Positions 1 to 64,000 of a DNA stretch of 64,000 nucleotides are shown in pieces; the first letter of the stretch is position 1; every line of letters begins with the position of its first letter. The stretch spans positions 1 to 64,000 of the forward strand of contig JAJPJL010000003.1 of assembly GCA_021324255.1 (NCBI GenBank), in the 5' to 3' direction. The notes under the pieces are model-generated. The model did no database searches, was not told the DNA's origin, and worked only from the letters and a program-made list of their open reading frames with translations. This DNA comes from Bacillota bacterium (GTDB taxonomy: Bacteria > Sysuimicrobiota > Sysuimicrobiia > Sysuimicrobiales > Segetimicrobiaceae). A program made the translations under genes and the position numbers.

Positions 1-15
1 GCTGCACCGTAGAGT

Positions 16-94
16 CCTCTTCGGCAACCCGGCTGACCCAGAGGGTCCCGTGGCTTTGCGTCCCCGAATTGCTTCGGGTTTGCCCGTTCGGAGG
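16..94 (-). ncRNA. c-di-GMP-I (GEMM-I) family riboswitch, upstream of a gene lying left of the window
   Basis: Minus-strand RNA reads CGGGCAAACCCGAAGCAATTCGGGGACGCAAAGCCACGGGACCCTCTGGGTCAGCCGGGTTGCCG. It contains the hallmark GGGCAAACC, a CCCGAA-GCAA-TTCGGG GNRA hairpin, GGGACGCAAAGCC, and AGCCGGGTTGCCG. CCTC/GAGG can close the outer helix. Confidence 0.9.
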
Positions 95-507
95 CAGTGC
101 TGGCTATTGAGTTGTGTCGCAATTATGGCCTTACCGTCACGCGGTGTCAATTACATTTCTGTGTTCGTTGCGTGATGTGGTGGGACAGTGATCGAAAAAT
201 CTCGGCTCCGGTAATGCTCCAGTATGCCTACCGCCAACCGCCGGTCCGGCTACGGAGAGCCCGGGCACGCGGATCGCCCCGACGGGCTCCACATCCGCCG
301 CGGGCTGTCAAATTTACCCCGGACCTGCATCGTATTGCCCGCCCGTCAATCACCGCTCGACCTCCCGGCCGCCGCCGCTGGCCCGCCGGGTCCTCCCGGG
401 ACCCTGGGGCGAAGACGCTCGTGGCAGCCTCGTGACCCGCCGGTGACGCCCGCGTGAACCTGGAGGAGCATCCTGAACGCCGGACATGATCCGGGAGGTG
501 ACTGACG

Positions 508-1050
508 ATGCGGGCTCGCGCGGGCATGATGGCAACCGTCCTGGCGGCCGCGACCGCCGCGGCGGGACTCGGGACCGGCCTCGCCGCCGGCTACACCGTG
601 GGCACGGGAACCGTCACCATTCAGGGCGCGCAGCAACGGGTGCTGACGGACGCCAGAGGCATGACGCTGTACTACTTTGCGGCCGATACGCCGAGCCGCA
701 GCGCCTGCACCGGCGGGTGCGCGGGCACGTGGCCGGCCCTCACGAGCGACACACCGCCCACGGCGGAGGACTCGCTTCCGGGCACGCTGACGGTCGTGCG
801 CACGGCCAACGGCTCCCAGGTCGCCTACAACGGTCACCTGCTGTACCGCTACGCGGGGGACACGGCGCCGGGGCAGGCGAACGGCCACGGCATCGCCGGG
901 AAGTGGTGGGCCGCCAGTGTGACGCTCAAGCCGGCAACGGTTGCGCCGTCCCCGCCATCCGGCGGCTACGGCGGAAACACGGGCGGCGGTTACGGCGGGA
1001 ACCAGGGCAGTAGTCAGGGTGGCGGCGGCATGGGCGGGAGCCACTACTAG
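508..1050 (+). CDS. Secreted YXnY-repeat (COG4315-like) lipoprotein-type protein with Gly-rich tail
   Basis: Signal-like N-terminus; 'DARGMTLYYFAADTPSRSACTGGCAGTWPAL' and 'GHLLYRYAGDTAPGQANGHGIAGKWWAASV' are typical of the family; C-terminus GGYGGNTGGGYGGNQG. Confidence 0.85.
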   Translation: MRARAGMMATVLAAATAAAGLGTGLAAGYTVGTGTVTIQGAQQRVLTDARGMTLYYFAADTPSRSACTGGCAGTWPALTSDTPPTAEDSLPGTLTVVRTANGSQVAYNGHLLYRYAGDTAPGQANGHGIAGKWWAASVTLKPATVAPSPPSGGYGGNTGGGYGGNQGSSQGGGGMGGSHY

Positions 1051-1151
1051 CACCGGCGCGGCCCGGACGCCGGCGGCCGGCTGATCCCGGGCGGCGGCTC
1101 CGAACGCTCCGCGGCACGCCGGCGTGCGTCCAGAGCCCCGCCCAGTGCAGG

Positions 1152-2399
1152 GTGATCCGCCCCGCGGGCGGAAATCCCGCGGGGATGCTCCTCCTCGACG
1201 CGGACAGGCTGATCGACGGCGCGGCGGACTTCGCGCTTGTGCGAGGACAACTCAGGATCGACGGCGACCGGATCGTCGCGGTCGCACCGTCGGGCTCCGC
1301 GGACGGTGGGGATGGGGGCGCCTCGGGCGACCGGCGCGGCGGCGCGCGCCCCGGCGACGTGCGGATCTCGCTGCCGGGCTGCACGCTGCTGCCCGGCCTC
1401 ATCGACTTTCACACGCACGCGGGCATCGACACACGGCACGCGGGCCTGTCCGCCCAAGCACACGCGCCGCAACCGATCGCGACCGGCGATGCGGTCGGGC
1501 GCCTCCAGGACGATCTGCGGAGCGGCGTGACCACGGCGCGGCTGTGCGGGGATATCGGCGGGCTCGACCTCCGGCTTCGCGCCGAGATCGATGCGGGGCG
1601 CGTGGTCGGACCGCGGCTCTTCGTCGCCGGCCGTGCCATGCGCTCGCCGCGGGGCGGCGGCGGGGCGATCGCGTCCGTCCTGACGGACGACCCCGACGAC
1701 ATCGCGCACGCCGTCCGCGCGAACCTTGCGGACGGCGCCGACCTGATCAAGCTCTTCGTCTCGGATGGCGTCGGGGATCCCTCACGCGACCCGACCGCCT
1801 GCTACTACGGCGAAGCGCACGTCGCCGCGGCGACCCGTCACGCGCACGAGGCCGGGCGGGCGGTCGCGGCGCACCTCCTCGGCGGACCCGGCGTGGCCGA
1901 GGCGATCCGCGGCGGCCTCGACGTGATCGAGCACGGGTGGTTTTTGTCGGACGCCGACCTCGACCTCGCGGCGCGCCACGGGACCCTGATCACCCTCACC
2001 CTCGGCGTGCTCTGCGGGCCCGACACCCGCGCCTTTGGCGGGATACCGGCGGAGGACGCGCGTCTCCTCGAGTTGGGCGAGCGGGCCTGCGATACCGCGC
2101 GCAAGGTGATCGCGCGCGGCATGCGATATGTGGTCGGCACCGATGCGGTGCACGGCCACCTTGCCGACGAGGTGCGATGGTTGGTCGCGCTCGGCGAAAC
2201 GCCGGTGCGCGCGATCCAAGCCGCGACCGCGCGACCGGCCCAGGCGCTCGGCATGGCGCAGCGGCTCGGGACGCTCGAGCCGGGCAAGACCGCGGACGTG
2301 ATCGCGGTCGAAGGCGACCCGCTTGCCGACATCTCGACGTTGCGGCGGATTCGCCTGGTGGTGCGCGCGGGCCGCATCGTGCACGGGAGGGCGGCGTGA
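1152..2399 (+). CDS. Amidohydrolase family protein (imidazolonepropionase-like)
   Basis: 'LPGLIDFHTHAGID', 'DVIEHGWF', 'GTDAVHG', C-terminal 'LGTLEPGKTADVIAVEGDPLADISTL'. ATG at 1185 is an alternative start. Confidence 0.88.
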   Translation: MIRPAGGNPAGMLLLDADRLIDGAADFALVRGQLRIDGDRIVAVAPSGSADGGDGGASGDRRGGARPGDVRISLPGCTLLPGLIDFHTHAGIDTRHAGLSAQAHAPQPIATGDAVGRLQDDLRSGVTTARLCGDIGGLDLRLRAEIDAGRVVGPRLFVAGRAMRSPRGGGGAIASVLTDDPDDIAHAVRANLADGADLIKLFVSDGVGDPSRDPTACYYGEAHVAAATRHAHEAGRAVAAHLLGGPGVAEAIRGGLDVIEHGWFLSDADLDLAARHGTLITLTLGVLCGPDTRAFGGIPAEDARLLELGERACDTARKVIARGMRYVVGTDAVHGHLADEVRWLVALGETPVRAIQAATARPAQALGMAQRLGTLEPGKTADVIAVEGDPLADISTLRRIRLVVRAGRIVHGRAA

Positions 2400-3265
2400 C
2401 CGAGGCGCGCGTGACGACGGTCGGCTTCATCGGCCTCGGCGAGATGGGGCTGCCGATGGCCCGGCGTCTCCACGGCGCGGGGCTCCGGGTCGTGGGCTAC
2501 GACGTGCGACCGGAAGCGCTGCGCGCGCTCGAAGCGGCGGGCGGCGAGATCGTCCCTTCCGCCGGCGACGCCGCAGGCCGGTCCGAGGCGACGATCGTCA
2601 TGGTGCGCACGCCGGCCCAGGCCGAGGCCGTCGTCCTCGCCAAGGGCGGGGTGCTCGAGCGCGCGCCGCACGGCGCACTCCTCGTCGTGATGAGCACCGT
2701 CGGCGTCCCATGCATGCGCCGTCTCGCCGCGGCCGCACGAGGGCGCGGGCTCCGCTTCCTCGACGCGCCGGTGAGCGGCGGGCGGGCCCGCGCCGAGGAC
2801 GGTACCCTCACGATCATCGTCGGCGCCGCGGCGCCGGACCTCGAGGCCGCGCGGCCGGTCCTGGCGGCGATGGGGACGGCGATCGAGCACGTGGGCGACG
2901 CCGGCGCCGGCACGGTGGTCAAGATGGCCAATCAGGTGCTCCTGACCGCGAGCCTGATCGCCGCGCGGGAGATGGCCGCCCTCACGAGCCGGGCCGGGCT
3001 GGAGCCCGAGGCCGTGTGGCGCGTCCTCCGCACCTGCACCGGCGCGACGTGGGTGCTCGAGCACTGGCCGGTGGTCCGCGAGTGGATCGAGGGCTACCGC
3101 CCGGGAACCTCCCTCGACATCCTGGTCAAGGACACCGGGCTCGCGCTGGAGAGTGCGCGCGAGGCCGGGGTGTCCGCGCCGATGCTCGGCCTCGCCTCGC
3201 AGCTCATCATCGCATTGACACAGCGGCTCGGCGCCGCGGATCCCGGAGGACGCCGAGGCGGTTAG
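2396..3265 (+). CDS. NAD(P)-dependent oxidoreductase, 3-hydroxyisobutyrate/6-phosphogluconate dehydrogenase family
   Basis: 'VGFIGLGEMGLPMARRLHGAGLRVVGYD', 'FLDAPVSGG', 'VVKMANQVLL'. GTG start overlaps the upstream stop (GTGA); the 713-aa track ORF is over-extended. Confidence 0.88.
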   Translation: MTEARVTTVGFIGLGEMGLPMARRLHGAGLRVVGYDVRPEALRALEAAGGEIVPSAGDAAGRSEATIVMVRTPAQAEAVVLAKGGVLERAPHGALLVVMSTVGVPCMRRLAAAARGRGLRFLDAPVSGGRARAEDGTLTIIVGAAAPDLEAARPVLAAMGTAIEHVGDAGAGTVVKMANQVLLTASLIAAREMAALTSRAGLEPEAVWRVLRTCTGATWVLEHWPVVREWIEGYRPGTSLDILVKDTGLALESAREAGVSAPMLGLASQLIIALTQRLGAADPGGRRGG

Positions 3266-4620
3266 CCGGCCAGCAGGCGCGGCGCGATCTGCTCGATCTC
3301 CGGCCGCATCTCGCGCAACGCGTCGCCGACCGCGACCGCGCACGCCTCGATCTCGGCGTCGCCCATCGGCGTGCACAGGCTCAGCGACCCGCGCGGCATG
3401 AGGTGGATACCGCGGTTCAGCAGGTGCAGGTGCAGTCGTGACTGCAGCGCCGCGGGCACCGCGGCGCGCGCGCGATAGCCGGTCACCGGCCGGTCCGTCA
3501 GCAAGACGCTCGCGAACGATCCCGCCCCCGTGATCTGCGCCGTGACCCCGGCATCGTGCACCGCCTCCCGCAGACCCGCGCGCAGCCGGTCGCCGAGCCC
3601 GTTGAGCCGGTCGATCTGCGCCTGATCGAGCACGCGCAGCACCGCGGCGCCCGCGGCCATCGTGGCCCGGTTGCCGTTGAACGTGCCGGAGTGATGGAGC
3701 GCGCCCGGACGCGTGGGATCGAAGAGGTCCATGACGTCGCGCCGCCCGCCGAACGCGCCCACCGGGAATCCGCCGCCGATGATCTTGCCCATCGCGGTAA
3801 GATCGGGCATCACGCGATAGTACTCCTGCGCGCCCCCGCGGCTCAGCCGCAGCGTCTGGACCTCGTCGAAGATGAGCAGCGCGCCCCCGCGACGAACCGC
3901 GTCCCGCACGCCGGCGAGGTATCCGGACGGCGGGACGATGTAGCCGAATCCGCCGGGGAGCGGCTCCAGGATGAGCGCGGCGATCTCGCCGGGATGCCGC
4001 GCGAACGCGCGCTCCACGGCCGCGACGTCGCCGAACGGCACGACGATCACGTCGTCGGCCACGTGCCTAGGCAGGCCGGCCGAGGCCGGCACCGGCACGG
4101 GGGCATCCGCCGGGCCCGCGGCATCCACGGGCGGCGCGACGCTGACTTCGACCGCGTCGTGCGTGCCGTGGAACCCACCCTCGACTTTGATGAACCGCTG
4201 CCGCCCGGTGAACGCGCGCGCGGCGCGGAGCGCGTAGAGTGTGGCTTCGGTCCCCGAGTTGCAGAAGCGGACGCGCTCCACCGACGGAACGCGGCGGACG
4301 AGCATCGCCGCGAGCTCCACCTGGGCGGCGAGCGGCGCGGCGTAGGCGGTCCCCCGCGGCAGCTCTCGGCCCACCGCCTCCAGGACGGCCGGGTGGGCAT
4401 GCCCCAGGACGAGCGACGTGTAGTTGTTGAGAAAGTCCAGGTAGACGTTGCCGTCGACGTCCCAGATCCGGCAGCCCTCGCCGCGGTCGACGAAGATGGG
4501 GTACGGCGCCCACCACGCGGACGAGCGCGTGTCGCCGCCCGGCATCACCTCGCGGGCCTGCTCGTGGAGACGGCGAGACGCCGGGGTCCGCTCGAGGTAT
4601 CGCTGGAGCGCGTCGGCCAT
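3262..4620 (-). CDS. Class III PLP-dependent aminotransferase (glutamate-1-semialdehyde aminomutase-like)
   Basis: 'MPGGDTRSSAWW', 'CNSGTEATLYALRAARAFTGRQRFIKVEGGFHG', 'LIFDEVQTLRL', 'MGKIIGGGFPVGAFGG'. Confidence 0.9.
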   Translation of the reverse strand: MADALQRYLERTPASRRLHEQAREVMPGGDTRSSAWWAPYPIFVDRGEGCRIWDVDGNVYLDFLNNYTSLVLGHAHPAVLEAVGRELPRGTAYAAPLAAQVELAAMLVRRVPSVERVRFCNSGTEATLYALRAARAFTGRQRFIKVEGGFHGTHDAVEVSVAPPVDAAGPADAPVPVPASAGLPRHVADDVIVVPFGDVAAVERAFARHPGEIAALILEPLPGGFGYIVPPSGYLAGVRDAVRRGGALLIFDEVQTLRLSRGGAQEYYRVMPDLTAMGKIIGGGFPVGAFGGRRDVMDLFDPTRPGALHHSGTFNGNRATMAAGAAVLRVLDQAQIDRLNGLGDRLRAGLREAVHDAGVTAQITGAGSFASVLLTDRPVTGYRARAAVPAALQSRLHLHLLNRGIHLMPRGSLSLCTPMGDAEIEACAVAVGDALREMRPEIEQIAPRLLAG

Positions 4621-4737
4621 GAGCCTCCTCCCGCCGCGGATGCGCTCGCTCCGCCGGCCCCGCGCGCCGGCGCCCGCGGCGTCACGGAGAAGGTTCGGTC
4701 CGCGGCGCGAGACTCCCCCCCGTGCCCGCGGCGCCGC

Positions 4738-5076
4738 CTACGGCGCCGGCCCTTGCTCGACGCGCGGAGCTTCACGCCGCAGCGCCTCGAGGAACCCGGC
4801 CGGATCCGCCGGGTTGATGACAAAGTTGCGCACCCATCCCGTCTTCCGCCGGAGCACGACGAACCGGGCCGGCGCGAAGTTGCACCAATGCTCGTTCCAG
4901 AACGGCACCCGCCGCAGCGGTACCGCGTCCGCGCGCGCAACGTCGTCGAGGGCAACGCGCCGGACGACCCAGCGCCCAAGGCGCACCTCCACGCCGGCGG
5001 GCGTGACGCGAAAGTCGAACGGCCACTCGAGGCGGCCTTGGCGTGTCGTGCGCGACGAGCACATCGAGGGCATCAC
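4738..5076 (-). CDS. Small protein of unknown function (PH-like fold guess)
   Basis: 112 aa; start overlaps the stop of the upstream phosphonoacetate hydrolase gene by 4 nt, suggesting translational coupling. Confidence 0.65.
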   Translation of the reverse strand: MMPSMCSSRTTRQGRLEWPFDFRVTPAGVEVRLGRWVVRRVALDDVARADAVPLRRVPFWNEHWCNFAPARFVVLRRKTGWVRNFVINPADPAGFLEALRREAPRVEQGPAP

Positions 5077-6320
5077 CCCACCCCGTTGAGGGCCAGATCG
5101 AGCACATCGAAGTTGCGGAGCGGCGCCGCCAGGGCGCGCGCCGCGTACTCGCCGGCCAACGGGTGGGAGAGGATCAGCGGCACCTCGCGCTCGGCGAGCC
5201 CGCCGTGCGACCGCAGACGGCGGCCGACGAGGCCGCCGAGGTCGTGGTCCTCGCGGCGCGCGCCGAGCGCCGTGTGCCGATCGGCGAACACGGCGAGATC
5301 GGCTTCGCGGTCCCGCGGCAGCTCGTACGCCTCGCAGACCTGATCCGCATCGAGCACGCCGGTCACCCCCGGAAGGCCGCGGATCGCGCTTGCCAGCGCC
5401 CCGAGGTCGCGGATGCGGCGCGCGTACACGCGCACAAAGGATCCCAGCGCGCCGTGGTGCCGCACGAACGGGTCGGCGATCGGGCAGATGACGCGCGCCG
5501 CGCCCGGCCCGAAGCGTGCCGCGAGCTCGTCCTCGACGTAGACGACGTTGGGGTCGCCGGCCGGGGTCGCCTTGTCGTTCATGCCGTGATCCGCCACCAC
5601 GGCGACGGTCGCGCCGAGCGCCCGCAGCCGCCCGAGGCGCTCGTCGACCGCGCGATGAAACGCGTCCGACTCGGGCGCCCCGGGCGGGAACGCGTGCTGC
5701 ACGAGGTCGGAGAGCGACAGGTACATGAGCTCCGGACGATCCCGCTCCAGCAACCGGATGCCCGCGTCGAGCACGAACAGGGAAAGGTCTTCGGAGTACG
5801 GGTCCGGCGTGGCGCGACCCACGAGCCGCTCCACATCCTCGATGCCGTGCTCGGCCCGCGTACAGTGCGCGGCCCGCTCGGACGAAAAGCAGACCCCGCG
5901 CATCCCGTAGCCCAGCATCTTGCGGAGCTTGTCCTTGGCCGTGATGGCGGCCGTCGCGACGCCCGCGCGGCTCATCGCCGCGAGCACCGTGCCGCAGCGG
6001 AGGAGACGGGCGTCGGTGACCATCACCTCGGCCCCGGTCTCGCGGTCGAGGTAGAAGTTGCCGTTGACGCCGTGGACGCTCGGCGGCGCGCCCGTCACGA
6101 TCGATGTGTTGTTGGGGTTGGTGGTGGTCGGCACCGCGGCCAGGGCGCGCGCGGCGAATCCCACCCGGTGAAACTCGGCGAGCGCCGGCACGGTGCCGGT
6201 CCGGAGGCCGTGCTCGAGGTACGCGGGATCGAAGCCGTCCACGCAGACGACGACGGTGGGACGGATCGGGCGCCGGTACGCCCGGCCGTTCACCTCGATG
6301 CGATCATCGCCGCCGGCCAT
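5073..6320 (-). CDS. phnA: Phosphonoacetate hydrolase (alkaline phosphatase superfamily)
   Basis: 'VVVCVDGFDPAYLEHGLRTGTVP', 'VPTTTNPNNTSIVTGAPPSVHGVNGNFYLD', 'ITAKDKLRKMLGYGMRGVCFSSERA', 'VVADHGMNDK' match the PhnA type phosphonoacetate hydrolase. Confidence 0.85.
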   Translation of the reverse strand: MAGGDDRIEVNGRAYRRPIRPTVVVCVDGFDPAYLEHGLRTGTVPALAEFHRVGFAARALAAVPTTTNPNNTSIVTGAPPSVHGVNGNFYLDRETGAEVMVTDARLLRCGTVLAAMSRAGVATAAITAKDKLRKMLGYGMRGVCFSSERAAHCTRAEHGIEDVERLVGRATPDPYSEDLSLFVLDAGIRLLERDRPELMYLSLSDLVQHAFPPGAPESDAFHRAVDERLGRLRALGATVAVVADHGMNDKATPAGDPNVVYVEDELAARFGPGAARVICPIADPFVRHHGALGSFVRVYARRIRDLGALASAIRGLPGVTGVLDADQVCEAYELPRDREADLAVFADRHTALGARREDHDLGGLVGRRLRSHGGLAEREVPLILSHPLAGEYAARALAAPLRNFDVLDLALNGVG

Positions 6321-6645
6321 CCCCTGTCGAATGCGCGGCCGACCCCCCGGGTCCCTGCGCGCGTCACCTCAGCCAGATCGGGCAGTGCACCGCGACGCCC
6401 ACCATGTAGAGTCCCTGGATGGCCTGCTCGAGGAAGGACGGCAGGCCGTGAATGACGGCAGGAGCCCCCTTGACCGACGCGGCGATCGGGGAGTAGGCGC
6501 ATGCCGCGTGTGGCACGCTGTGCCACTGCCTGAGCGTGATATGGGCGACATGCCACGGGGCGTGGAGAAGGTGTCGGAGTGCCACACGTGCTTCTTACCC
6601 ACATGCCCCCACCGGGCCACGGCACTGATCCAGGAGCACTAGGGG

Positions 6646-6672
6646 GCACCGGCGCGCCGTGGTCGCCGGTGC
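6646..6672 (-). terminator. Strong hairpin just after the ABC ATPase stop codon (no U-tract)
   Basis: GCACCGGCG (6646-6654) and CGCCGGTGC (6664-6672) form a perfect 9-bp stem with a 9-nt loop, 7 nt beyond the end of the ATPase ORF. Confidence 0.5.
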
Positions 6673-6678
6673 GCGCGC

Positions 6679-7827
6679 TTACGCGTCCACGATCACGCAG
6701 TCGGCCCGGTCGAACGAGAGCACGAGCTCCTCGCCGACGCGCCGGGCACTGTCCCACTGGCCGGCCGGGACCTCGGCCGCGAGGCGGACCGGTGCGCTGC
6801 CGGGCACGGTCACGCGGACGGTCACCGCCGCGCCCTTGAACGACACGTCGTCGAACACGCCCCGCACGCGGTTGGCGCCATGGGTGTCGAGCCGCACGCG
6901 CTCGGGCCGCACGCAAAACGTCACCGGCTGGCCCAGAGCGCAGGTGATCGGCGCCGGGATCTCGACCCGCTCGCTTCCGACGGCCACGACGGCGGCGCCG
7001 TTGCGGCGCTCGAGCACCGCCGCGTGCACGATGTTCGACGCGCCCATGAACTCGGCGCAGAAGATCGTGCGCGGCCGGCTGAAGACCTCCTCCGGCGTGC
7101 CGATCTGCGCGACGCGGCCGGCGTTCATCACCACGATGCGATCGGAGATGACGAGCGCCTCCTCCTGGTCATGCGTCACGTAGAGAATCGCGACGTCGGG
7201 AATCCGCCGGTGGAGCTGTTTGATCTCCTCCCGGAGCTCCACCCGCAGCCGCGCGTCGAGCGCGGAGAGCGGTTCGTCGAAGAGCAGAATGTCCGGCTCG
7301 ATGGCCATGGCCCGCGCCACGGCGACGCGCTGCTGCATGCCTCCGGAGAGTTCGCGCGGGTAGCGGCCGCCCCACTGCCCCAGCCGGACGAGGTCGAGCA
7401 TCTCGCCCACCTTGTCGCGAACCCGCGCCGCCGGCCAGCGGCGCACCTTGAGCCCGAACGCGACGTTCTGCGCCACCGTCATGTGCGGGAAGAGCGCGTA
7501 ATGCTGGTACACGAGACCGATGTTGCGACGGTGCGGCGGGAGCGCCTCCGCCGGGGCGCCGCGCAGGTACACGCGGCCGCCCGACGGTGAAATGAAGCCG
7601 GCAACTACGCGCAGGGCCGTCGTCTTGCCGCACCCGCTCGGGCCGAGCAGGGTGACGAGCTCCCCGCGGCTGACGCGGAGCGTGAGCCCGTCGAGGGCAC
7701 GCGTGTCCCGGAAGTCGACCGTGACGGCGTCGAGCCGGATGCACGCCGCGTCGGGCGCGGGCGGGAGCGGTGCCGTGGCAACCGCCGGACCGCTCCCGCC
7801 GTCCCAGGGAAACGTCGCGTCACTCAT
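6679..7827 (-). CDS. ABC transporter ATP-binding protein (spermidine/2-aminoethylphosphonate type)
   Basis: Walker A 'LLGPSGCGKTTALRV', signature 'LSGGMQQRVAVARAMA', Walker B 'ILLFDEPLSALDA', C-terminal TOBE-like region. Confidence 0.93.
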   Translation of the reverse strand: MSDATFPWDGGSGPAVATAPLPPAPDAACIRLDAVTVDFRDTRALDGLTLRVSRGELVTLLGPSGCGKTTALRVVAGFISPSGGRVYLRGAPAEALPPHRRNIGLVYQHYALFPHMTVAQNVAFGLKVRRWPAARVRDKVGEMLDLVRLGQWGGRYPRELSGGMQQRVAVARAMAIEPDILLFDEPLSALDARLRVELREEIKQLHRRIPDVAILYVTHDQEEALVISDRIVVMNAGRVAQIGTPEEVFSRPRTIFCAEFMGASNIVHAAVLERRNGAAVVAVGSERVEIPAPITCALGQPVTFCVRPERVRLDTHGANRVRGVFDDVSFKGAAVTVRVTVPGSAPVRLAAEVPAGQWDSARRVGEELVLSFDRADCVIVDA

Positions 7828-7854
7828 CCGAACCGGCCGCTGCCCGAGCCCCCG

Positions 7855-8928
7855 CTACGGCGGGGTGACCCCCGTCTGCTTGTTGAAGCCTTCCTGGATC
7901 TCCTTGGTCCAGCGGTCCTGCCAGGCCTTCTGAGACTGCAATACCTTGGTGTAGTCGACGTTCAGGATCTGCACGTCCTTCATGGCGGCCCGCACGACCG
8001 TGAGCTTGGCGCCGCCCGCCGTGATGTCCGACCGTGCCGGGAACCCGTAGGCGTCCGGCACCTCGCTCTGGACCTCGGGCGACAAGAGATAGTCGAGGAG
8101 CATCTTGCCGCCCTCGGGGTTCGGTCCGTTGTGGACGAGCTCCATCGTGTACGAGATCGGGAGCGTGACCCTCGGCTTCCCCGGCGCCGGGCGCAGGAAC
8201 ACCGACTTGACGGCCATGTTGCTGTTGTAGGCGTCGGAGAGCAGCTCCTGCAGGTCGTTGTTCGAGGCCCAGATCTCCCCGCGGCTCACCAGCACGTCCA
8301 GAAAGCCGGTGCCCTTCGTGTGGAACTTGACCATCGGCTCCAGCCGCTTGAGATACGCGAACGCTCGCTCCTCGCCCCACAAGGTCACGAGCGTGTTGAC
8401 CACGGAAAAGCCATCGCCCGCGGTGATCGGGCTCGAGTACGCGATCTTGCCGTTGTACTTGGGGTTCAGCAGGTCCTCGTAGGTGTCGGGCGGCGTCGCG
8501 ACGAGCCTCGGGTTGTAGCCCCAATTTGTGAAATCCCCGATGAACGTGACCCAGTACCCCTTAGGGTCTTTGAGCGCCGCCGGGACGTGATCGCTGCCCT
8601 TCGGCGTGTACGTGTCGACGAGCCCGTCCCGAATGACCGCCTGCGTGAACGGCGGCACCAGCACGATCACGTCCGCCGCGGGATGGTCCTTTTCCACCTT
8701 GGCCCGGCTCGCCACCGCGCCCGTGCCGCTGGTAAAGACGTCGACCTTGAGGCCGGTGTTCTTCTCAAACGTGGGAAGAATCGCGTCGTACAGCGTTTCC
8801 GCCCCGTCGCAAGTGTACAGCACCACCTTCCCCGCCGCGTCCCCCACGCCGGGCTGCACCCCGGCGACTGACAGCGCGACTATCGCCGCCGCACACATCG
8901 CGGCCACCCACCGTGTCCGCCTGCCCAT
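7855..8928 (-). CDS. ABC transporter substrate-binding protein, 2-aminoethylphosphonate type (PhnS-like)
   Basis: Signal peptide; 'KVVLYTCDGAETLYDAILPTFEKNTGLKVDVFTSGTGAVASRAKVEKDHPAADVI', family 1 periplasmic binding protein. Confidence 0.88.
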   Translation of the reverse strand: MGRRTRWVAAMCAAAIVALSVAGVQPGVGDAAGKVVLYTCDGAETLYDAILPTFEKNTGLKVDVFTSGTGAVASRAKVEKDHPAADVIVLVPPFTQAVIRDGLVDTYTPKGSDHVPAALKDPKGYWVTFIGDFTNWGYNPRLVATPPDTYEDLLNPKYNGKIAYSSPITAGDGFSVVNTLVTLWGEERAFAYLKRLEPMVKFHTKGTGFLDVLVSRGEIWASNNDLQELLSDAYNSNMAVKSVFLRPAPGKPRVTLPISYTMELVHNGPNPEGGKMLLDYLLSPEVQSEVPDAYGFPARSDITAGGAKLTVVRAAMKDVQILNVDYTKVLQSQKAWQDRWTKEIQEGFNKQTGVTPP

Positions 8929-8979
8929 CGTCGCCCCCCTTGTCCATGGTCTCGGCTCCCCTGTCGCTCGAGCCGGTTG

Positions 8980-9444
8980 TCACAGCAGCTTCCGGAAGGC
9001 GTGGGACGTCTTGTCGGACGTGTAGCCGAGCCCCCGGTAGAAGAGATGCGCGCTGATGCGCCGGATGTTCGTGTAGAGAAGCATCTCGCGGCAGCCCCGG
9101 CGGCGGGCCCACTCCTCCGCCCGTTCCATGAGCGCCCGGCCGATGCGCCGCCCCCGGTACTGCTCATCCACAACAAGTCCGCAGACCAGCGCAAACGGCT
9201 CGGTGACGAGCCACTGGGTCGTCTGCACGTGGATCCATCCGGCGACGCGCCCCGCTGCCACCTGGGCCACGAACATGCGGTGATCGGGATGCTGCAGCAG
9301 CCGCAGGATCCTCGCGGCAATACGCGCTTCCATCGCGGGGTAGCCGAGCTGCGCGCACAACGGGGTCACCTCGGCCGCGTCGCGCTCGTCCATGGGACGC
9401 ACGAGCGTCTCCACGCGTCCATACCGCACGCCGTCGCGCCCCAC
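8980..9444 (-). CDS. GNAT family N-acetyltransferase
   Basis: 'VCGLVVDEQYRGRRIGRALMERAEEWARRRGCREMLLYTN...AHLFYRGLGY' acetyl-CoA binding motif. PhnO-like role is possible from context. Confidence 0.85.
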   Translation of the reverse strand: MGRDGVRYGRVETLVRPMDERDAAEVTPLCAQLGYPAMEARIAARILRLLQHPDHRMFVAQVAAGRVAGWIHVQTTQWLVTEPFALVCGLVVDEQYRGRRIGRALMERAEEWARRRGCREMLLYTNIRRISAHLFYRGLGYTSDKTSHAFRKLL

Positions 9445-9530
9445 GGCTCGACGCTAGCACGGGGACCCGCAGCCCCCGCGAAGCGGTCGTTAAGGTTTGC
9501 GAAAGCCGCGAGCAACGTTCCGGAGGGCGG

Positions 9531-10340
9531 TCACACCTGGATGAACCGCTTGAGGCGCGCCTCCAGCAGATACAGGGAGACGAGCGCGGCGAACCCCACA
9601 ACCAGGAGGATCACCGACATCGCCGCGCCCTGCGGGTAGAATCCCCGCTCGACCAACCCGAAGATGGTCACCGGCATGGTTTGGAACGACGGCGGGTAGA
9701 CCATCGACGTGGCCCCGAGCTCGCCCATCGACAGCGCGAACGAGAGGATGAGGCCGGCGAGGATGCCGGGGGCCACAAGCGGGACAACGACACGCGCAAC
9801 CGTCGTCGCCTCGCCCGCGCCGAGGCTCGCGGCAACCTCTTCGTACCGGGGGTCGAGCCCTTCGAGGACACCGGCGACGGATCGGTACGTAAACGGGAAG
9901 ACGATCACAAAATGGGCCAGTGCGACGATGAGCGGCGTCCCGGTGAGCATGACCGGAGGACGGTGAAACGCGATGAGGAGCGCGAGCCCGATGACGACCG
10001 TGGGCAGCGCGAGCGGGAGCATCAGCAGCGCGTCGATCACCCCGGCCGCGGCGGGTCGCTTGCGCGTCACGACGTACGCGGCGTACGTGCCGAACAGGCA
10101 CGATGCGGCACCGACTGCGGCGGCAACGGTGAGGCTCCCGGCGATCGGCGCCAACTGGCGCAGCTGCAGCAGCTCGAACCACCGGAGGGTGTACGTGGCC
10201 GGCAGGATCGTCATCGTCCACTCCGCCGCGAACGCGCTCAGCACGACGAGCCCCATGGGCAAGAGCACGAGCAGGGCCAGGGCTATCCCAAAGACGCCGA
10301 TCAGCAATGCCGTCGCGCCACGGCCTTCGAACACCCTCAC
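9531..10340 (-). CDS. ABC transporter permease (phosphonate transporter, PhnV-like)
   Basis: Multiple TM segments; EAA motif 'YEEVAASLGAGEATTVARVVVPLVAPGILAG'. GTG start at 10340 overlaps the upstream stop (GTGA). Confidence 0.88.
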   Translation of the reverse strand: MRVFEGRGATALLIGVFGIALALLVLLPMGLVVLSAFAAEWTMTILPATYTLRWFELLQLRQLAPIAGSLTVAAAVGAASCLFGTYAAYVVTRKRPAAAGVIDALLMLPLALPTVVIGLALLIAFHRPPVMLTGTPLIVALAHFVIVFPFTYRSVAGVLEGLDPRYEEVAASLGAGEATTVARVVVPLVAPGILAGLILSFALSMGELGATSMVYPPSFQTMPVTIFGLVERGFYPQGAAMSVILLVVGFAALVSLYLLEARLKRFIQV

Positions 10341-11230
10341 CGGGGGCGCTCGGTGTGCAGGGCCGGACGGCGCGACAGGCGGCGGTACAGCGCAAACAGG
10401 GTCACGGACAGCAGAGACGACATCACCGCGATCGCCGCGCTCATGGACAGGTTGAGATTGAGCAGCGCCTCGCCGTAGATCACGAGCGGCAGCGTCGCGG
10501 CCGACGTGGAGCCGAGAAACGCCACGATGCCGTACTCGTTGAGCGCCAGAAGATAGCAGAGGCTCGATCCCGCGAAGATCCCCGGCCGAATCATCGGCAG
10601 CACCACCGTCCAGACCGTGTGCAGCCCCGTGGATCCGAGCGTCTGCGCGACCTCCAGGACGCGCCGATCCACGAGCCGCATCGACGCCATCACCGGCTGC
10701 ATCACGAACGGCGTGAACACGATGACGTCGGCGAGCACAATGCCCTTCCACGTGTAGATGAAATCGAGCACCGGGCGGCGCAGCAGCGCGAGCGCCGCGA
10801 GGTTGAAGAACCCCGAGCTACCGTACACGAGGATGAGCGCGAAGGCGATGAGGAACGTCGGGAACACGATCATCAGGTTGAGGAGGTTGCTCGCGAGGTG
10901 CCGTCCGCGGAACGGGACGAACGTGAACACGAACGCGAGGAACGTCCCGAGAACCGTGGCCAGCGCCGTGGCCACGGTAGCGATGAGAAGCGTGTTGACG
11001 ATGGTGACACGGTAGTAGGGCGTCGTGAGAAACCTGGCATAGGCGGCGAACGAGATCCCGTGCGGGCTCACAACGCTCTCCGCGGCCAAGAGGGCGACGG
11101 GGTATCCGACGAACGCCCCGAGCACGACGTAGATCGGGAGGGCCACAAGGGCACCGGTGCCGCCCCGCGCCGCGCGGGCGGCGGTACGCCCGGCCCTCGC
11201 GGCGATGCCGCCGGCCGCTGCGTGGGTCAT
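10337..11230 (-). CDS. ABC transporter permease (phosphonate transporter, PhnU-like)
   Basis: Multiple TM segments; 'RVLEVAQTLGSTGLHTVWTVVLPMIRPGIFAGSSLCYL' EAA-like loop. Confidence 0.88.
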   Translation of the reverse strand: MTHAAAGGIAARAGRTAARAARGGTGALVALPIYVVLGAFVGYPVALLAAESVVSPHGISFAAYARFLTTPYYRVTIVNTLLIATVATALATVLGTFLAFVFTFVPFRGRHLASNLLNLMIVFPTFLIAFALILVYGSSGFFNLAALALLRRPVLDFIYTWKGIVLADVIVFTPFVMQPVMASMRLVDRRVLEVAQTLGSTGLHTVWTVVLPMIRPGIFAGSSLCYLLALNEYGIVAFLGSTSAATLPLVIYGEALLNLNLSMSAAIAVMSSLLSVTLFALYRRLSRRPALHTERPR

Positions 11231-12513
11231 GCCCGCGCGGCCCTCCGTCGCCCCTCGCTAGCGGACGAGGCGCGGCCCGGGCGCCGGTCCGGCGGGACGC
11301 CGCGCGCGCCCGGACTCCAGGCCACCTCCGCGAGGCGTTCGCCTTCGTCCGGCTCGGCTGCGCACCCGTACTCCACCCGATACGCCCAGCGGCCCGCGAC
11401 CATGGCGCCCGCCACCACCGGCAGGCCGTGCCACATCCGCACGAAGATCAGATCCGCCTGCTTCCCCGGCTCGAGGGAGCCGACCTCGTGCGCGATCCCC
11501 GCGGCTCGGGCCGGCGCGAGCGAGGCCATCGCCACTGCCTCGGGGAGCGTGAGCGCGTCCCCGGCAAGGAGAAAGACGGCATGGAGCATCGCGGCGGGAT
11601 AATAATCGGAGCACAGAATGTGAGCCGCGCCGGCGCGGATCGCATCCACGGCCCGCAGGTTCCTGCCGGTTGATCCTCCGCGCACAATGTTGGGCGCGCC
11701 GACGCAGACCGCCATCCCGGCCGCCGCCGCCCACCGCGCCGCCTGCAGCGACATCGGGAACTCGCTGATGGTGACGCCCCACGCCTGAGCCTCCGCAAGC
11801 TTTTCGGCCGAGTCGTCGTCGTGCGACGCGAGCGGCACGCCGTCGCCTCTCGCCATCGCCGCCAACCGGCCGATCTCATGGCGCCCGCCCGCGGCCGCTT
11901 GCTTCGCGCGGAGGATCTCGCCGAACCGGGCCTCGCCGATCCCATAGGTACGGACCAGATAGTCGTGGTACTCGTCCGCATCGTGGTACTGGCCCTGTCC
12001 CGGGGTGTGGTCCATGAACGAGAGCAGGTCGATGCGGCGCCGCCGGAGCAAATCACGGACGACCGGCAACCCCGGCCGGTCCGTAATCTCGTACCGGACG
12101 TGCACCCGCGTGCGGATGAGCGCAGATCCTCGCTGCTCCCGGACCGTCTCGATGAGGGCGCGGGCGGCGTCGTGGGACCGCAACCCGAATTCCTCTCCGG
12201 CAACGGAGATGGCGTGATACATCGTCGTGATCCCGTGGCCGGCCAGACGGCGCTCCAGTTCGCGCACGGCCAGGGCGGTCGGGAACTGCGCATTGGGGCG
12301 TGGCTCAATCTCGCGCTCGATCACGTCGCTGTGGAGATCCACGAACCCCGGCAGGACGTACAGATCCCGCGCGTCGACACCCACCGCGCGTGCTGCCTCG
12401 GGCGCCTCGGGCCCCACGCTGACGATCCGGCCCGCTTCGACGAGCACGTGGCCGTCCGCGAACACGGACGCCGGACCGACGACCGTCCCCCCGCGGACGA
12501 GGACCCGGGTCAT
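11227..12513 (-). CDS. phnM: Alpha-D-ribose 1-methylphosphonate 5-triphosphate diphosphatase
   Basis: 'LPGFVDLHSDVIEREIEPRPNAQFP', 'HGITTMYHAISVAGEEFGLRSHDAA', 'LLSFMDHTPGQGQY', 'ILCSDYYPAAMLHAVF' are diagnostic. Confidence 0.95.
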   Translation of the reverse strand: MTRVLVRGGTVVGPASVFADGHVLVEAGRIVSVGPEAPEAARAVGVDARDLYVLPGFVDLHSDVIEREIEPRPNAQFPTALAVRELERRLAGHGITTMYHAISVAGEEFGLRSHDAARALIETVREQRGSALIRTRVHVRYEITDRPGLPVVRDLLRRRRIDLLSFMDHTPGQGQYHDADEYHDYLVRTYGIGEARFGEILRAKQAAAGGRHEIGRLAAMARGDGVPLASHDDDSAEKLAEAQAWGVTISEFPMSLQAARWAAAAGMAVCVGAPNIVRGGSTGRNLRAVDAIRAGAAHILCSDYYPAAMLHAVFLLAGDALTLPEAVAMASLAPARAAGIAHEVGSLEPGKQADLIFVRMWHGLPVVAGAMVAGRWAYRVEYGCAAEPDEGERLAEVAWSPGARGVPPDRRPGRASSASEGRRRAARA

Positions 12514-13259
12514 CCGTGCCCCCGGCCCGCGGGGATCGCGCCGGCGCCGGCCTGCATCCGCACGATCCCGTCGACCAACGGGCGCACCGGCTCGACGTCG
12601 TGAAACACGCCGATGATCGCCGTACCGCTGGTCTTGAGGCTGCGCAACAAGTCGATCACGACCGCGACAGCGGCGGCGTCCAGCGAGGCGGTGGGCTCAT
12701 CGAGGAGGAGCAGACGCGGCTGCAGCACGAGCGCACGGGCGAGATTGACGCGCTGCTGCTCGCCGGCGCTGAACGTCGCGGGCGGCACGCTCCACAGATG
12801 CGGCCGGACCTCGAGCCGGGTGAGCATCTCTCTGGCGACCTGCCGGCCGGTGCGGGCGTCGCAGCCCATGTGCCAGAGGCCCTCCGCGACCACGTCGACG
12901 ACGGAAACCCTCGGCACCACGCGGAGGAACTGCGTGACGTAGCCGATCTCCCGGCGCCGGAGGACAAGAATTCGGCGCTCGTCGGCGCGCGCGAGATCGA
13001 CGTCCGGGCCTTCCGCGGGCCAATACCGGATCTCGCCGGAGGTCGGAAGGTACGTCCGGTAAATGCACTTCAACACCGACGACTTGCCCGACCCGTTGGG
13101 TCCGGTCAACGCGAGAAAGCGGCCGGGCGCAAGATCGAACGACACGCCGTCGCACCCGCGGATCTCGGCGCCGCCGAGCGTGTGCAGGCGGAACGTCTTT
13201 GTCAGCCCTCGCACGCTGAGGATCGGCGCGGATGCCGATTGATCCGTCATGGCCGTCAC
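12510..13259 (-). CDS. phnL: C-P lyase system ABC-type protein PhnL
   Basis: 'LTGPNGSGKSSVLKCIYRTYLPTSGEIRYW', 'EIGYVTQFLRVVPRVSVVDVVAE', 'FSAGEQQRVNLARALVLQPRLLLLDEPTASLD'. Confidence 0.95.
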   Translation of the reverse strand: MTAMTDQSASAPILSVRGLTKTFRLHTLGGAEIRGCDGVSFDLAPGRFLALTGPNGSGKSSVLKCIYRTYLPTSGEIRYWPAEGPDVDLARADERRILVLRRREIGYVTQFLRVVPRVSVVDVVAEGLWHMGCDARTGRQVAREMLTRLEVRPHLWSVPPATFSAGEQQRVNLARALVLQPRLLLLDEPTASLDAAAVAVVIDLLRSLKTSGTAIIGVFHDVEPVRPLVDGIVRMQAGAGAIPAGRGHG

Positions 13260-14134
13260 AGCTGCGAGCTGACCAGCAGCTGGGTGTAGGGATGCTGCGG
13301 ATCCTCGAGGATCTGGTCCGTCAACCCCAGCTCGACGATCCGGCCGTTCTTCATCACGGCCGTGCGCTGCGCCAGGAGGCGGATCACACCCAGGTCATGG
13401 GAGACGGCGATCATAGCCAGCCCGAGGCTCCGCCCGAGACTCCGGATGAGATCCAGCACCCTGGCCTGCACCGATACGTCTTGCCCGGTCGTCACCTCGT
13501 CGAGCAGTACGAGCGGCGGGTTGTTGGCCAGCGTCTTGGCGATCTGGACGCGCTGCTGCATGCCGCCGCTGAAGCGCCGGGGCGGCTCGTCCATGCGGTC
13601 GAGCGGCACTTCCGTGCGACCGAGCAGCTCGCGGGCGCGCTCCCGCATGCGGCCGACGTGCCGCGTGCCGGCCATCAGCATCTTCTCCGCGATGTTGCCG
13701 CCGGCGCTCGTGTCCAGGTCGAGACCCAGGTGAGGGTGCTGGTAGACCATGCCGAGCAGATGGTGGCGCACGTATCGGCGCCGCTGCGGGGAAATGGCGA
13801 ACACATCCACGCGGCCCGCTTCGTACGGTGTGAGGTACGCATGGCCCGCCGTCGGCGTCTCATCGAAGTACAAGCAGCGGAGCAGCGTGCTCTTGCCGGA
13901 CCCGCTCTCGCCGACGATCCCGAAGATCTCCCCGGGATCGAGACGCAGGGATAGATCTCCGCAGGCGACCACGGACCGGCACCGCGGGCAAACGTTCGTG
14001 CCGGCCGCGGGACCGGTGCGTGCCACGCAGTCAGGGCAGCCCTCGCCGTAGATCTTCAGCAGCCGCTCCAGGACCAGGAGCGGCTGCGCGTCGGCCGCCG
14101 GCGGCACGGCGCTTGGCGCGGGCGCGATGCTCAC
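13256..14134 (-). CDS. phnK: C-P lyase system ABC-type protein PhnK with N-terminal Cys4 insertion
   Basis: 'IVGESGSGKSTLLRCLYFDETPTAGHAYL', 'FSGGMQQRVQIAKTLANNPPLVLLDEVTTGQDVSVQARVLDLIR'. GTG start at 14134 overlaps the phnJ stop; the track ORF is over-extended. Confidence 0.93.
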   Translation of the reverse strand: MSIAPAPSAVPPAADAQPLLVLERLLKIYGEGCPDCVARTGPAAGTNVCPRCRSVVACGDLSLRLDPGEIFGIVGESGSGKSTLLRCLYFDETPTAGHAYLTPYEAGRVDVFAISPQRRRYVRHHLLGMVYQHPHLGLDLDTSAGGNIAEKMLMAGTRHVGRMRERARELLGRTEVPLDRMDEPPRRFSGGMQQRVQIAKTLANNPPLVLLDEVTTGQDVSVQARVLDLIRSLGRSLGLAMIAVSHDLGVIRLLAQRTAVMKNGRIVELGLTDQILEDPQHPYTQLLVSSQL

Positions 14135-15018
14135 GGCGCGGCCGCCCGCTGCGCGGCGCCGCCTGCGATGCGGCGCTCGCAGTAGTCCGTATCGGAGCAC
14201 ACATAGTACCGCCGCCCGGTCGCGCGGTCGTAGATTGCGCTGAGGAACGACCGGCCGCTGCCGCACCGGCGGCATCGCTCTCCGCCGAAGTCCTCCACCC
14301 GGAAGGGGTGATCGTCGAACTCCAGCGGCTCGACCCGCGTGTGCGGGGGAATCGCGTACACCCGCTTCTCGCGACCGGCACCGAAGAGGCCCAGCGTCGG
14401 CGACCGGTGGAGTTTCGGCACGTCCCACCGCGGGATGGGCGATGGATCCATCACATACCGCCCGTGGACGCGCACGGGGTACCGGTGCGGGATGGTGACG
14501 TCGCCCCAGCGGACGATGTCCTCGTACAGGTAGACCCACAATCGGCTGTAGTCCTGTTCCGCGTGCATGCGGCGCGTCTGCACGTCGCTCGGCTCGACGC
14601 GCCGGAGCGGTTCCGGGTACGGCACCTGGAACACGAGGACCTGATCCGCCCGCAAGGACTCCTCCGGAACACGGTGGCGGGTCTGGATGATCGTAGCCCG
14701 GCGCGTGTCGGTCGTCGTGCGCACGCCCGTCGTTCGGGTGATCAGCCGGCGTAGATTCACCGCGTTGACACTGTCGTCGCTGCCCTGGTCGATGACCTTC
14801 AACACGTCGCGGGGCCCGATCAACGAGAGCGTGATCTGCAGTCCCCCTGTGCCCCACCCCAACGCGATCGGCAGCTCCCGCGGCGCGAACGGCACCTGGT
14901 GCCCCGGGATGGCGACGGCCTTGAGCAGCGCACGCCGGACCTCGCGCTTGCTGTGCTCGTCGAGGAACGCGAAGTTGTACCCGCTCCGCCGGGCGACGAG
15001 CAAATCAGCCGCCCGCAC
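14131..15018 (-). CDS. phnJ: Alpha-D-ribose 1-methylphosphonate 5-phosphate C-P lyase (radical SAM)
   Basis: Cys pattern CRRC-X21-C-SDTDY-C (CX2CX21CX5C) with 'YYVCSDTDYCERR', as in PhnJ. Confidence 0.97.
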   Translation of the reverse strand: MRAADLLVARRSGYNFAFLDEHSKREVRRALLKAVAIPGHQVPFAPRELPIALGWGTGGLQITLSLIGPRDVLKVIDQGSDDSVNAVNLRRLITRTTGVRTTTDTRRATIIQTRHRVPEESLRADQVLVFQVPYPEPLRRVEPSDVQTRRMHAEQDYSRLWVYLYEDIVRWGDVTIPHRYPVRVHGRYVMDPSPIPRWDVPKLHRSPTLGLFGAGREKRVYAIPPHTRVEPLEFDDHPFRVEDFGGERCRRCGSGRSFLSAIYDRATGRRYYVCSDTDYCERRIAGGAAQRAAAP

Positions 15019-16129
15019 GACGGATTCCGTCCCGGGGTTGGGCGTGCCGCTGCGCGCTCCGCAGGCGGTCGATGTCTGCCTGGAACGTCACGTAGTGCGG
15101 CAGCTTCCAATGAGCGGCGAAGCCCGAGGATTCAATCGGGTCGATGTGCGAGAGCACGAACTCCTCGTTCTCGGCCGGCGCCTTCGGGACCGCGGCGTTC
15201 ATTGTCCGGTCCAGCACCGCCATCGCGATGGCCTTGAGCTCGTTGTGACCGAAACACAGGCCGTACCCGAGCGTAAACATCGGAGCGCCGGGGCCGCTCG
15301 TGCCATCGAAGAACGCGACCACCTCGGCCTCCGTCACCAACACCCGTCCGATGAAGACCGCGGGGCCGCCCGCAGGGTGCGGGATGCGCAGCGGGACCGT
15401 GCCGACGCGCAGCTCGCCGACCGTGGGATGGATGTCGCCGTACCCGCGCATGCTGGAGTACGCGAGCGCGAGGACGCCGCCGGTTTCGCCGCGCGCGAGC
15501 GCCTGGAGCCTGGCCGATCGCGGCGCCGGGAACACAAGGGGCGCCCGCGTGATGTCGTAGGGCGGCTCCTCGGGCGCCGCGCCCGCGCCGTTCGACGCGG
15601 CCAGCAGGCCCTCGCGCTTGAGGATGTCGACGACCTTCGGAAACGAGGGCGGCTCACCCAGCTCACCCGCCGGCAGATCGGCAAGGTACTGTGCCACGAA
15701 CCGGCGCACGTGGTCGCCGTCCTCCTCGCACAGCGAGAAGTTCAAGAGGCGCTGTGTGTAGTCCACCGTGGGGCCGAGAATTTGGCCGCCCGGCACGTCC
15801 TGAAACGCGGCCGAGATGCGCCGGTGGACGTGCATCTCGGAGGTGCCGGCGACGACCGAGACGCGGGTGCGCGGGCACGTGGACCGGAATGCCCGCAGCA
15901 GCAGTACGGCCTCGATCGTGTCGCCCTCGGCCTGCTTGAGCGCGAGCGCCGCGTGAAACGGGCTGTACAATGAGCCTTCGCCCATCACCTTGTCCACGGC
16001 CAGGCGAAACTGATCCTGGATCTGGCGGATCTGGATGGGCTCCGACCCGCCGCGGAGGCGGTAGTACTGCACCAGCTGCTCGGCCTGCTCGATCGCCTGC
16101 GTGCCGCCCTTGGCGGCGACGTAGCCCAT
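15005..16129 (-). CDS. phnI: C-P lyase complex subunit PhnI
   Basis: 'MGYVAAKGGTQAIEQAEQLVQYYRLRGG', 'TLGYGLCFGHNELKAIAMAVLDR', 'FVLSHIDPIESSGFAAHWKLPHYVTFQADIDRLR'. Confidence 0.97.
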   Translation of the reverse strand: MGYVAAKGGTQAIEQAEQLVQYYRLRGGSEPIQIRQIQDQFRLAVDKVMGEGSLYSPFHAALALKQAEGDTIEAVLLLRAFRSTCPRTRVSVVAGTSEMHVHRRISAAFQDVPGGQILGPTVDYTQRLLNFSLCEEDGDHVRRFVAQYLADLPAGELGEPPSFPKVVDILKREGLLAASNGAGAAPEEPPYDITRAPLVFPAPRSARLQALARGETGGVLALAYSSMRGYGDIHPTVGELRVGTVPLRIPHPAGGPAVFIGRVLVTEAEVVAFFDGTSGPGAPMFTLGYGLCFGHNELKAIAMAVLDRTMNAAVPKAPAENEEFVLSHIDPIESSGFAAHWKLPHYVTFQADIDRLRSAQRHAQPRDGIRRAGG

Positions 16130-16749
16130 CAGCCGCGGTTCCAGCCGATGCGGGCGGTGCGCGGCAGCCCGACCAACCGCCCGTCGGGATCGACGAGGAA
16201 CGCATCGATGCCCTCGGGGTACTCACGGTTCATGTCGATAAACGCCTCGATGATCGCCGGCGCCAACCCCCGCGCGTGCACGCGGGCGACGGTGGGAATC
16301 CCCGGGCCCTCGACCGCCATCGTGCTTGCCCCGTCGCCGCCTTGGGCGAACAGCCGCTCCACCGTCAACACGACGGTCGCGCCGTGCTCGGGAAACTCGA
16401 GGGACCCGACCGGCAACCGCTCGAGCGGCGAGTCCGCGTCGTGGCCGCACGCGAACAGGAACCCTGCCTCCTCCGGCGGCGCGGGACGCGCACCCGTGCG
16501 CCGGGCAATATAGGCGGTAAGTGGCGCGGCGGTCGGCCCGGAGGTCGCAAACCGCACCTCGTGATCGAGCAGTGTGACCGCCACCGACGCGATGTACGGA
16601 TCCACCCCGGGCGGCACGTCCGGCATCGGGTCGGACAGCGACTGCAGGGTGCCGGGCCGGGCCAGCGCCTCGATGAGCAGCCGGAACGTCCGCTGGTCGC
16701 GATACACTTCGCCGAGCGCGTCGATGCCGGCCGCGTCCATCGCCGTCAC
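16129..16749 (-). CDS. phnH: C-P lyase complex subunit PhnH
   Basis: 'TFRLLIEALARPGTLQSL', 'FLVDPDGRLVGLPRTARI'. GTG at 16749 overlaps the phnG stop; ATG at 16740 is an alternative. Confidence 0.92.
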   Translation of the reverse strand: MTAMDAAGIDALGEVYRDQRTFRLLIEALARPGTLQSLSDPMPDVPPGVDPYIASVAVTLLDHEVRFATSGPTAAPLTAYIARRTGARPAPPEEAGFLFACGHDADSPLERLPVGSLEFPEHGATVVLTVERLFAQGGDGASTMAVEGPGIPTVARVHARGLAPAIIEAFIDMNREYPEGIDAFLVDPDGRLVGLPRTARIGWNRG

Positions 16750-17168
16750 CCTTCCATCACCTCGAAGCGTACGCGCGTGCGCTCGGCGATGCGCGCGTCG
16801 ATCGTGCGGCGCTCGGCCGCCCCGGCGGCGGCCTTCTGGAGCGACGCCTCGATGCACGGGCCGAGCGGATGGCCCGCGTTGAGCGCCGCGTCCACCACGG
16901 CCGCGTAGAGCGCCCGTTCCGGATCCTGACCGAGCGCGTACCCGTATCCCCGGACGCCTCCGAGCTCCACGATGCACTCATAAAACAACACCTCGCCGAG
17001 AAAGAACGACTGTTCGCTGACGGGGTCGCGGAACTGCATGTGCGTGAGCTCCGCCGCGGGTGGCTTGTGGACGCGAACGGCGGTTTCCGCGAGGACGGCG
17101 TCGGCGAGATGCCGGAGGATCTCGAGGCCCGCTTCCGCGAGCACCTCGGAACGGCCTGAATGCACCAT
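16746..17168 (-). CDS. phnG: C-P lyase complex subunit PhnG
   Basis: 'RDPVSEQSFFLGEVLFYECIVELGGVRGYGYALGQDPERALYAAVVDAAL', 'TRVRFEVMEG'. ATG at 17168 preferred over the 17294 track start. Confidence 0.92.
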   Translation of the reverse strand: MVHSGRSEVLAEAGLEILRHLADAVLAETAVRVHKPPAAELTHMQFRDPVSEQSFFLGEVLFYECIVELGGVRGYGYALGQDPERALYAAVVDAALNAGHPLGPCIEASLQKAAAGAAERRTIDARIAERTRVRFEVMEG

Positions 17169-17204
17169 CTCGGCGTCACGGTAGCATGCCGGGGCGACGC
17201 CGAC

Positions 17205-17244
17205 CGTGAAGCCGTAATTAAAATAGGACGAAGATGTGGTGAAC
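17205..17244 (-). promoter_or_regulatory. Candidate PHO-box-like direct repeats upstream of phnG
   Basis: Minus strand: GTTCACCacatCTTCGTCctatTTTAATTacggCTTCACG. Heptamers begin exactly every 11 nt (17244, 17233, 17222, 17211). Confidence 0.4.
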
Positions 17245-17414
17245 GCGAGGGCGCCAATGCGGGTGGTGCCCGGGGCAACGAGGATCGGTCGCAACGGCGC
17301 GTTAATAATGGTAGGGACAGGTTTCGGTAGCCGCCGCGAGCCGCGGCCGCGGCGGCACGGGGGAGGGTCTTACTCCGCCATTCGCGATACACCCCTGACC
17401 GGAGGCGATCATCC

Positions 17415-19094
17415 ATGGTCCTGCGCGGCGCTCACGCGGTGCTGCGGTGCCTCAAGCTCGAAGGTGTGCGGAAGCTCTTTACCATCGTCGGCGATACGAT
17501 CCTCCCGATCTGCGACGCGGCCGTGGACGAAGGCCTGGATCTCGTTGACGCGCGGCACGAGGCGGCGGCGCTGCACATGGCCGACGCGTGGACGCGGGTC
17601 ACCGGCGAGCCCGCCGTTGCCCTCGTCACAGGAGGTCCCGGCTTTGCCAACGCCGTGTCGGCGCTGCCGGCAATCCATGCCAGCGAAAGCCCGGTCGTCC
17701 TGCTCGCGGGGTGCGCCGAGACGCGGGACCTGGGCCGGTACGCGTTCCAAGAGATCGACCAGGTCGGGCTGGCCGCACCGGTGACGAAGGGATCGTGGAT
17801 GGTCCTCGACCGGCGGCGCATCCCGGACATGCTGGCCACCGCGTTTCGCACCGCGCTCACCGGGCGGTACGGACCGGTCCACGTGACCCTCCCGATCGAC
17901 GTCCAGGAGGCGGCCGTCGACGAGGACGACCTCCCGCGATATTCGCCGCGCGAGTATCGGGATGCGGGGCGGCCGCACGGCGACCCCCGCCTCATCGAGG
18001 ACGCCGTGACACTCCTCCAGCGCGCGCAGCGGCCCGTCGTCATCGCGGCCAACGCCGCGAGGCACGCGGTCGTCCCGGCCACGCTCCGGGACTTCGTCGA
18101 GATGCTGGAGGTGCCGTGCTTCACCGTGGAGCAGGCGCGCGGGCTGCTGTCGGACGACCATCCGTTGTGCTTTGGCTACGCCGACCCCGCGCTCAACGAC
18201 GCGGCGCGCCACTTCGCGGAGGCCGACGTGGTCCTGCTTCTCGGCAAGCGGCTGGACCATCGCTACCGGTACGGCCTACCGCCGTTCTTCGCCCCGTCGG
18301 CCTCGTTGATCCAGATCGACCCCGCGCCCGAGGAGATCGGGCGAAACCGCGGCGTACAGTTGGGCATCGCGGGCGACCCGGACTCGGTGCTGGCGCAGAT
18401 GTCCGCGGCCGCGCGCGGCGGCGGGCGGCAGGCATCGCCGTGGCTCGCGCAGCTGGCGCGCACCCGGGACGCGCAGCGGCGGCGGTTCGAGTCGCTCGCG
18501 ACCGACGAAGCGCCGCTCCACCCCATGCGCGTGCTGCGCGAGGTCGACGCGATCACGACCGCGGAGACGATCATCGTGGTCGACGGCGGCGACTACGCCG
18601 GCTGGGCGCGCAGCTATCTCCGGGCGAGAAATCCGGGCGGCTGGCTCCGCATCGGGCCGCTGGCGCAGCTGGGCTGCGGCGTGCCCTACGCGCTCGGCGC
18701 CAAGCTCGCCCGCCCCGCCGCGGAGGTCGTCCTCATCGTCGGCGACGGGTCGTTCGGCTTCTACGCGATGGAATACGATACCGCCGTCCGCCACCGCCTC
18801 TCGTTCACGGCCGTGATGGGCAACGATGCCCTGTGGGGCATCGACCGGAACTTCCAGCTGGCGTACTACGGCCGCGCGACCGGCACCGAGCTGCGCCAGG
18901 TCCGCTACGATCGCACGGTGGAAAGCCTGGGCGGACACGGCGAGTACGTCGAGCGGGCCGCGGATCTCGCGCCGGCCATTGAACGCGCCCGGGCGTCCGG
19001 CGCCCCGGCGCTCGTCAACGTGGTCGTCCGGAACGCGCCTTGCCCCCTCGCGGAGGCGATGATCGCCCGGAAGTCCGGGCGGCGACCGTCGTGA
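17415..19094 (+). CDS. Thiamine pyrophosphate-dependent enzyme (acetolactate synthase-like)
   Basis: 'DARHEAAALHMADAWTRVTGEPAVALVTGGPGFANAV', C-terminal TPP motif 'LIVGDGSFGFYAMEYDTAVRHRLSFTAVMGND'. GGAGG upstream of ATG. Confidence 0.92.
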   Translation: MVLRGAHAVLRCLKLEGVRKLFTIVGDTILPICDAAVDEGLDLVDARHEAAALHMADAWTRVTGEPAVALVTGGPGFANAVSALPAIHASESPVVLLAGCAETRDLGRYAFQEIDQVGLAAPVTKGSWMVLDRRRIPDMLATAFRTALTGRYGPVHVTLPIDVQEAAVDEDDLPRYSPREYRDAGRPHGDPRLIEDAVTLLQRAQRPVVIAANAARHAVVPATLRDFVEMLEVPCFTVEQARGLLSDDHPLCFGYADPALNDAARHFAEADVVLLLGKRLDHRYRYGLPPFFAPSASLIQIDPAPEEIGRNRGVQLGIAGDPDSVLAQMSAAARGGGRQASPWLAQLARTRDAQRRRFESLATDEAPLHPMRVLREVDAITTAETIIVVDGGDYAGWARSYLRARNPGGWLRIGPLAQLGCGVPYALGAKLARPAAEVVLIVGDGSFGFYAMEYDTAVRHRLSFTAVMGNDALWGIDRNFQLAYYGRATGTELRQVRYDRTVESLGGHGEYVERAADLAPAIERARASGAPALVNVVVRNAPCPLAEAMIARKSGRRPS

Positions 19095-19464
19095 GCACTC
19101 GCGCCCGCGTCGGTCGCGCGGAGGAGCGCGGTGCCCGCCGCGGCGAGCCCATTGACAGCGCTCTGCCGGCCGCGACAGGGTCCCGATGCACGCTCGGTCC
19201 AAGTGCCGGGGCAGGACGCGGCAGGACGTGCGCCAAATTTGTGCGAATAGCGCCCCGGATGCGACCGCGGCGCGGGGCCCCATTCGGGCCGTCGACGCGG
19301 TTTGCACTCGGCGTGCGCGGCGAACCCGCGGGCGACCGTGCACGTAGTCTGGTCGAGCACGCTCGCCCGGGTGGTTCGTGCCGGGCGTGGTCGGCCGGAT
19401 CCCGAGCACGGAGGACGTTCCGCCGGAAGCGGATGGGACAATCGCTCGAGGGAGGAAGCAGGCG

Positions 19465-19908
19465 ATGAACATACGAGCCGTGGTCCTTGTCGGCGTCGTC
19501 ACCGCCGCGCTGATGCTCGCAGGGTCCGGCATCGGGGCGGCGCAGGGCTCGATCCAGCTCCAGGGCACGATCCAGCGGGTTGATTGCGGCGCGCAGACGG
19601 TGACGCTCGGGGGGCCCGGCGGGGTGAACACCATCGCCACCGGGCCGTACACCGCCGTGCTCATCAACTCGACAACCGTTCCGCTGTGCACGCTGCGCCG
19701 GTATATCGGCGTCCCGGCCACCGCGTGGCTCGTGGCGAACGGCAGGCAGTTTACGGCCACGCGGATCGACGTGGCCGTCGCCGCGACGCCGCCGCCACCG
19801 CCGCCGCCCTATTATCCCTACCCTTACTACGGTCCGTACTACTACGGGCCGCCGTTCTGGTTCGGCATTGGGATCGTGTTCGGGCCGGGATTTCACCACC
19901 ACCGTTAG
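19465..19908 (+). CDS. Small secreted protein with Pro/Tyr-rich C-terminus
   Basis: Signal peptide 'MNIRAVVLVGVVTAALMLAGSGIGAAQG'; tail 'PPPPPPPYYPYPYYGPYYYGPPFW'; GGAGG upstream. Confidence 0.7.
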   Translation: MNIRAVVLVGVVTAALMLAGSGIGAAQGSIQLQGTIQRVDCGAQTVTLGGPGGVNTIATGPYTAVLINSTTVPLCTLRRYIGVPATAWLVANGRQFTATRIDVAVAATPPPPPPPYYPYPYYGPYYYGPPFWFGIGIVFGPGFHHHR

Positions 19909-20020
19909 CGCGTCATTCCCGAACGTCGGCGAGGGTTCGGGCCGGCTCCGCTCCCGCGTCTCGTCAAACACCACGACGCGGCGCTAGCAGACCCGCGGGC
20001 GCCGGGCGGCCGCCGCGGGT

Positions 20021-20042
20021 CGAGGGGCGCATGCGCCCCTCG
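20021..20042. terminator. Perfect 22-bp palindrome CGAGGGGCGCATGCGCCCCTCG followed by CATTTTG
   Basis: Read directly; sits between the secreted-protein gene and the XRE gene. Confidence 0.5.
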
Positions 20043-20147
20043 CATTTTGCCAATCGCTCCTCGCCCGCGCCCAAGTTTTCTCCCGTTTTTCGTAGCCCGG
20101 TAATGTTCCTGACACGCGGATGTCGAGGTGGGGCGTCATGCTCAACC

Positions 20148-20435
20148 GTGGAGGTGCGAGTCCTGGACGTATCCGGGGAAGTCGAGCACGCGCGGCTGCC
20201 GGTGCCGGCGGACCTCGCCGCCGCGATGCGGGCGTGGTGTGCGCGGCGCGGCGTCAGCCAGTCGGCCCTCGCCATGCGCGTCGGCATCAGCGCCTCGCAC
20301 CTCAACCAGATCGTCCACGGCCGGGCCCGCCCGAGTCTCGAGCTCGCTCAGCGCATCGCCGCCGTGCTGGAGGCGGCCCCGCCGCGCGTGACGATCGTTA
20401 CTCTTTCAAGCCCGACAGCGCGATCCCTTGAATGA
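20148..20435 (+). CDS. Small XRE-family HTH protein
   Basis: 'MRAWCARRGVSQSALAMRVGISASHLNQIVHGRARPSLELAQRIAAVLE' helix-turn-helix. Start uncertain (GTG 20148 or ATG 20104). Confidence 0.7.
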   Translation: MEVRVLDVSGEVEHARLPVPADLAAAMRAWCARRGVSQSALAMRVGISASHLNQIVHGRARPSLELAQRIAAVLEAAPPRVTIVTLSSPTARSLE

Positions 20436-21237
20436 ACGCCCGTTGGAAGAAAAAGAAGAGCAGCACGAGCGGAATCATGGCCACCGTGGAGATGGCCATG
20501 ACCTGGTTGTAGGTGGTCACGTACTGCTCCTGGAATCGCTGCAGGCCGATCGGCACCGTGCGCAGGCTGTCGTCGGAGATGATGATGAACGGCCAGACGA
20601 ACGAGTCCCACGTCTCACGCCACACGAACAGCCCGAGCGTGAACACCGCCGGCCAGACGAGCGGCACGACGATGCGGAAGTACGTGCCCAGCTCTCCCGC
20701 GCCGTCGATGCGCGCCGCCTCGATGAGCGAGTCGGGCAGGTGCAGCATGAACTGGCGCATCAAAAACACCCCGAACGCGTCCGCGGCGACCGGGACGATC
20801 AGCCCCTGGTAGGTGTTGAGCCAGCCCAGCTCCTTTACGATGAGGAACGTCGGCACCATCAGCACTTCGATCGGCAGCATCAGCGTGCATAGGATGGCGA
20901 GAAACAGCACCCGCTGGCCGACGTAGCGGTACTTGGCGAGGCTGTACCCGGCAAACCCGGCGAGGACCACGTTCAGCACGGTCACCGCGACGGACACGAT
21001 CACGCTGTTCACGAAGTACCGGCCGAACGGAAACTGGTTCCACGCGGCCGGGTAGTTGCTCCACTCGGGAGGCCTGGGGATCCATTGAATGGGAAGTTGG
21101 AACACCTGGGCGAGCGGCTTCAGCGACGTCGAGAGCATCCACAGGATCGGGACGAGCATGAGGATCCCGAACGCGCTCACGAGCACGAAGCGGACCCAGT
21201 ACAACGTGCGGTCCACGTAGGTGTGACCGCTAATCAT
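20398..21237 (-). CDS. Carbohydrate ABC transporter permease (MalG/CUT1-like)
   Basis: 'LPDSLIEAARIDGAGELGTYFRIVVPLVWPAVFTLGLF' EAA motif; C-term 'FFFQRAFIQGIALSGLKE'. Confidence 0.93.
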   Translation of the reverse strand: MISGHTYVDRTLYWVRFVLVSAFGILMLVPILWMLSTSLKPLAQVFQLPIQWIPRPPEWSNYPAAWNQFPFGRYFVNSVIVSVAVTVLNVVLAGFAGYSLAKYRYVGQRVLFLAILCTLMLPIEVLMVPTFLIVKELGWLNTYQGLIVPVAADAFGVFLMRQFMLHLPDSLIEAARIDGAGELGTYFRIVVPLVWPAVFTLGLFVWRETWDSFVWPFIIISDDSLRTVPIGLQRFQEQYVTTYNQVMAISTVAMIPLVLLFFFFQRAFIQGIALSGLKE

Positions 21238-22231
21238 GGCCGCCGTCCCGGAACAGCCGCAGCTGCATCAGCGTGAAGACCATCATGCCGAGCAGGAGGA
21301 AGATCGACGCCGCGCTCGCCAGCCCCATCTTGAAGAATTGAAACCCGGTCTGGTAGATGAACAGCGACAGCACGCGGGTGGCGCCGTCGGGGCCTCCACC
21401 GGAGATGATCAGCACGTTGGTGAAGACCTTCGACATCAGGATCAATGACACCACGATGACGAGCAGCCCGGTCGGCCGCAGCAGCGGCAGCGTGATCGCG
21501 CGAAACCGCTGGAGGCCGGAGGCGCCGTCGATCGCCGCGGCCTCGTAGTACTCCTGGGGGATGTTCTGCAATCCCGCAAGATACACGATCATGAAGTACG
21601 GCACAAACCGCCACTCCGCGGAGAGGATGAATCCGGGCATCGTGGCGCGGCGGTCCCCGAGCCAGTCCACCGCGGGCAGCCCGATGGCGTGCAGGCCCAC
21701 GTTGAGGAGCCCATACGGGTGGAACAAAAAACGCCACACCGTGGCGTAGACGACGACCGGCATGATCGCCGGCAGGAAATAGATCAAGCGGAGCACGTTT
21801 CTCGCGGGGAGCGCCGTGTTGAACACGAGCGCGAGGAGGAGCGAGAGAATCCAGAGCGGGACGCACGTCCCGAACACGAAGTACGCGGTCGCGCCCACGG
21901 ACTGGTGAAACAACGGGTCCCGGAGCAGGGCGGTGTAGTTCGAGAGGCCGACGAAGCGCGGCGCGCTCAGCAGATCGTAACTCGTCAAGCTCAGATAGAA
22001 CGCCTGGACCATCGGCAGAAACTTGAACACGAGCAGGAGCAGCAGCATCGGGGCGAGGAACGCGTACCCCCACAGCTGGCGGCGCGCCTCCGCGGAGCGC
22101 AGGAGCGTCCCGAGCCCCCGCCGGCGCCGCGGCGCCGCGGCCGGGCGCGCGGTAAACGGCCGGGCATCGACGCCCGCGCTGTCGCGCAGGCCCAGCGGGA
22201 GCCCGTTCGCTCGCACCGGCGGGCGTGCCAT
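21230..22231 (-). CDS. Carbohydrate ABC transporter permease (MalF/UgpA-like)
   Basis: 'QEYYEAAAIDGASGLQRFRAITLPLLRPTGLLVIVVSLI' EAA motif. ATG at 22231; track ORF over-extended. Confidence 0.92.
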   Translation of the reverse strand: MARPPVRANGLPLGLRDSAGVDARPFTARPAAAPRRRRGLGTLLRSAEARRQLWGYAFLAPMLLLLLVFKFLPMVQAFYLSLTSYDLLSAPRFVGLSNYTALLRDPLFHQSVGATAYFVFGTCVPLWILSLLLALVFNTALPARNVLRLIYFLPAIMPVVVYATVWRFLFHPYGLLNVGLHAIGLPAVDWLGDRRATMPGFILSAEWRFVPYFMIVYLAGLQNIPQEYYEAAAIDGASGLQRFRAITLPLLRPTGLLVIVVSLILMSKVFTNVLIISGGGPDGATRVLSLFIYQTGFQFFKMGLASAASIFLLLGMMVFTLMQLRLFRDGGHD

Positions 22232-22369
22232 GATGATTGGCCTACTTCGCCGCCCGTTCACGCTTCTCCGCCACTTGCCACCGCGCCGGCGCCGCAGCCG
22301 GCCGCGACGCAGGCCGCGCGACGGCCCTTGCAGAAGTGCGTCCCGCAGCTCATCTCGCCTCGAAGGTGC

Positions 22370-23545
22370 GTGACCTTGCGACCGCGGCCGCGCCGGGTGC
22401 CGCCCGGGATCGTGCTGGGCGCAGCCGGGTTTTGCACGAACATCTCCTGGCAGGTCGTCCTCCCCGTGCTCCCGGTCCATCTCGCGCGCCTCGGATACTC
22501 CGCCGCTCACATCGGGATCATGGTGAGCGCACTCAGCATCTCCATGGCCGCGGTCGAGCTGCAGGCGGGGCCGATCGCGAGCGCCGTGGGACGGCGCCTC
22601 GCGCTCCTGGGAGGGTATGCGGCGAACGGCGCCTGTCTCGTGCTCGCGGGCGCGGCCCGCTCGGCACCCTCCGTCGTGCTGGCGCTCGCGGGGATCGGCG
22701 GCGCGCGGGGCGTGTTGATCCCGCCGCTCCACGCCACGGTCGCCGAGGCATCCACGGCGGCGACGCGCGGCCGGATGTTTGGGCTCTTTTGGTTTTGGGC
22801 CTCGGCCGCGACCCTGGCGGGGCCGCTCCTTGGGAGTGTTGTGGCCGCGACGTACGGAGACCGTGCGCCGTTCTACGCCGGCGCCGCGCTGAGCGCGCTC
22901 GCCATCCCGCTGATCGCCCGGGTGGCGCCGCCGCGGCGCAGCTCAGCCAGGGTGCCGTTACGCGAGATCGCCGACGCGTTTTCGCTGCCGGCGCTCGTGC
23001 GCCTGTGCGCGACGACCCTCTTGTGCTTCGGCATGGCCGGGGTGTGGACGACGTATCTTCCGCTGCACATCGCACGCCAGGGTCTCTCGATCGTCGTGGT
23101 GGGGTGGGTGTTCGCCGTCCAGGGGCTCGTGTACATGCTCATGCAGCCGACGACGGGACGCCTCATCACCCGCCTGCGCGGCGACCGCTTGGCCTTGGCC
23201 GGGATCGCGGGGATGGCGGGCGCTGTCCTCGCGGTGCCATTGATCCACACGCCGCCTGCCTTGCTCGCCGCGGGCGCGGTGTACGGCTTTGGGTTCGGCC
23301 TGATCCCCGTAACGCTGGCCACGCGGATCACTTGGCTCATCGCACCGGACCGGCTCACCACGGCGATGGGCATGTATAACAGCGCGATCGACTTCGGATT
23401 GTTTCTAGGCCCGCTGCTCGGCGGCGCCGTCGTGGCGTTCAGCTCCATGCCGCCGTTCAGCCTCGCGCTCCCGTTCGGTGTCGCCGCATCGCTGATGGCG
23501 TTGGGCGGCGCGCCGCGGCCGGAGACGGCTCGAGCGCAGGCGTAG
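22370..23545 (+). CDS. MFS transporter
   Basis: About 12 hydrophobic segments; 'SALSISMAAVELQAGPIASAVGRRLALLGGYAANG'. Start (GTG) approximate. Confidence 0.88.
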   Translation: MTLRPRPRRVPPGIVLGAAGFCTNISWQVVLPVLPVHLARLGYSAAHIGIMVSALSISMAAVELQAGPIASAVGRRLALLGGYAANGACLVLAGAARSAPSVVLALAGIGGARGVLIPPLHATVAEASTAATRGRMFGLFWFWASAATLAGPLLGSVVAATYGDRAPFYAGAALSALAIPLIARVAPPRRSSARVPLREIADAFSLPALVRLCATTLLCFGMAGVWTTYLPLHIARQGLSIVVVGWVFAVQGLVYMLMQPTTGRLITRLRGDRLALAGIAGMAGAVLAVPLIHTPPALLAAGAVYGFGFGLIPVTLATRITWLIAPDRLTTAMGMYNSAIDFGLFLGPLLGGAVVAFSSMPPFSLALPFGVAASLMALGGAPRPETARAQA

Positions 23546-23788
23546 CTGCACCCGCACGGGCCGGATCGGGGACTGACCGCGCCGCTGTCGAATCTCCTCC
23601 TCAGCTTACCCGCCGCGGGTGAGCGCTCTGCGGCAGGTCTCCGCCCGCGGTAGGCCCGCCGCGGGCGTCCCGGCGCGCCGCGCGGCAGGCACTCGAGGAG
23701 TTTCCCCAGAATCCCACCACGCCGTCCGGCGAGGGCCTCGGTGACACCCTCCGGGCGGCGCACATCGAGGGAAAGGAGCCAGCGCGGC

Positions 23789-24265
23789 GTGAGACCGGCA
23801 CGCGCCGTCTGTGCGCTCACCGGCGTCGTCATCGCCGCGTTGCTCGCGGCGTTTGCCGGGACCGCGTCCCATCGCTCCGGCGACACAACCGCGCCGCGCC
23901 GCGGCGTCGCGCCGGCGCCGCCGGATGGCGGCGCCGCGAACGCGGCCGGACCGCGCGGAGATGGACCATACTACGTCGTGGTGGAGAAGCACTACGCGGA
24001 GGTCGATCCGCGTGACGACACCGCAAGCTGGTTTTACGGGACCGTGCGCAACGACGGCAACGCTCAGGGCAATTGCCAGGTCATCGCGTACTACTTCGAT
24101 GAGGACGACCGCGCCATCGAAGCGACCGTCGTCGACATCAAGCCGCTCGCGCCTGGGCAGATGACGACCTTCATGACCCGTCCGAACGTGCAGAACGTCG
24201 CGTCGGCGGCCGTGGCGTTCACCGGACGCTGCGGACACGGACGCCTGTGGCACTATGAGCCCTGA
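23789..24265 (+). CDS. Secreted FxLYD-like domain protein
   Basis: Signal-like N-terminus; 'SWFYGTVRNDGNAQGNCQVIAYYFDEDDRAIEATVVDIKPLAPGQMTTF'. GTG preceded by AAAGGAG. Confidence 0.7.
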   Translation: MRPARAVCALTGVVIAALLAAFAGTASHRSGDTTAPRRGVAPAPPDGGAANAAGPRGDGPYYVVVEKHYAEVDPRDDTASWFYGTVRNDGNAQGNCQVIAYYFDEDDRAIEATVVDIKPLAPGQMTTFMTRPNVQNVASAAVAFTGRCGHGRLWHYEP

Positions 24266-25256
24266 GCCTCCGCCTCGCCCGCCCAGGGTGGTCGTCACCG
24301 ACCACGTGTTTCCGTCCCTCGACGTGGAGCGCGCGGTGCTGCGCGCCGCGGGCGCGGAACTGGTCGTGCTGCAGGCCACGTCCGACGCGGAGCTCCTGGA
24401 CGCCGCCGCCGAGGCGGACGCGCTGCTCGTCTGCTACGCGCCGGTCACGCGGCGCGTCATCGAGCGCTTGACGCGGTGCCGGGTCATCGCCCGCTACGGC
24501 ATCGGCGTGGACAACGTCGACGTCTCGGCCGCGACCGAGCGCGGCATCGTCGTGACAAACGTGCCCGATTACTGCGTCGACGAGGTCAGCGACCACGCCC
24601 TGGGGATGCTGCTCGCGTGCGCGCGGAAGCTGGCGTGGCTCGACCGCCGGGTGCGCGCCGGCCGGTGGGACGCGCGCGACGCGGCCCCGATGCACCGCCT
24701 GCGCGGCCGCGTCCTCGGCCTCATCGGCTTCGGCAAGATCCCGCGGTGCCTCGCGGCCAAGGCGCGCGCGCTGGGCCTCGAGCTCCTCGCGTTCGATCCC
24801 TACGTCTCCGCGGACGAGATGCTGGCGCACGGGGTCCGCAAGGCGACGTTCGATGAGCTGCTCGCGCGCGCGGATTACGTCTCGGTCCACGCGCCGCTCG
24901 TCCCCGAAACCCGCGGCCTCATCGGCGAGGCGGCGTTGCGGGCGATGAAGCCCACGGCGTACCTCATCAATACGTCCCGCGGTCCAATCGTCTCCCTCGG
25001 CGCCGTTGCTCGCGCGTTGCGCGAGGGCTGGATCGCCGGGGCGGCCCTCGACGTGCTGGAAACCGAGCCGCCCGCGGATGCGGATGCGCTCCGCGGCCTG
25101 GAGACGTTGCTGCTGACGCCGCACGTGGCATTCTATTCCGAGGAGTCCGTCGAGGAGCTACAGCGCAAGGCGGCGGAAAGCGTCGTGCGGGTGCTCACGG
25201 GCGAGACGCCCCGCTATCCCGTCAACGCCGTGCCGATGCGGCCGGAAGCGCCGTAA
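24255..25256 (+). CDS. D-2-hydroxyacid dehydrogenase (C-terminal binding protein type)
   Basis: 'RYGIGVDNVDVSAATERGIVVTNVPDYCVDEVSDHALG', 'RVLGLIGFGKIP', 'YLINTSRGPIVSLGAV'. Confidence 0.92.
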   Translation: MSPEPPPRPPRVVVTDHVFPSLDVERAVLRAAGAELVVLQATSDAELLDAAAEADALLVCYAPVTRRVIERLTRCRVIARYGIGVDNVDVSAATERGIVVTNVPDYCVDEVSDHALGMLLACARKLAWLDRRVRAGRWDARDAAPMHRLRGRVLGLIGFGKIPRCLAAKARALGLELLAFDPYVSADEMLAHGVRKATFDELLARADYVSVHAPLVPETRGLIGEAALRAMKPTAYLINTSRGPIVSLGAVARALREGWIAGAALDVLETEPPADADALRGLETLLLTPHVAFYSEESVEELQRKAAESVVRVLTGETPRYPVNAVPMRPEAP

Positions 25257-25309
25257 CGCCCCGGCGCGGCCCCAGCCCGGCCGGCGGCGCGGGCGCGTCG
25301 GTCCCCCGG

Positions 25310-26317
25310 TCAGGCCAGGTTGAGCAACCGCGCGAGATTGCGCCCGAGGACGTTGCGCTCGCGCTCCCCGCCAAGCCCGAGGTCGCGAACGACCTCCACG
25401 GGCGCCGTGTATCCCATGTCGTACGGGTAATCGCTCCCGATCACGACGTGGTCGTCGCCCATCCGGTCGAGCAGGAACCGCAACGCCGCGCCGCTGTGGG
25501 TCAGGGTGTCGCAGTACAGGTTCCCCAGGTACTCGCTGGGGCGGCGCGGGAGATGCTCGTTCAACTCCCGCCGCACCTCGTAGCCGTGGTCCAGCCGCCC
25601 GATCTGGTACGGGAAGTAGCCGCCGCCGTGGGCCAGGACGACCCTCAGGCGCGGGAACCGTTCGAACACACCTCCCAAAATCAGATGCGCCGCGGCCAGC
25701 GCGGTTTCGGCCGGGAAGCCGACCAGATTCCAGATGTGGTGGCTCCGCATGCGACGCATGTCGCCCCAGTTCTGCGGGTGCACGAACAAGGGCAGCCCGC
25801 GCCGCTCGGCGGCCCCGTATACCGGGGCCAGGCTCGGATCGTCCAGGTCCATGCCATTGATGTGCGTGCAGATCTCGACGGCGCGCAGCCCCAGCGTGCC
25901 CGCCGCGCGCTCCACCTCCCGGGCGGCGAGCTCCCCGTCCTGCATGGGGGCCGTGGCCATCCCGATGAACCGGTCCGGGTGCGCCCGCACCATCGCCGCG
26001 ATGCCGTCGTTGAGGGCCGCGGCAAGCCGCGCGCCCAGCTCCGGGGCCGCCCAATAGCAGAACGCCGGCGACGGCCCGATGACGGCGGCGGCGAGGCCGC
26101 GCCGGTCCATCGCCGCGAGCATGAGGCGCTCGTCGTACTCCGCGGGATCCAGCGCGGTATCCGGCTCCACCACCACGCCCGGCGGCGCGTGATAGATCAT
26201 GTGCTCCACCGCGCCGCGGCGCTCGATGTGCACGGCGTCCGCGAAGTCGCCGCGCCGCACCGCCTCGACAAACTGCGGCGGCACGACGTGGAAGTGGATG
26301 TCGATCGACTCCATCAC
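25310..26317 (-). CDS. Amidohydrolase 2 family protein (ACMSD-like)
   Basis: 'IDIHFHVVPPQFVEAVR', 'LRVVLAHGGGYFPYQIGRLDHGYEVRRE', 'VVIGSDYPYDMGYTAPVEVV'. Confidence 0.9.
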   Translation of the reverse strand: MMESIDIHFHVVPPQFVEAVRRGDFADAVHIERRGAVEHMIYHAPPGVVVEPDTALDPAEYDERLMLAAMDRRGLAAAVIGPSPAFCYWAAPELGARLAAALNDGIAAMVRAHPDRFIGMATAPMQDGELAAREVERAAGTLGLRAVEICTHINGMDLDDPSLAPVYGAAERRGLPLFVHPQNWGDMRRMRSHHIWNLVGFPAETALAAAHLILGGVFERFPRLRVVLAHGGGYFPYQIGRLDHGYEVRRELNEHLPRRPSEYLGNLYCDTLTHSGAALRFLLDRMGDDHVVIGSDYPYDMGYTAPVEVVRDLGLGGERERNVLGRNLARLLNLA

Positions 26318-26324
26318 GGTTTCC

Positions 26325-27635
26325 CTACTGCGCCGCCCTGGCGTACTCTCCCGCGGCTTGGTCCAGGGCCTGCTTGGGATCCGCGTTGTTGAGGATGACC
26401 CGGTCGATCATGCGCGACAGGATCGTCTGCAGCTCCTGGTAGTGCGTGGTGCGCGCCACGGGGCGTCCGATCGAGAGGTCGTGGATGTACACGCCGAGGA
26501 AGGGGTCCCGTTTCGCCTCGGGCGTGTCGAACCATCCCTTGCGCGACTGCACGAACCTGATGTCGCTCCACCACTGGAGGGGACGCGAGCTGAGGAAGTG
26601 GACGAGATCCCACGCCGCCGCGCGCTCGTCGGCCGGCGCCTTGGCGTACACGGCCCAGTTGAACGCATAGACCAACGTGGCCGGGTGGTCGGGACGGATC
26701 TGCGGCAGCGGCGCCACCGTGTAGTTCCCCTTCATCTTCGGGTTGATCCGCTCGATCGAGGGACCTCCGTTCGGCCCCATGAACGTCATCGCGTCCTGTT
26801 CCGTGGCGAAATCCTGGTACGGCGAGCTGCACGTGTTCTGCGTGACCTGGGGCGCCACGGTCACGCTCTCCCAGACCTGCAGCGCCCTGACCCCGGCGTC
26901 GCTGTTGAACGCGGGCCGGCCGCCCTGCAGGATCGTGCCGCCGGCCTGATACAGAAGGATCTGGAACATCTGCGCCTGCCAGTGCCCGTCCGGGCACGCG
27001 TACCGCATCTCGAACCCCTTTTGCACGATGCGGTCGCCCTGTTTCTTCGTCAGCTGTTTGTTGAGCCGGGCCACGTCGTCCCACGTCTTCGGCGCGTCCT
27101 TGGCGGGATCCAACCCCGCCTCCCGGAACAGCCGGTTGTTGATGAAGAGGCTGTGCGCGTTCTGCTGGTCGGGGATGGCGTACAGGTCGTGCCCGTCGTA
27201 CATCGCGTCGAGCAGGTGCGGGATGTACTGGTCCAGCACGCCCGCGACGCTCGACCGGCCCCACGCCGCGGGCGGCAACGGGTCGAGCAGGTGCACCGCT
27301 ACGTACTTCGGCAGGTTCCAGTCCGCGACCTCGACGAGCGCCGGCGCCGTGCCGGTGCTCAGCGCCACGGTGACCTTGTCGGACGGCGTGTCGGTCTCGA
27401 AGTTGATCTTGATGTTGGGATGGAGCTGCTCGTACTCAGCGATCAGCTGGCGCAGGAGCGTGCTCTTCGTGCTGTCCCCGCCGTCCCAGTAGGTGAAGGA
27501 TACCGGATGCGAAGGCAGCGCCCACGTGGCCGCTCCGCTCGCGTGCGGCGTGCGTGTGCCGCCGTACAGGCAGAGGCTCACGACGAGCGCGATCCCAAGC
27601 ACGAGTGCGGGCAAGGCACGGCGATGAGACGTCAC
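26325..27635 (-). CDS. Extracellular solute-binding protein (CUT1 sugar ABC type)
   Basis: Signal peptide; 'PVSFTYWDGGDSTKSTLLRQLIAEYEQLHPNIKINFET', 'AALDQAAGEYA'-type tail. Confidence 0.88.
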   Translation of the reverse strand: MTSHRRALPALVLGIALVVSLCLYGGTRTPHASGAATWALPSHPVSFTYWDGGDSTKSTLLRQLIAEYEQLHPNIKINFETDTPSDKVTVALSTGTAPALVEVADWNLPKYVAVHLLDPLPPAAWGRSSVAGVLDQYIPHLLDAMYDGHDLYAIPDQQNAHSLFINNRLFREAGLDPAKDAPKTWDDVARLNKQLTKKQGDRIVQKGFEMRYACPDGHWQAQMFQILLYQAGGTILQGGRPAFNSDAGVRALQVWESVTVAPQVTQNTCSSPYQDFATEQDAMTFMGPNGGPSIERINPKMKGNYTVAPLPQIRPDHPATLVYAFNWAVYAKAPADERAAAWDLVHFLSSRPLQWWSDIRFVQSRKGWFDTPEAKRDPFLGVYIHDLSIGRPVARTTHYQELQTILSRMIDRVILNNADPKQALDQAAGEYARAAQ

Positions 27636-27936
27636 CTGGCGGCCCCCCTTCCAGCGGTCGCCGGCGCCTCCCAAGCCTCGTGCCTCTCGGTGGACGGACT
27701 TCGCGGATGTCACCGGCGGATGACGCGCGTCGCTAGCGAGTTCTCTCTGCCGGGACGGCAGTCCTTCGCGGGCGCGAGCGCCGCGCGGCATCGGCCGCGC
27801 GCGGCCGGCGCCGCCGCCCGTCGATGAGCCGGACGTCGTGCGGAGCCGGGCGGTAGGGGGCGGGCGCGCCGGCCGAGAACGCCGGGGGGATCCCGGCGTC
27901 CGATCGGCGCCGGGCATGTCGTGGCGGAGCGTGCGC

Positions 27937-28839
27937 ATGGACCGTCCTCGCATCGGCGTCATCGGGCTCGGCAAGATGGGCGCGCCAATGGCGCGCCGGC
28001 TCCTGCGGGCCGGCTACCGCGTCGGGGGGTACGATCTGCGGCCTGAGGCCGTCGCGGGCGCCGTGCGTGACGGGGTGGAACGCGAGGCGAGCGTCGGGGA
28101 TCTGGCTCGGGACGCCGGGATCGTGCTCACGATGCTGCCGGACGGGCGGGCGGTCGAAGCGGCCGTCTACGGGGAGGGCGGCCTCGCGCACGCGATGCGG
28201 CCCGGGCAGATCCTGATCGAGATGACGTCGTCGTCCCCGCGCGTCACGCGCCGTGTGGCACGAGACCTGGGCGCTGCCGGCGTCGAGGTGCTCGACGCGC
28301 CGGTGTCGGGCGGCGTGCGCGGTGCGGTGGACGGGACGCTCTGCGTCATGGCCGGCGGCCCCGCGGACCTCGTCGAGCGCTGCCGGCCGGTCCTCGCCTG
28401 CTTCGGCGAGATCGTGCACGCCGGCGACGCGGCGGGCGACGGCGACGCCGCCAAGACCATCAACAATCTGTTATCCGCCGCGGCCCTGTGGAGCACGGCC
28501 GAGGCGATCGCGCTGGGGCAAAAGGCCGGACTGTCCGCGGACCGCCTCATCGCCGCCGTGAACCGCTCCACCGGGCGCAACTACACGACCGAGATCAAGT
28601 GCCCCCGGTTCATCCTGCCGCGCAATTTCACCGCCGGCTTCACCGTGGCGCAGTACCTCAAGGATCTCGACATCTGTCTCGACCTGGCGGACGAGCTCCG
28701 GGTCCCGATGCTCATGGGCGCGTTGACCCGGCAGGCATGGCGGATCGCCGTGGGCGAGGGCATGGGCGACGCCGACCACACCGCCCTCATCGAGCTGCTG
28801 GAGCGCTGGGCCGGGGTGGGAGGACCGCCGCCGGCGTAG
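27937..28839 (+). CDS. NAD(P)-dependent oxidoreductase, 3-hydroxyisobutyrate dehydrogenase family
   Basis: 'IGVIGLGKMGAPMARRLLRAGYRVGGYD', 'VLDAPVSGGVRGAVDGTLCVMAGG', 'AKTINNLLSAA'. Confidence 0.9.
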   Translation: MDRPRIGVIGLGKMGAPMARRLLRAGYRVGGYDLRPEAVAGAVRDGVEREASVGDLARDAGIVLTMLPDGRAVEAAVYGEGGLAHAMRPGQILIEMTSSSPRVTRRVARDLGAAGVEVLDAPVSGGVRGAVDGTLCVMAGGPADLVERCRPVLACFGEIVHAGDAAGDGDAAKTINNLLSAAALWSTAEAIALGQKAGLSADRLIAAVNRSTGRNYTTEIKCPRFILPRNFTAGFTVAQYLKDLDICLDLADELRVPMLMGALTRQAWRIAVGEGMGDADHTALIELLERWAGVGGPPPA

Positions 28840-28853
28840 CGCGCCGCCGCCGG

Positions 28854-30113
28854 TCAGGCGCCCAGCATGTCGTCCGCGTGCTCGCACAACGTGAAGATCT
28901 CGTACCCCTTGTCGGTGACGACGAGGTTCTCCTCCAGCCGCACCGTCTGCTCCAGACCCGGGTGGCCGGCGAAGGTCTCGATCGCGAAGTACATGTTCGG
29001 CTTGAGCTCCGCCGGGTACTTGAGCGAGTAGGCGCGGGAGATCCACATCCCCTCGTACAGGCTCAACCCGATGCTGTGCGCAAACTGCTGCAGCGAGACG
29101 CTGCCGTACTTGTCGTCGTCGTACTCGGGGAAGTGCTTGGCCACGTCGGCGCTCGTGGCGCCGGCCTTGACGGCGTGGATCGCCGCGTACAGGGAATCGT
29201 AGCACTCTCGATAGAGCGCCCGCTCCTTGGGCGTCGGCTTGGCCGCCACTTTCCAGCACCGCACAAAGTCGATGAAGTACCCGCCCGGACCGACCGCGTT
29301 GATGTCGATGATCATCAAGTCGCCCTGCCGGATGATCTTGTCGGTGTGCCAGCGCCGGTACGGGCTCGTGTTGCCGCCCGATGCGACGATGATGTCGTAG
29401 ACGAAATCGAAGCCGCTGCGGTAGAGGTACTCGTTGACCTTGGCGCACACCTCGGCTTCGCGCACGCCCGGCTTGGCCCATTCGTGCTTGGCCATCCACA
29501 TGGCGGCGTCGCCATGGGCCGCGGCGATCTTGTGGCACTCCAGCTCGTCGACCGTCTTCACGACCCGCGCCTGCGACATGGCCGGCCATCCGTTGACGAT
29601 GTTGAGCCCCTGCTTCGTCAGCGCCTGGTAGGCGACCATGTCCATGATGTCGATGCCGATCTGTTCCTTGTGCACCCCCGCCTCGCGCAGCACGTCGGCG
29701 ATCGACGCCGCCATCCGGGTCGCCATCTCGGGCTCCGCGCCCTCGGACCACTTCCAGGTGATCGCCGGCCGGACCTCATGCAGCCACGGCGCGTCGATCT
29801 GCGCGCAGATCATGTCGCTGCCCACCGTCTCGAACAGCACCGGATCTTTGCCCCGCGGGAGCACGGCGTACCGGATGAAGATGTTGTTCTTCCAGTTGCC
29901 CTGGTACACGCCGGTGACGTAGCGTACGTTTTCGCCGACAAACAGGATGAGCGCGCCGAGGTCGTGCTTCTCCATCATCTCGCGCGCGCGCCCGAGCCGC
30001 TCGCGCCGCAGCCGGTCGAAATTGACCCGGCCCTGCCAGTCGGTGCCCGACGTGCTGAACACGCGGCGCGGTTGGTGCTCGTGCAGGCCCGCGAGAAACG
30101 GGTGCTGGGTCAT
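28854..30113 (-). CDS. M24 family metallopeptidase (Xaa-Pro aminopeptidase-like)
   Basis: 'GDLMIIDINAVGPGGYFIDFVRCW', 'HSIGLSLYEGMWISRAYSLKYPAELKPNMYFAIETFAGHPG'. Confidence 0.9.
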   Translation of the reverse strand: MTQHPFLAGLHEHQPRRVFSTSGTDWQGRVNFDRLRRERLGRAREMMEKHDLGALILFVGENVRYVTGVYQGNWKNNIFIRYAVLPRGKDPVLFETVGSDMICAQIDAPWLHEVRPAITWKWSEGAEPEMATRMAASIADVLREAGVHKEQIGIDIMDMVAYQALTKQGLNIVNGWPAMSQARVVKTVDELECHKIAAAHGDAAMWMAKHEWAKPGVREAEVCAKVNEYLYRSGFDFVYDIIVASGGNTSPYRRWHTDKIIRQGDLMIIDINAVGPGGYFIDFVRCWKVAAKPTPKERALYRECYDSLYAAIHAVKAGATSADVAKHFPEYDDDKYGSVSLQQFAHSIGLSLYEGMWISRAYSLKYPAELKPNMYFAIETFAGHPGLEQTVRLEENLVVTDKGYEIFTLCEHADDMLGA

Positions 30114-30173
30114 GCGTACGCCTCCTCTGCGAGCGATGTCTCGCCCGATGGTAGCCGGCGGGCCCGGGCGGTG

Positions 30174-31430
30174 CTACGCAAGCAGCGCGGCACAGTACGG
30201 GCTCCGGGACATCCGCCTGGCTCCGTCCTCCGTCACGACGACCATGTCCTCCAACCGGACGCCGCCGCCGCCGGCCACGTCCGGCACCCAGATCAGCGGC
30301 TCCAGGGCGAACACCATGCCGGGCTCGAGCGTCACCGCGGCCGCGCCCGGGATCGCTTCCCCGATGTAGGGCGGCTCGTTGGATCCGCACCCGATCCCGT
30401 GGCCGATAAAGAGGCTGAGAAACCGGTCCGCCAGCCCGTGCTCGGCGGCCCGGGTGCGGATCGCCGCCGCGACGTCCGTGTTGGTCGCGCCCGGCCGCAT
30501 CGCCGCGACGCCGGCCTGCTGAGCGTCCCACACCGCGCGATAGATCCGCCGCTGCTCCGGGGACGGCGCCCCGCAGATCACGGTCCGGCCGATGTCGCCG
30601 AAGTACCCGTTCCACATCGCGCCGATGTCGATGAACACGAGGTCGCCCTCCCGGATCACCTTGTCCGTGGCCAGGCGCGTCGGCGGCGCCATGCGCTCGC
30701 CGCTGGCCACGAACGGCGTCGTCACGTGGGCGTACTCGCCGCCGAGCCGGTACAGCGTGCGGAGCGCCTCTCCGGCGACCTCGCACTCCCGGACGCCGGC
30801 CCGGACGGCCGCCGTCGCCGTCGCGGTGACCGCCTCGGCGATCACCGTGGCTTCCTCGAGCACGGCGAGTTCCTCCGCGGTCTTCACGCGCCGCGCCGCC
30901 TGCATGGCCGCGTCCCCGTCCAGCCAGCGGACGGCGGGGCACGTCTCGGCGAGTGCGTCCATGAGCAGCTTGCCGGCGAGGTCGATGCCGACGGCCCCGC
31001 GGCGCAGGCCGTGCCGCTCGAGCACGGGCGGCACGATCTCGGCGGCGACGTGGCGCACCAGGCCCGGTTCCTCGACGATCGGAATCGTGTGAAACTCGTC
31101 GATCCAGGGCATCGTCGCTTCCGCGCGATCGCGATCGCCGCCGGAGATGAACAAGACCGTCGTGCCGTCCCGGGTGAACAACGCGCCGTTCAGCACGCCG
31201 TTCTTTCCGGCGATGATCTGGGGACGCAGGCTCGCGAGGTAGCGAACGTTCTCCTCCTTCCACACGAGCACCGCGTCGAGCTGCGCCCGCCCCAGCGCGT
31301 CACGGGCGCGCTCGGCGCGCCCCGCGCGCAGCCGCGCCATGTCGATCCGCGCCTCGTAGTCCGTGTTGCCGGCGCCGCGCGACCACGGCTCGGGCGCGCG
31401 ATGCGCCGGCGCCGTCTCCCGCGTGCTCAC
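30174..31430 (-). CDS. M24 family metallopeptidase (Xaa-Pro aminopeptidase-like)
   Basis: 'GDLVFIDIGAMWNGYFGDIGRTVICG', 'FIGHGIGCGSNEPPYIGEAIPGAAAVTLEPGMVFALEPLIW'. GTG start overlaps upstream stop. Confidence 0.9.
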   Translation of the reverse strand: MSTRETAPAHRAPEPWSRGAGNTDYEARIDMARLRAGRAERARDALGRAQLDAVLVWKEENVRYLASLRPQIIAGKNGVLNGALFTRDGTTVLFISGGDRDRAEATMPWIDEFHTIPIVEEPGLVRHVAAEIVPPVLERHGLRRGAVGIDLAGKLLMDALAETCPAVRWLDGDAAMQAARRVKTAEELAVLEEATVIAEAVTATATAAVRAGVRECEVAGEALRTLYRLGGEYAHVTTPFVASGERMAPPTRLATDKVIREGDLVFIDIGAMWNGYFGDIGRTVICGAPSPEQRRIYRAVWDAQQAGVAAMRPGATNTDVAAAIRTRAAEHGLADRFLSLFIGHGIGCGSNEPPYIGEAIPGAAAVTLEPGMVFALEPLIWVPDVAGGGGVRLEDMVVVTEDGARRMSRSPYCAALLA

Positions 31431-32410
31431 GCCCACACCTCCGGGTTGACCGCGTTCGGCGGCCGCTCGCCGCGCGCCCACGCCGCCACGTTGTCGACCG
31501 CCGTCTCGGCGATCGCGTTGCGGGTATCGCGGTCCGCGCTCCCCAGATGGGGCAGCAGCACGACGTTCGCCAGGTCGAGCAGCTCCGGCGTCACCCGCGG
31601 CTCGCGCTCGTAGACGTCCAGCCCGGCGCCCGCGATCCGCCCCTCCCGCAGCGCCGCGGCCAGGACCGCCTCGTCGACGAGCGTCCCGCGCGACGTGTTG
31701 ATCAGGTAGGCCGTCGCCTTCATCGCCCGGATCTCCGGCGCGCCGATCAGGTGGCGGGTCTCCGGCGTCTGCGCGGCGTGCACCGAGACAAAATCGGCCG
31801 CGCGAAGGAGCTCGGGGAGCGCGGCCCACTCGACGCCGAGCTCCCGCTCCTCGGCCGGCGACAATCGCGCGCGCTTCATGTAGAGCACGCGCATGCCGAA
31901 CCCGCGAGCGCGGCGCGCCACCGCGCGTCCGATGTCGCCGAGCCCGACGATCCCCAGCGTCTTGCCGTGCACGGTGCCGCCGATCAGGCACGTGGACTGG
32001 CTCCCCGGAAACGCGCCGGACCGGAGCAGCCGGTCGCCCTCGATGACGCGACGCGCCACCGCCAGCAGGAGCGCCATCGTGATATCCGCGGTCGCCTCCA
32101 CCACCATGGCCGGCGGCACCGCCGTGACGGGCACCCGGCGCGCGGTCGCGGCGGCCACGTCGACATTGGCCGGCACCGCGGCGGTCGAGGCGATGAGGCG
32201 GAGGTGTGGCCCGCCCGCGATCACGCCCGCGTCCACCGTATCGTGCAGCATGCAGAACAGCACGTCGGCGTCCCGCACCGCCGCGGCGAGCTCGGCCGGC
32301 GCGGGGATGCGGCGGGCGTCGGCGTTCCACACGACCTCCGCGAGATCCCGCAGCCGGCGGAACGCCGGGTCGGGGATGGGCTGGGTCAGGTAGACTCGAG
32401 GGCGCGTCAT
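31427..32410 (-). CDS. D-2-hydroxyacid dehydrogenase (glycerate dehydrogenase-like)
   Basis: 'KTLGIVGLGDIGRAVARRARGFGMRVLYMKR', 'AYLINTSRGTLVDEAVLAAALREGRIAGAGLDVYEREP'. Confidence 0.92.
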   Translation of the reverse strand: MTRPRVYLTQPIPDPAFRRLRDLAEVVWNADARRIPAPAELAAAVRDADVLFCMLHDTVDAGVIAGGPHLRLIASTAAVPANVDVAAATARRVPVTAVPPAMVVEATADITMALLLAVARRVIEGDRLLRSGAFPGSQSTCLIGGTVHGKTLGIVGLGDIGRAVARRARGFGMRVLYMKRARLSPAEERELGVEWAALPELLRAADFVSVHAAQTPETRHLIGAPEIRAMKATAYLINTSRGTLVDEAVLAAALREGRIAGAGLDVYEREPRVTPELLDLANVVLLPHLGSADRDTRNAIAETAVDNVAAWARGERPPNAVNPEVWA

Positions 32411-32446
32411 CGGACGGGTCCCCTCTCTTCGCGCCGGGGGCGCGCG

Positions 32447-33559
32447 TCACCTCGGAGCAAACTCCAGCACCGTCAACCCGCGGTAGCGGTCGATGACGTA
32501 CACCAGGCCGCGGTCGTCGACGTACACGTCGTTGGATTGCGCGACGCCGTACGGGGGCTGTCCCGGCGGCACATACCGGCCGACCTCGCGCGGCGCGTAG
32601 GGGTTGGAGATGTCCACCGCCCGCACGCCGCCGCTGAACCACGTGACGAACACGATGTTGTCCTCGCGCACGTGCTCCCAGGGCTGGTGCGCGCCGAACC
32701 GCCTGCCCGGGGTCACGTAGGTATCGGGATCCGCGTGGTACGTCGCCACGGGGACCGGGCGCGCCTCATGGGTAATGTCGAGGACCCAGAGGAACGCGGG
32801 CGGATCCTCGAGCACGTCGTCGGTCACGTCCTCGTCCGTCACCACGGCAAACCGGCGGCCCCGGATGGCATGCGGCACGGGGAGAAACGTGTGCGTCGGC
32901 GGCGCATACGGCGGATGCCATTGGACGCGGCTCACCGTCCTCGGCTGCGCGGCGTCGGTGATGTCGACGATCGCCGACCCGGCGATGCCGCACGCCACGT
33001 ATGCCCGGTCGCCGCGCGCGAGCGCGAGGTGCACCCAGTAGTCCCCGGGCACGGGCGGAGCGCCGGGGCGCTCCTCCTGCCCCTCGAACCACCAGCGCCC
33101 GACGAGCGCGGGGGCGCTCGGCGCGCTCACGTCCACGATGGCGAGGATGTTCGATTGAAACCCCGGCCACCCGGTGGAGAGAAAGACGCGCGTGCCGGCC
33201 AGGTCGAACCGGTGGACGCCGCGGCCGGCGGTCGGCCAGAACGCGATCTCGCGCGGCCGGCGGCGGTCGGCGATGTCGAAGAGCTTGAGCCCGACCGCCC
33301 GCGGGTGCGGATCCCCGTGCTCCGGGAAGCGTTCATAGTTGACGAGCATGACGTCGTCCAGCACGCGGACCTTGTGCGAGTGAATGTCCGGCGGCACGCG
33401 TACCTGCGCGACGATCTTCGGCGCCGCGGGATCCTGGACGTCGATGATCGTCGTGCCGAGCGGGGGCGCCATGTGGCCGACGTACGCGTACCGCCCCTCG
33501 ACGACAACCTGGCCGCCTCCCGGCAGATCGAGGTACCCGACCGGCGTGACCCCCGCCAC
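32447..33559 (-). CDS. LVIVD-repeat / beta-propeller protein
   Basis: Repeated 'YVACGIAGSAIVDITDAAQPRTV', 'VTWFSGGVRAVDISNPYAPREVGRY' blades. GTG at 33559 shares a base with the upstream TAG stop. Confidence 0.82.
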   Translation of the reverse strand: MAGVTPVGYLDLPGGGQVVVEGRYAYVGHMAPPLGTTIIDVQDPAAPKIVAQVRVPPDIHSHKVRVLDDVMLVNYERFPEHGDPHPRAVGLKLFDIADRRRPREIAFWPTAGRGVHRFDLAGTRVFLSTGWPGFQSNILAIVDVSAPSAPALVGRWWFEGQEERPGAPPVPGDYWVHLALARGDRAYVACGIAGSAIVDITDAAQPRTVSRVQWHPPYAPPTHTFLPVPHAIRGRRFAVVTDEDVTDDVLEDPPAFLWVLDITHEARPVPVATYHADPDTYVTPGRRFGAHQPWEHVREDNIVFVTWFSGGVRAVDISNPYAPREVGRYVPPGQPPYGVAQSNDVYVDDRGLVYVIDRYRGLTVLEFAPR

Positions 33560-34554
33560 TACGAGGCCACCTGCACGAGCCGGCCCTCCCGGGCGGATGC
33601 GATCACCGCGTCGGTCAGCTGCACGTTGCGCAGGCCGTCCAGGCCGGACGCGTTCGGCTCGCGCCCGTGCACCACCGCGTCGTTGAACGCGGCGACGGAC
33701 CGGACGACCGCATCCCGGCTCGAGTGCTTGGCCACCCGTTCGCCGGACTCGGTCAGGACCCGCAGCTCGCCGTCGCGGAACGGCCGGGTGCAGTCGATCC
33801 CCACGATGCGGCCCCGGGTGCCGTAGATGGCGATGTCGGGCTGGTAGTAGGGCACGTTCTGATTCGCGTTGACGTAGGCGAGCACGCCGGTGTGGAAGCG
33901 GAGGAGTGCGAGCACCATGCGCTCGAGCGCCGGCGTGCGGCCGACCTCGGTCAGGGCGGTGACCTCCCCCACCTCCGCGCCGAGGAGATACCGCAGCAGA
34001 TCGTAGGCATGCACGGCGATGTTGTTGATCGCGCCCAGGCCGGCCAGCGCCGGGTCGGTGCGCCAGCCGCGGAGCGGGGCGTCGCCGGGGCTCACCTCGA
34101 TCTGGACCAGGATCACGTCGCCGATCGCGCGCTCGTCGAGCAGCCGCTTCGTCTCCGCGAACGCCGTGTGATGGCGGGTTTGAAAATGGGTGCCCAGCCT
34201 GAGCCGGGCGCGGGCGAATGCGTCGACGACGCGCCGCGCGTCGGCCACGGTGAGCGCCAGCGGCTTCTCGCAGAGGACGTGCTTGCCGGCGCGCGCCGCG
34301 GCCACCGCCTGCTCGGCGTGCTGCGCGTTCGGTGTCGAGATGTAGACGACCTGAACCTCCGGATCGGCCAGGAGGTCCTCGTACGCCGTGTACGCGCGCG
34401 CCGCGCCGTGCTTCGCCGCGAACGCGTCCGCGCGGGCACGATCCCGGCTCACGGCAGCCACCAGTCGGCCGGCGTCCCCGAGCGCGGCGATCGCCGGGGC
34501 GGCCGCCGCGCCCGCAAAATTCCCCGTGCCCATGATGCCCCATCCGACCGACAT
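33559..34554 (-). CDS. Gfo/Idh/MocA family oxidoreductase
   Basis: 'VGWGIMGTGNFAGAAAAPAIAALGDAGRLVAAVSRD', 'VVYISTPNAQHAEQAVAAARAGKHVLCEKPLALTVADA'. Confidence 0.92.
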   Translation of the reverse strand: MSVGWGIMGTGNFAGAAAAPAIAALGDAGRLVAAVSRDRARADAFAAKHGAARAYTAYEDLLADPEVQVVYISTPNAQHAEQAVAAARAGKHVLCEKPLALTVADARRVVDAFARARLRLGTHFQTRHHTAFAETKRLLDERAIGDVILVQIEVSPGDAPLRGWRTDPALAGLGAINNIAVHAYDLLRYLLGAEVGEVTALTEVGRTPALERMVLALLRFHTGVLAYVNANQNVPYYQPDIAIYGTRGRIVGIDCTRPFRDGELRVLTESGERVAKHSSRDAVVRSVAAFNDAVVHGREPNASGLDGLRNVQLTDAVIASAREGRLVQVAS

Positions 34555-34654
34555 CGTCGCGCCCTCCCGATGTTCAACGTCTGCGCGCCGCACGCGGCGG
34601 CCGGGAGCCCCGCGGCATCCCGGAGCCCGCCCCCTCGGATCCCGCGCAGTCTGC

Positions 34655-35659
34655 TTAGAGCCTGAGCAGCGTGGTGAGGTTCTTGCCCAGCACTTTCGCC
34701 TCTTGCGCGGCCCCGAGCCCGCTCTGGCGGACCATCTCCACCGGCTGCGCGTACCCCATGTCAAACGGATAGTCGCTCCCGATCACGACATGGTCCTCGC
34801 CGATCCGGTCCACCAGGAACCGGAGCGACCTCGCGTCGTGGGTCAGGGTGTCACAGTAGATGCACTCGAGGTACTCGCTCGGCCGCCGCGGCAGGGAGCG
34901 GAGCTCGCGCCGCACGCGATACCCGTGGTCGAGGCGGCCGATTTGATACGGGAAGTACCCGCCGCCGTGCGCCAGGATCACCCTGAACCGCGGGAACTGC
35001 TCGAACACGCCGGCGACGACCAGCCGGCACGCCGCGAGCGCGGTCTCCATCGGGAACCCGGCGAGGTTCCACAGGTGGTAGTCGCGGAGGCGCGTGATGT
35101 CGCCGGAGTTCTGCGGGTGCAGGAAGAACGGCACGCCGAGGCGCTCCGCCTCGGCGTAGACGGGCGCAAACGGGGCGCCGTCCAGATCCACATTGTTGAC
35201 GTGCGTGCAGATCTCGATCCCGCGCAGGCCGAGCTCGGTGACCGCGCGCCTGAGCTCGCGCACCGCGCGCTCGGGGTCCTGCATGGGCACCGTCCCCAAC
35301 CCGACGAACCGGCCCGGATGCGCGCGCACGAGCGCGGCGATCCCGTCGTTCACCGAGCGGGCCATGCGCTCGCCCAGCTCCGGCTCCGCCCAGTAGTAGA
35401 ACTGCCCGGGCGAGGGCCCGATCGCGGCGCCATCGAGCTTCGCCCGATCCATCGCCGCCAGCATGAGACGATCGTCGAACACGCCGGCCTCGAGGCCCCC
35501 GCCGCCCGGCTCCAGGACCACGTGGGGCGGGACGTGATAGACGAGGCGTTCCCGGCCGTCCGTGCGCTCCATCTCGACGGCCTCGCGAAAGTCGCCGCGC
35601 CGCACCGCGTCGAGGAACTGCGGGGGCACCACGTGAAAGTGGACGTCGATCGTTTCCAC
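34655..35659 (-). CDS. Amidohydrolase 2 family protein (ACMSD-like), paralog of 25310-26317
   Basis: 'IDVHFHVVPPQFLDAVRRGDF', 'FRVILAHGGGYFPYQIGRLDHGYRVRREL', 'VVIGSDYPFDMGYAQPVEMV'. Confidence 0.9.
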   Translation of the reverse strand: METIDVHFHVVPPQFLDAVRRGDFREAVEMERTDGRERLVYHVPPHVVLEPGGGGLEAGVFDDRLMLAAMDRAKLDGAAIGPSPGQFYYWAEPELGERMARSVNDGIAALVRAHPGRFVGLGTVPMQDPERAVRELRRAVTELGLRGIEICTHVNNVDLDGAPFAPVYAEAERLGVPFFLHPQNSGDITRLRDYHLWNLAGFPMETALAACRLVVAGVFEQFPRFRVILAHGGGYFPYQIGRLDHGYRVRRELRSLPRRPSEYLECIYCDTLTHDARSLRFLVDRIGEDHVVIGSDYPFDMGYAQPVEMVRQSGLGAAQEAKVLGKNLTTLLRL

Positions 35660-35719
35660 CCATCACCTCGCTTTTGGTCGCGGGCACGCGCAGGCGCGGG
35701 CCGCGGCCGCCCCGCGCGG

Positions 35720-37480
35720 TCACGCGTCGGGAATCACCGGCAGCACCAGGTACGACGCGTGCGGCCCGCCGGTGTGAATCGTGGTCCGGCCGCCGTATAC
35801 GGCCGCCGGCCGGTCGTCGGGGTCCGTGTGGAGGAACGGGCCGGATCCGCGAAGCGGCGTCGCAAAGGTCGTCATCTCGAGCCCCGCGCCGGGGCGCTCG
35901 AAGTCCCGGCCCAGGATGGTCAGCGCCACGCGATACCCGGCCGGCACGACGAGGCTCGTCGGCCAGATCTCGACGTCGACCTCGTAGATGCGGCCGGGGA
36001 CCAAGGGCTCCGCGCGGTCGTGCCGGTGATACGGCCGCCACTCCGTCGACAGCCCCGGATCGAGCGCGCGGTGCGAGGCGCGCAACCATCCGTTCCCGAT
36101 CGGCATGTGAGGATCGAGGGCGCCTTGAAAGTCGACCTCGCGCCCCCGGGGATCGAACGCGCGCAGCACCACGAACAGGTCGGCGTCCGCGGTGGACGAC
36201 GAGATCGCGACCTTGAGCGCAGCCGGCCCGGTGATCTCGGTGTCGCGGTCGAGCGGACCCGTGGAAAACGTGAGGCCGTCGCTCGCCGCCTCGTAGGCCG
36301 CGGCCGCCGGCGCCGGGGCCGCGCGCTCGGACAGCGTCATCGAGCGCGCGTCGAGGTGGAAGCGCGTCCAGCGGGTGCGCGCGATCGGCCACGCGTCTTC
36401 CGCGCGCGGCACGAACCGGTCCACATGCCGCACCTGGAGGAGGACCCGTGGCTCGCGGTCCCACCCGTTGTCGGCCCCCTTGAGGAAATGATCGAAGAAG
36501 CGCCTTTGCAGCGTCGTCCCGTAGTCGGTGTAGAAGTGCGTCCAGTGCTCGAGGCCGTGCACCTCGAGCCATTTGTCCCGGGACGCCGCCCGCATGAAGC
36601 CCTCGAAGTTGCCGCGGGGGTGCAGCCCCTGCCCGCCCCAGTTGGCCGCCGACAAGAGCGGCGCCGTGATGCGCGACCATACCGGGGAACGTGCCCGGTA
36701 GTAGTCGTCGTCGAGCGGGTGGGAGAGAAACGCGCGGCGCAGGTCGGCCCGGCGGGCGGCGAGCTCGTCGTCCGGCAGCGTCTCGGGGCCGGCCACCGGC
36801 TGCCCCGTGATCGGGTTACGCGGGCCGCGGTCGCCCACCCCGTGCTGGACCGTGACCACCTGCTTCTGCATCCAGTGCTGCCAGAACACGCACAGGATCC
36901 CGCCGTGCCGCGCCATGTCCCGATACCAGTCCGCCGCACCTTCCCACGGGCACATGGCCGCGAGGTGCGGCGGCTGCAGGGAGGCCACGTGCCACTGGTT
37001 GATCGCGTAGTACGAGATGCCCAGCAGCCCCACTTTGCCGCTGCTCCACTCCTGCTCGCCGGCCCACTCGATGCAGAGGTAGAAGTCGCGCGTCTCCCGC
37101 GGCGAGAAGGGGTCGAGGAAGCCCGGCGAGCGCCCGGCGCCCCGGGAGTCGACCCGGACGCACGCGTAGCCGTCCGGCACCCACTTTTCCGGATCGACCA
37201 CCTCCCAGTTTTGATAGCGGCCGGACGACCCGCGCGCCACCTCGGGGTGCTGCTCCGCGAGGCGCCGCCATTGGAACGGGTACCCCTCCTGGAACGGGAG
37301 CCCTTTGGCGTACGGGCCGTACGACAGGATGACGGGGACGCGCCCGCCCGCAGCGGGACGGAACACGTCGGCGCGCAGCACCACGCCGTCGTCCATCCGG
37401 ATGCCGCGGTCCCACTCCACGATCATGCCGCCGTCGCGATCGACGCGCCAGGGGCGGAGATCTTCGGGCGATGTCACCAC
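35720..37480 (-). CDS. CocE/NonD family hydrolase
   Basis: 'PVILSYGPYAKG', 'VRVDSRGAGRSPGFLDPFSPRETRDFYLCIEWAGEQEWSSGKVGLLGISYYAINQWHVASL', C-terminal PepX_C-like region. Confidence 0.9.
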   Translation of the reverse strand: MVTSPEDLRPWRVDRDGGMIVEWDRGIRMDDGVVLRADVFRPAAGGRVPVILSYGPYAKGLPFQEGYPFQWRRLAEQHPEVARGSSGRYQNWEVVDPEKWVPDGYACVRVDSRGAGRSPGFLDPFSPRETRDFYLCIEWAGEQEWSSGKVGLLGISYYAINQWHVASLQPPHLAAMCPWEGAADWYRDMARHGGILCVFWQHWMQKQVVTVQHGVGDRGPRNPITGQPVAGPETLPDDELAARRADLRRAFLSHPLDDDYYRARSPVWSRITAPLLSAANWGGQGLHPRGNFEGFMRAASRDKWLEVHGLEHWTHFYTDYGTTLQRRFFDHFLKGADNGWDREPRVLLQVRHVDRFVPRAEDAWPIARTRWTRFHLDARSMTLSERAAPAPAAAAYEAASDGLTFSTGPLDRDTEITGPAALKVAISSSTADADLFVVLRAFDPRGREVDFQGALDPHMPIGNGWLRASHRALDPGLSTEWRPYHRHDRAEPLVPGRIYEVDVEIWPTSLVVPAGYRVALTILGRDFERPGAGLEMTTFATPLRGSGPFLHTDPDDRPAAVYGGRTTIHTGGPHASYLVLPVIPDA

Positions 37481-37729
37481 AGAATCCTCGCTGAATCGCT
37501 CGCGCGAACTGGACGATTGGCGTGGCGGGCGTACGGAGACTGATTCGAATCGCCGCGGCCATTCCCCTGGCCCGGGGCGTCACCGTGAACGACGCGGGCG
37601 CGACGCGACCGCGCCGGTGCCGGGGGCCAGGGCGCCGCGCGAGGCCGGGCCGCGGGCGTAGGAAGCGGGGCGCAAACCGCCGAACGAGGCGGAAGGCATC
37701 CTTCGACAACGCCCAACAGGAGGCGTGAC

Positions 37730-39028
37730 ATGCGGTGGTGTCGCTTCGGCTTCCGCCTCGCGCTCGCCGTGGTGCTCGCGAGCACGGGCTTTGGCTCACT
37801 CGTCCCCGGCCCCCTTGCCGGCGGCGGCGCCGCCGTCGCCGCAACCGCCGGCGCGCTCAAGATCGGCCTCCTGGCGCCCACCACGGGCGTGGCCGCCGCG
37901 CCGGGTCACGACATGCTCAACGGCTGGAAGCTGTGGTGGTCCCAGCACGGCGACACGGTCGCCGGCGTGCGCATCGACACGATGTATTACGACACCGCGT
38001 CGAACCCCAACACCGCGCTGACGCAGGCCCGCCGCGCCGTCGAGCAGGACGGCGTGCAGCTCCTCATGGGACCGTACCTGGCGAACGAGGGCCTGGCCGT
38101 GGCGCCGTACGCCGAACAGCACCGGGTCCCGCTGTTTTTGCCGACGGTGTCGGCGGACGACCTGACGCAGCGCAAGGCGAGCCCGTACGTGATCAAGGTC
38201 GCGGGCTGGTCCTCGAGCCTGACGACGCACCCGGCGGGACCGTGGGCCTACGCGAAGGGCTACCGCACCGCGCTGACGCTCGGCGACGCCTACGCGTTCG
38301 CGTACGAGAGCATCGGCGGGTTCGTGCAGACGTTCACGGAGAAAGGCGGACGGGTGGCGAAGCAGCTCTGGGCGCCGCTCGGCACGACCGACTTCAGCCC
38401 GTATCTCTCCCAGGTCCAGGCGGCGCACCCCGACGTGGCCGTCGTGTGTGTCGTCGGGGCGGACGCCGTGCACTTCCTGCAGCAGTGGAGCTCGTTCGGC
38501 CTCAAGGGCAAGGTGCCGCTCGTGGTGCAGGAGACCGTCACGGACCAGTCCAGCATCCGCACGCTGCCGCCGGAGCAGGTGCTCGGCATCATCGCGTTCT
38601 CCCACTACGCCGAGGGCCGGAGCGATCCGTCCACGCAGCGATTCGTCGGCGACTACGCGGCCGCGTACCACGCGCTCCCGTCGTACATGGCGGCCAGCTT
38701 CTACACCGCGGCGGACTGGATCCACACCGCGCTCCAACGGATGCACGGGAATGTCGCGGATCAGGCCGCGTTTCTCGCGGCGGTGCGCGCGGTCCAGCTC
38801 CCGGACTCGCCGTTCGGCCCCCAGCGCCTGGACCGGTACGGCGCCCCCGTGGAGAACGTGTACGTGCGCGAGGTGCAGCGCGTGCCGGCCCGGTATGCCG
38901 CGTACGCCAAGACGTGGAACGTCGTCCTCCAAACGTACCCGCAGGTCTCGCAATTCTGGACGTACGCACCCGGCGATTACCTGCGGCAGCCGGTCTACTC
39001 GAACACGTTCCAAGGCATCAAGCGGTAG
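37730..39028 (+). CDS. Branched-chain amino-acid type ABC transporter substrate-binding protein
   Basis: Signal peptide; 'LKIGLLAPTTGVAAAPGHDMLNGWKLWW', 'VQLLMGPYLANEGLAVAPYAEQHRVPLFLPTVSADDLTQ'. Confidence 0.92.
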   Translation: MRWCRFGFRLALAVVLASTGFGSLVPGPLAGGGAAVAATAGALKIGLLAPTTGVAAAPGHDMLNGWKLWWSQHGDTVAGVRIDTMYYDTASNPNTALTQARRAVEQDGVQLLMGPYLANEGLAVAPYAEQHRVPLFLPTVSADDLTQRKASPYVIKVAGWSSSLTTHPAGPWAYAKGYRTALTLGDAYAFAYESIGGFVQTFTEKGGRVAKQLWAPLGTTDFSPYLSQVQAAHPDVAVVCVVGADAVHFLQQWSSFGLKGKVPLVVQETVTDQSSIRTLPPEQVLGIIAFSHYAEGRSDPSTQRFVGDYAAAYHALPSYMAASFYTAADWIHTALQRMHGNVADQAAFLAAVRAVQLPDSPFGPQRLDRYGAPVENVYVREVQRVPARYAAYAKTWNVVLQTYPQVSQFWTYAPGDYLRQPVYSNTFQGIKR

Positions 39029-39067
39029 CCCGGGCGGGCGGCCCGGGCCGGGCGCCGCCGGCGGCGC
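39028..39067 (+). repeat. Two consecutive GC-rich hairpins between binding-protein gene and livH-like gene
   Basis: GCCCGGGC(39028-39035)-GGGCG-GCCCGGGC(39041-39048), then palindrome GCGCCGCCGGCGGCGC (39052-39067). Confidence 0.6.
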
Positions 39068-39089
39068 GCGCGGCGGGCGGATCCGTGCC

Positions 39090-39947
39090 ATGACGTTTTA
39101 CGCGCAGAACGCGCTGAACGGGCTCGCGTACGGAAGCCTGCTCTTCATGATCGCGGCGGGCTTCACGCTGATCTTTGGCCTGATGCGCATCGTGAACATC
39201 GCGCAGACGGCGTTCTTCCTGATCGGCGCGTACATCGGGCTGATGCTGCTGCACGCCGGCGTCCCGTTCTGGATCGCGGCGGCGCTCGCGGGCGCGGCCG
39301 TCATGGCGGCGGGCCTGCTCATCTACCGCGTGTTTCTGCACCGCTACCACGCGGACGAGCTCACGGCGCTCCTGCTCACCCTGGGGTTCGCGCTGATGCT
39401 CGACGACCTCGCCCTCGCGGCGTGGGGCGGCGATCCGCAGTCGGTCCCGCCCCCGCCCGCGTTCGCGTCGTCCGTCCAGCTCGGTCCGCTCGTCTTCCCG
39501 GCGTACTGGCTGACGTTGATCGTGCTGAGTGCCCTCGTCGCCGCCGGGCTGCGCCTGCTCGAGCGCCGCACGATGCTCGGCGCCGTGATCCGGGCCGGCG
39601 TGGATGACGAGGAGATGACCCGAGGCCTCGGCATCAACATCGACCGCGCCTTCTACGTGGTGTTCGCGCTGGGCGCGTTTTTGGCGGGCGCGGGCGGCGT
39701 GCTCGGCAGCCCGATCACCGGCGCATACCCCGGACTGGACGGCGACCTGTTGCCGCTCGCGTTCGCGGTGATCATCATCGGCGGCATCGGCAGCCTGGAA
39801 GGCGCCTACGTCGGCAGCCTCATCATCGGGCTCGTGAGCACGTTCGGCAAGGCGCTGTTTCCGGAACTGTCGTACTTCACGATCTTCGTCCCGGTGGCGG
39901 CGATCATGGCGCTGCGCCCGCAGGGCCTCCTCGGGAGAAAGCGGTGA
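39090..39947 (+). CDS. Branched-chain amino-acid type ABC transporter permease (LivH-like)
   Basis: 'NGLAYGSLLFMIAAGFTLIFGLMRIVNIAQTAFFLIGAYIGL', 'FAVIIIGGIGSLEGAYVGSLIIGLVSTFG'. Confidence 0.95.
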   Translation: MTFYAQNALNGLAYGSLLFMIAAGFTLIFGLMRIVNIAQTAFFLIGAYIGLMLLHAGVPFWIAAALAGAAVMAAGLLIYRVFLHRYHADELTALLLTLGFALMLDDLALAAWGGDPQSVPPPPAFASSVQLGPLVFPAYWLTLIVLSALVAAGLRLLERRTMLGAVIRAGVDDEEMTRGLGINIDRAFYVVFALGAFLAGAGGVLGSPITGAYPGLDGDLLPLAFAVIIIGGIGSLEGAYVGSLIIGLVSTFGKALFPELSYFTIFVPVAAIMALRPQGLLGRKR

Positions 39948-40963
39948 CGGGACGGCGCGCCCTGCTCGTGGCCTCGGCGGCGGCGGCGGCCGCCCTCGCG
40001 GCGGCGGTCCCCTCGTTGGGCCTGCCTCAGTACTACATCTCGCTGTTGACCCAGACGTGGATCTTTGGCATCGCGGCGATGAGCCTCGACCTGCTGGTCG
40101 GGTTTACGGGGTTGGTCAGCTTTGCGCAGGCCGCGTTCTTCGGGACGAGCGCGTACATGATCGCCGTGCTCGCCACGCAGTACCACCTCGTCGCGTTCTG
40201 GCCCGCGCTCGGGATCGCGCTGGGGACGACGGCGGCGCTGGCCGCGCTCTTCGGCCTCCTGGCGCTGCGGGGCGAGGGCGTGACGTTCATCATCATCACC
40301 CTCGCGCTCAACGAGATCGTGTGGGGCCTCGCCTACCAGTGGGTCTCCGTCAGCGGCGGGGACAACGGGATCGCGGGATTCATCCGGCCGCCCGTGTTCG
40401 GCCTGGACCTGTCGGGAACCGCGGCATTCTACCGCTTCACCCTGGCCGCCCTGCTCGTGTGCCTGGCGTTGCTCGCCGCCATCGTGCGCTCGCCGTTCGG
40501 GCTCGTCCTGCGGGGCGTGCGGGACCGCCCGCGCCGGATGGCCGCGCTCGGGTACGCGGTGCAGGCGTTCCGCTACGCCGCGTTCGTGATCGCGGCCGTA
40601 TTCACCGGCGTCGCCGGGGTGCTGTTTGCCTACTACAACGAGTTCGTGGGGCCGGTCAACCTGAGCCTCGACACCGCCGTGCAGGTCCTGATCATGGTCA
40701 TCCTCGGCGGCGTGGGGACGCTGCTGGGGCCGCTGGCCGGCGCCGCCGTCGTCGTGTTCGTGAGCAACGCGCTCAGCAACCTGACGCAGCGCTGGGAGTT
40801 GATCCTGGGCGCCATCTACGTCGCGATCCTGCTCTTTGCGCGGGACGGGCTCGTGGGGATCGGCCACCGTGTCATGCGCGTCCTCGGGGCCGCGGCCCGC
40901 GGCGCGGGGCCCGCGGCGCGGCCGGTGATGTCGCCCCCGCCGGGCGGCCGGGGAGAGCCGTGA
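39944..40963 (+). CDS. Branched-chain amino-acid type ABC transporter permease (LivM-like)
   Basis: 'AMSLDLLVGFTGLVSFAQAAFFGTSAY', 'VILGGVGTLLGPLAGAAVVVFVSNALSNL'. Confidence 0.95.
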   Translation: MTGRRALLVASAAAAAALAAAVPSLGLPQYYISLLTQTWIFGIAAMSLDLLVGFTGLVSFAQAAFFGTSAYMIAVLATQYHLVAFWPALGIALGTTAALAALFGLLALRGEGVTFIIITLALNEIVWGLAYQWVSVSGGDNGIAGFIRPPVFGLDLSGTAAFYRFTLAALLVCLALLAAIVRSPFGLVLRGVRDRPRRMAALGYAVQAFRYAAFVIAAVFTGVAGVLFAYYNEFVGPVNLSLDTAVQVLIMVILGGVGTLLGPLAGAAVVVFVSNALSNLTQRWELILGAIYVAILLFARDGLVGIGHRVMRVLGAAARGAGPAARPVMSPPPGGRGEP

Positions 40964-41712
40964 CCTCCGTCCCGCGGCTCGCCGTCCGCGACCTCACGGT
41001 TCGCTTCGGCAGCCTGGTCGCGCTCGATCACGTGTCGCTCGCCGTCGCCCGCGGAGAGCGCCGCGGCATCATCGGGCCCAACGGCGCGGGCAAGTCGACG
41101 CTGTTCAACGCCATCGCCGGCGAGGTCGCCCCGAGTGCCGGCGGGGTCGTGCTGGACGGCCGGGACATCACCCGCCTCCCGCCGCACCGCCGCGCGTCGC
41201 TTGGGATGGCGCGCACGTTTCAGACCACGATGCTCTGCCCGCGCCTCACGGTGCTGGAGAACGTGATCCTGTCGCTCGCCGCGCTGCGCCCCGTCCGCCG
41301 CCAGTTCCTGGTGCCGCTCGGCCGGTACCGCGGTCTGCGGGACGAGGCGCAGAGCCTCCTCGGCGAGGTCGGGCTCGACGGGAAGGCGGCGTGGCCGGTG
41401 CGGATGCTCGGCCACGGCGAGCAGCGCCAGGTCGAGATCCTGCTGGCGCTCGCGCAGCGGCCGGCCGTCCTGTTGCTCGACGAGCCCACGGCCGGATTGG
41501 CGGTGGAGGACGCGGCGCGCGTCACCGCGATGCTCCGCGAGCGCTCGCGCGACGCGACGATCGTGCTGATTGAGCACGACATGGAGTTCGTCTTCGACGT
41601 CGTCGAGCGCATCACGGTGCTGCACTACGGCCGCATCGTGGCCGAGGGCACACCCGAGGAGATCCGGGCGCACGAGACCGTCCGGGAGATCTACCTGGGG
41701 GCAACGCTGTGA
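40960..41712 (+). CDS. Branched-chain amino-acid type ABC transporter ATPase (LivG-like)
   Basis: 'IIGPNGAGKSTLFNAIAGEVAPSAG', 'LGHGEQRQVEILLALAQRPAVLLLDEPTAGLA'. GTG start overlaps upstream stop. Confidence 0.95.
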   Translation: MTSVPRLAVRDLTVRFGSLVALDHVSLAVARGERRGIIGPNGAGKSTLFNAIAGEVAPSAGGVVLDGRDITRLPPHRRASLGMARTFQTTMLCPRLTVLENVILSLAALRPVRRQFLVPLGRYRGLRDEAQSLLGEVGLDGKAAWPVRMLGHGEQRQVEILLALAQRPAVLLLDEPTAGLAVEDAARVTAMLRERSRDATIVLIEHDMEFVFDVVERITVLHYGRIVAEGTPEEIRAHETVREIYLGATL

Positions 41713-42410
41713 CCGCGGCGCTGCTCGATGTGACGGAGGTCCACACGTATTACGGCGACAGCCACGTGCTCCGCGGGGTGTCGCTCGCCGCCGCGGCCGG
41801 GGCCGTGACGGCCCTGCTCGGACGCAACGGGATGGGCAAGACGACGCTGATCCGCTCCGTGATCGGCTTCACGCCGCCCCGGCGCGGGACGGTCCGCGTC
41901 CGCGGGGAGGAGGTCCAGCGCCTGTCGAGCCACGAGATCGCGCGCCGCGGCGTCGGCCTCGTGCCGCAAGGACGGCGCATCTTTCCATCCCTTACCGTCG
42001 AGGAACAGCTCCGCATCGCCTCGCGGCCGGGCGGCGCGTGGTCGCTCGACGGCGTGTACGACCTGTTCCCCCGGCTCCGCGAGCGCCGACGCCACTTCGG
42101 CGGGCAGCTCTCCGGCGGCGAGCAGCAGATGCTGGCGATCGGGCGCGCGCTCATGACGAACCCCGCGGTGCTGCTGATGGACGAACCCTCGGAGGGGCTC
42201 GCGCCCCTCGTCGTGCGCGGCCTGCGCGACACGATCGCGCGCCTGAGGGACACCGGCCTCGCGGTCCTGCTCGTGGAGCAAAATCTTCCGCTCGCGCTGG
42301 ACGTCGCGGACACGTGCTACATCTTGAGCCGGGGACGCGTCGTCCATCACGGGCCCGCCGCGGACCTCGCGCGCGACGAGCGGATACGGGCCCTGCACCT
42401 CGGCGTCTAG
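41709..42410 (+). CDS. Branched-chain amino-acid type ABC transporter ATPase (LivF-like)
   Basis: 'LLGRNGMGKTTLIRSVIGFTPP', 'LSGGEQQMLAIGRALMTNPAVLLMDEPSEGLAPLVV'. Confidence 0.95.
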   Translation: MTAALLDVTEVHTYYGDSHVLRGVSLAAAAGAVTALLGRNGMGKTTLIRSVIGFTPPRRGTVRVRGEEVQRLSSHEIARRGVGLVPQGRRIFPSLTVEEQLRIASRPGGAWSLDGVYDLFPRLRERRRHFGGQLSGGEQQMLAIGRALMTNPAVLLMDEPSEGLAPLVVRGLRDTIARLRDTGLAVLLVEQNLPLALDVADTCYILSRGRVVHHGPAADLARDERIRALHLGV

Positions 42411-42510
42411 CGCCGCGCGCTCGCTGTTCGGCGAGGGTGTTGTACGCCGGACGGGCCCACGCCGCCGCTTGTCGCAATTCGGCGACGCGCCGCGGGCGGC
42501 GCCTGAGCCG

Positions 42511-42548
42511 ACGGAGGAGCGCCTCCGTGGCGCGCCGAAAGGCGCGCC
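42511..42548 (+). repeat. Two directly abutting tetraloop hairpins between livF-like gene and second binding-protein gene
   Basis: ACGGAGG-AGCG-CCTCCGT (42511-42528) immediately followed by GGCGCGCC-GAAA-GGCGCGCC (42529-42548). Confidence 0.65.
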
Positions 42549-42626
42549 CGCGGCGCGCGTCTACCCCGCGGCGAGCGGCGGCGGCGCGCGCGGCCTCGGG
42601 TGCCACGACGATCCCTCGGTGAGGTG

Positions 42627-43871
42627 ATGTCCGTGCGATGGGTGGTCGCGCTCATTCTGCCCCTGTTGATCGGTGCGTCCGGCCCGGCGTGGTCCGCGTC
42701 CGGCGCCGGCGGCACGCTCCGGGTCGGCGTCCTGATCCCGGAAACCGGCTACCTCGCGGCGCCCGCCCGGTTCATGCGCGAGGGATACATGCTCTATCTC
42801 GCGCAGCACGGCAACAAACTCGGCGGCCGCGACGTGCAGACGTTCATCGGCGACACGGCGGGCAACCCATCGACCGGGCTCACCCAGGCGCGCCGGCTCG
42901 TCGAGCAGGACGGCGCCTCGGTGTTGTTCGGCCCGCTGAGCGCGGCCGTGGGCTCGGCGCTCGTGCCCTACATCGGCGAGCACAAGGTGCCCGCCATCTA
43001 TCCGATCGTGTCGGCGGACGACCTCACGCAGCGGCGGACCAGCCCGTACATCGTGCGCACGGGGTGGACGAGCAGCCAGACCACCCAGCCGCTCGGCGAC
43101 TACGCCTACAAGACGCTCCGCTACCGCCGGGTCGCCACGATCGCCTATGACTTCGAGTTCGGGTGGCAGAGCATCGGCGGCTTTGTGCAGACGTTCCAGC
43201 AGGACGGCGGCACCGTCCTCAAGGAGACGTGGACCCCGCAGACGACGAACGACTTCTCGCCGTACCTGTCGCAGATTCCCCGCAACGTCGACGCGGTCGT
43301 CTGCAGCTTCTCGGGCTCCACCGCGATCAACTTCTTCCGCCAGTACAAGGCCTTCGGGTTGACGATGCCGCTCGTGTGCCAGGGCAACGCGACGGACGAG
43401 AGCACGCTCGCCGCCACCGGTCCCGCGGCCATCGGCGTCGTCACCGCGCTGCACTACAGCGCGGCGCTCGACACGCCCGCGAACAAGGCGTTCGTGGCCG
43501 CGTATCAGAAGGCGTACGGTCACGTCCCTTCGTACTACGCCGAGGGCACCTACGTGGGCGCGATGGCCCTGGATCGCGGCCTGGCGGCCATGCACGGCGA
43601 CCTGTCGGACCCGCTCGCGTTCGTCCGCGCGCTTAGGCGGCTCAGCATCCCGGACGCGCCGCGCGGCGCCATCACGCTGGACTCGTACGGCAACCCCGTG
43701 GAGAACGTGTACATTCGCAGGGTCGAACAGACCGGCGGCGCGCTCGCCAACGTCGTCATTCACACGTATCCCGGGGTGTCGCAGTTCTGGACCTACCGCC
43801 CTCAGCAGTTCCTGGCCCACCCGGTCTATTCGCGCACGTACCCGCCGTGTAACGGGTGCGGGGCGCATTAG
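42627..43871 (+). CDS. Branched-chain amino-acid type ABC transporter substrate-binding protein (second copy)
   Basis: Signal peptide; 'LRVGVLIPETGYLAAPARFMREGYMLYLAQHG', 'SIGGFVQTFQQDGGTVLKETW...DFSPYLSQI' paralogous to 37730-39028. Confidence 0.92.
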   Translation: MSVRWVVALILPLLIGASGPAWSASGAGGTLRVGVLIPETGYLAAPARFMREGYMLYLAQHGNKLGGRDVQTFIGDTAGNPSTGLTQARRLVEQDGASVLFGPLSAAVGSALVPYIGEHKVPAIYPIVSADDLTQRRTSPYIVRTGWTSSQTTQPLGDYAYKTLRYRRVATIAYDFEFGWQSIGGFVQTFQQDGGTVLKETWTPQTTNDFSPYLSQIPRNVDAVVCSFSGSTAINFFRQYKAFGLTMPLVCQGNATDESTLAATGPAAIGVVTALHYSAALDTPANKAFVAAYQKAYGHVPSYYAEGTYVGAMALDRGLAAMHGDLSDPLAFVRALRRLSIPDAPRGAITLDSYGNPVENVYIRRVEQTGGALANVVIHTYPGVSQFWTYRPQQFLAHPVYSRTYPPCNGCGAH

Positions 43872-43925
43872 CGGGCCGCGGCCGGCAGGCCGGCACGGGC
43901 GCGGCGCGCGTTCCGGTGGCGTGTA

Positions 43926-44969
43926 ATGCGCGCGATGGTGATCGAGCGCTACGGGGCGCCGCTGGCGCTGCGGGACGTCCCCGTACCGGCGCCCGGGCCC
44001 GGCGAGGTCCTCGTGCGCGTGCTCGGGTGCGGCGTCTGCCGGACGGATCTCAAGATCACGGCGGGCGAGATGCCGTTCTCACCGGGCCTGGCGCTTCCGC
44101 ACGTCCCGGGCCACGAGATCTCGGGGGAGATCGCGGACGCGGGCCCCGGTGCGAGCGGCCGCGCCGGAGACCGCGTCGTCGTCTTCAACTACTGGGCGTG
44201 CGGGCGGTGCGAGGCGTGCCGGGCCGGAGACGAAACGCTGTGCACGCGCCTGCGCGGCTGGGTCGGGTTTACCAGCCCCGGCGGCTTTCAGGAATACCTC
44301 ACGGTCCCGGACGATTGCGTCCTCCCGCTCCCGGAGCGTGTGGAGCCGGCGCACGGCGGCCCGCTGTCGTGCGCGCTCGGGACCGCCTATCACGCGACCG
44401 TGTCGCGGGGCGGGGTGCGCGCGGGTGACGCCGTCGCGGTGCTCGGCGCCGGCGGCGTGGGGCTGCACGTGGTCCAGGTGGCGCGGGCGGCGGGCGCGGT
44501 GGCGTTCGCGATCGACCTCCAGCCGCACCGGCTCGACGCCGCGCGGGCCGCGGGGGCCGGCGGCGCATGGCTCGCGGACGCCGGCGCCGCGGACGAGATA
44601 CGGCGCGCCACCGGCGGGCGCGGCGCCGATCTCGTCATCGATACGGTCGGCCGCGGCGACTCACTGCTCGCGGCCGCGCGCCTCGCGTGTCGGGGCGGCC
44701 GCATCGTGCTGGTCGGGTACACCGCGCGCGCCGGCGACTATCCACGCCTCCCCGCCGAGCAGGTCGTGCTGGGACAGCTCACGGTGACGGGCTCCCGGTA
44801 CGTCACGCGCTTGGAGTTGCGCCGCGCGCTGGACCTCGTGGGGCGCGGCCTCGTCCGCCCGGTCATCTCGAGCGAGGTCCCGCTGGAGCGCGCGAACGAG
44901 GCCCTCGCGATGGTCCGCGAAGATCGGGCGACGGGGCGGGTGATCGTCCGGGTCGCGGGCGGTGCTTGA
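43926..44969 (+). CDS. Zinc-dependent alcohol dehydrogenase (MDR family)
   Basis: 'VLGCGVCRTDLKI', 'PHVPGHEISGEI', 'CGRCEACRAGDETLC', 'VAVLGAGGVGLHVVQVARAAGA'. Confidence 0.93.
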   Translation: MRAMVIERYGAPLALRDVPVPAPGPGEVLVRVLGCGVCRTDLKITAGEMPFSPGLALPHVPGHEISGEIADAGPGASGRAGDRVVVFNYWACGRCEACRAGDETLCTRLRGWVGFTSPGGFQEYLTVPDDCVLPLPERVEPAHGGPLSCALGTAYHATVSRGGVRAGDAVAVLGAGGVGLHVVQVARAAGAVAFAIDLQPHRLDAARAAGAGGAWLADAGAADEIRRATGGRGADLVIDTVGRGDSLLAAARLACRGGRIVLVGYTARAGDYPRLPAEQVVLGQLTVTGSRYVTRLELRRALDLVGRGLVRPVISSEVPLERANEALAMVREDRATGRVIVRVAGGA

Positions 44970-46311
44970 CCTGACGATCCGCGGCGCGGTGCTGGTGACG
45001 CCGCGCGGACGGTTCGCCGCCGATCTCCACGTCCAGGACGGCAAGGTCGCCGCGGTCGGCGCGCTCGACGCCCAGGCCGCCCGCGTCATCGACGCGGGCG
45101 GCCTCTTGGCGCTCCCGGGCGTGGTCGACAGCCACGTCCACTTCATGGACCCCGGCGACGCGGCGCGCGAAGACTTCGTCACCGGCAGCGCGGCGGCCGC
45201 GGCCGGCGGCGTGACGACCGTCATCGAGCACACGCACGGCGCCCCGGTACGCGACGCCGAGGAGCTGCGCCGCAAGGTCGCGCACCTGAGGCGCCGGTCC
45301 CTCGTCGACTTCGCCCTGGGCGCGCACGTATGGCCGGATCGCGTGGGGGATCTGCCGGCGCTGTGGACCGCAGGCGCCGCGTACCTCAAGGTGTTCACCT
45401 GCGAGACGCACGGGGTGCCGGCGGTGCTCGCCGGGGACCTCCTCCAGTGCTTTCGCACCGGCGCCCGGGCCGGCGCGACGTTCCTGGTGCACTGCGAAGA
45501 CCAGGCCATCACCCGGGAACGCGAGCGCGCCCTGCGCGCCGCGGCCCGCACCGACTACGGCGTCATCCCCGAATGGCGGAGCCGGGAGGCCGAGGCCGTG
45601 GCCGCCGCCGAGGTGGCCCTGATCGCACGGCTCACCGGGGCGCGGGCGGTCATCGCGCACACCAGCCATCCGCCGGTGGTCGACCTGGTGGCGCGCGAGC
45701 GGGCCGCCGGGGCGCCGCTGTGGGTGGAGAGCTGCCCGCAGTACTTCTACCTCCGGGAGAACGAGGTGCTGGCGCACGGACCGTTTCGGAAGTTTACGCC
45801 GCCCGCGCGGCTGCGCGATGCGGCCGACGCGGACGCCATGTGGCGGCGGCTCGCCGCCGGCGCGATCACGCACATCAGCACCGATCACGCGCCATCGACG
45901 CGCGCCCAGAAGCTCGAGGGCGACATCTGGACGTGTCACTTTGGCCTGCCCGGCGTGGAGACCACGCTCGCGCTGCTGCTCGACGCCGCGCACGAGGGCC
46001 GCATCGCGATGGAGCGCGTGGTGGACGCGCTCTGTGAGCAACCGGCCAGGATCTACGGGCTCTATCCTCGCAAGGGGACGCTTGCACCCGGGGCCGACGC
46101 CGACGTCACGCTCGTCGATCCGGCCCGGTCACGCGTGCTCGCCGATGCGGACGTGTTGAGCAAAGCGGGGTGGACGCCGTACGCCGGGCGCCGCGTGGTC
46201 GGCGCGGCGGTCATGACGTTTGTGAGAGGCCGCCTCGTCGCCCGCGAGGGGCGACCCGAGGGCGATCCTGGTTGGGGGGAGTGGTTGCCCGGCCGCGGCG
46301 CGATGGCCTAA
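44962..46311 (+). CDS. Dihydroorotase/hydantoinase family amidohydrolase
   Basis: 'LPGVVDSHVHFMDPGDAAREDFVTGSAAAAAGGVTTVIEHTH', 'THISTDHAPSTRAQK', 'LYPRKGTLAPGADADVTLVDPA'. GTG start. Confidence 0.92.
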   Translation: MLDLTIRGAVLVTPRGRFAADLHVQDGKVAAVGALDAQAARVIDAGGLLALPGVVDSHVHFMDPGDAAREDFVTGSAAAAAGGVTTVIEHTHGAPVRDAEELRRKVAHLRRRSLVDFALGAHVWPDRVGDLPALWTAGAAYLKVFTCETHGVPAVLAGDLLQCFRTGARAGATFLVHCEDQAITRERERALRAAARTDYGVIPEWRSREAEAVAAAEVALIARLTGARAVIAHTSHPPVVDLVARERAAGAPLWVESCPQYFYLRENEVLAHGPFRKFTPPARLRDAADADAMWRRLAAGAITHISTDHAPSTRAQKLEGDIWTCHFGLPGVETTLALLLDAAHEGRIAMERVVDALCEQPARIYGLYPRKGTLAPGADADVTLVDPARSRVLADADVLSKAGWTPYAGRRVVGAAVMTFVRGRLVAREGRPEGDPGWGEWLPGRGAMA

Positions 46312-46350
46312 ACTCGACCCGCGCGCGATGTCTCGCTGCGCCCGAGCGGC

Positions 46351-47523
46351 TTAGCGTTCACCCGCCGCGCCGGGCTCGGCCTTCCCGGCGTCGCTCCCCG
46401 GGCCCGCCACCACCACGCGCCGCCCCGTGTCGGCGGCGACGAGCAGCGCGTCGCACACGCGTGATGCCGCCAGGCCGTCGGCGAACGTCGCGCCGACCGG
46501 CTCGTGCGCGGTCCCGGTCACGCGCCGGACAAACTCGTCCCACTGGTGGACGAAGGTATGCTCCCATCCCAGGACATGACCCGGCGGCCACCACCGCCCG
46601 CCAAACGGGTGGTCGGGCTCGGTGACCAGCACGTCGGCCAAGCCCCGCGCGCGACCGCCGCCGCAGTACACCTGCAGCTCGTTCATGCGCTCGAGGTTGA
46701 ACGCGAGCGTGCCGTCCCGCCCGTTGACCTCGAAGGCGAGGAAGTTCTTGCGCCCCGGGCACATGCCGCCCGCCTCGAGCGTCCCCAGGGCGCCGCACTG
46801 AAACTCGAGCGTGGCCGCGACGGCGTCCTCCACGGTCACCGGCGCCTCGCCGCCGGGCGCGGGCCGCGCCGGCGTGTAGGTGCGGACGGCCGCGGTCACC
46901 GCGGTGATCGGGCCCACGAGAAAGTGCGCCAGATCGACGACGTGCGATGCCAGATCCGCGACGACACCGCTCCCGGCCCGCCCCCGATCGTGGCGCCAGG
47001 TATGCGGAGTCGCGGGGTCGAGCAAGGAGTCGTCGCTGTAGCGGCCACGGAAGTGGTAGACGCGGCCCAGCGCGCCGTCGCAAAGGAGGCGCCGCGCCAG
47101 GAGCACCGCCGGCACGAAGCGATAGTTGAACCCCGCCATCGACGCCGCGGCGCTCTGCTCCGCGCACGCGGCCATACGCTCCGCCTCACCCGCCGTCCTC
47201 GCCAGCGGCTTCTCGCACAGCACGGCCCGGCCGGCCGCGAGCGCGGCGATGCTGGGGCCGGCGTGGAGATCGTTCGGCCCGGCGTTGATCAGCGCGCCGA
47301 CCTCGGGATCGTCCAGGATGCCGCGCCAGTCGGCGGTCCAGCGCGGCGCGCCGAGCCGCCGGGCCGCGGCCTCCGTGCGGGCCGCGTCGCGGCCGGCGAG
47401 GACCACCAGGCGGGAGGCCGCCGGCGCGTCGGGAAACGCCTCGACGTGGCGCTTGAGCGCCACGACGTGGGCGCGCGCGATGGCCCCCGCGCCCAGGACC
47501 GCGACGCCGAGCACGCGGCGCAC
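46351..47523 (-). CDS. Gfo/Idh/MocA family oxidoreductase
   Basis: 'GVAVLGAGAIARAHVVALKRH', 'GRAVLCEKPLARTAGEAERMA', 'GFNYRFVPAVLLARRLL'. Confidence 0.92.
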   Translation of the reverse strand: MRRVLGVAVLGAGAIARAHVVALKRHVEAFPDAPAASRLVVLAGRDAARTEAAARRLGAPRWTADWRGILDDPEVGALINAGPNDLHAGPSIAALAAGRAVLCEKPLARTAGEAERMAACAEQSAAASMAGFNYRFVPAVLLARRLLCDGALGRVYHFRGRYSDDSLLDPATPHTWRHDRGRAGSGVVADLASHVVDLAHFLVGPITAVTAAVRTYTPARPAPGGEAPVTVEDAVAATLEFQCGALGTLEAGGMCPGRKNFLAFEVNGRDGTLAFNLERMNELQVYCGGGRARGLADVLVTEPDHPFGGRWWPPGHVLGWEHTFVHQWDEFVRRVTGTAHEPVGATFADGLAASRVCDALLVAADTGRRVVVAGPGSDAGKAEPGAAGER

Positions 47524-47531
47524 GGCGCCTC

Positions 47532-48809
47532 TTACAGGAGCGCCGCCGCGACCTTGCGGGCCGCGCGCACGATGTCGAACTCGTCGCGCTCGCTGAGGAG
47601 CGGGTGGAGGTCGATGTGCAGCGCGCGGCGCAGCAGGTCATCGGTCCGCGGGAACATGCCCTTCTCCAGCCGCGCACGCCCCTTGTAGTGCGGGCACTCC
47701 CACGCGCAGTGCCGCTCGGCGAACATGCGGCGCTCGATGATCTGGTCGAAGTGATAGTAGACGTGCTGGCCGCTGTCCCAGGCGATCGTGGCCGGCACCC
47801 CTTCCGCGATCAGCGCCGTGCTGAACGCACGGGCCAGATCCTCGGTCGGCAGGAAGAACATGAGCGTCGCGCCCGTGTCCCCCTCCGAGTCGCTCAGGCG
47901 GCGGACGGACACCCCCGGCAGGCCGCGCATGCCGTCCAGGATCGCCGCCTTGTGCGCGCGCATCCGCTCGATGATCCAGTCCATGCGCCGCAACTGCACC
48001 AACCCGATGGCGCCGGTAATCTCGCTCATGCGGAAGTTGATACCGATCATGAGCTGGTTCCCGAGCGGGAGCGTCTCGTCGAGCTCCTCCATCCGCACCG
48101 ACCCCTGGTCGTGGTAGCGCACCGCGCGCTCCCAGAGCGCCGGATCGTCGGTCACCACCATGCCGCCTTCGCCCGTCGTAATGACCTTGTGGTACTGGAG
48201 GCTGTAGGCGCCGATATCGCCGAGCGTGCCGAGGCGGCGCCCGCGATACCGCCCGCCCACGGCCTGCGCCGCGTCCTCCACGAGGCGCAGGTGGTGCCGG
48301 CTCGCGACGTCGCGGATCGGGGCCATGTCCGCGCCCGCCCCACGCATGTGCACCGGCAGGATGGCCTTGGTGCACGGCGTGATCGCGGCCTCGAGCGCTG
48401 CCGGGTCCATGGTGAGCGTGTCGTCGATGTCCACGAACACGGGCACCGCGCCGAGGTGCACCACGGCGTTGACGGTGGCCACCCAGGTGTAGGTGGGCAC
48501 GATGACCTCGTCGCCGGGCCCGACGCCGAGCGCGGCCAGCGCCGTCATGAGCGCCGCGGTGCCGGAGGTGACGCCGACGGCGTGGCGCGCGCCCATCGTG
48601 TCGGCGAAGGCGCGCTCGAACTGCGCCACCTTGCGCAGCGGCCGCGGGCCGTAGTGGCGGAACAGGCTCTGGCTGTCCAGCACCTCCATCACGGCCGCCT
48701 TTTCTTCCTCGCCGATGAGCAATCCGCCCGGATACCCCGGCAGGAGGGGTTCCGTGCGGACCGGCGTGCCGCCGTGGGCGGCCAGACGCTCAGCAGAGTG
48801 ACGCGCCAT
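47532..48809 (-). CDS. DegT/DnrJ/EryC1/StrS aminotransferase family protein
   Basis: 'GVTSGTAALMTALAALGVGPGDEVIVPTYTWVATVNAVVHLGAVPVFVDID', 'LVEDAAQAVGGRYRG', 'YSLQYHKVITTGEGGMVVTDD'. Confidence 0.95.
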   Translation of the reverse strand: MARHSAERLAAHGGTPVRTEPLLPGYPGGLLIGEEEKAAVMEVLDSQSLFRHYGPRPLRKVAQFERAFADTMGARHAVGVTSGTAALMTALAALGVGPGDEVIVPTYTWVATVNAVVHLGAVPVFVDIDDTLTMDPAALEAAITPCTKAILPVHMRGAGADMAPIRDVASRHHLRLVEDAAQAVGGRYRGRRLGTLGDIGAYSLQYHKVITTGEGGMVVTDDPALWERAVRYHDQGSVRMEELDETLPLGNQLMIGINFRMSEITGAIGLVQLRRMDWIIERMRAHKAAILDGMRGLPGVSVRRLSDSEGDTGATLMFFLPTEDLARAFSTALIAEGVPATIAWDSGQHVYYHFDQIIERRMFAERHCAWECPHYKGRARLEKGMFPRTDDLLRRALHIDLHPLLSERDEFDIVRAARKVAAALL

Positions 48810-49863
48810 GAGGACCTCCCGTGGTACCCCTGATCACAAGCTCGTTCGGTAGGACCACCGGCGCGGGATCGACATCGCGGCCGTGGATCAGGTCGAGGAG
48901 CCGCCGCGCCGCTTCGCGGCCCATGTCCTCCTTGTGCACCCGAACCGTCGTCAATGGCGGATTGGTGACCGATGCCAGCTCGATGTCGTCCATGCCGACG
49001 ACCGACAGGTCGGCGGGGATCCGGAGGCCGCGATCGCGCGCGGCGTTGATGACGCCGAGCGCCATCATGTCCGTGACCGCGAAGATCGCGGTGGGCGGAC
49101 CGGCGCGATCGAGGAGCCGTCCCGCCGCCGCGCGCGCGCACTCCGCGTCGATCGCGCAGCGCACTTCGAGCGCCGGATCGGCGGAGACCCCGGCATCGCG
49201 CAGCGCGCGGCGATATCCGGCGCGCGTATCCGACCCAAACGGGTACTCCACGTCCGCGCCAACAAATCCGATCCGCCGGTGGCCGAGGGCGGCGAGGTGG
49301 CTCGTCGCGGCGTAGGCGCCCCCGGTGTTGTCGTTGACGATCGCCGGTGCGATCGCCTCCGGGTAGTAGTTGTCCAGGAGCACGACCGGTGTGCCGGCCT
49401 CCAGCACCCTCCTCGCCCAATGGACGTCGACGGCGCCGGCGAGCAGCATGCCGTCGATCTCCCGGGCCCGCGCCATCTGCACAAACTGCGGCGCCTGCTC
49501 GTCGAACCGCACGGCCGGCGTAATGAGCATGCGGAATCCCTCGGTCTCGAGCGCGGTGCCGACGCCGGAGAGCAGCGCGCGGTAGAAGAGATCGGAAAAG
49601 AAGCCGCTCATGTTCATCCCGGGGACGATCGCGACGCAGTCCGACCGGCCGCGGCTCAGGCGCCGCGCCGCGGCGTGGGGCGTGTAGTGAAGCTCGCGAG
49701 CGGCGGCCGCGACACGTTCCTTGGTCCCGGCGCTGATGCGCGCATGACCGTTGAGCGCCTGCGATGCGGTCGGGACCGACACGCCGGCCAGGCGCGCGAC
49801 ATCTCGTAGCCGGCTCGGCCGCGCACGCGGCGCCACATTAACCGCGGAGATTGGTTCGCTCAT
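48790..49863 (-). CDS. LacI family transcriptional regulator
   Basis: HTH 'SRLRDVARLAGVSVPTASQALNGHARISAGTKERVAAAARELHYTPHAAARRL'; 'LSVVGMDDIELASVTNPPLTTVRV'. ATG at 49863. Confidence 0.95.
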   Translation of the reverse strand: MSEPISAVNVAPRARPSRLRDVARLAGVSVPTASQALNGHARISAGTKERVAAAARELHYTPHAAARRLSRGRSDCVAIVPGMNMSGFFSDLFYRALLSGVGTALETEGFRMLITPAVRFDEQAPQFVQMARAREIDGMLLAGAVDVHWARRVLEAGTPVVLLDNYYPEAIAPAIVNDNTGGAYAATSHLAALGHRRIGFVGADVEYPFGSDTRAGYRRALRDAGVSADPALEVRCAIDAECARAAAGRLLDRAGPPTAIFAVTDMMALGVINAARDRGLRIPADLSVVGMDDIELASVTNPPLTTVRVHKEDMGREAARRLLDLIHGRDVDPAPVVLPNELVIRGTTGGPHGASLC

Positions 49864-49897
49864 CCTGGGGTGCCTCCGCACCACATGTTTTATGTAA

Positions 49898-49933
49898 TCG
49901 AAGCGGTTTGAATTTGTCAAATCGATTTGACAA
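49898..49933. promoter_or_regulatory. Double LacI-family operator (TCGAAGCGGTTTGA and TTGTCAAATCGATTTGACAA)
   Basis: 20-bp perfect palindrome at 49914-49933 and a second site at 49898-49911. Both fit TCRAANCGNTTYGA, with centres 19 bp apart, between lacI and the binding-protein gene. Confidence 0.85.
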
Positions 49934-49955
49934 TTCGCGACCGCATGTGTAGACT
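49927..49955 (+). promoter_or_regulatory. Sigma-70-like promoter TTGACA-N17-TAGACT overlapping the operator
   Basis: TTGACA at 49927-49932 lies within the palindrome; TAGACT at 49950-49955 after a 17-nt spacer. Confidence 0.65.
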
Positions 49956-50046
49956 GCCGTTAAAATCTCAAATCTCTCTCGCGGTACCGAGTTTTCCGCA
50001 GGGCACGAACGTCGAGACTCCTTCTACCTGTAGGGAGGTGTCCGTC

Positions 50047-51321
50047 ATGCGGGCCAGGCCGTCGTCGTGCAGGATAGCGGTACTGTGTGTTGTGGTCTTG
50101 CTTGCGTTCACGATTGCGCCGCTCGCCAATGCCGCAGGCTCCCCGGTCGAGATCAAATGGATGGAATGGTGGGTCCACGAGTGGGGCCCCGACAACTTCA
50201 ACAATCTCATCGCCGGGTTCGAGAAAGCCAACCCCGATATCAAGGTCACGGTGGTCGATACGCCGTACCCTCAGATGTCCGGCAAACTGGACGCCGCGGC
50301 GGCGGGCGGTGAAACCTACGACCTGTTCGGCGTGGAGGGCAGCTGGCTGCCCGGCCTCGACAAGCTCGGCTACGTTGAAGACCTGGACCCGTGGCTCGCG
50401 AAGCACAAGGACTTCGCGGACAACCTCCTCCCGACCGCGCGGCGCAAGATCAACGGCCGGACGCTGTCGTTCTGCCTGTACATGATCCCGTACCAATTCG
50501 CGTATAACGTCGATCAGTTTGCGGCGGCCGGGCTCCGGCCCCCGACGAACTGGGACGAGTTCATCCAGGTCGAGAAGAAGCTGCGCAATCCCGGCGCCAA
50601 CAAATACGGCATGAGCATGCCGCTCGCCGACGGCGGCTTCGCGCTCACCCGGTACTTCGGCTTCCGGCTCGCGCAGGAAGGCGGCCAGTTTCTCGACGCC
50701 AGCGGCCGGGCGGTCTTCAACTCCCCGCAGGGCGTCGCGGCGTTGACGTGGTGGAAGAACTTCTACCAGATGGGGCTCGTCGTGCCCGGATCGTTCGGCG
50801 AGGATCAGGCGCGGATGCTCGAGTACATTGCGAGCGGGCAGGTGGCGAGCATCATTGACGGCCCGTTCATCTGGTCCAAGTCCAAGCAGATCGACCCGAA
50901 GATCAAGCTCGCGTACGCGCCGGCGTGGCACGCGAAGACGGGCGGGTACCTGTGGAGCTGCAGCGGCGTGGGGATGAGCGCCAAGTCGCAGAACAAGGAC
51001 GCGGCGTGGAAGTTTTTGGAGTATCTGTACTCTCCCACGGTCGCGGTCAACATGACCAAGGCGATCAGCCTCCCCTGGGCGACCCACGCCGCGATGACGT
51101 CGCTCAACGGCAGCACGGACCCGATGCTCCGGTACATCCCGCAGTTTGCCAACCAGGACACGGCCGCCAACATCGTGCTCCCGGCGCTCCCCGACACGGG
51201 GACGCTCTTCGACCTGTTCAAGACGACGTTCCAAAACGCCGTGAGCGGCAAGACGCCCGTCAAGGAGGCGCTGGACCAGGCGGCGGCGGCCTGGCAATCG
51301 GCCATCGCGAAGTCCAAGTAG
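50047..51321 (+). CDS. Extracellular solute-binding protein (CUT1 sugar ABC type)
   Basis: Signal peptide; 'VEIKWMEWWVHEWGPDNFNNLIAGFEKANPDIKVTVVDTPYPQMSGKLDAA'. GGGAGGTG upstream. Confidence 0.93.
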   Translation: MRARPSSCRIAVLCVVVLLAFTIAPLANAAGSPVEIKWMEWWVHEWGPDNFNNLIAGFEKANPDIKVTVVDTPYPQMSGKLDAAAAGGETYDLFGVEGSWLPGLDKLGYVEDLDPWLAKHKDFADNLLPTARRKINGRTLSFCLYMIPYQFAYNVDQFAAAGLRPPTNWDEFIQVEKKLRNPGANKYGMSMPLADGGFALTRYFGFRLAQEGGQFLDASGRAVFNSPQGVAALTWWKNFYQMGLVVPGSFGEDQARMLEYIASGQVASIIDGPFIWSKSKQIDPKIKLAYAPAWHAKTGGYLWSCSGVGMSAKSQNKDAAWKFLEYLYSPTVAVNMTKAISLPWATHAAMTSLNGSTDPMLRYIPQFANQDTAANIVLPALPDTGTLFDLFKTTFQNAVSGKTPVKEALDQAAAAWQSAIAKSK

Positions 51322-51355
51322 TCCCGGGGGCCGCCGGAGTCTCCGGGGTCGCGCC

Positions 51356-52399
51356 GTGAGGGACCGCCCGCGCCGTTACGCCGCGCCGGAGCGGTGGGCC
51401 GCGTCCCCCGGGGGCGCCCTGGGCCGCCGTGCCGGCCCGCCGCTCCCGGAGGCGCCGGGGTCGCGGCGCGCGGGCACGGCCGCGGACGCCGGGCCCCGCC
51501 CGGCCGCGGGGACCGCGCGGCGGCTGCCGGGGTACGTCGCGGGATACCTGTTCGTGGCGCCGGCGATCTTGTACCTCGTCCTCACCGCGGTCTATCCGGT
51601 CGCGACCGTGGTGGCGATGGGGCTGCAGGACGTCACGGCCGGGCGGTGGCACTTCGTGGGCGCCGCGCACTACGCCGCGGTGCTACGCGACCCGATCTTT
51701 TGGAACGCCGTGTGGAACACCTCGATCTTCACCGCGGCGTCGGTCGTGCTGCAGCTCGCCGTGGGTCTGGGCTTCGCGCTCCTCCTCCACGAGACGTGGT
51801 TCCATCGCGGCGTCCGCAACACGATGCGCGGGGCGCTCATCCTCCCGTGGGTGTTTTCGACGGCCGCGGCGGCGTTGATGTGGTCCCTCCTGTACGACCC
51901 GTACGGCCTGTTCAACTACCTCGCGGTCGGGGTGTTGCACTGGCCCCAGCCCATTGCCTGGCTCGGCGACGCCCGGCTGGCGCTCGGCGCGATTATCGTC
52001 GTCAATACATGGAAGAGCTATCCGTTCTACATGGTGGCGCTGCTCGGCGCCCTTCAAAACATCCTCCCCGAACTGTACGACGCCGCGAAGGTAGACGGCG
52101 CCGGCCCGTGGCAGCGGTTCGTCGCCGTGACGCTCCCGCAGCTGCGGACGGTGCTCGTGGCGATCTCCACCGTCGATCTCATCACGACGTTCGGGCACGT
52201 GGACCTCGTCAACATGCTGACGCAGGGCGGCCCCGGCCGGGCGACCGAGACCGTCGCGTTCTACGTGTACCGGACCGCCCTCCTCGACGGCAACCTCACC
52301 AGGGGCGCGGCGACCAGCACGATCATGCTGGTGCTGCTCGTGCTCGGCACGCAGGCCTACCTCCGCGCGCTGGCGCGGCGGGGAGAGCCGTCGTGGTGA
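51356..52399 (+). CDS. Sugar ABC transporter permease (MalF/UgpA-like)
   Basis: 'PELYDAAKVDGAGPWQRFVAVTLPQLRTVLVAISTVDLI' EAA motif; start approximate. Confidence 0.92.
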   Translation: MRDRPRRYAAPERWAASPGGALGRRAGPPLPEAPGSRRAGTAADAGPRPAAGTARRLPGYVAGYLFVAPAILYLVLTAVYPVATVVAMGLQDVTAGRWHFVGAAHYAAVLRDPIFWNAVWNTSIFTAASVVLQLAVGLGFALLLHETWFHRGVRNTMRGALILPWVFSTAAAALMWSLLYDPYGLFNYLAVGVLHWPQPIAWLGDARLALGAIIVVNTWKSYPFYMVALLGALQNILPELYDAAKVDGAGPWQRFVAVTLPQLRTVLVAISTVDLITTFGHVDLVNMLTQGGPGRATETVAFYVYRTALLDGNLTRGAATSTIMLVLLVLGTQAYLRALARRGEPSW

Positions 52400-53244
52400 C
52401 CGCTTCCTCGCGCGGCCGGGCCCGCGCCCTCGGCCACCACGTGTGGCTCGTGGGGCTCACGTCGGTGGCGGCGGCGGTGATCCTCGTCCCCGTGGCGTGG
52501 ATGGTGAGCGCGAGCGTGCGTCCGATCCGGGAGGTGCTAACGTATCCGCCGGTCCTGGTGCCCAAGACGGTCTCCGGCGAATACATGGCGCGCATCCTGC
52601 ACGATCCGACGTATCAGCGTTTCTTTGCCAACAGTATCGTGCTCTCCCTCGGGGCGCTGGTGCTGTCCCTGACGCTCGGCGCCCTGGCCGGCTACGGGTT
52701 CTCGCGGTTTCGCCTGCCCGGAGGACAGGCGATGTTGCTCGGCATCCTGAGCGTGCTGATGTTGCCGCGCGTGACGCTGATCGTCCCGTACTTTCGGCTG
52801 GCGCATGTCGTCGGCCTGTACGACACCCTGCCCGGCCTGATCGTCGCCAACACGGCGTTTTTGCTGCCCATCGCCACCTGGCTGATCAAGGGCTACCTCG
52901 ATTCGATCCCGCAGGAACTCGACGAGGCCGCGATGGTGGACGGGTGCACGCGCGTGCAGAGCCTGCGTAAGGTGGTGGCCCCGCTCGCCGTGCCGGGGCT
53001 CGTCGGCGTGGCGGCGTTCATCTTTATCGGCGCCTGGAACGAGTACCTCCTGGCCGTCGTGCTCACCGAGACCCCGCGGTCGCAGACGCTGACCGTGGGC
53101 CTCGCGTCCTTCTTCGGGCAGTACGTGCGGGACTGGAACGGGATCATGGCCCTGTCGACGCTCGCCAGCGTGCCGCTCGTCGCGATCTTCGTGTTCCTGC
53201 AACGCTGGGTCGTCCAGGGCATGAGCGCCGGCGCGGTCAAATAG
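52396..53244 (+). CDS. Carbohydrate ABC transporter permease (MalG-like)
   Basis: 'PQELDEAAMVDGCTRVQSLRKVVAPLAVPGLVGVAAFIFIGAWNEYLLAVVL'. GTG start overlaps upstream stop. Confidence 0.93.
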   Translation: MTASSRGRARALGHHVWLVGLTSVAAAVILVPVAWMVSASVRPIREVLTYPPVLVPKTVSGEYMARILHDPTYQRFFANSIVLSLGALVLSLTLGALAGYGFSRFRLPGGQAMLLGILSVLMLPRVTLIVPYFRLAHVVGLYDTLPGLIVANTAFLLPIATWLIKGYLDSIPQELDEAAMVDGCTRVQSLRKVVAPLAVPGLVGVAAFIFIGAWNEYLLAVVLTETPRSQTLTVGLASFFGQYVRDWNGIMALSTLASVPLVAIFVFLQRWVVQGMSAGAVK

Positions 53245-53284
53245 GCCGGCGGCCGGAGCCGCCGCGGAACCGGGAGGGATCCGG

Positions 53285-54748
53285 ATGCGCATCGGGATCG
53301 CGGGGATCAGCCACGAAGCCTTGACCTTCTCGCCGGTGAGCCAGGCGCTCGAGGACTTCCGCGTGCTGCGCGGCCCCGAGATCTTGGGGTACCGGGGGCT
53401 CGGCGACGCGGCGCGCGCCCTTGACATCGAGCCGGTGCCGCTGCTCGTGGCTCAGGCGCACTGTCCGTCCGGCGTGGTCGAGGAACGCGCGTATCTGGAC
53501 CTCCGCGACGAGATGCTCCAGCGGCTCCACGACGCGGGGCCGCTCGACGGCGTGTGCCTCATCCTACACGGCGCGATGCTCGTGGAGCATATCGGAAGCG
53601 GCGAGACCGACCAGGTCCGCATGGTGCGGGCCGCCCTGGGCCGCGACATCCCGATCGCGGTGCGGCTGGACCCCCACGCAAATCTCACGGAGGAGTTTGC
53701 GAACAAGGCCGACACGTGGGCGTGTTTCCGCACCGCGCCGCACCGGGACCAGGCGGAAACGCTGCACCGCACGCTGGGACTCCTGGCCGAGTGCGTGCGC
53801 GCGGGCCGGCGGCCGCGGCCCGTGTTCATCCGGGTGCCGCTGTTGCTGCCGGGGGAACGCGCCACCACGGCCGTGGAGCCGATGCGGTCCCTGCTCGCGA
53901 TGGCGCGCGAGATCGAGGCCCTGCCGGGGATCCTGAACGCGGAGGTGCTCATCGGCTTCGGCTGGGCCGACACGTGGCACGCGGGCGCCAGCGTGCTCGT
54001 GACGGCCCGGGACGAGGACCACGTGCCCGAGGCCCGCCGCCAGGCGCGGCGGCTCGCGCAACGGATGTGGGACGAGCGGGAGCGCTTCACGTTCGATCAG
54101 CAGGTCGCGCGGTCCGCGGACGAGGCCATCGACGCTGCGCTCCGCGCCGAGGAGCGCCCGGTCTTCATCGCCGACTCCGGGGACAACCCCACGGCCGGCG
54201 CGCCGGGAGACTCCACGCACGTGCTCGCGCGGCTGGTGGCGCGGCGGGTGCCGGACGCCGTCGTGGCGGGCTTCCCCGACCCGGCGGCCGCCCACGCCTG
54301 CTTCCAGCGCGGCGTCGGTGGCACGGTGACGGTGGACGTCGGCGGCAAGCTCGACACCGTGCACGGCGCGCCCGTGAGGATGACCGGTACGGTCGAGCAC
54401 CTGCACCGCGCCACGGCGCCGGAGGACGTGAACTTGGCGACGCTGCGAGCGAACGGCGTCCGGGTCATCCTCTCCGACCGCCGCTACACCTACCACGGGC
54501 CGGACGACTTCGCGAAGGCCGGCATTGACGTCCTGGCGCACAAGCTCATCGTCATCAAGCTCGGGTATCTCATGGCCCCGCTGCGCGAGATCGCGCGCCG
54601 GGAAATTCTGGCGCTCACGCCCGGCTTCGCGGACATGGAGCTGACGCGCCTGCCGTACCGCTATGTCACCCGGCCCGTGTACCCGCTCGACGTCGAGATG
54701 CGGTGGCATCCGATCATCACGAACACGGCCGCCTACGGCGAAGCATGA
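53285..54748 (+). CDS. M81 family metallopeptidase (MlrC-like)
   Basis: 'RIGIAGISHEALTFSPVSQALEDF', 'LILHGAMLVEHIGSGETDQVRMVRAALGRDIPIAVRLDPHANLTEEF', 'FIADSGDNPTAGAPGDSTHVLARLV'. Confidence 0.92.
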   Translation: MRIGIAGISHEALTFSPVSQALEDFRVLRGPEILGYRGLGDAARALDIEPVPLLVAQAHCPSGVVEERAYLDLRDEMLQRLHDAGPLDGVCLILHGAMLVEHIGSGETDQVRMVRAALGRDIPIAVRLDPHANLTEEFANKADTWACFRTAPHRDQAETLHRTLGLLAECVRAGRRPRPVFIRVPLLLPGERATTAVEPMRSLLAMAREIEALPGILNAEVLIGFGWADTWHAGASVLVTARDEDHVPEARRQARRLAQRMWDERERFTFDQQVARSADEAIDAALRAEERPVFIADSGDNPTAGAPGDSTHVLARLVARRVPDAVVAGFPDPAAAHACFQRGVGGTVTVDVGGKLDTVHGAPVRMTGTVEHLHRATAPEDVNLATLRANGVRVILSDRRYTYHGPDDFAKAGIDVLAHKLIVIKLGYLMAPLREIARREILALTPGFADMELTRLPYRYVTRPVYPLDVEMRWHPIITNTAAYGEA

Positions 54749-54839
54749 CGCGGTCCGCCGCGCATCCCGAACCGGCGGCGGACCGCCCCGGGCCGGAACG
54801 CGCGGGCGCCGGTCGCCGGCGCCGGATGGAGGACCGCCT

Positions 54840-55664
54840 GTGACACGCGAGGTGCGCTTCGAGCTGATGCGGCCGCCCGAGATCGCCGCCGCGCGACGGG
54901 CCTGCCCGGTCGCCTACCTCCCCGTGGGGCCGCTCGAGTGGCACGGTCCGCATCTGCCGATGGGGACCGACGCGATGGCCGCCCACCGGGTCGCCATCGA
55001 GGTGGCGCGGCGCGTTGGCGGCGTTGTGCTCCCCGCGTACCATCTCGGCTCCGAGACCGTGCGCGCCGCCGACGGGCCGCAGGGCCTGCGCCCGCTGGGG
55101 CTCGAGGGACACGAACGCGTCGTGGGGATGGACTTCCCGGGGAACCCCGTGAGGAGCCTCTACATCGAGGAAGGGGCGTTCGCGGTCATCATCCGGGAGC
55201 TCGTGCGGCTCCTGAAGCAGAACGAGTACCGGCTCGTCGTGATCGTGAACGGGCACGGCGCGCCGAATCACGTGCGCGCGCTGCGCCGGGTCGCGGCCGA
55301 GGAAAACGAGCCGCCCCGCGCGTGGGTCGTCTTCGAGCGCAGCGGCGCCGGGCCGCTCGCCCCCGAGCACGACCCGGGGCACGCCGGGCGCGGGGAGACG
55401 TCCGTCATGATGGTGGCGGCGCCGGCGAGCGTCGACCTGAGCGCTCTGCCGCCGGCCGGGACGCCGCTTCGCTATCGGGACTACGGGATCGTCAACGGCG
55501 CCGCGTTCGACGGCCGGCCCACGCCTGATTTCACCGTGCCGGCCGAGGCGGACCCGCGGGCGGCATCGGCGGCCGAGGGCGCGGCCCTCCTCGAGCGCAA
55601 CGTCGAGCGCCTCGCCGCGCAGATGCGGCGGCACATCGCGACGTACCTGGGCGAACACCGCTAG
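54840..55664 (+). CDS. Creatininase family protein
   Basis: 'PVAYLPVGPLEWHGPHLPMGTDAMAAHRVAIEVARR', 'VVIVNGHGAPNHVRALR', 'HAGRGETSVMM'. GTG start. Confidence 0.93.
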   Translation: MTREVRFELMRPPEIAAARRACPVAYLPVGPLEWHGPHLPMGTDAMAAHRVAIEVARRVGGVVLPAYHLGSETVRAADGPQGLRPLGLEGHERVVGMDFPGNPVRSLYIEEGAFAVIIRELVRLLKQNEYRLVVIVNGHGAPNHVRALRRVAAEENEPPRAWVVFERSGAGPLAPEHDPGHAGRGETSVMMVAAPASVDLSALPPAGTPLRYRDYGIVNGAAFDGRPTPDFTVPAEADPRAASAAEGAALLERNVERLAAQMRRHIATYLGEHR

Positions 55665-55768
55665 CGCGGCATGGTGGATTCGGGGCGATGGTAGTCGGGA
55701 GCCGCCCGAGTCCCGAGTGCGCGACGCGGGGCCGGTCGACGCCGTGAGGTAGAGACTGGACGGGACTT

Positions 55769-56716
55769 TTAGCGGGCCGGCGCGCGGAGCGAGACGACCG
55801 AGAGCAGCTCGAACAGCACGTTGGCGGCCAGCATCGCGGTGAGGCCGGCATGGTCGTACGGCGGCGCGACCTCGACCAGGTCGAACGCGACGATGTCGAG
55901 CCCCGCGAGCCCGCGCAGCAGCTCGAGCGCCTGCGCGCTCGTGAGGCCGCCGACCTCCGGCGTGCCCGTGCCGGGCGCGAACGCGGGGTCCACCGCGTCG
56001 ATATCGAACGACACGTACACCTTGCGCCCGGCCAGCCGCCGGACGGGCTCGAGCGCCGCGCCGGTGCCGCGCCGGTGGAGCTCTTCGGCCCGCACCACGG
56101 TCACCCCGTGCGTCTCGCCGAACGCGAAGTCTTCCGGGCCGTACACCGGACCGCGGATGCCGAGCTGCACCGTCGCCTTGGGATCGTAGAGACCTTCCTC
56201 CAGCGCGCGCCGGAACGGCGTCCCGTGGAAGTACCGGTTGCCGAAATACTCGTCCCACATGTCCTGGTGGCTGTCGAAGTGCACGAACGCGACCGGACCG
56301 TGCGCGCGCGCGACCGCGCGCAGGATGGCGAGCGAGATGGAGTGATCGCCGCCGATGCACGCCGGCACGGCGCCGGCCGCAAGGATCGCGCCCACGGCCC
56401 GCTCGATCCGCCCGTACGTGTCCAGGATGTCCATGGGATTGGTATCCACGTCGCCGCAGTCCGCAATCCTGAGAGCGGCGAACGGCGATGCCCGCAGCAC
56501 GGGGTGATACGGGCGAATCAGGGCGGAATGCACACGGATCTCCCGCGGCCCGAAGCGGGCGCCCGAGCGGTAGCTGGTGCCCCCGTCGAACGGGACCCCG
56601 ACGATCGCCACGTCCAGGCCCTCGAGATCGCGGACGTACGGCAGCCGCATGAACGTCGGCAGTTGCGCGAATCGCGGCGACTGAAATGCGTCGGGCGGCT
56701 CAAAGCGGGTCGTCAC
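55769..56716 (-). CDS. speB: Agmatinase/arginase family ureohydrolase
   Basis: 'IVGVPFDGGTSYRSGARFGPREIR', 'CIGGDHSISLAILRAV', 'VAFVHFDSHQDMWDE', 'VYVSFDIDAVDPAFAPGTGTPEVGGLTSAQALELLRGL'. Confidence 0.9.
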   Translation of the reverse strand: MTTRFEPPDAFQSPRFAQLPTFMRLPYVRDLEGLDVAIVGVPFDGGTSYRSGARFGPREIRVHSALIRPYHPVLRASPFAALRIADCGDVDTNPMDILDTYGRIERAVGAILAAGAVPACIGGDHSISLAILRAVARAHGPVAFVHFDSHQDMWDEYFGNRYFHGTPFRRALEEGLYDPKATVQLGIRGPVYGPEDFAFGETHGVTVVRAEELHRRGTGAALEPVRRLAGRKVYVSFDIDAVDPAFAPGTGTPEVGGLTSAQALELLRGLAGLDIVAFDLVEVAPPYDHAGLTAMLAANVLFELLSVVSLRAPAR

Positions 56717-56861
56717 GGCAATCGGCCTCGTCTTTGGGTTGTCCGAACCGAACCGGCGGGCGGCATTCAGATGCCGGAGCCGTCGTTCGTCTTCGGGCCG
56801 AGGATTCCCTCCGGCGCGGGGACGGGGATCGCCGCGCGCCCGCCCCGAATCACACCGGCGT

Positions 56862-57449
56862 ATGCGGCGTCTCTGCGTCTTCTGTGCGTCGAGCCCCGGA
56901 CGGGATGCATGCTATCGTGAAGGCGCCCGGGCGCTCGGGCGCCTGCTCGCGTCCCGGGGGATCGGCCTCGTCTACGGCGGCGGCCGGGTCGGTCTCATGG
57001 GCGCGCTGGCGGATGCCGCGCTCCAGAACGGGGGCGACGTCATCGGCGTCATCCCGCGGGCGCTCATGGATCGCGAGATCGCGCACGCCGGCCTCCGCGA
57101 ACTGCGCGTGGTAGCGTCGATGCACGCGCGCAAAGCCGAGATGGCCGCGCTGGCCGACGGCTTCGTGGCGCTCCCCGGCGGATCCGGCACCCTGGATGAA
57201 TTCTTCGAGATGTGGACCTGGGGACAGCTCGGGCTGCATCACAAGCCGGTGGGGTTGCTCGACGTGGACGGCTTCTTCGGGCCGCTCGTCGCCCTGATCG
57301 ATCGCATGGTCGGGGACGGATTCCTGGACCAGGCCTACCGCACGGCACTCGTCATCGAGGAGGACGCAGCGTTGCTCGTCGACCGCCTCGACGCGTACGT
57401 GCCGCCGCCGCCCAAATGGCCCGGCGCACCGCCGGCATCGGGAGCATGA
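56862..57449 (+). CDS. LOG family protein (TIGR00730-type; cytokinin riboside 5'-monophosphate phosphoribohydrolase-like)
   Basis: 'LCVFCASSPGRDACYREGARALG', 'LVYGGGRVGLMGALADAAL', 'DGFVALPGGSGTLDEFFEMWTWGQLG'. Confidence 0.95.
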   Translation: MRRLCVFCASSPGRDACYREGARALGRLLASRGIGLVYGGGRVGLMGALADAALQNGGDVIGVIPRALMDREIAHAGLRELRVVASMHARKAEMAALADGFVALPGGSGTLDEFFEMWTWGQLGLHHKPVGLLDVDGFFGPLVALIDRMVGDGFLDQAYRTALVIEEDAALLVDRLDAYVPPPPKWPGAPPASGA

Positions 57450-57518
57450 CAAGCTCCCCGGCCCGACCCAGGGGCGCCTCGCCCGGGCCGCCGGGGCCCG
57501 CGGCCACGGACGGCGCGG

Positions 57519-58586
57519 TCAAGGGCCGGCCGCCGGAGACAGCGCCGGGCCGGCGAGCACGAGCGACGCGAGCCGGTCCAGGTCCGCGCGGCCCGAGACC
57601 TCGTAGACCGAAATCCGCTCGCACACCGCGGCCAGGGTGGATTCCACCACCGCGGGATCGGGCGGGCGAAGGTCGTAGACGCCGAGCCCCTTGACCACCT
57701 GCCCGAGCGCCGCGGCGCGCTCCGCCTGCGGGATCGTGTGCACGCTCCACCCCCGGCTGTCGAGGCTCCAGCGGAGCAGAAAGACGGCGCGCAGCGTGCC
57801 TCGAAGCCGGACGGTACCCGGCCCGTAGATGGCCTCTACGTCGACGTCTCGCTTGCGTTCGAGGCGCCACAACCGTTCGGGCGGCATCGGCCGGTAACGA
57901 GTCACCTCGTCCGCCGGCAACAGGCGGGTGAGCCGGGGCACGCGGAGGAGCGTCCCGGGATTGACGCGCGGCTGCTTTGGGATGCCCACCATCTCGGCGC
58001 CGTCCGGCGACGGCCGCAGGAAGAGACGATCGTTGCTCACCAGGTGATGATGCCGCTCGAGCAACATGAGCGCGAGCGTCGACTTGCCCGTTCCGGACGA
58101 CGAGGCAAACGCGATGCCCCCCGCGTCGCCGAGGATGGCGGAGGCGTGCAGCACGATGTAGCCGCGGTGCACCAGCGTCTTGGCCAGGGCCATCATCACC
58201 ATGTTGACGGCCTGGTTGAAGTTGGTCTCCACGTCTCCGACGACGTAGAGGCTCCGTTCCGCGACGTAGACGACCACGCCGGTCCGGCGCTTGAGGACGA
58301 CCCGAGCGTCGCCGGCGTCGTAGAACGCCTCCTTCACGCGGTCGGCGCGGGAGCGGCGGGGCACGTCCCGCATCCGGGCCTCGTCGTACACGGGCGTTCC
58401 GCAGAACAGAAACACCTCGGCGGCAGGCTCACCGCCATCCGCGCCGACGTAGGCGTCGAAATACCGGCACAGGCGTTCATGCACGGCGGGTGCATTGGTG
58501 TGCACGCGCAGCGGGATCCCGGCAATGTCCAGCGCGATGGTCGCGCTAGGCCGGTACGCGCGGATGATCGATGCCAGTTCGCTCAT
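57519..58586 (-). CDS. HprK-related kinase (HprK-related kinase B type)
   Basis: P-loop 'IAFASSSGTGKSTLALMLLERHHHLVSNDRLFLRPS' and 'MVGIPKQPRVNPGTLLRVPRL'; 'FNQAVNMVMMALAKTLVHRGYIVLHASAI'. Confidence 0.87.
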   Translation of the reverse strand: MSELASIIRAYRPSATIALDIAGIPLRVHTNAPAVHERLCRYFDAYVGADGGEPAAEVFLFCGTPVYDEARMRDVPRRSRADRVKEAFYDAGDARVVLKRRTGVVVYVAERSLYVVGDVETNFNQAVNMVMMALAKTLVHRGYIVLHASAILGDAGGIAFASSSGTGKSTLALMLLERHHHLVSNDRLFLRPSPDGAEMVGIPKQPRVNPGTLLRVPRLTRLLPADEVTRYRPMPPERLWRLERKRDVDVEAIYGPGTVRLRGTLRAVFLLRWSLDSRGWSVHTIPQAERAAALGQVVKGLGVYDLRPPDPAVVESTLAAVCERISVYEVSGRADLDRLASLVLAGPALSPAAGP

Positions 58587-59475
58587 CGGGCGTCCGTTCC
58601 CGGAGCGTGCGGACGACGTGCTCGGCGTAACGCTGCGCGGCGTCGATGCCCTGCGTGCGCCACAAGCCGCCGAAGCCGCCGAACGCGCTCACCTCGTACG
58701 CGAGATAGCCGTGCGGCCCTTCCACCAGATCCACGCACGTGAACGTCAACCCGAACACGGCGGCCGCCCGAACGGCGAAGTCCCGCATCGCCGGGGTGAC
58801 CGGACACGGTTCGTAATGGCCGCCGGCCGCGGTGGTCGTCAGCCAGGCATCGGTGCGCGCCACGCGGTAGTACGCCCCGAGCACCTCGCGGGCCAGGACG
58901 ACCACGCCGATATCCCGGCCGGCGTGCGGCACGTACTCCTGGACGTAAAAGGGCATGCGCCACTGCCGCTGCCAGCGCCGGAGCGCCAGGCGGAGGGGCG
59001 CTCCGCCGGCGAGCATCAACATGCCGCTTCCCTTGGACGTGAACAGCGGCTTGACGACCGCACGGCCCCACCGCCGGATCGCCGCCGCCGCCTCCGCGAC
59101 ACTCTCCGTCACGATCGTCCGGGGCAGCGGGATGCCCGCCTCGCTCAGGCGCTCCGTCATGCGGTAACGGTCCTGGACCTCCGCGACCGCCGGCGCCGGG
59201 CTGAAGACGCGAACGCCGCGCGCCTCGAGCTGGATCAGCAGGTGCACCCGGCTCGGCGCCATCGGATCCGTCGTGGAGCCCAGCTTCTTGACGACCACCG
59301 CATCGAGGTCGCCGAGATCGACGCCCGCATGCCGCACCGCGCCACCCGGCAGCTCGACGGCGCAGTCCGCGGCCGAAAACACGAGCGTCTCGCAGCCGCA
59401 CTGCTCCAGGGCCTGCCTGAGATGCTCGGTGGACCACGCCCCCGGAATGCCGGCGACGCCGACCCGCAGCGTCAC
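58546..59475 (-). CDS. ATP-grasp domain protein (GAK-type)
   Basis: 'RYRMTERLSEAGIPLPRTIVTESVAEAAAAIRRWGRAVVKPLFTSKGSGMLML', 'YVQEYVPHAGRDIGVVVL', 'CVDLVEGPHGYLAYEVSAFGGF'. GTG start at 59475 overlaps the upstream stop (GTGA); 3' end overlaps the kinase gene. Confidence 0.87.
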   Translation of the reverse strand: MTLRVGVAGIPGAWSTEHLRQALEQCGCETLVFSAADCAVELPGGAVRHAGVDLGDLDAVVVKKLGSTTDPMAPSRVHLLIQLEARGVRVFSPAPAVAEVQDRYRMTERLSEAGIPLPRTIVTESVAEAAAAIRRWGRAVVKPLFTSKGSGMLMLAGGAPLRLALRRWQRQWRMPFYVQEYVPHAGRDIGVVVLAREVLGAYYRVARTDAWLTTTAAGGHYEPCPVTPAMRDFAVRAAAVFGLTFTCVDLVEGPHGYLAYEVSAFGGFGGLWRTQGIDAAQRYAEHVVRTLRERTPDERTGIDHPRVPA

Positions 59476-61076
59476 GACGCGGCCACCGCCTGCTGCAGCA
59501 ACGCCACACCCCGCCGCAGCAAGCCCTCGGCATGGTCGGGGTCGATGACGACCCGCACGGACGTCACGCACGACCGCGCGATGCTGAGGAGCAGCCGGCG
59601 CTCGAATGCGCGGTCGCCGTGCGCGGCGCCGAACTCCCGGGCGAACCGTTCGACGGCCGCATCGATCGCCGCGACGTCCTCCCGGACCGCCGGGGCGAGG
59701 TCGGGCCGGCGCTCCATGGAGAGCACAAACACGCTCACGTCCTGGAGGTAGTCGCCGAGCCGCGAGCGATGCACGTCGATGAACTTGATCTGTCCCGTCC
59801 GCTCGTTGTAGAGTACGTTGTTGGCGTTGAAGTCGCCGTGGAGCCAGACGGAGAACGGCGGTACGAGGGTCGGCTCCACGGCCTCCGCGCGCCGCAGCAG
59901 GTCGGCGAACGACGCGGGGCCGTCCGGCAGCGCGATCTGCCACTCCAGGTAGGGCCGCAGCTCGGGGTGCAGCGCAAACGCCTCCGGCAGGCGGCGCAGG
60001 ATCTGCGCGACGTAATCGACGGCGGGGGGCGTCCGGACAAGCGTGCTGTCCCACACCTGGCGCACGGCCGCAAGCACGCGCTCGGTCGCACGCAGCTTGG
60101 CGTCGCGCGGGGCATCGGACAGGTACAGCTCGGAGAGGAGCGCGCTGTCGACGAACTCGCGCAGCAGCGCCTGCCGGTCCCCGACCGTGACCGATCCAAG
60201 AATGCGGGGCGTGAGCCCGCCGGCGATCTGCTCCCACGCCCGGAGCTTTTCGGTCTCCTCCTGGATCTTGCGCCGGGTTCCCTCCTTGTAGAGTACGTCG
60301 CCCTCGCGGCCGGAGATCCGCGCCACCACCGCGCCGCTCACCCCGTCCCAGTACGGGCGAAACTCCACGTCGGGCCGCGTGCCCTCGGGAAGCAGCAGGT
60401 CGAGCTGCTGATACTGGGAGAACTTCAAGCGACGACGGGTCAGCAGGAAGATCACCTGCTCGCCGATATTGAGCGCGTAGTCGGCCACCTTTTCCAGATA
60501 CTTCATGACCGCCAAACAGTGCAGCACGTACGGGACGGCGGCGGGGTCGGTCTGAATGCGCCGGCGCGCCTCGCCGAGATAGCGGACGTAGTGCCTGTCC
60601 AGCTCCGACTCGCGCAGGCAGGCGCCGCGGGCCTTCTCCAGGTCGCGGGCGTTGAACGCGTCGACCACCTCCGCGACCGCGGTCACCGCGCACCGCTCGA
60701 GCTCGTCAAAGGTAAACTCGATGCGGGGAATCGCTTCGCGGACCAGCAGCCGGACACGCTTCGCGATGTGCGTCCCCGCGTCGCCGATCCGCTCGAGGTT
60801 GAGCGCGATCTTCACGGTGGCGCGAACGGCACGGAGCCCGTCCGCGGACAAACCGCCCGTCGCGGCGAGGGCGAAGCATCGTTCCTCGAGCTCCACGTTG
60901 AGATGGTCGACCGCGTCGTCGCGCTCGATGATCTCCTCGGCCAGCGCCAAATCGCGGCGCGCGTAGCACCGCAACGCCCGTTCGAGCTGGTCGACCGCCA
61001 GCCGCCCGAGCTTGGTGACCTCGCCCCGCACGCCGGTCAGCAGGCTATCGGTGGCCATGATGGCCTTTCCGGGCAT
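59472..61076 (-). CDS. PhoU-like domain fused to aminoglycoside phosphotransferase-like kinase domain
   Basis: N-term 'GEVTKLGRLAVDQLERALRCYARRDLALAEEIIERDDAVDHLNVELEERC...NLERIGDAGTHIAKR...KYLEKVADYALNIGEQVIFLL' (PhoU pattern). C-term 'FSVWLHGDFNANNVLYNERTGQIKFIDVHRSRLGDYLQDV' (APH catalytic loop). Confidence 0.87.
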   Translation of the reverse strand: MPGKAIMATDSLLTGVRGEVTKLGRLAVDQLERALRCYARRDLALAEEIIERDDAVDHLNVELEERCFALAATGGLSADGLRAVRATVKIALNLERIGDAGTHIAKRVRLLVREAIPRIEFTFDELERCAVTAVAEVVDAFNARDLEKARGACLRESELDRHYVRYLGEARRRIQTDPAAVPYVLHCLAVMKYLEKVADYALNIGEQVIFLLTRRRLKFSQYQQLDLLLPEGTRPDVEFRPYWDGVSGAVVARISGREGDVLYKEGTRRKIQEETEKLRAWEQIAGGLTPRILGSVTVGDRQALLREFVDSALLSELYLSDAPRDAKLRATERVLAAVRQVWDSTLVRTPPAVDYVAQILRRLPEAFALHPELRPYLEWQIALPDGPASFADLLRRAEAVEPTLVPPFSVWLHGDFNANNVLYNERTGQIKFIDVHRSRLGDYLQDVSVFVLSMERRPDLAPAVREDVAAIDAAVERFAREFGAAHGDRAFERRLLLSIARSCVTSVRVVIDPDHAEGLLRRGVALLQQAVAAS

Positions 61077-61162
61077 CCTCGGCCGTCACCGGCCGGATGC
61101 GTACGGTGTGCGGCCGGTCCACGGGCGGTTCGTCTCGTCGAAATGCGCGGGACCTTGGACGG

Positions 61163-61495
61163 TTACTGCGGCGCCGATGCGCCCGCGGACTGCCGGCCCC
61201 CTTCGTCCCTGGGATCGACGGTGATCTCGAGGGCCTCCGCCGCCGAGGCGTACTCCGGTTTCCACGAGAGCTCCATGGCGATGCTGCCCGCCGACTTCTC
61301 GGGCTTACCCTCGGCCTCGATCTCGAATGCGAGCATCGCGGTCGGCTCGAGCCGGACGCCGCGCTCCCCGGCCGTGAAGCCGATGACGCCGCGCCGCAAC
61401 CCGTCCGCGATCCTCACGAGGTAGTCCGCTACCTGGGACGCCCCGAGCGTGGCCGAAAACTCGAACGTGCCGCCTTTGTCCTCGCGCTTGGCCAT
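61163..61495 (-). CDS. Amphi-Trp domain small protein
   Basis: 'FEFSATLGASQVADYLVRIADGLRRGVIGFTAGERGVRLEPTAMLAFEIEAEGKPEKSAGSIAMELSWKPE' with terminal Trp-containing strand. Confidence 0.78.
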   Translation of the reverse strand: MAKREDKGGTFEFSATLGASQVADYLVRIADGLRRGVIGFTAGERGVRLEPTAMLAFEIEAEGKPEKSAGSIAMELSWKPEYASAAEALEITVDPRDEGGRQSAGASAPQ

Positions 61496-61531
61496 ATGCC
61501 TCCCCCTTTGGGCGCGCCTCGACGCCGGCTG

Positions 61532-61774
61532 TCAGGACGAGGTCGTGACGCTCAGCGGGACGCGCCAGTGGAGCCCGATGTGCATGGCCCCGCCGGTACC
61601 GTCTTCTTCGGCGCGAATCTCCAGGCGAATTACCTGTCCGAGGCGATAGGCGTGTCGTTCCTCGCTCGAGCGGATAACGACCGTGCCGTGCATCAGTCCC
61701 AACGAGAGCTGATTCATCAATCCGGCGGCCTCCACACACGGCATCGCTACCGTCGCCTTGAGCGGTCTCGCCAT
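61532..61774 (-). CDS. Second amphi-Trp-like small protein
   Basis: 'MARPLKATVAMPCVEAAGLMNQLSLGLMHGTVVIRSSEERHAYRLGQVIRLEIRAEEDGTGGAMHIGLHWRVPL' aligns along its length to the neighbouring amphi-Trp protein. Confidence 0.68.
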   Translation of the reverse strand: MARPLKATVAMPCVEAAGLMNQLSLGLMHGTVVIRSSEERHAYRLGQVIRLEIRAEEDGTGGAMHIGLHWRVPLSVTTSS

Positions 61775-61891
61775 GCGGTCACTCTCCCGGATGCGTCTTG
61801 GGGCTCGGGGTACGCCCACCCTCGCCTACCGCCGTCGCCTATGCGCCGCATGGCACCGGCGGCCGCGAGGGCCGCTCGATCGCATCTCTTG

Positions 61892-62719
61892 CTATCGCGT
61901 CTGACCGGCCGCCCCGGAGAAGCCAGCGGCGGCGCGGCGGGACGAACGGGCATGCCCCCCCGGCAGGGCGGCCCGCTCGCGCTGCGTCTTTGCGATCCGC
62001 TTGTACGCGCCGCTGATCTGGACGGCCAGGGGACCGTACGGCTGGCTCGCGACGGATGCGAGACCGTCGCGAATCGCCGATGTCACGGACGCCTGCGTGA
62101 TCTCGTCGATCGGCAGCACCGTCGTCTTGATCCCTACCTGCGCCCAGAAATGCGCGTCGCTGCCGCCCATGATAGGCAGACCGAGCCGCGTCGCCTCGGC
62201 GCCCACTCGATCGTCCATGGTGAAATCCTTGCCGTTCAACTCGAGCGCGTCGAGGGCGGCCAGCCGCGGCAGGCCGACCTTCGCCAGCTCCTTGCCCGGC
62301 CGAAACATGTGCGCCCCCGCCACGAACCCCCCGGCGTGCCGCACCGCGGCAATCGCCTCGTCGAACGGCGCCCTGTAGCCGGCCGTGGCAGGACGGGCGA
62401 GCGTGGCGTCGAGCGCCTCAAGCTGTCTCACGGTGCCCAGCACGATCAGGTCGCACCCCTCCAGGATGCTGAGCTCGGCGCCGCTGAGGAGCCGGAACCC
62501 ATCGGGCCCCTCGTAGACGCCGTCCGCATCGCTGTAGCGGAACTCGCGCCGGAGTGCTTCGTGGATGCGCCAGTAGTCCGCGGCATGAAAGTGCTCCACC
62601 AGGGCGACGCCGTCGAGCCCCAGGCGCTTCGCCTGCGCGATGTGCTGCCACACCGCGCGGGGAGCGAACGGAAAGGACTTCGAGAGCTTGGCGTGGGTAT
62701 GCAGGTCGATCCGTTTCAT
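61892..62719 (-). CDS. PHP domain metal-dependent phosphoesterase-like protein
   Basis: 'RIDLHTHAKLSKSFPF', 'GVALVEHFHAADYW', 'GAELSILEGCDLIVLG', 'IMGGSDAHFWAQVG'. Confidence 0.9.
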   Translation of the reverse strand: MKRIDLHTHAKLSKSFPFAPRAVWQHIAQAKRLGLDGVALVEHFHAADYWRIHEALRREFRYSDADGVYEGPDGFRLLSGAELSILEGCDLIVLGTVRQLEALDATLARPATAGYRAPFDEAIAAVRHAGGFVAGAHMFRPGKELAKVGLPRLAALDALELNGKDFTMDDRVGAEATRLGLPIMGGSDAHFWAQVGIKTTVLPIDEITQASVTSAIRDGLASVASQPYGPLAVQISGAYKRIAKTQRERAALPGGHARSSRRAAAGFSGAAGQTR

Positions 62720-62854
62720 CGTCGCGTCTCCCGGAGATGCTGCGAGTGTGCGGCGTCCGTCCCGACTCGAGCACAGGTCCGTTGTGAGCCGTCTCCATGG
62801 CCGTCCACACGAGCGTTTTCATCCCTCCGGCTCAAACTCTATCCGCCAGTGTTT

Positions 62855-62894
62855 AACCGGGCAAGATACGAACCAAAACCGAGGGCAAAGATAC
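62855..62894. repeat. Imperfect direct repeat AACCGGGCAAGATAC / AACCGAGGGCAAAGATAC in an AT-richer intergenic region
   Basis: Copies at 62855-62869 and 62877-62894, upstream of the PHP/GAK-like cluster. Confidence 0.55.
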
Positions 62895-62938
62895 TGTTAA
62901 CGAAAGGTTATGAATCGTGATGGCGTTGTGCGCAGACG

Positions 62939-63217
62939 CTACCCTTCGGGCGTCCACACGACCACCAGCGCCTCCGGCATGCCGCTGCGCGTTCGCAGCC
63001 AGTCATGGACGGCCGGCGGCCAGGTGTGGTCGATCTCGTGCATGAGCTTGCCCACCTGATAGACATCGCCCCAACGGCCCTTGACCCGGACGTGGCCGTG
63101 GGGCTTCAGCTTTTGACTGGTCGAAAACCACTCCCGAACGGCGTCCGGGGCGCTGATGGTGGAGTTCGCGGCGTAGTAGAACATGAACGCTGTCCGAGCA
63201 GGAATCGTCGTGGCCAT
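62939..63217 (-). CDS. Hypothetical protein (92 aa)
   Basis: Intact ORF with protein-like composition 'TAFMFYYAANSTISAPDAVREWFSTSQKLKPHGHVRVKGRWGDVYQVGKLMHEIDHTWPPAVHDWLR'; unlike the Arg/Pro-rich antisense ORFs. Confidence 0.6.
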   Translation of the reverse strand: MATTIPARTAFMFYYAANSTISAPDAVREWFSTSQKLKPHGHVRVKGRWGDVYQVGKLMHEIDHTWPPAVHDWLRTRSGMPEALVVVWTPEG

Positions 63218-63472
63218 CCCCCGGTCCCCCGGCGCACCGCCTCACTGCCCGTTGTGTGCCCAGGGGACGGGGAGGTTAGTCGCTCGGCTATCCCTCAGAG
63301 ACAGTTCAGCCGGCGCTGCATCGCGCCGGGTCCCGGCGGACCGCACAGCCTGACGATCGCCCGATCCGCGTGACGGACCCGCGCAGCCGGGAGGGAAACC
63401 GCGACCGGCCCAAGTACCCTAAGCGCGGGCCGGGCGCGCCGCGCACCGGCGCAACGGGCTCCGGGAGGCGAC

Positions 63473-64000
63473 ATGGAGGTCGTCAATCCGATCGTCAGTC
63501 GCTGGCAGCGCGAGGCCCGGGACGATCTCGAAGGGTTCTGGGGCCGGGCCGCCGAGCAGCTGCCGTGGTTCCGCGCATGGGATCGCGTGTTTGAGTGGAC
63601 GTTCCCGACGTTCCGGTGGTACCGGGGCGGCCTCACGAACCTGTCGTTCAACTGCCTGGACCATCACGTGGCCCACGGCCGGGCCGGCCACGCCGCCCTC
63701 GTCTACGCGAACGAGCGGGGCGAGCGGCAAGTGTACACCTACGCGCAGTTGCGCCGTGAGGTGATGCGCGCCGCGGCGGCGCTCCAGGGCATGGGCATCG
63801 GGAAGGGCGACCGGGTGACGATCTACATGCCGACCTGTCCCGAGGCGATCGTGCTGATGCTCGCGGCCGTGCGCATCGGGGCCATTCACTCGGTCGTCTA
63901 CGCCGGGTTCGGCGCGGGCGCGCTGGCGGACCGCATCCGTGCGAGCGGCTCACGGGTCCTCTTCGCCGCCGACGCCACGTTCCGGAAGGGACGGGAGGTC
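63473..64000 (+). CDS. AMP-dependent acyl/acetyl-CoA synthetase, 5' part (truncated by window end)
   Basis: ATG with GGGAGG upstream; 'YANERGERQVYTYAQLRREVMRAAAALQGMGIGKGDRVTIYMPTCPEAIVLMLAAVRIGAIHSVVYAGFGAGALADRI'. Open to the window edge, so absent from the ORF track. Confidence 0.92.
   Translation, partial: MEVVNPIVSRWQREARDDLEGFWGRAAEQLPWFRAWDRVFEWTFPTFRWYRGGLTNLSFNCLDHHVAHGRAGHAALVYANERGERQVYTYAQLRREVMRAAAALQGMGIGKGDRVTIYMPTCPEAIVLMLAAVRIGAIHSVVYAGFGAGALADRIRASGSRVLFAADATFRKGREV

Follow-up and report, generated by a model that had tools for sequence, protein, structure and literature searches.

A GAK-like gene cassette beside the pst-phoU operon as a candidate phosphate-homeostasis module

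The question raised by positions 57519–62719 of the 64,000-nucleotide stretch of a Bacillota bacterium contig analyzed here (the window) is what its six consecutive genes do together. They resemble the GAK system, which is named in NCBIfam without an assigned function; a search of 5.39 million open papers provided no mention of "amphi-Trp", "GAK system" or "HprK-related kinase", and nothing relevant was found on PhoU/APH/ATP-grasp/RimK combinations. We lean toward the reading that the cassette is a variant of this uncharacterized system and works as a phosphate-homeostasis module. The elements of this reading that sequence comparison shows are an obligate trio (PhoU-APH fusion, ATP-grasp enzyme and HprK-related kinase B), one phosphoesterase module (here a PHP protein), the amphi-Trp proteins, a physical linkage to pst-phoU and a Pho-box-like promoter common to both. 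A first-pass annotation had considered the cassette GAK-like, and that much stands, with recurrent linkage found as well; the roles it suggested for the PhoU-APH and PHP genes and for the amphi-Trp proteins as substrates do not, and it missed the phosphate link, which mostly lies just outside the window. Once PhoU-APH is counted as a core component and the alternation of phosphoesterase modules and the link to Pst/Pho are recognized, the GAK system acquires a concrete, testable function, namely phosphate homeostasis.

Layout and family membership of the cassette

Six consecutive minus-strand ORFs were recovered from the sequence, all of them where the first-pass annotation had placed them. In the direction of transcription they encode a PHP-superfamily metallophosphoesterase (61892–62719, 275 aa; PHP_C 37.3 bits, 2e-9), amphi-Trp protein 2 (61532–61774, 80 aa), amphi-Trp protein 1 (61163–61495, 110 aa), the PhoU-APH fusion (59472–61076; phoU_full 143.7 bits, Pfam APH 42.6), a GAK-type ATP-grasp enzyme (58546–59475, 309 aa, GTG start) and HprK-related kinase B (HprK-B; 57519–58586, 355 aa). 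The 4-bp GTGA overlap described between the PhoU-APH and ATP-grasp genes and the 41-bp overlap between the ATP-grasp and HprK-B genes are both real in the sequence. For amphi-Trp protein 2, ATG at 61774 is a likelier start codon than GTG at 61819. A 92-aa ORF is located just upstream of the cassette (62939–63217, minus strand), and an ORF of equal length occupies the matching place in genome G001 of the same family.

Searches with the TIGRFAM GAK models, which had been suggested as a check, gave GAK families as the best matches of both the ATP-grasp enzyme and HprK-B. The GAK-like assignment was borne out by HprK-B (TIGR04355, HprK_rel_B; 228.6 bits against a cut-off of 200) and by amphi-Trp protein 1 (TIGR04354; 53.7 bits against 31), which exceeded their cut-offs, but not in full by the ATP-grasp enzyme, which fell just under its own (TIGR04356, grasp_GAK; 278.6 bits against 300). 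This was still its best family by 106 bits, the next best being MptN (172.8 bits). Amphi-Trp protein 2 scored 20.7 bits, below the cut-off of 31, and its orthologue in family genome G004 scored 32.7 bits, above it.

The cassette is thus similar to the NCBIfam GAK system (TIGR04354–TIGR04358) in having ATP-grasp, HprK-related kinase B and amphi-Trp genes in one operon and in the gene order PhoU-APH, ATP-grasp, HprK-B. It differs in the ATP-grasp score below 300 bits, in a PHP protein of its own type, in adjoining pst-phoU and in having no CofD-like or XXXCH gene. The absence of these last two partners, already noticed within the window, extends to the whole genome, where no CofD_rel_GAK match was above the cut-off (the top score, 92.8 bits against 340, was located elsewhere) and no XXXCH protein was found at all. 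A CofD-like gene is nearby in just 25 of the 57 well-flanked GAK loci defined below, and most other GAK genomes tested also had no XXXCH protein. The XXXCH protein at L100:5914–6510 shows a faint similarity to amphi-Trp at its N-terminus (E 0.035) and is perhaps a divergent amphi-Trp fusion.

The conserved core and the amphi-Trp proteins

Within the family (f1), the same six-gene order is present in G001, G002 and G004 with protein identities of 56–94%; in G003 the cassette genes lie on more than one contig, and no counterpart of the amphi-Trp protein 2 gene was found there. The GAK ATP-grasp gene occurs in 5 of the 12 family genomes and is absent from the other 7; amphi-Trp proteins, searched for in 10 of the 12, were found in the same five and no others. 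An alignment scan of a species-level collection (84,980 species) gave 490 ATP-grasp relatives, including those of cultured marine Roseibium, Halomonas, Marinomonas and Thalassospira. The 80 loci most similar to the window's ATP-grasp were read, about 17 kb each, with home-made gene calls; they come from Desulfovibrio and other Deltaproteobacteria, Phycisphaerae, Nitrospinae, Rokubacteria and Dehalococcoidia, as well as from the marine genera just named and others.

Among the 57 of these 80 loci with flanks of 4.5 kb or more on each side (well-flanked loci), PhoU-APH is present in 56 and adjoins the ATP-grasp gene in 55, HprK-B is present in 56 and amphi-Trp in 55. The gene-neighborhood survey proposed earlier therefore did find recurrent linkage around ATP-grasp and HprK-B. 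Pairwise distances among PhoU-APH, ATP-grasp and HprK-B correlate across 55 loci (r 0.85–0.88, uncorrected for species relatedness), with none of 500 permutations as high. The only labels given by NCBI to the fusion are "phosphotransferase" and "aminoglycoside phosphotransferase family protein", beside "GAK system ATP-grasp enzyme", and it has thus not so far been named as a part of the GAK core. By these counts, PhoU-APH is to be regarded as a core GAK component and not as the accessory kinase, outside the usual definition, that it had been taken for. We propose PhoU-APH beside ATP-grasp as a defining GAK trait, one which the window cassette has.

The PhoU part of the fusion covers about aa 10–215 and the aminoglycoside-phosphotransferase-like kinase about aa 239–470, and the kinase residues K264, H413, D415, N420 and D434 are present in 83/83 sequences. 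The fusion has two PhoU domains with ExxxD motifs, as in PhoU of the Pst system; it differs from that protein in being joined to an APH-like kinase, and a separate classical PhoU is encoded in the pst operon. In HprK-B, H147, GxGK168 and N185-D186-R187 are found in 87/87 sequences. The relatives of the ATP-grasp enzyme in the PDB are RimK and LysX, and it shares with the RimK/LysX/MptN alpha-L-glutamate ligases the ATP-grasp fold, the ATP-binding lysines and the Asp and Glu metal ligands (K142, K148, D249 and E261 in 91/91 sequences). However, LysX GRDIRV, WITNT and EVN correspond to GRDIGV, WLTTT and EVS in the window protein. The DxR and ExN substrate/metal motifs of RimK-type glutamate ligases are incomplete in all 91 sequences, which have G190 and S263 at the LysX Arg and Asn positions, and plain glutamate ligation by this enzyme is thus not assured.

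For amphi-Trp protein 1, AlphaFold predicted one helix and a sheet of four strands, at a pLDDT of about 90 or more in the core; no match to this fold was found in the PDB. Weak sequence matches of amphi-Trp proteins to designed and fatty-acid-binding proteins were dismissed as composition-driven. Relatives of RimK act on protein tails, and the target of HprK phosphorylation is a small protein; the amphi-Trp proteins are small too, their genes adjoin those of the enzymes and, as the counts above indicate, they are present in nearly all well-flanked loci. It could therefore be supposed, as the first-pass annotation did, that the ATP-grasp enzyme ligates amino acids to the amphi-Trp proteins and that HprK-B phosphorylates them. 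We consider such protein modification unlikely. A single Trp is the one invariant residue among 62 amphi-Trp sequences, which have no conserved Ser/Thr, Lys or C-terminus and whose tails are not conserved; no Ser/Thr position exceeds 69%, and the window protein has Ala there. The ATP-grasp enzyme, moreover, does not have the Arg and Asn kept by LysX-type ligases, and Haloferax volcanii has an amphi-Trp protein in a genome where HprK-B and the GAK ATP-grasp have no match over the cut-offs. The substrate role is accordingly unsupported. Lys and Arg are enriched at positions 64–79, and this, with the sole invariant Trp, suggests that anion binding fits the amphi-Trp proteins better than the role of a modified substrate.

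Alternative phosphoesterase modules

The PHP protein has the full set of metal-binding motifs (HxH, EH, H and DxH) of PHP phosphoesterases such as PsfC (7rty), BAD_1165 (3e0f) and RNase AM, and its metal-site residues D5, H7, H9, E42, H43, H137, D188 and H190 are invariant in the aligned GAK-linked relatives. It matched PsfC in the PDB at 1.5e-25 and scored 52.1 bits to CehA/McbA, below the cut-off of 80; it differs from the known enzymes in belonging to a GAK-linked subfamily of its own, whose members are 29–71% identical to it. Two kinds of protein are encoded in the slot preceding amphi-Trp and PhoU-APH, namely a PHP protein of this type or a member of the c6 family, which is roughly 387 aa long and has no Pfam match. 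The AlphaFold model of c6 (mean pLDDT 89) matched RNase AM by Foldseek (E 2.8e-6), with PHP proteins as all of the top four matches, and its conserved residues can be read as PHP motifs (HWHPE, PTQHN, PHPEQFW and GDDxH). No relation to PHP was detected by sequence profile (hhalign, E 0.16), being visible by structure only; on the evidence of the model, c6 is a PHP-fold protein new to Pfam.

In proteobacterial loci these are replaced by a histidine phosphatase, an ApaH-like metallophosphoesterase and a SixA-Nudix fusion, in some cases together with a Nudix protein. PHP or c6 occurs in 25 of the well-flanked loci and the histidine phosphatase/metallophosphoesterase/SixA-Nudix type in 26, never both, with neither in 6 of the 57; the exclusivity has a Fisher P of 7.5e-11, a naive value that ignores phylogeny. 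Judged from these gene contents, the PHP gene fills a phosphoesterase slot in which two kinds of module alternate, and is not the local accessory that it had been thought to be.

These phosphatases also bring to mind signaling by compounds like inositol pyrophosphates, in which the kinases would load a cyclitol with high-energy phosphates and the PHP, Nudix and histidine phosphatases would take them off again. An ATP-grasp kinase takes part in phosphate sensing in eukaryotes. Two papers (PMC11836120, PMC12678693) describe a histidine phosphatase and Nudix enzymes in the same process. However, no inositol-1-phosphate synthase (Ino1) was found in the window's genome or in the four other family genomes that carry the cassette, and none of the cassette proteins matched a known inositol-kinase family. 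An inositol phosphate is disfavored because Ino1 is missing from these genomes, and we hold this explanation to be improbable.

Linkage to pst and pho genes and proposed function

In the window's genome the cassette is linked to the pst-phoU operon plus phoBR. Beyond the window, the same contig carries phoU (66433–67116), pstB, pstA, pstC, phoR, phoB (71786–72463) and a pstS-like gene ending at 73787 (locus L150); the calls of pstA, pstC, phoR, phoB and pstS are based on the sequence itself and on the order of the homologous genes of G001 and G004. A plus-strand acetyl-CoA-synthetase-like gene (63473–65380) breaks the stretch between the cassette and these genes; in G001 small ORFs lie in its place between PhoU and PHP. 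The pst operon of G004 is downstream of HprK-B, with phoBR upstream of PHP. In G003, PhoU directly follows HprK-B and PstB is at the end of another contig, so that adjacency of PstB and cassette is unproven there. Each of the five family genomes that have the cassette encodes a single PstB and a single stand-alone PhoU, and both genes lie either next to the cassette or on the contigs that carry it. Since pst genes are upstream of the cassette in some genera and downstream in others, the linkage appears to have been repeated or maintained.

Loci of the window's variant from Nitrospirota (L071) and Rokubacteria (L083, L087) also have pst genes within them, and two Dehalococcoidia loci carry PstS. 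PstB was found in 9 of the 80 loci against 0.38 expected from a background of 59 PstB in 216 Mb (P about 3e-10, by a naive Poisson estimate that ignores phylogeny). Outside the window's variant it was found in 5 of 73 loci against 0.35 expected, and most of those loci have no pst gene nearby.

Sites for PhoB/PhoP have 11-bp-spaced repeats as their hallmark. Before the PHP gene, on the minus strand, lies a Pho-box-like tandem repeat, ATAAC-N6-TTAAC (62896–62911), with an 11-bp period; allowing at most one mismatch, this intergenic site is the single match to TTAAC-N6-TTAAC in the 64-kb window (mean of 0.07 in shuffled sequences). The motif also precedes the cassette in G001, G002, G003 and G004 and pst or pho genes in G001, G002, G004 and the window's genome (G000). 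Perfect copies were found in two Dehalococcoidia and one-mismatch copies in a third, but none in L071, L083 or L087. The repeat is part of a block on the same strand (62836–62911) that is conserved in the alignment of G000, G001 and G002, with diverged flanks; it contains additional T-rich half-sites at a spacing of about 11 bp, along with a TAGAGT −10-like element, and has no standard sigma-70 promoter match. On these motif matches, the window cassette has a Pho-box-like promoter common to it and the pst operon. The claim is limited to the window's variant because the E. coli-type pho box showed no enrichment across 70 GAK promoters (4 found, 3.5 expected).

The linkage also bears on the idea that HprK-B is an HPr kinase, that the cassette regulates carbon metabolism and that the phosphate neighbors are incidental. 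The P-loop and DR motif of HprK-B do align with those of HPr kinase structures (2qmh/1jb1), and 12 loci, one of them from a congener, have a PMM/PGM gene next to the cassette. In contrast to HPr kinase/phosphorylase, however, HprK-B has Asn for the first Asp of DDR and a family-specific K-x-P-R-x-N-P-G-T motif, and no canonical HPr was found in the window's genome or in 7 other cassette-bearing genomes tested (including G001, G003 and G004). Because HPr is absent and pst linkage is far above background, we see little likelihood of carbon control. An antiviral defense cassette, as kinases and phosphoesterases in defense systems and a patchy, at times plasmid-borne distribution might suggest, is very improbable because none of the six proteins had a PADLOC match, and the Pho-regulon context also speaks against it.

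Polyphosphate made by PPK1 was considered as the basis of GAK and rejected. PPK1 was not found in the window's genome and occurs, in a small sample, in 2 of 15 GAK-bearing genomes against 7 of 14 control genomes; GAK thus does not depend on it. From this small sample, GAK might stand in for polyphosphate storage. A gene for a CHAD domain (polyphosphate-binding type) is near the cassette in L130, L142 and L144, accompanied in L130 by a ppk-like gene at the end of the locus.

As a phosphate-homeostasis module, the cassette could work as follows. Low phosphate would switch the operon on through PhoB-type control, and the PhoU part of PhoU-APH would sense phosphate or Pst status and gate its kinase. 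The kinase may then phosphorylate a small molecule, which the ATP-grasp enzyme and HprK-B would elaborate with a further group or phosphate, and the PHP protein would reverse the modification by taking off the added group. The amphi-Trp proteins, with their Lys/Arg-rich strands, would either bind the product, which would be anionic, or serve as a scaffold for the enzymes, and would not be substrates. More tentatively, GAK as a whole may be a widespread and hitherto unrecognized phosphate-homeostasis pathway. A new phosphorylated metabolite, either signal or store, would then be the joint product of a kinase gated by PhoU, an HprK-like kinase and an atypical ATP-grasp enzyme; interchangeable phosphoesterases would turn it over, and amphi-Trp proteins would read it out.

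Several other neighbors were observed. In many loci a phosphomannomutase/phosphoglucomutase gene comes right after HprK-B or right after the amphi-Trp gene that follows HprK-B, as in L020 (congener G002), L061, L062, L067, L068, L069, L071, L089, L113 and L114. The loci L081, L100 and L114 are near genes for phosphatidylserine decarboxylase, an LGT-like protein and an 809-aa protein with no Pfam match, and a link to lipids is possible there. Three cassettes (L145, L146 and L153) are on plasmids of Rhodobacterales (Qingshengfaniella, Tritonibacter and Pseudooceanicola).
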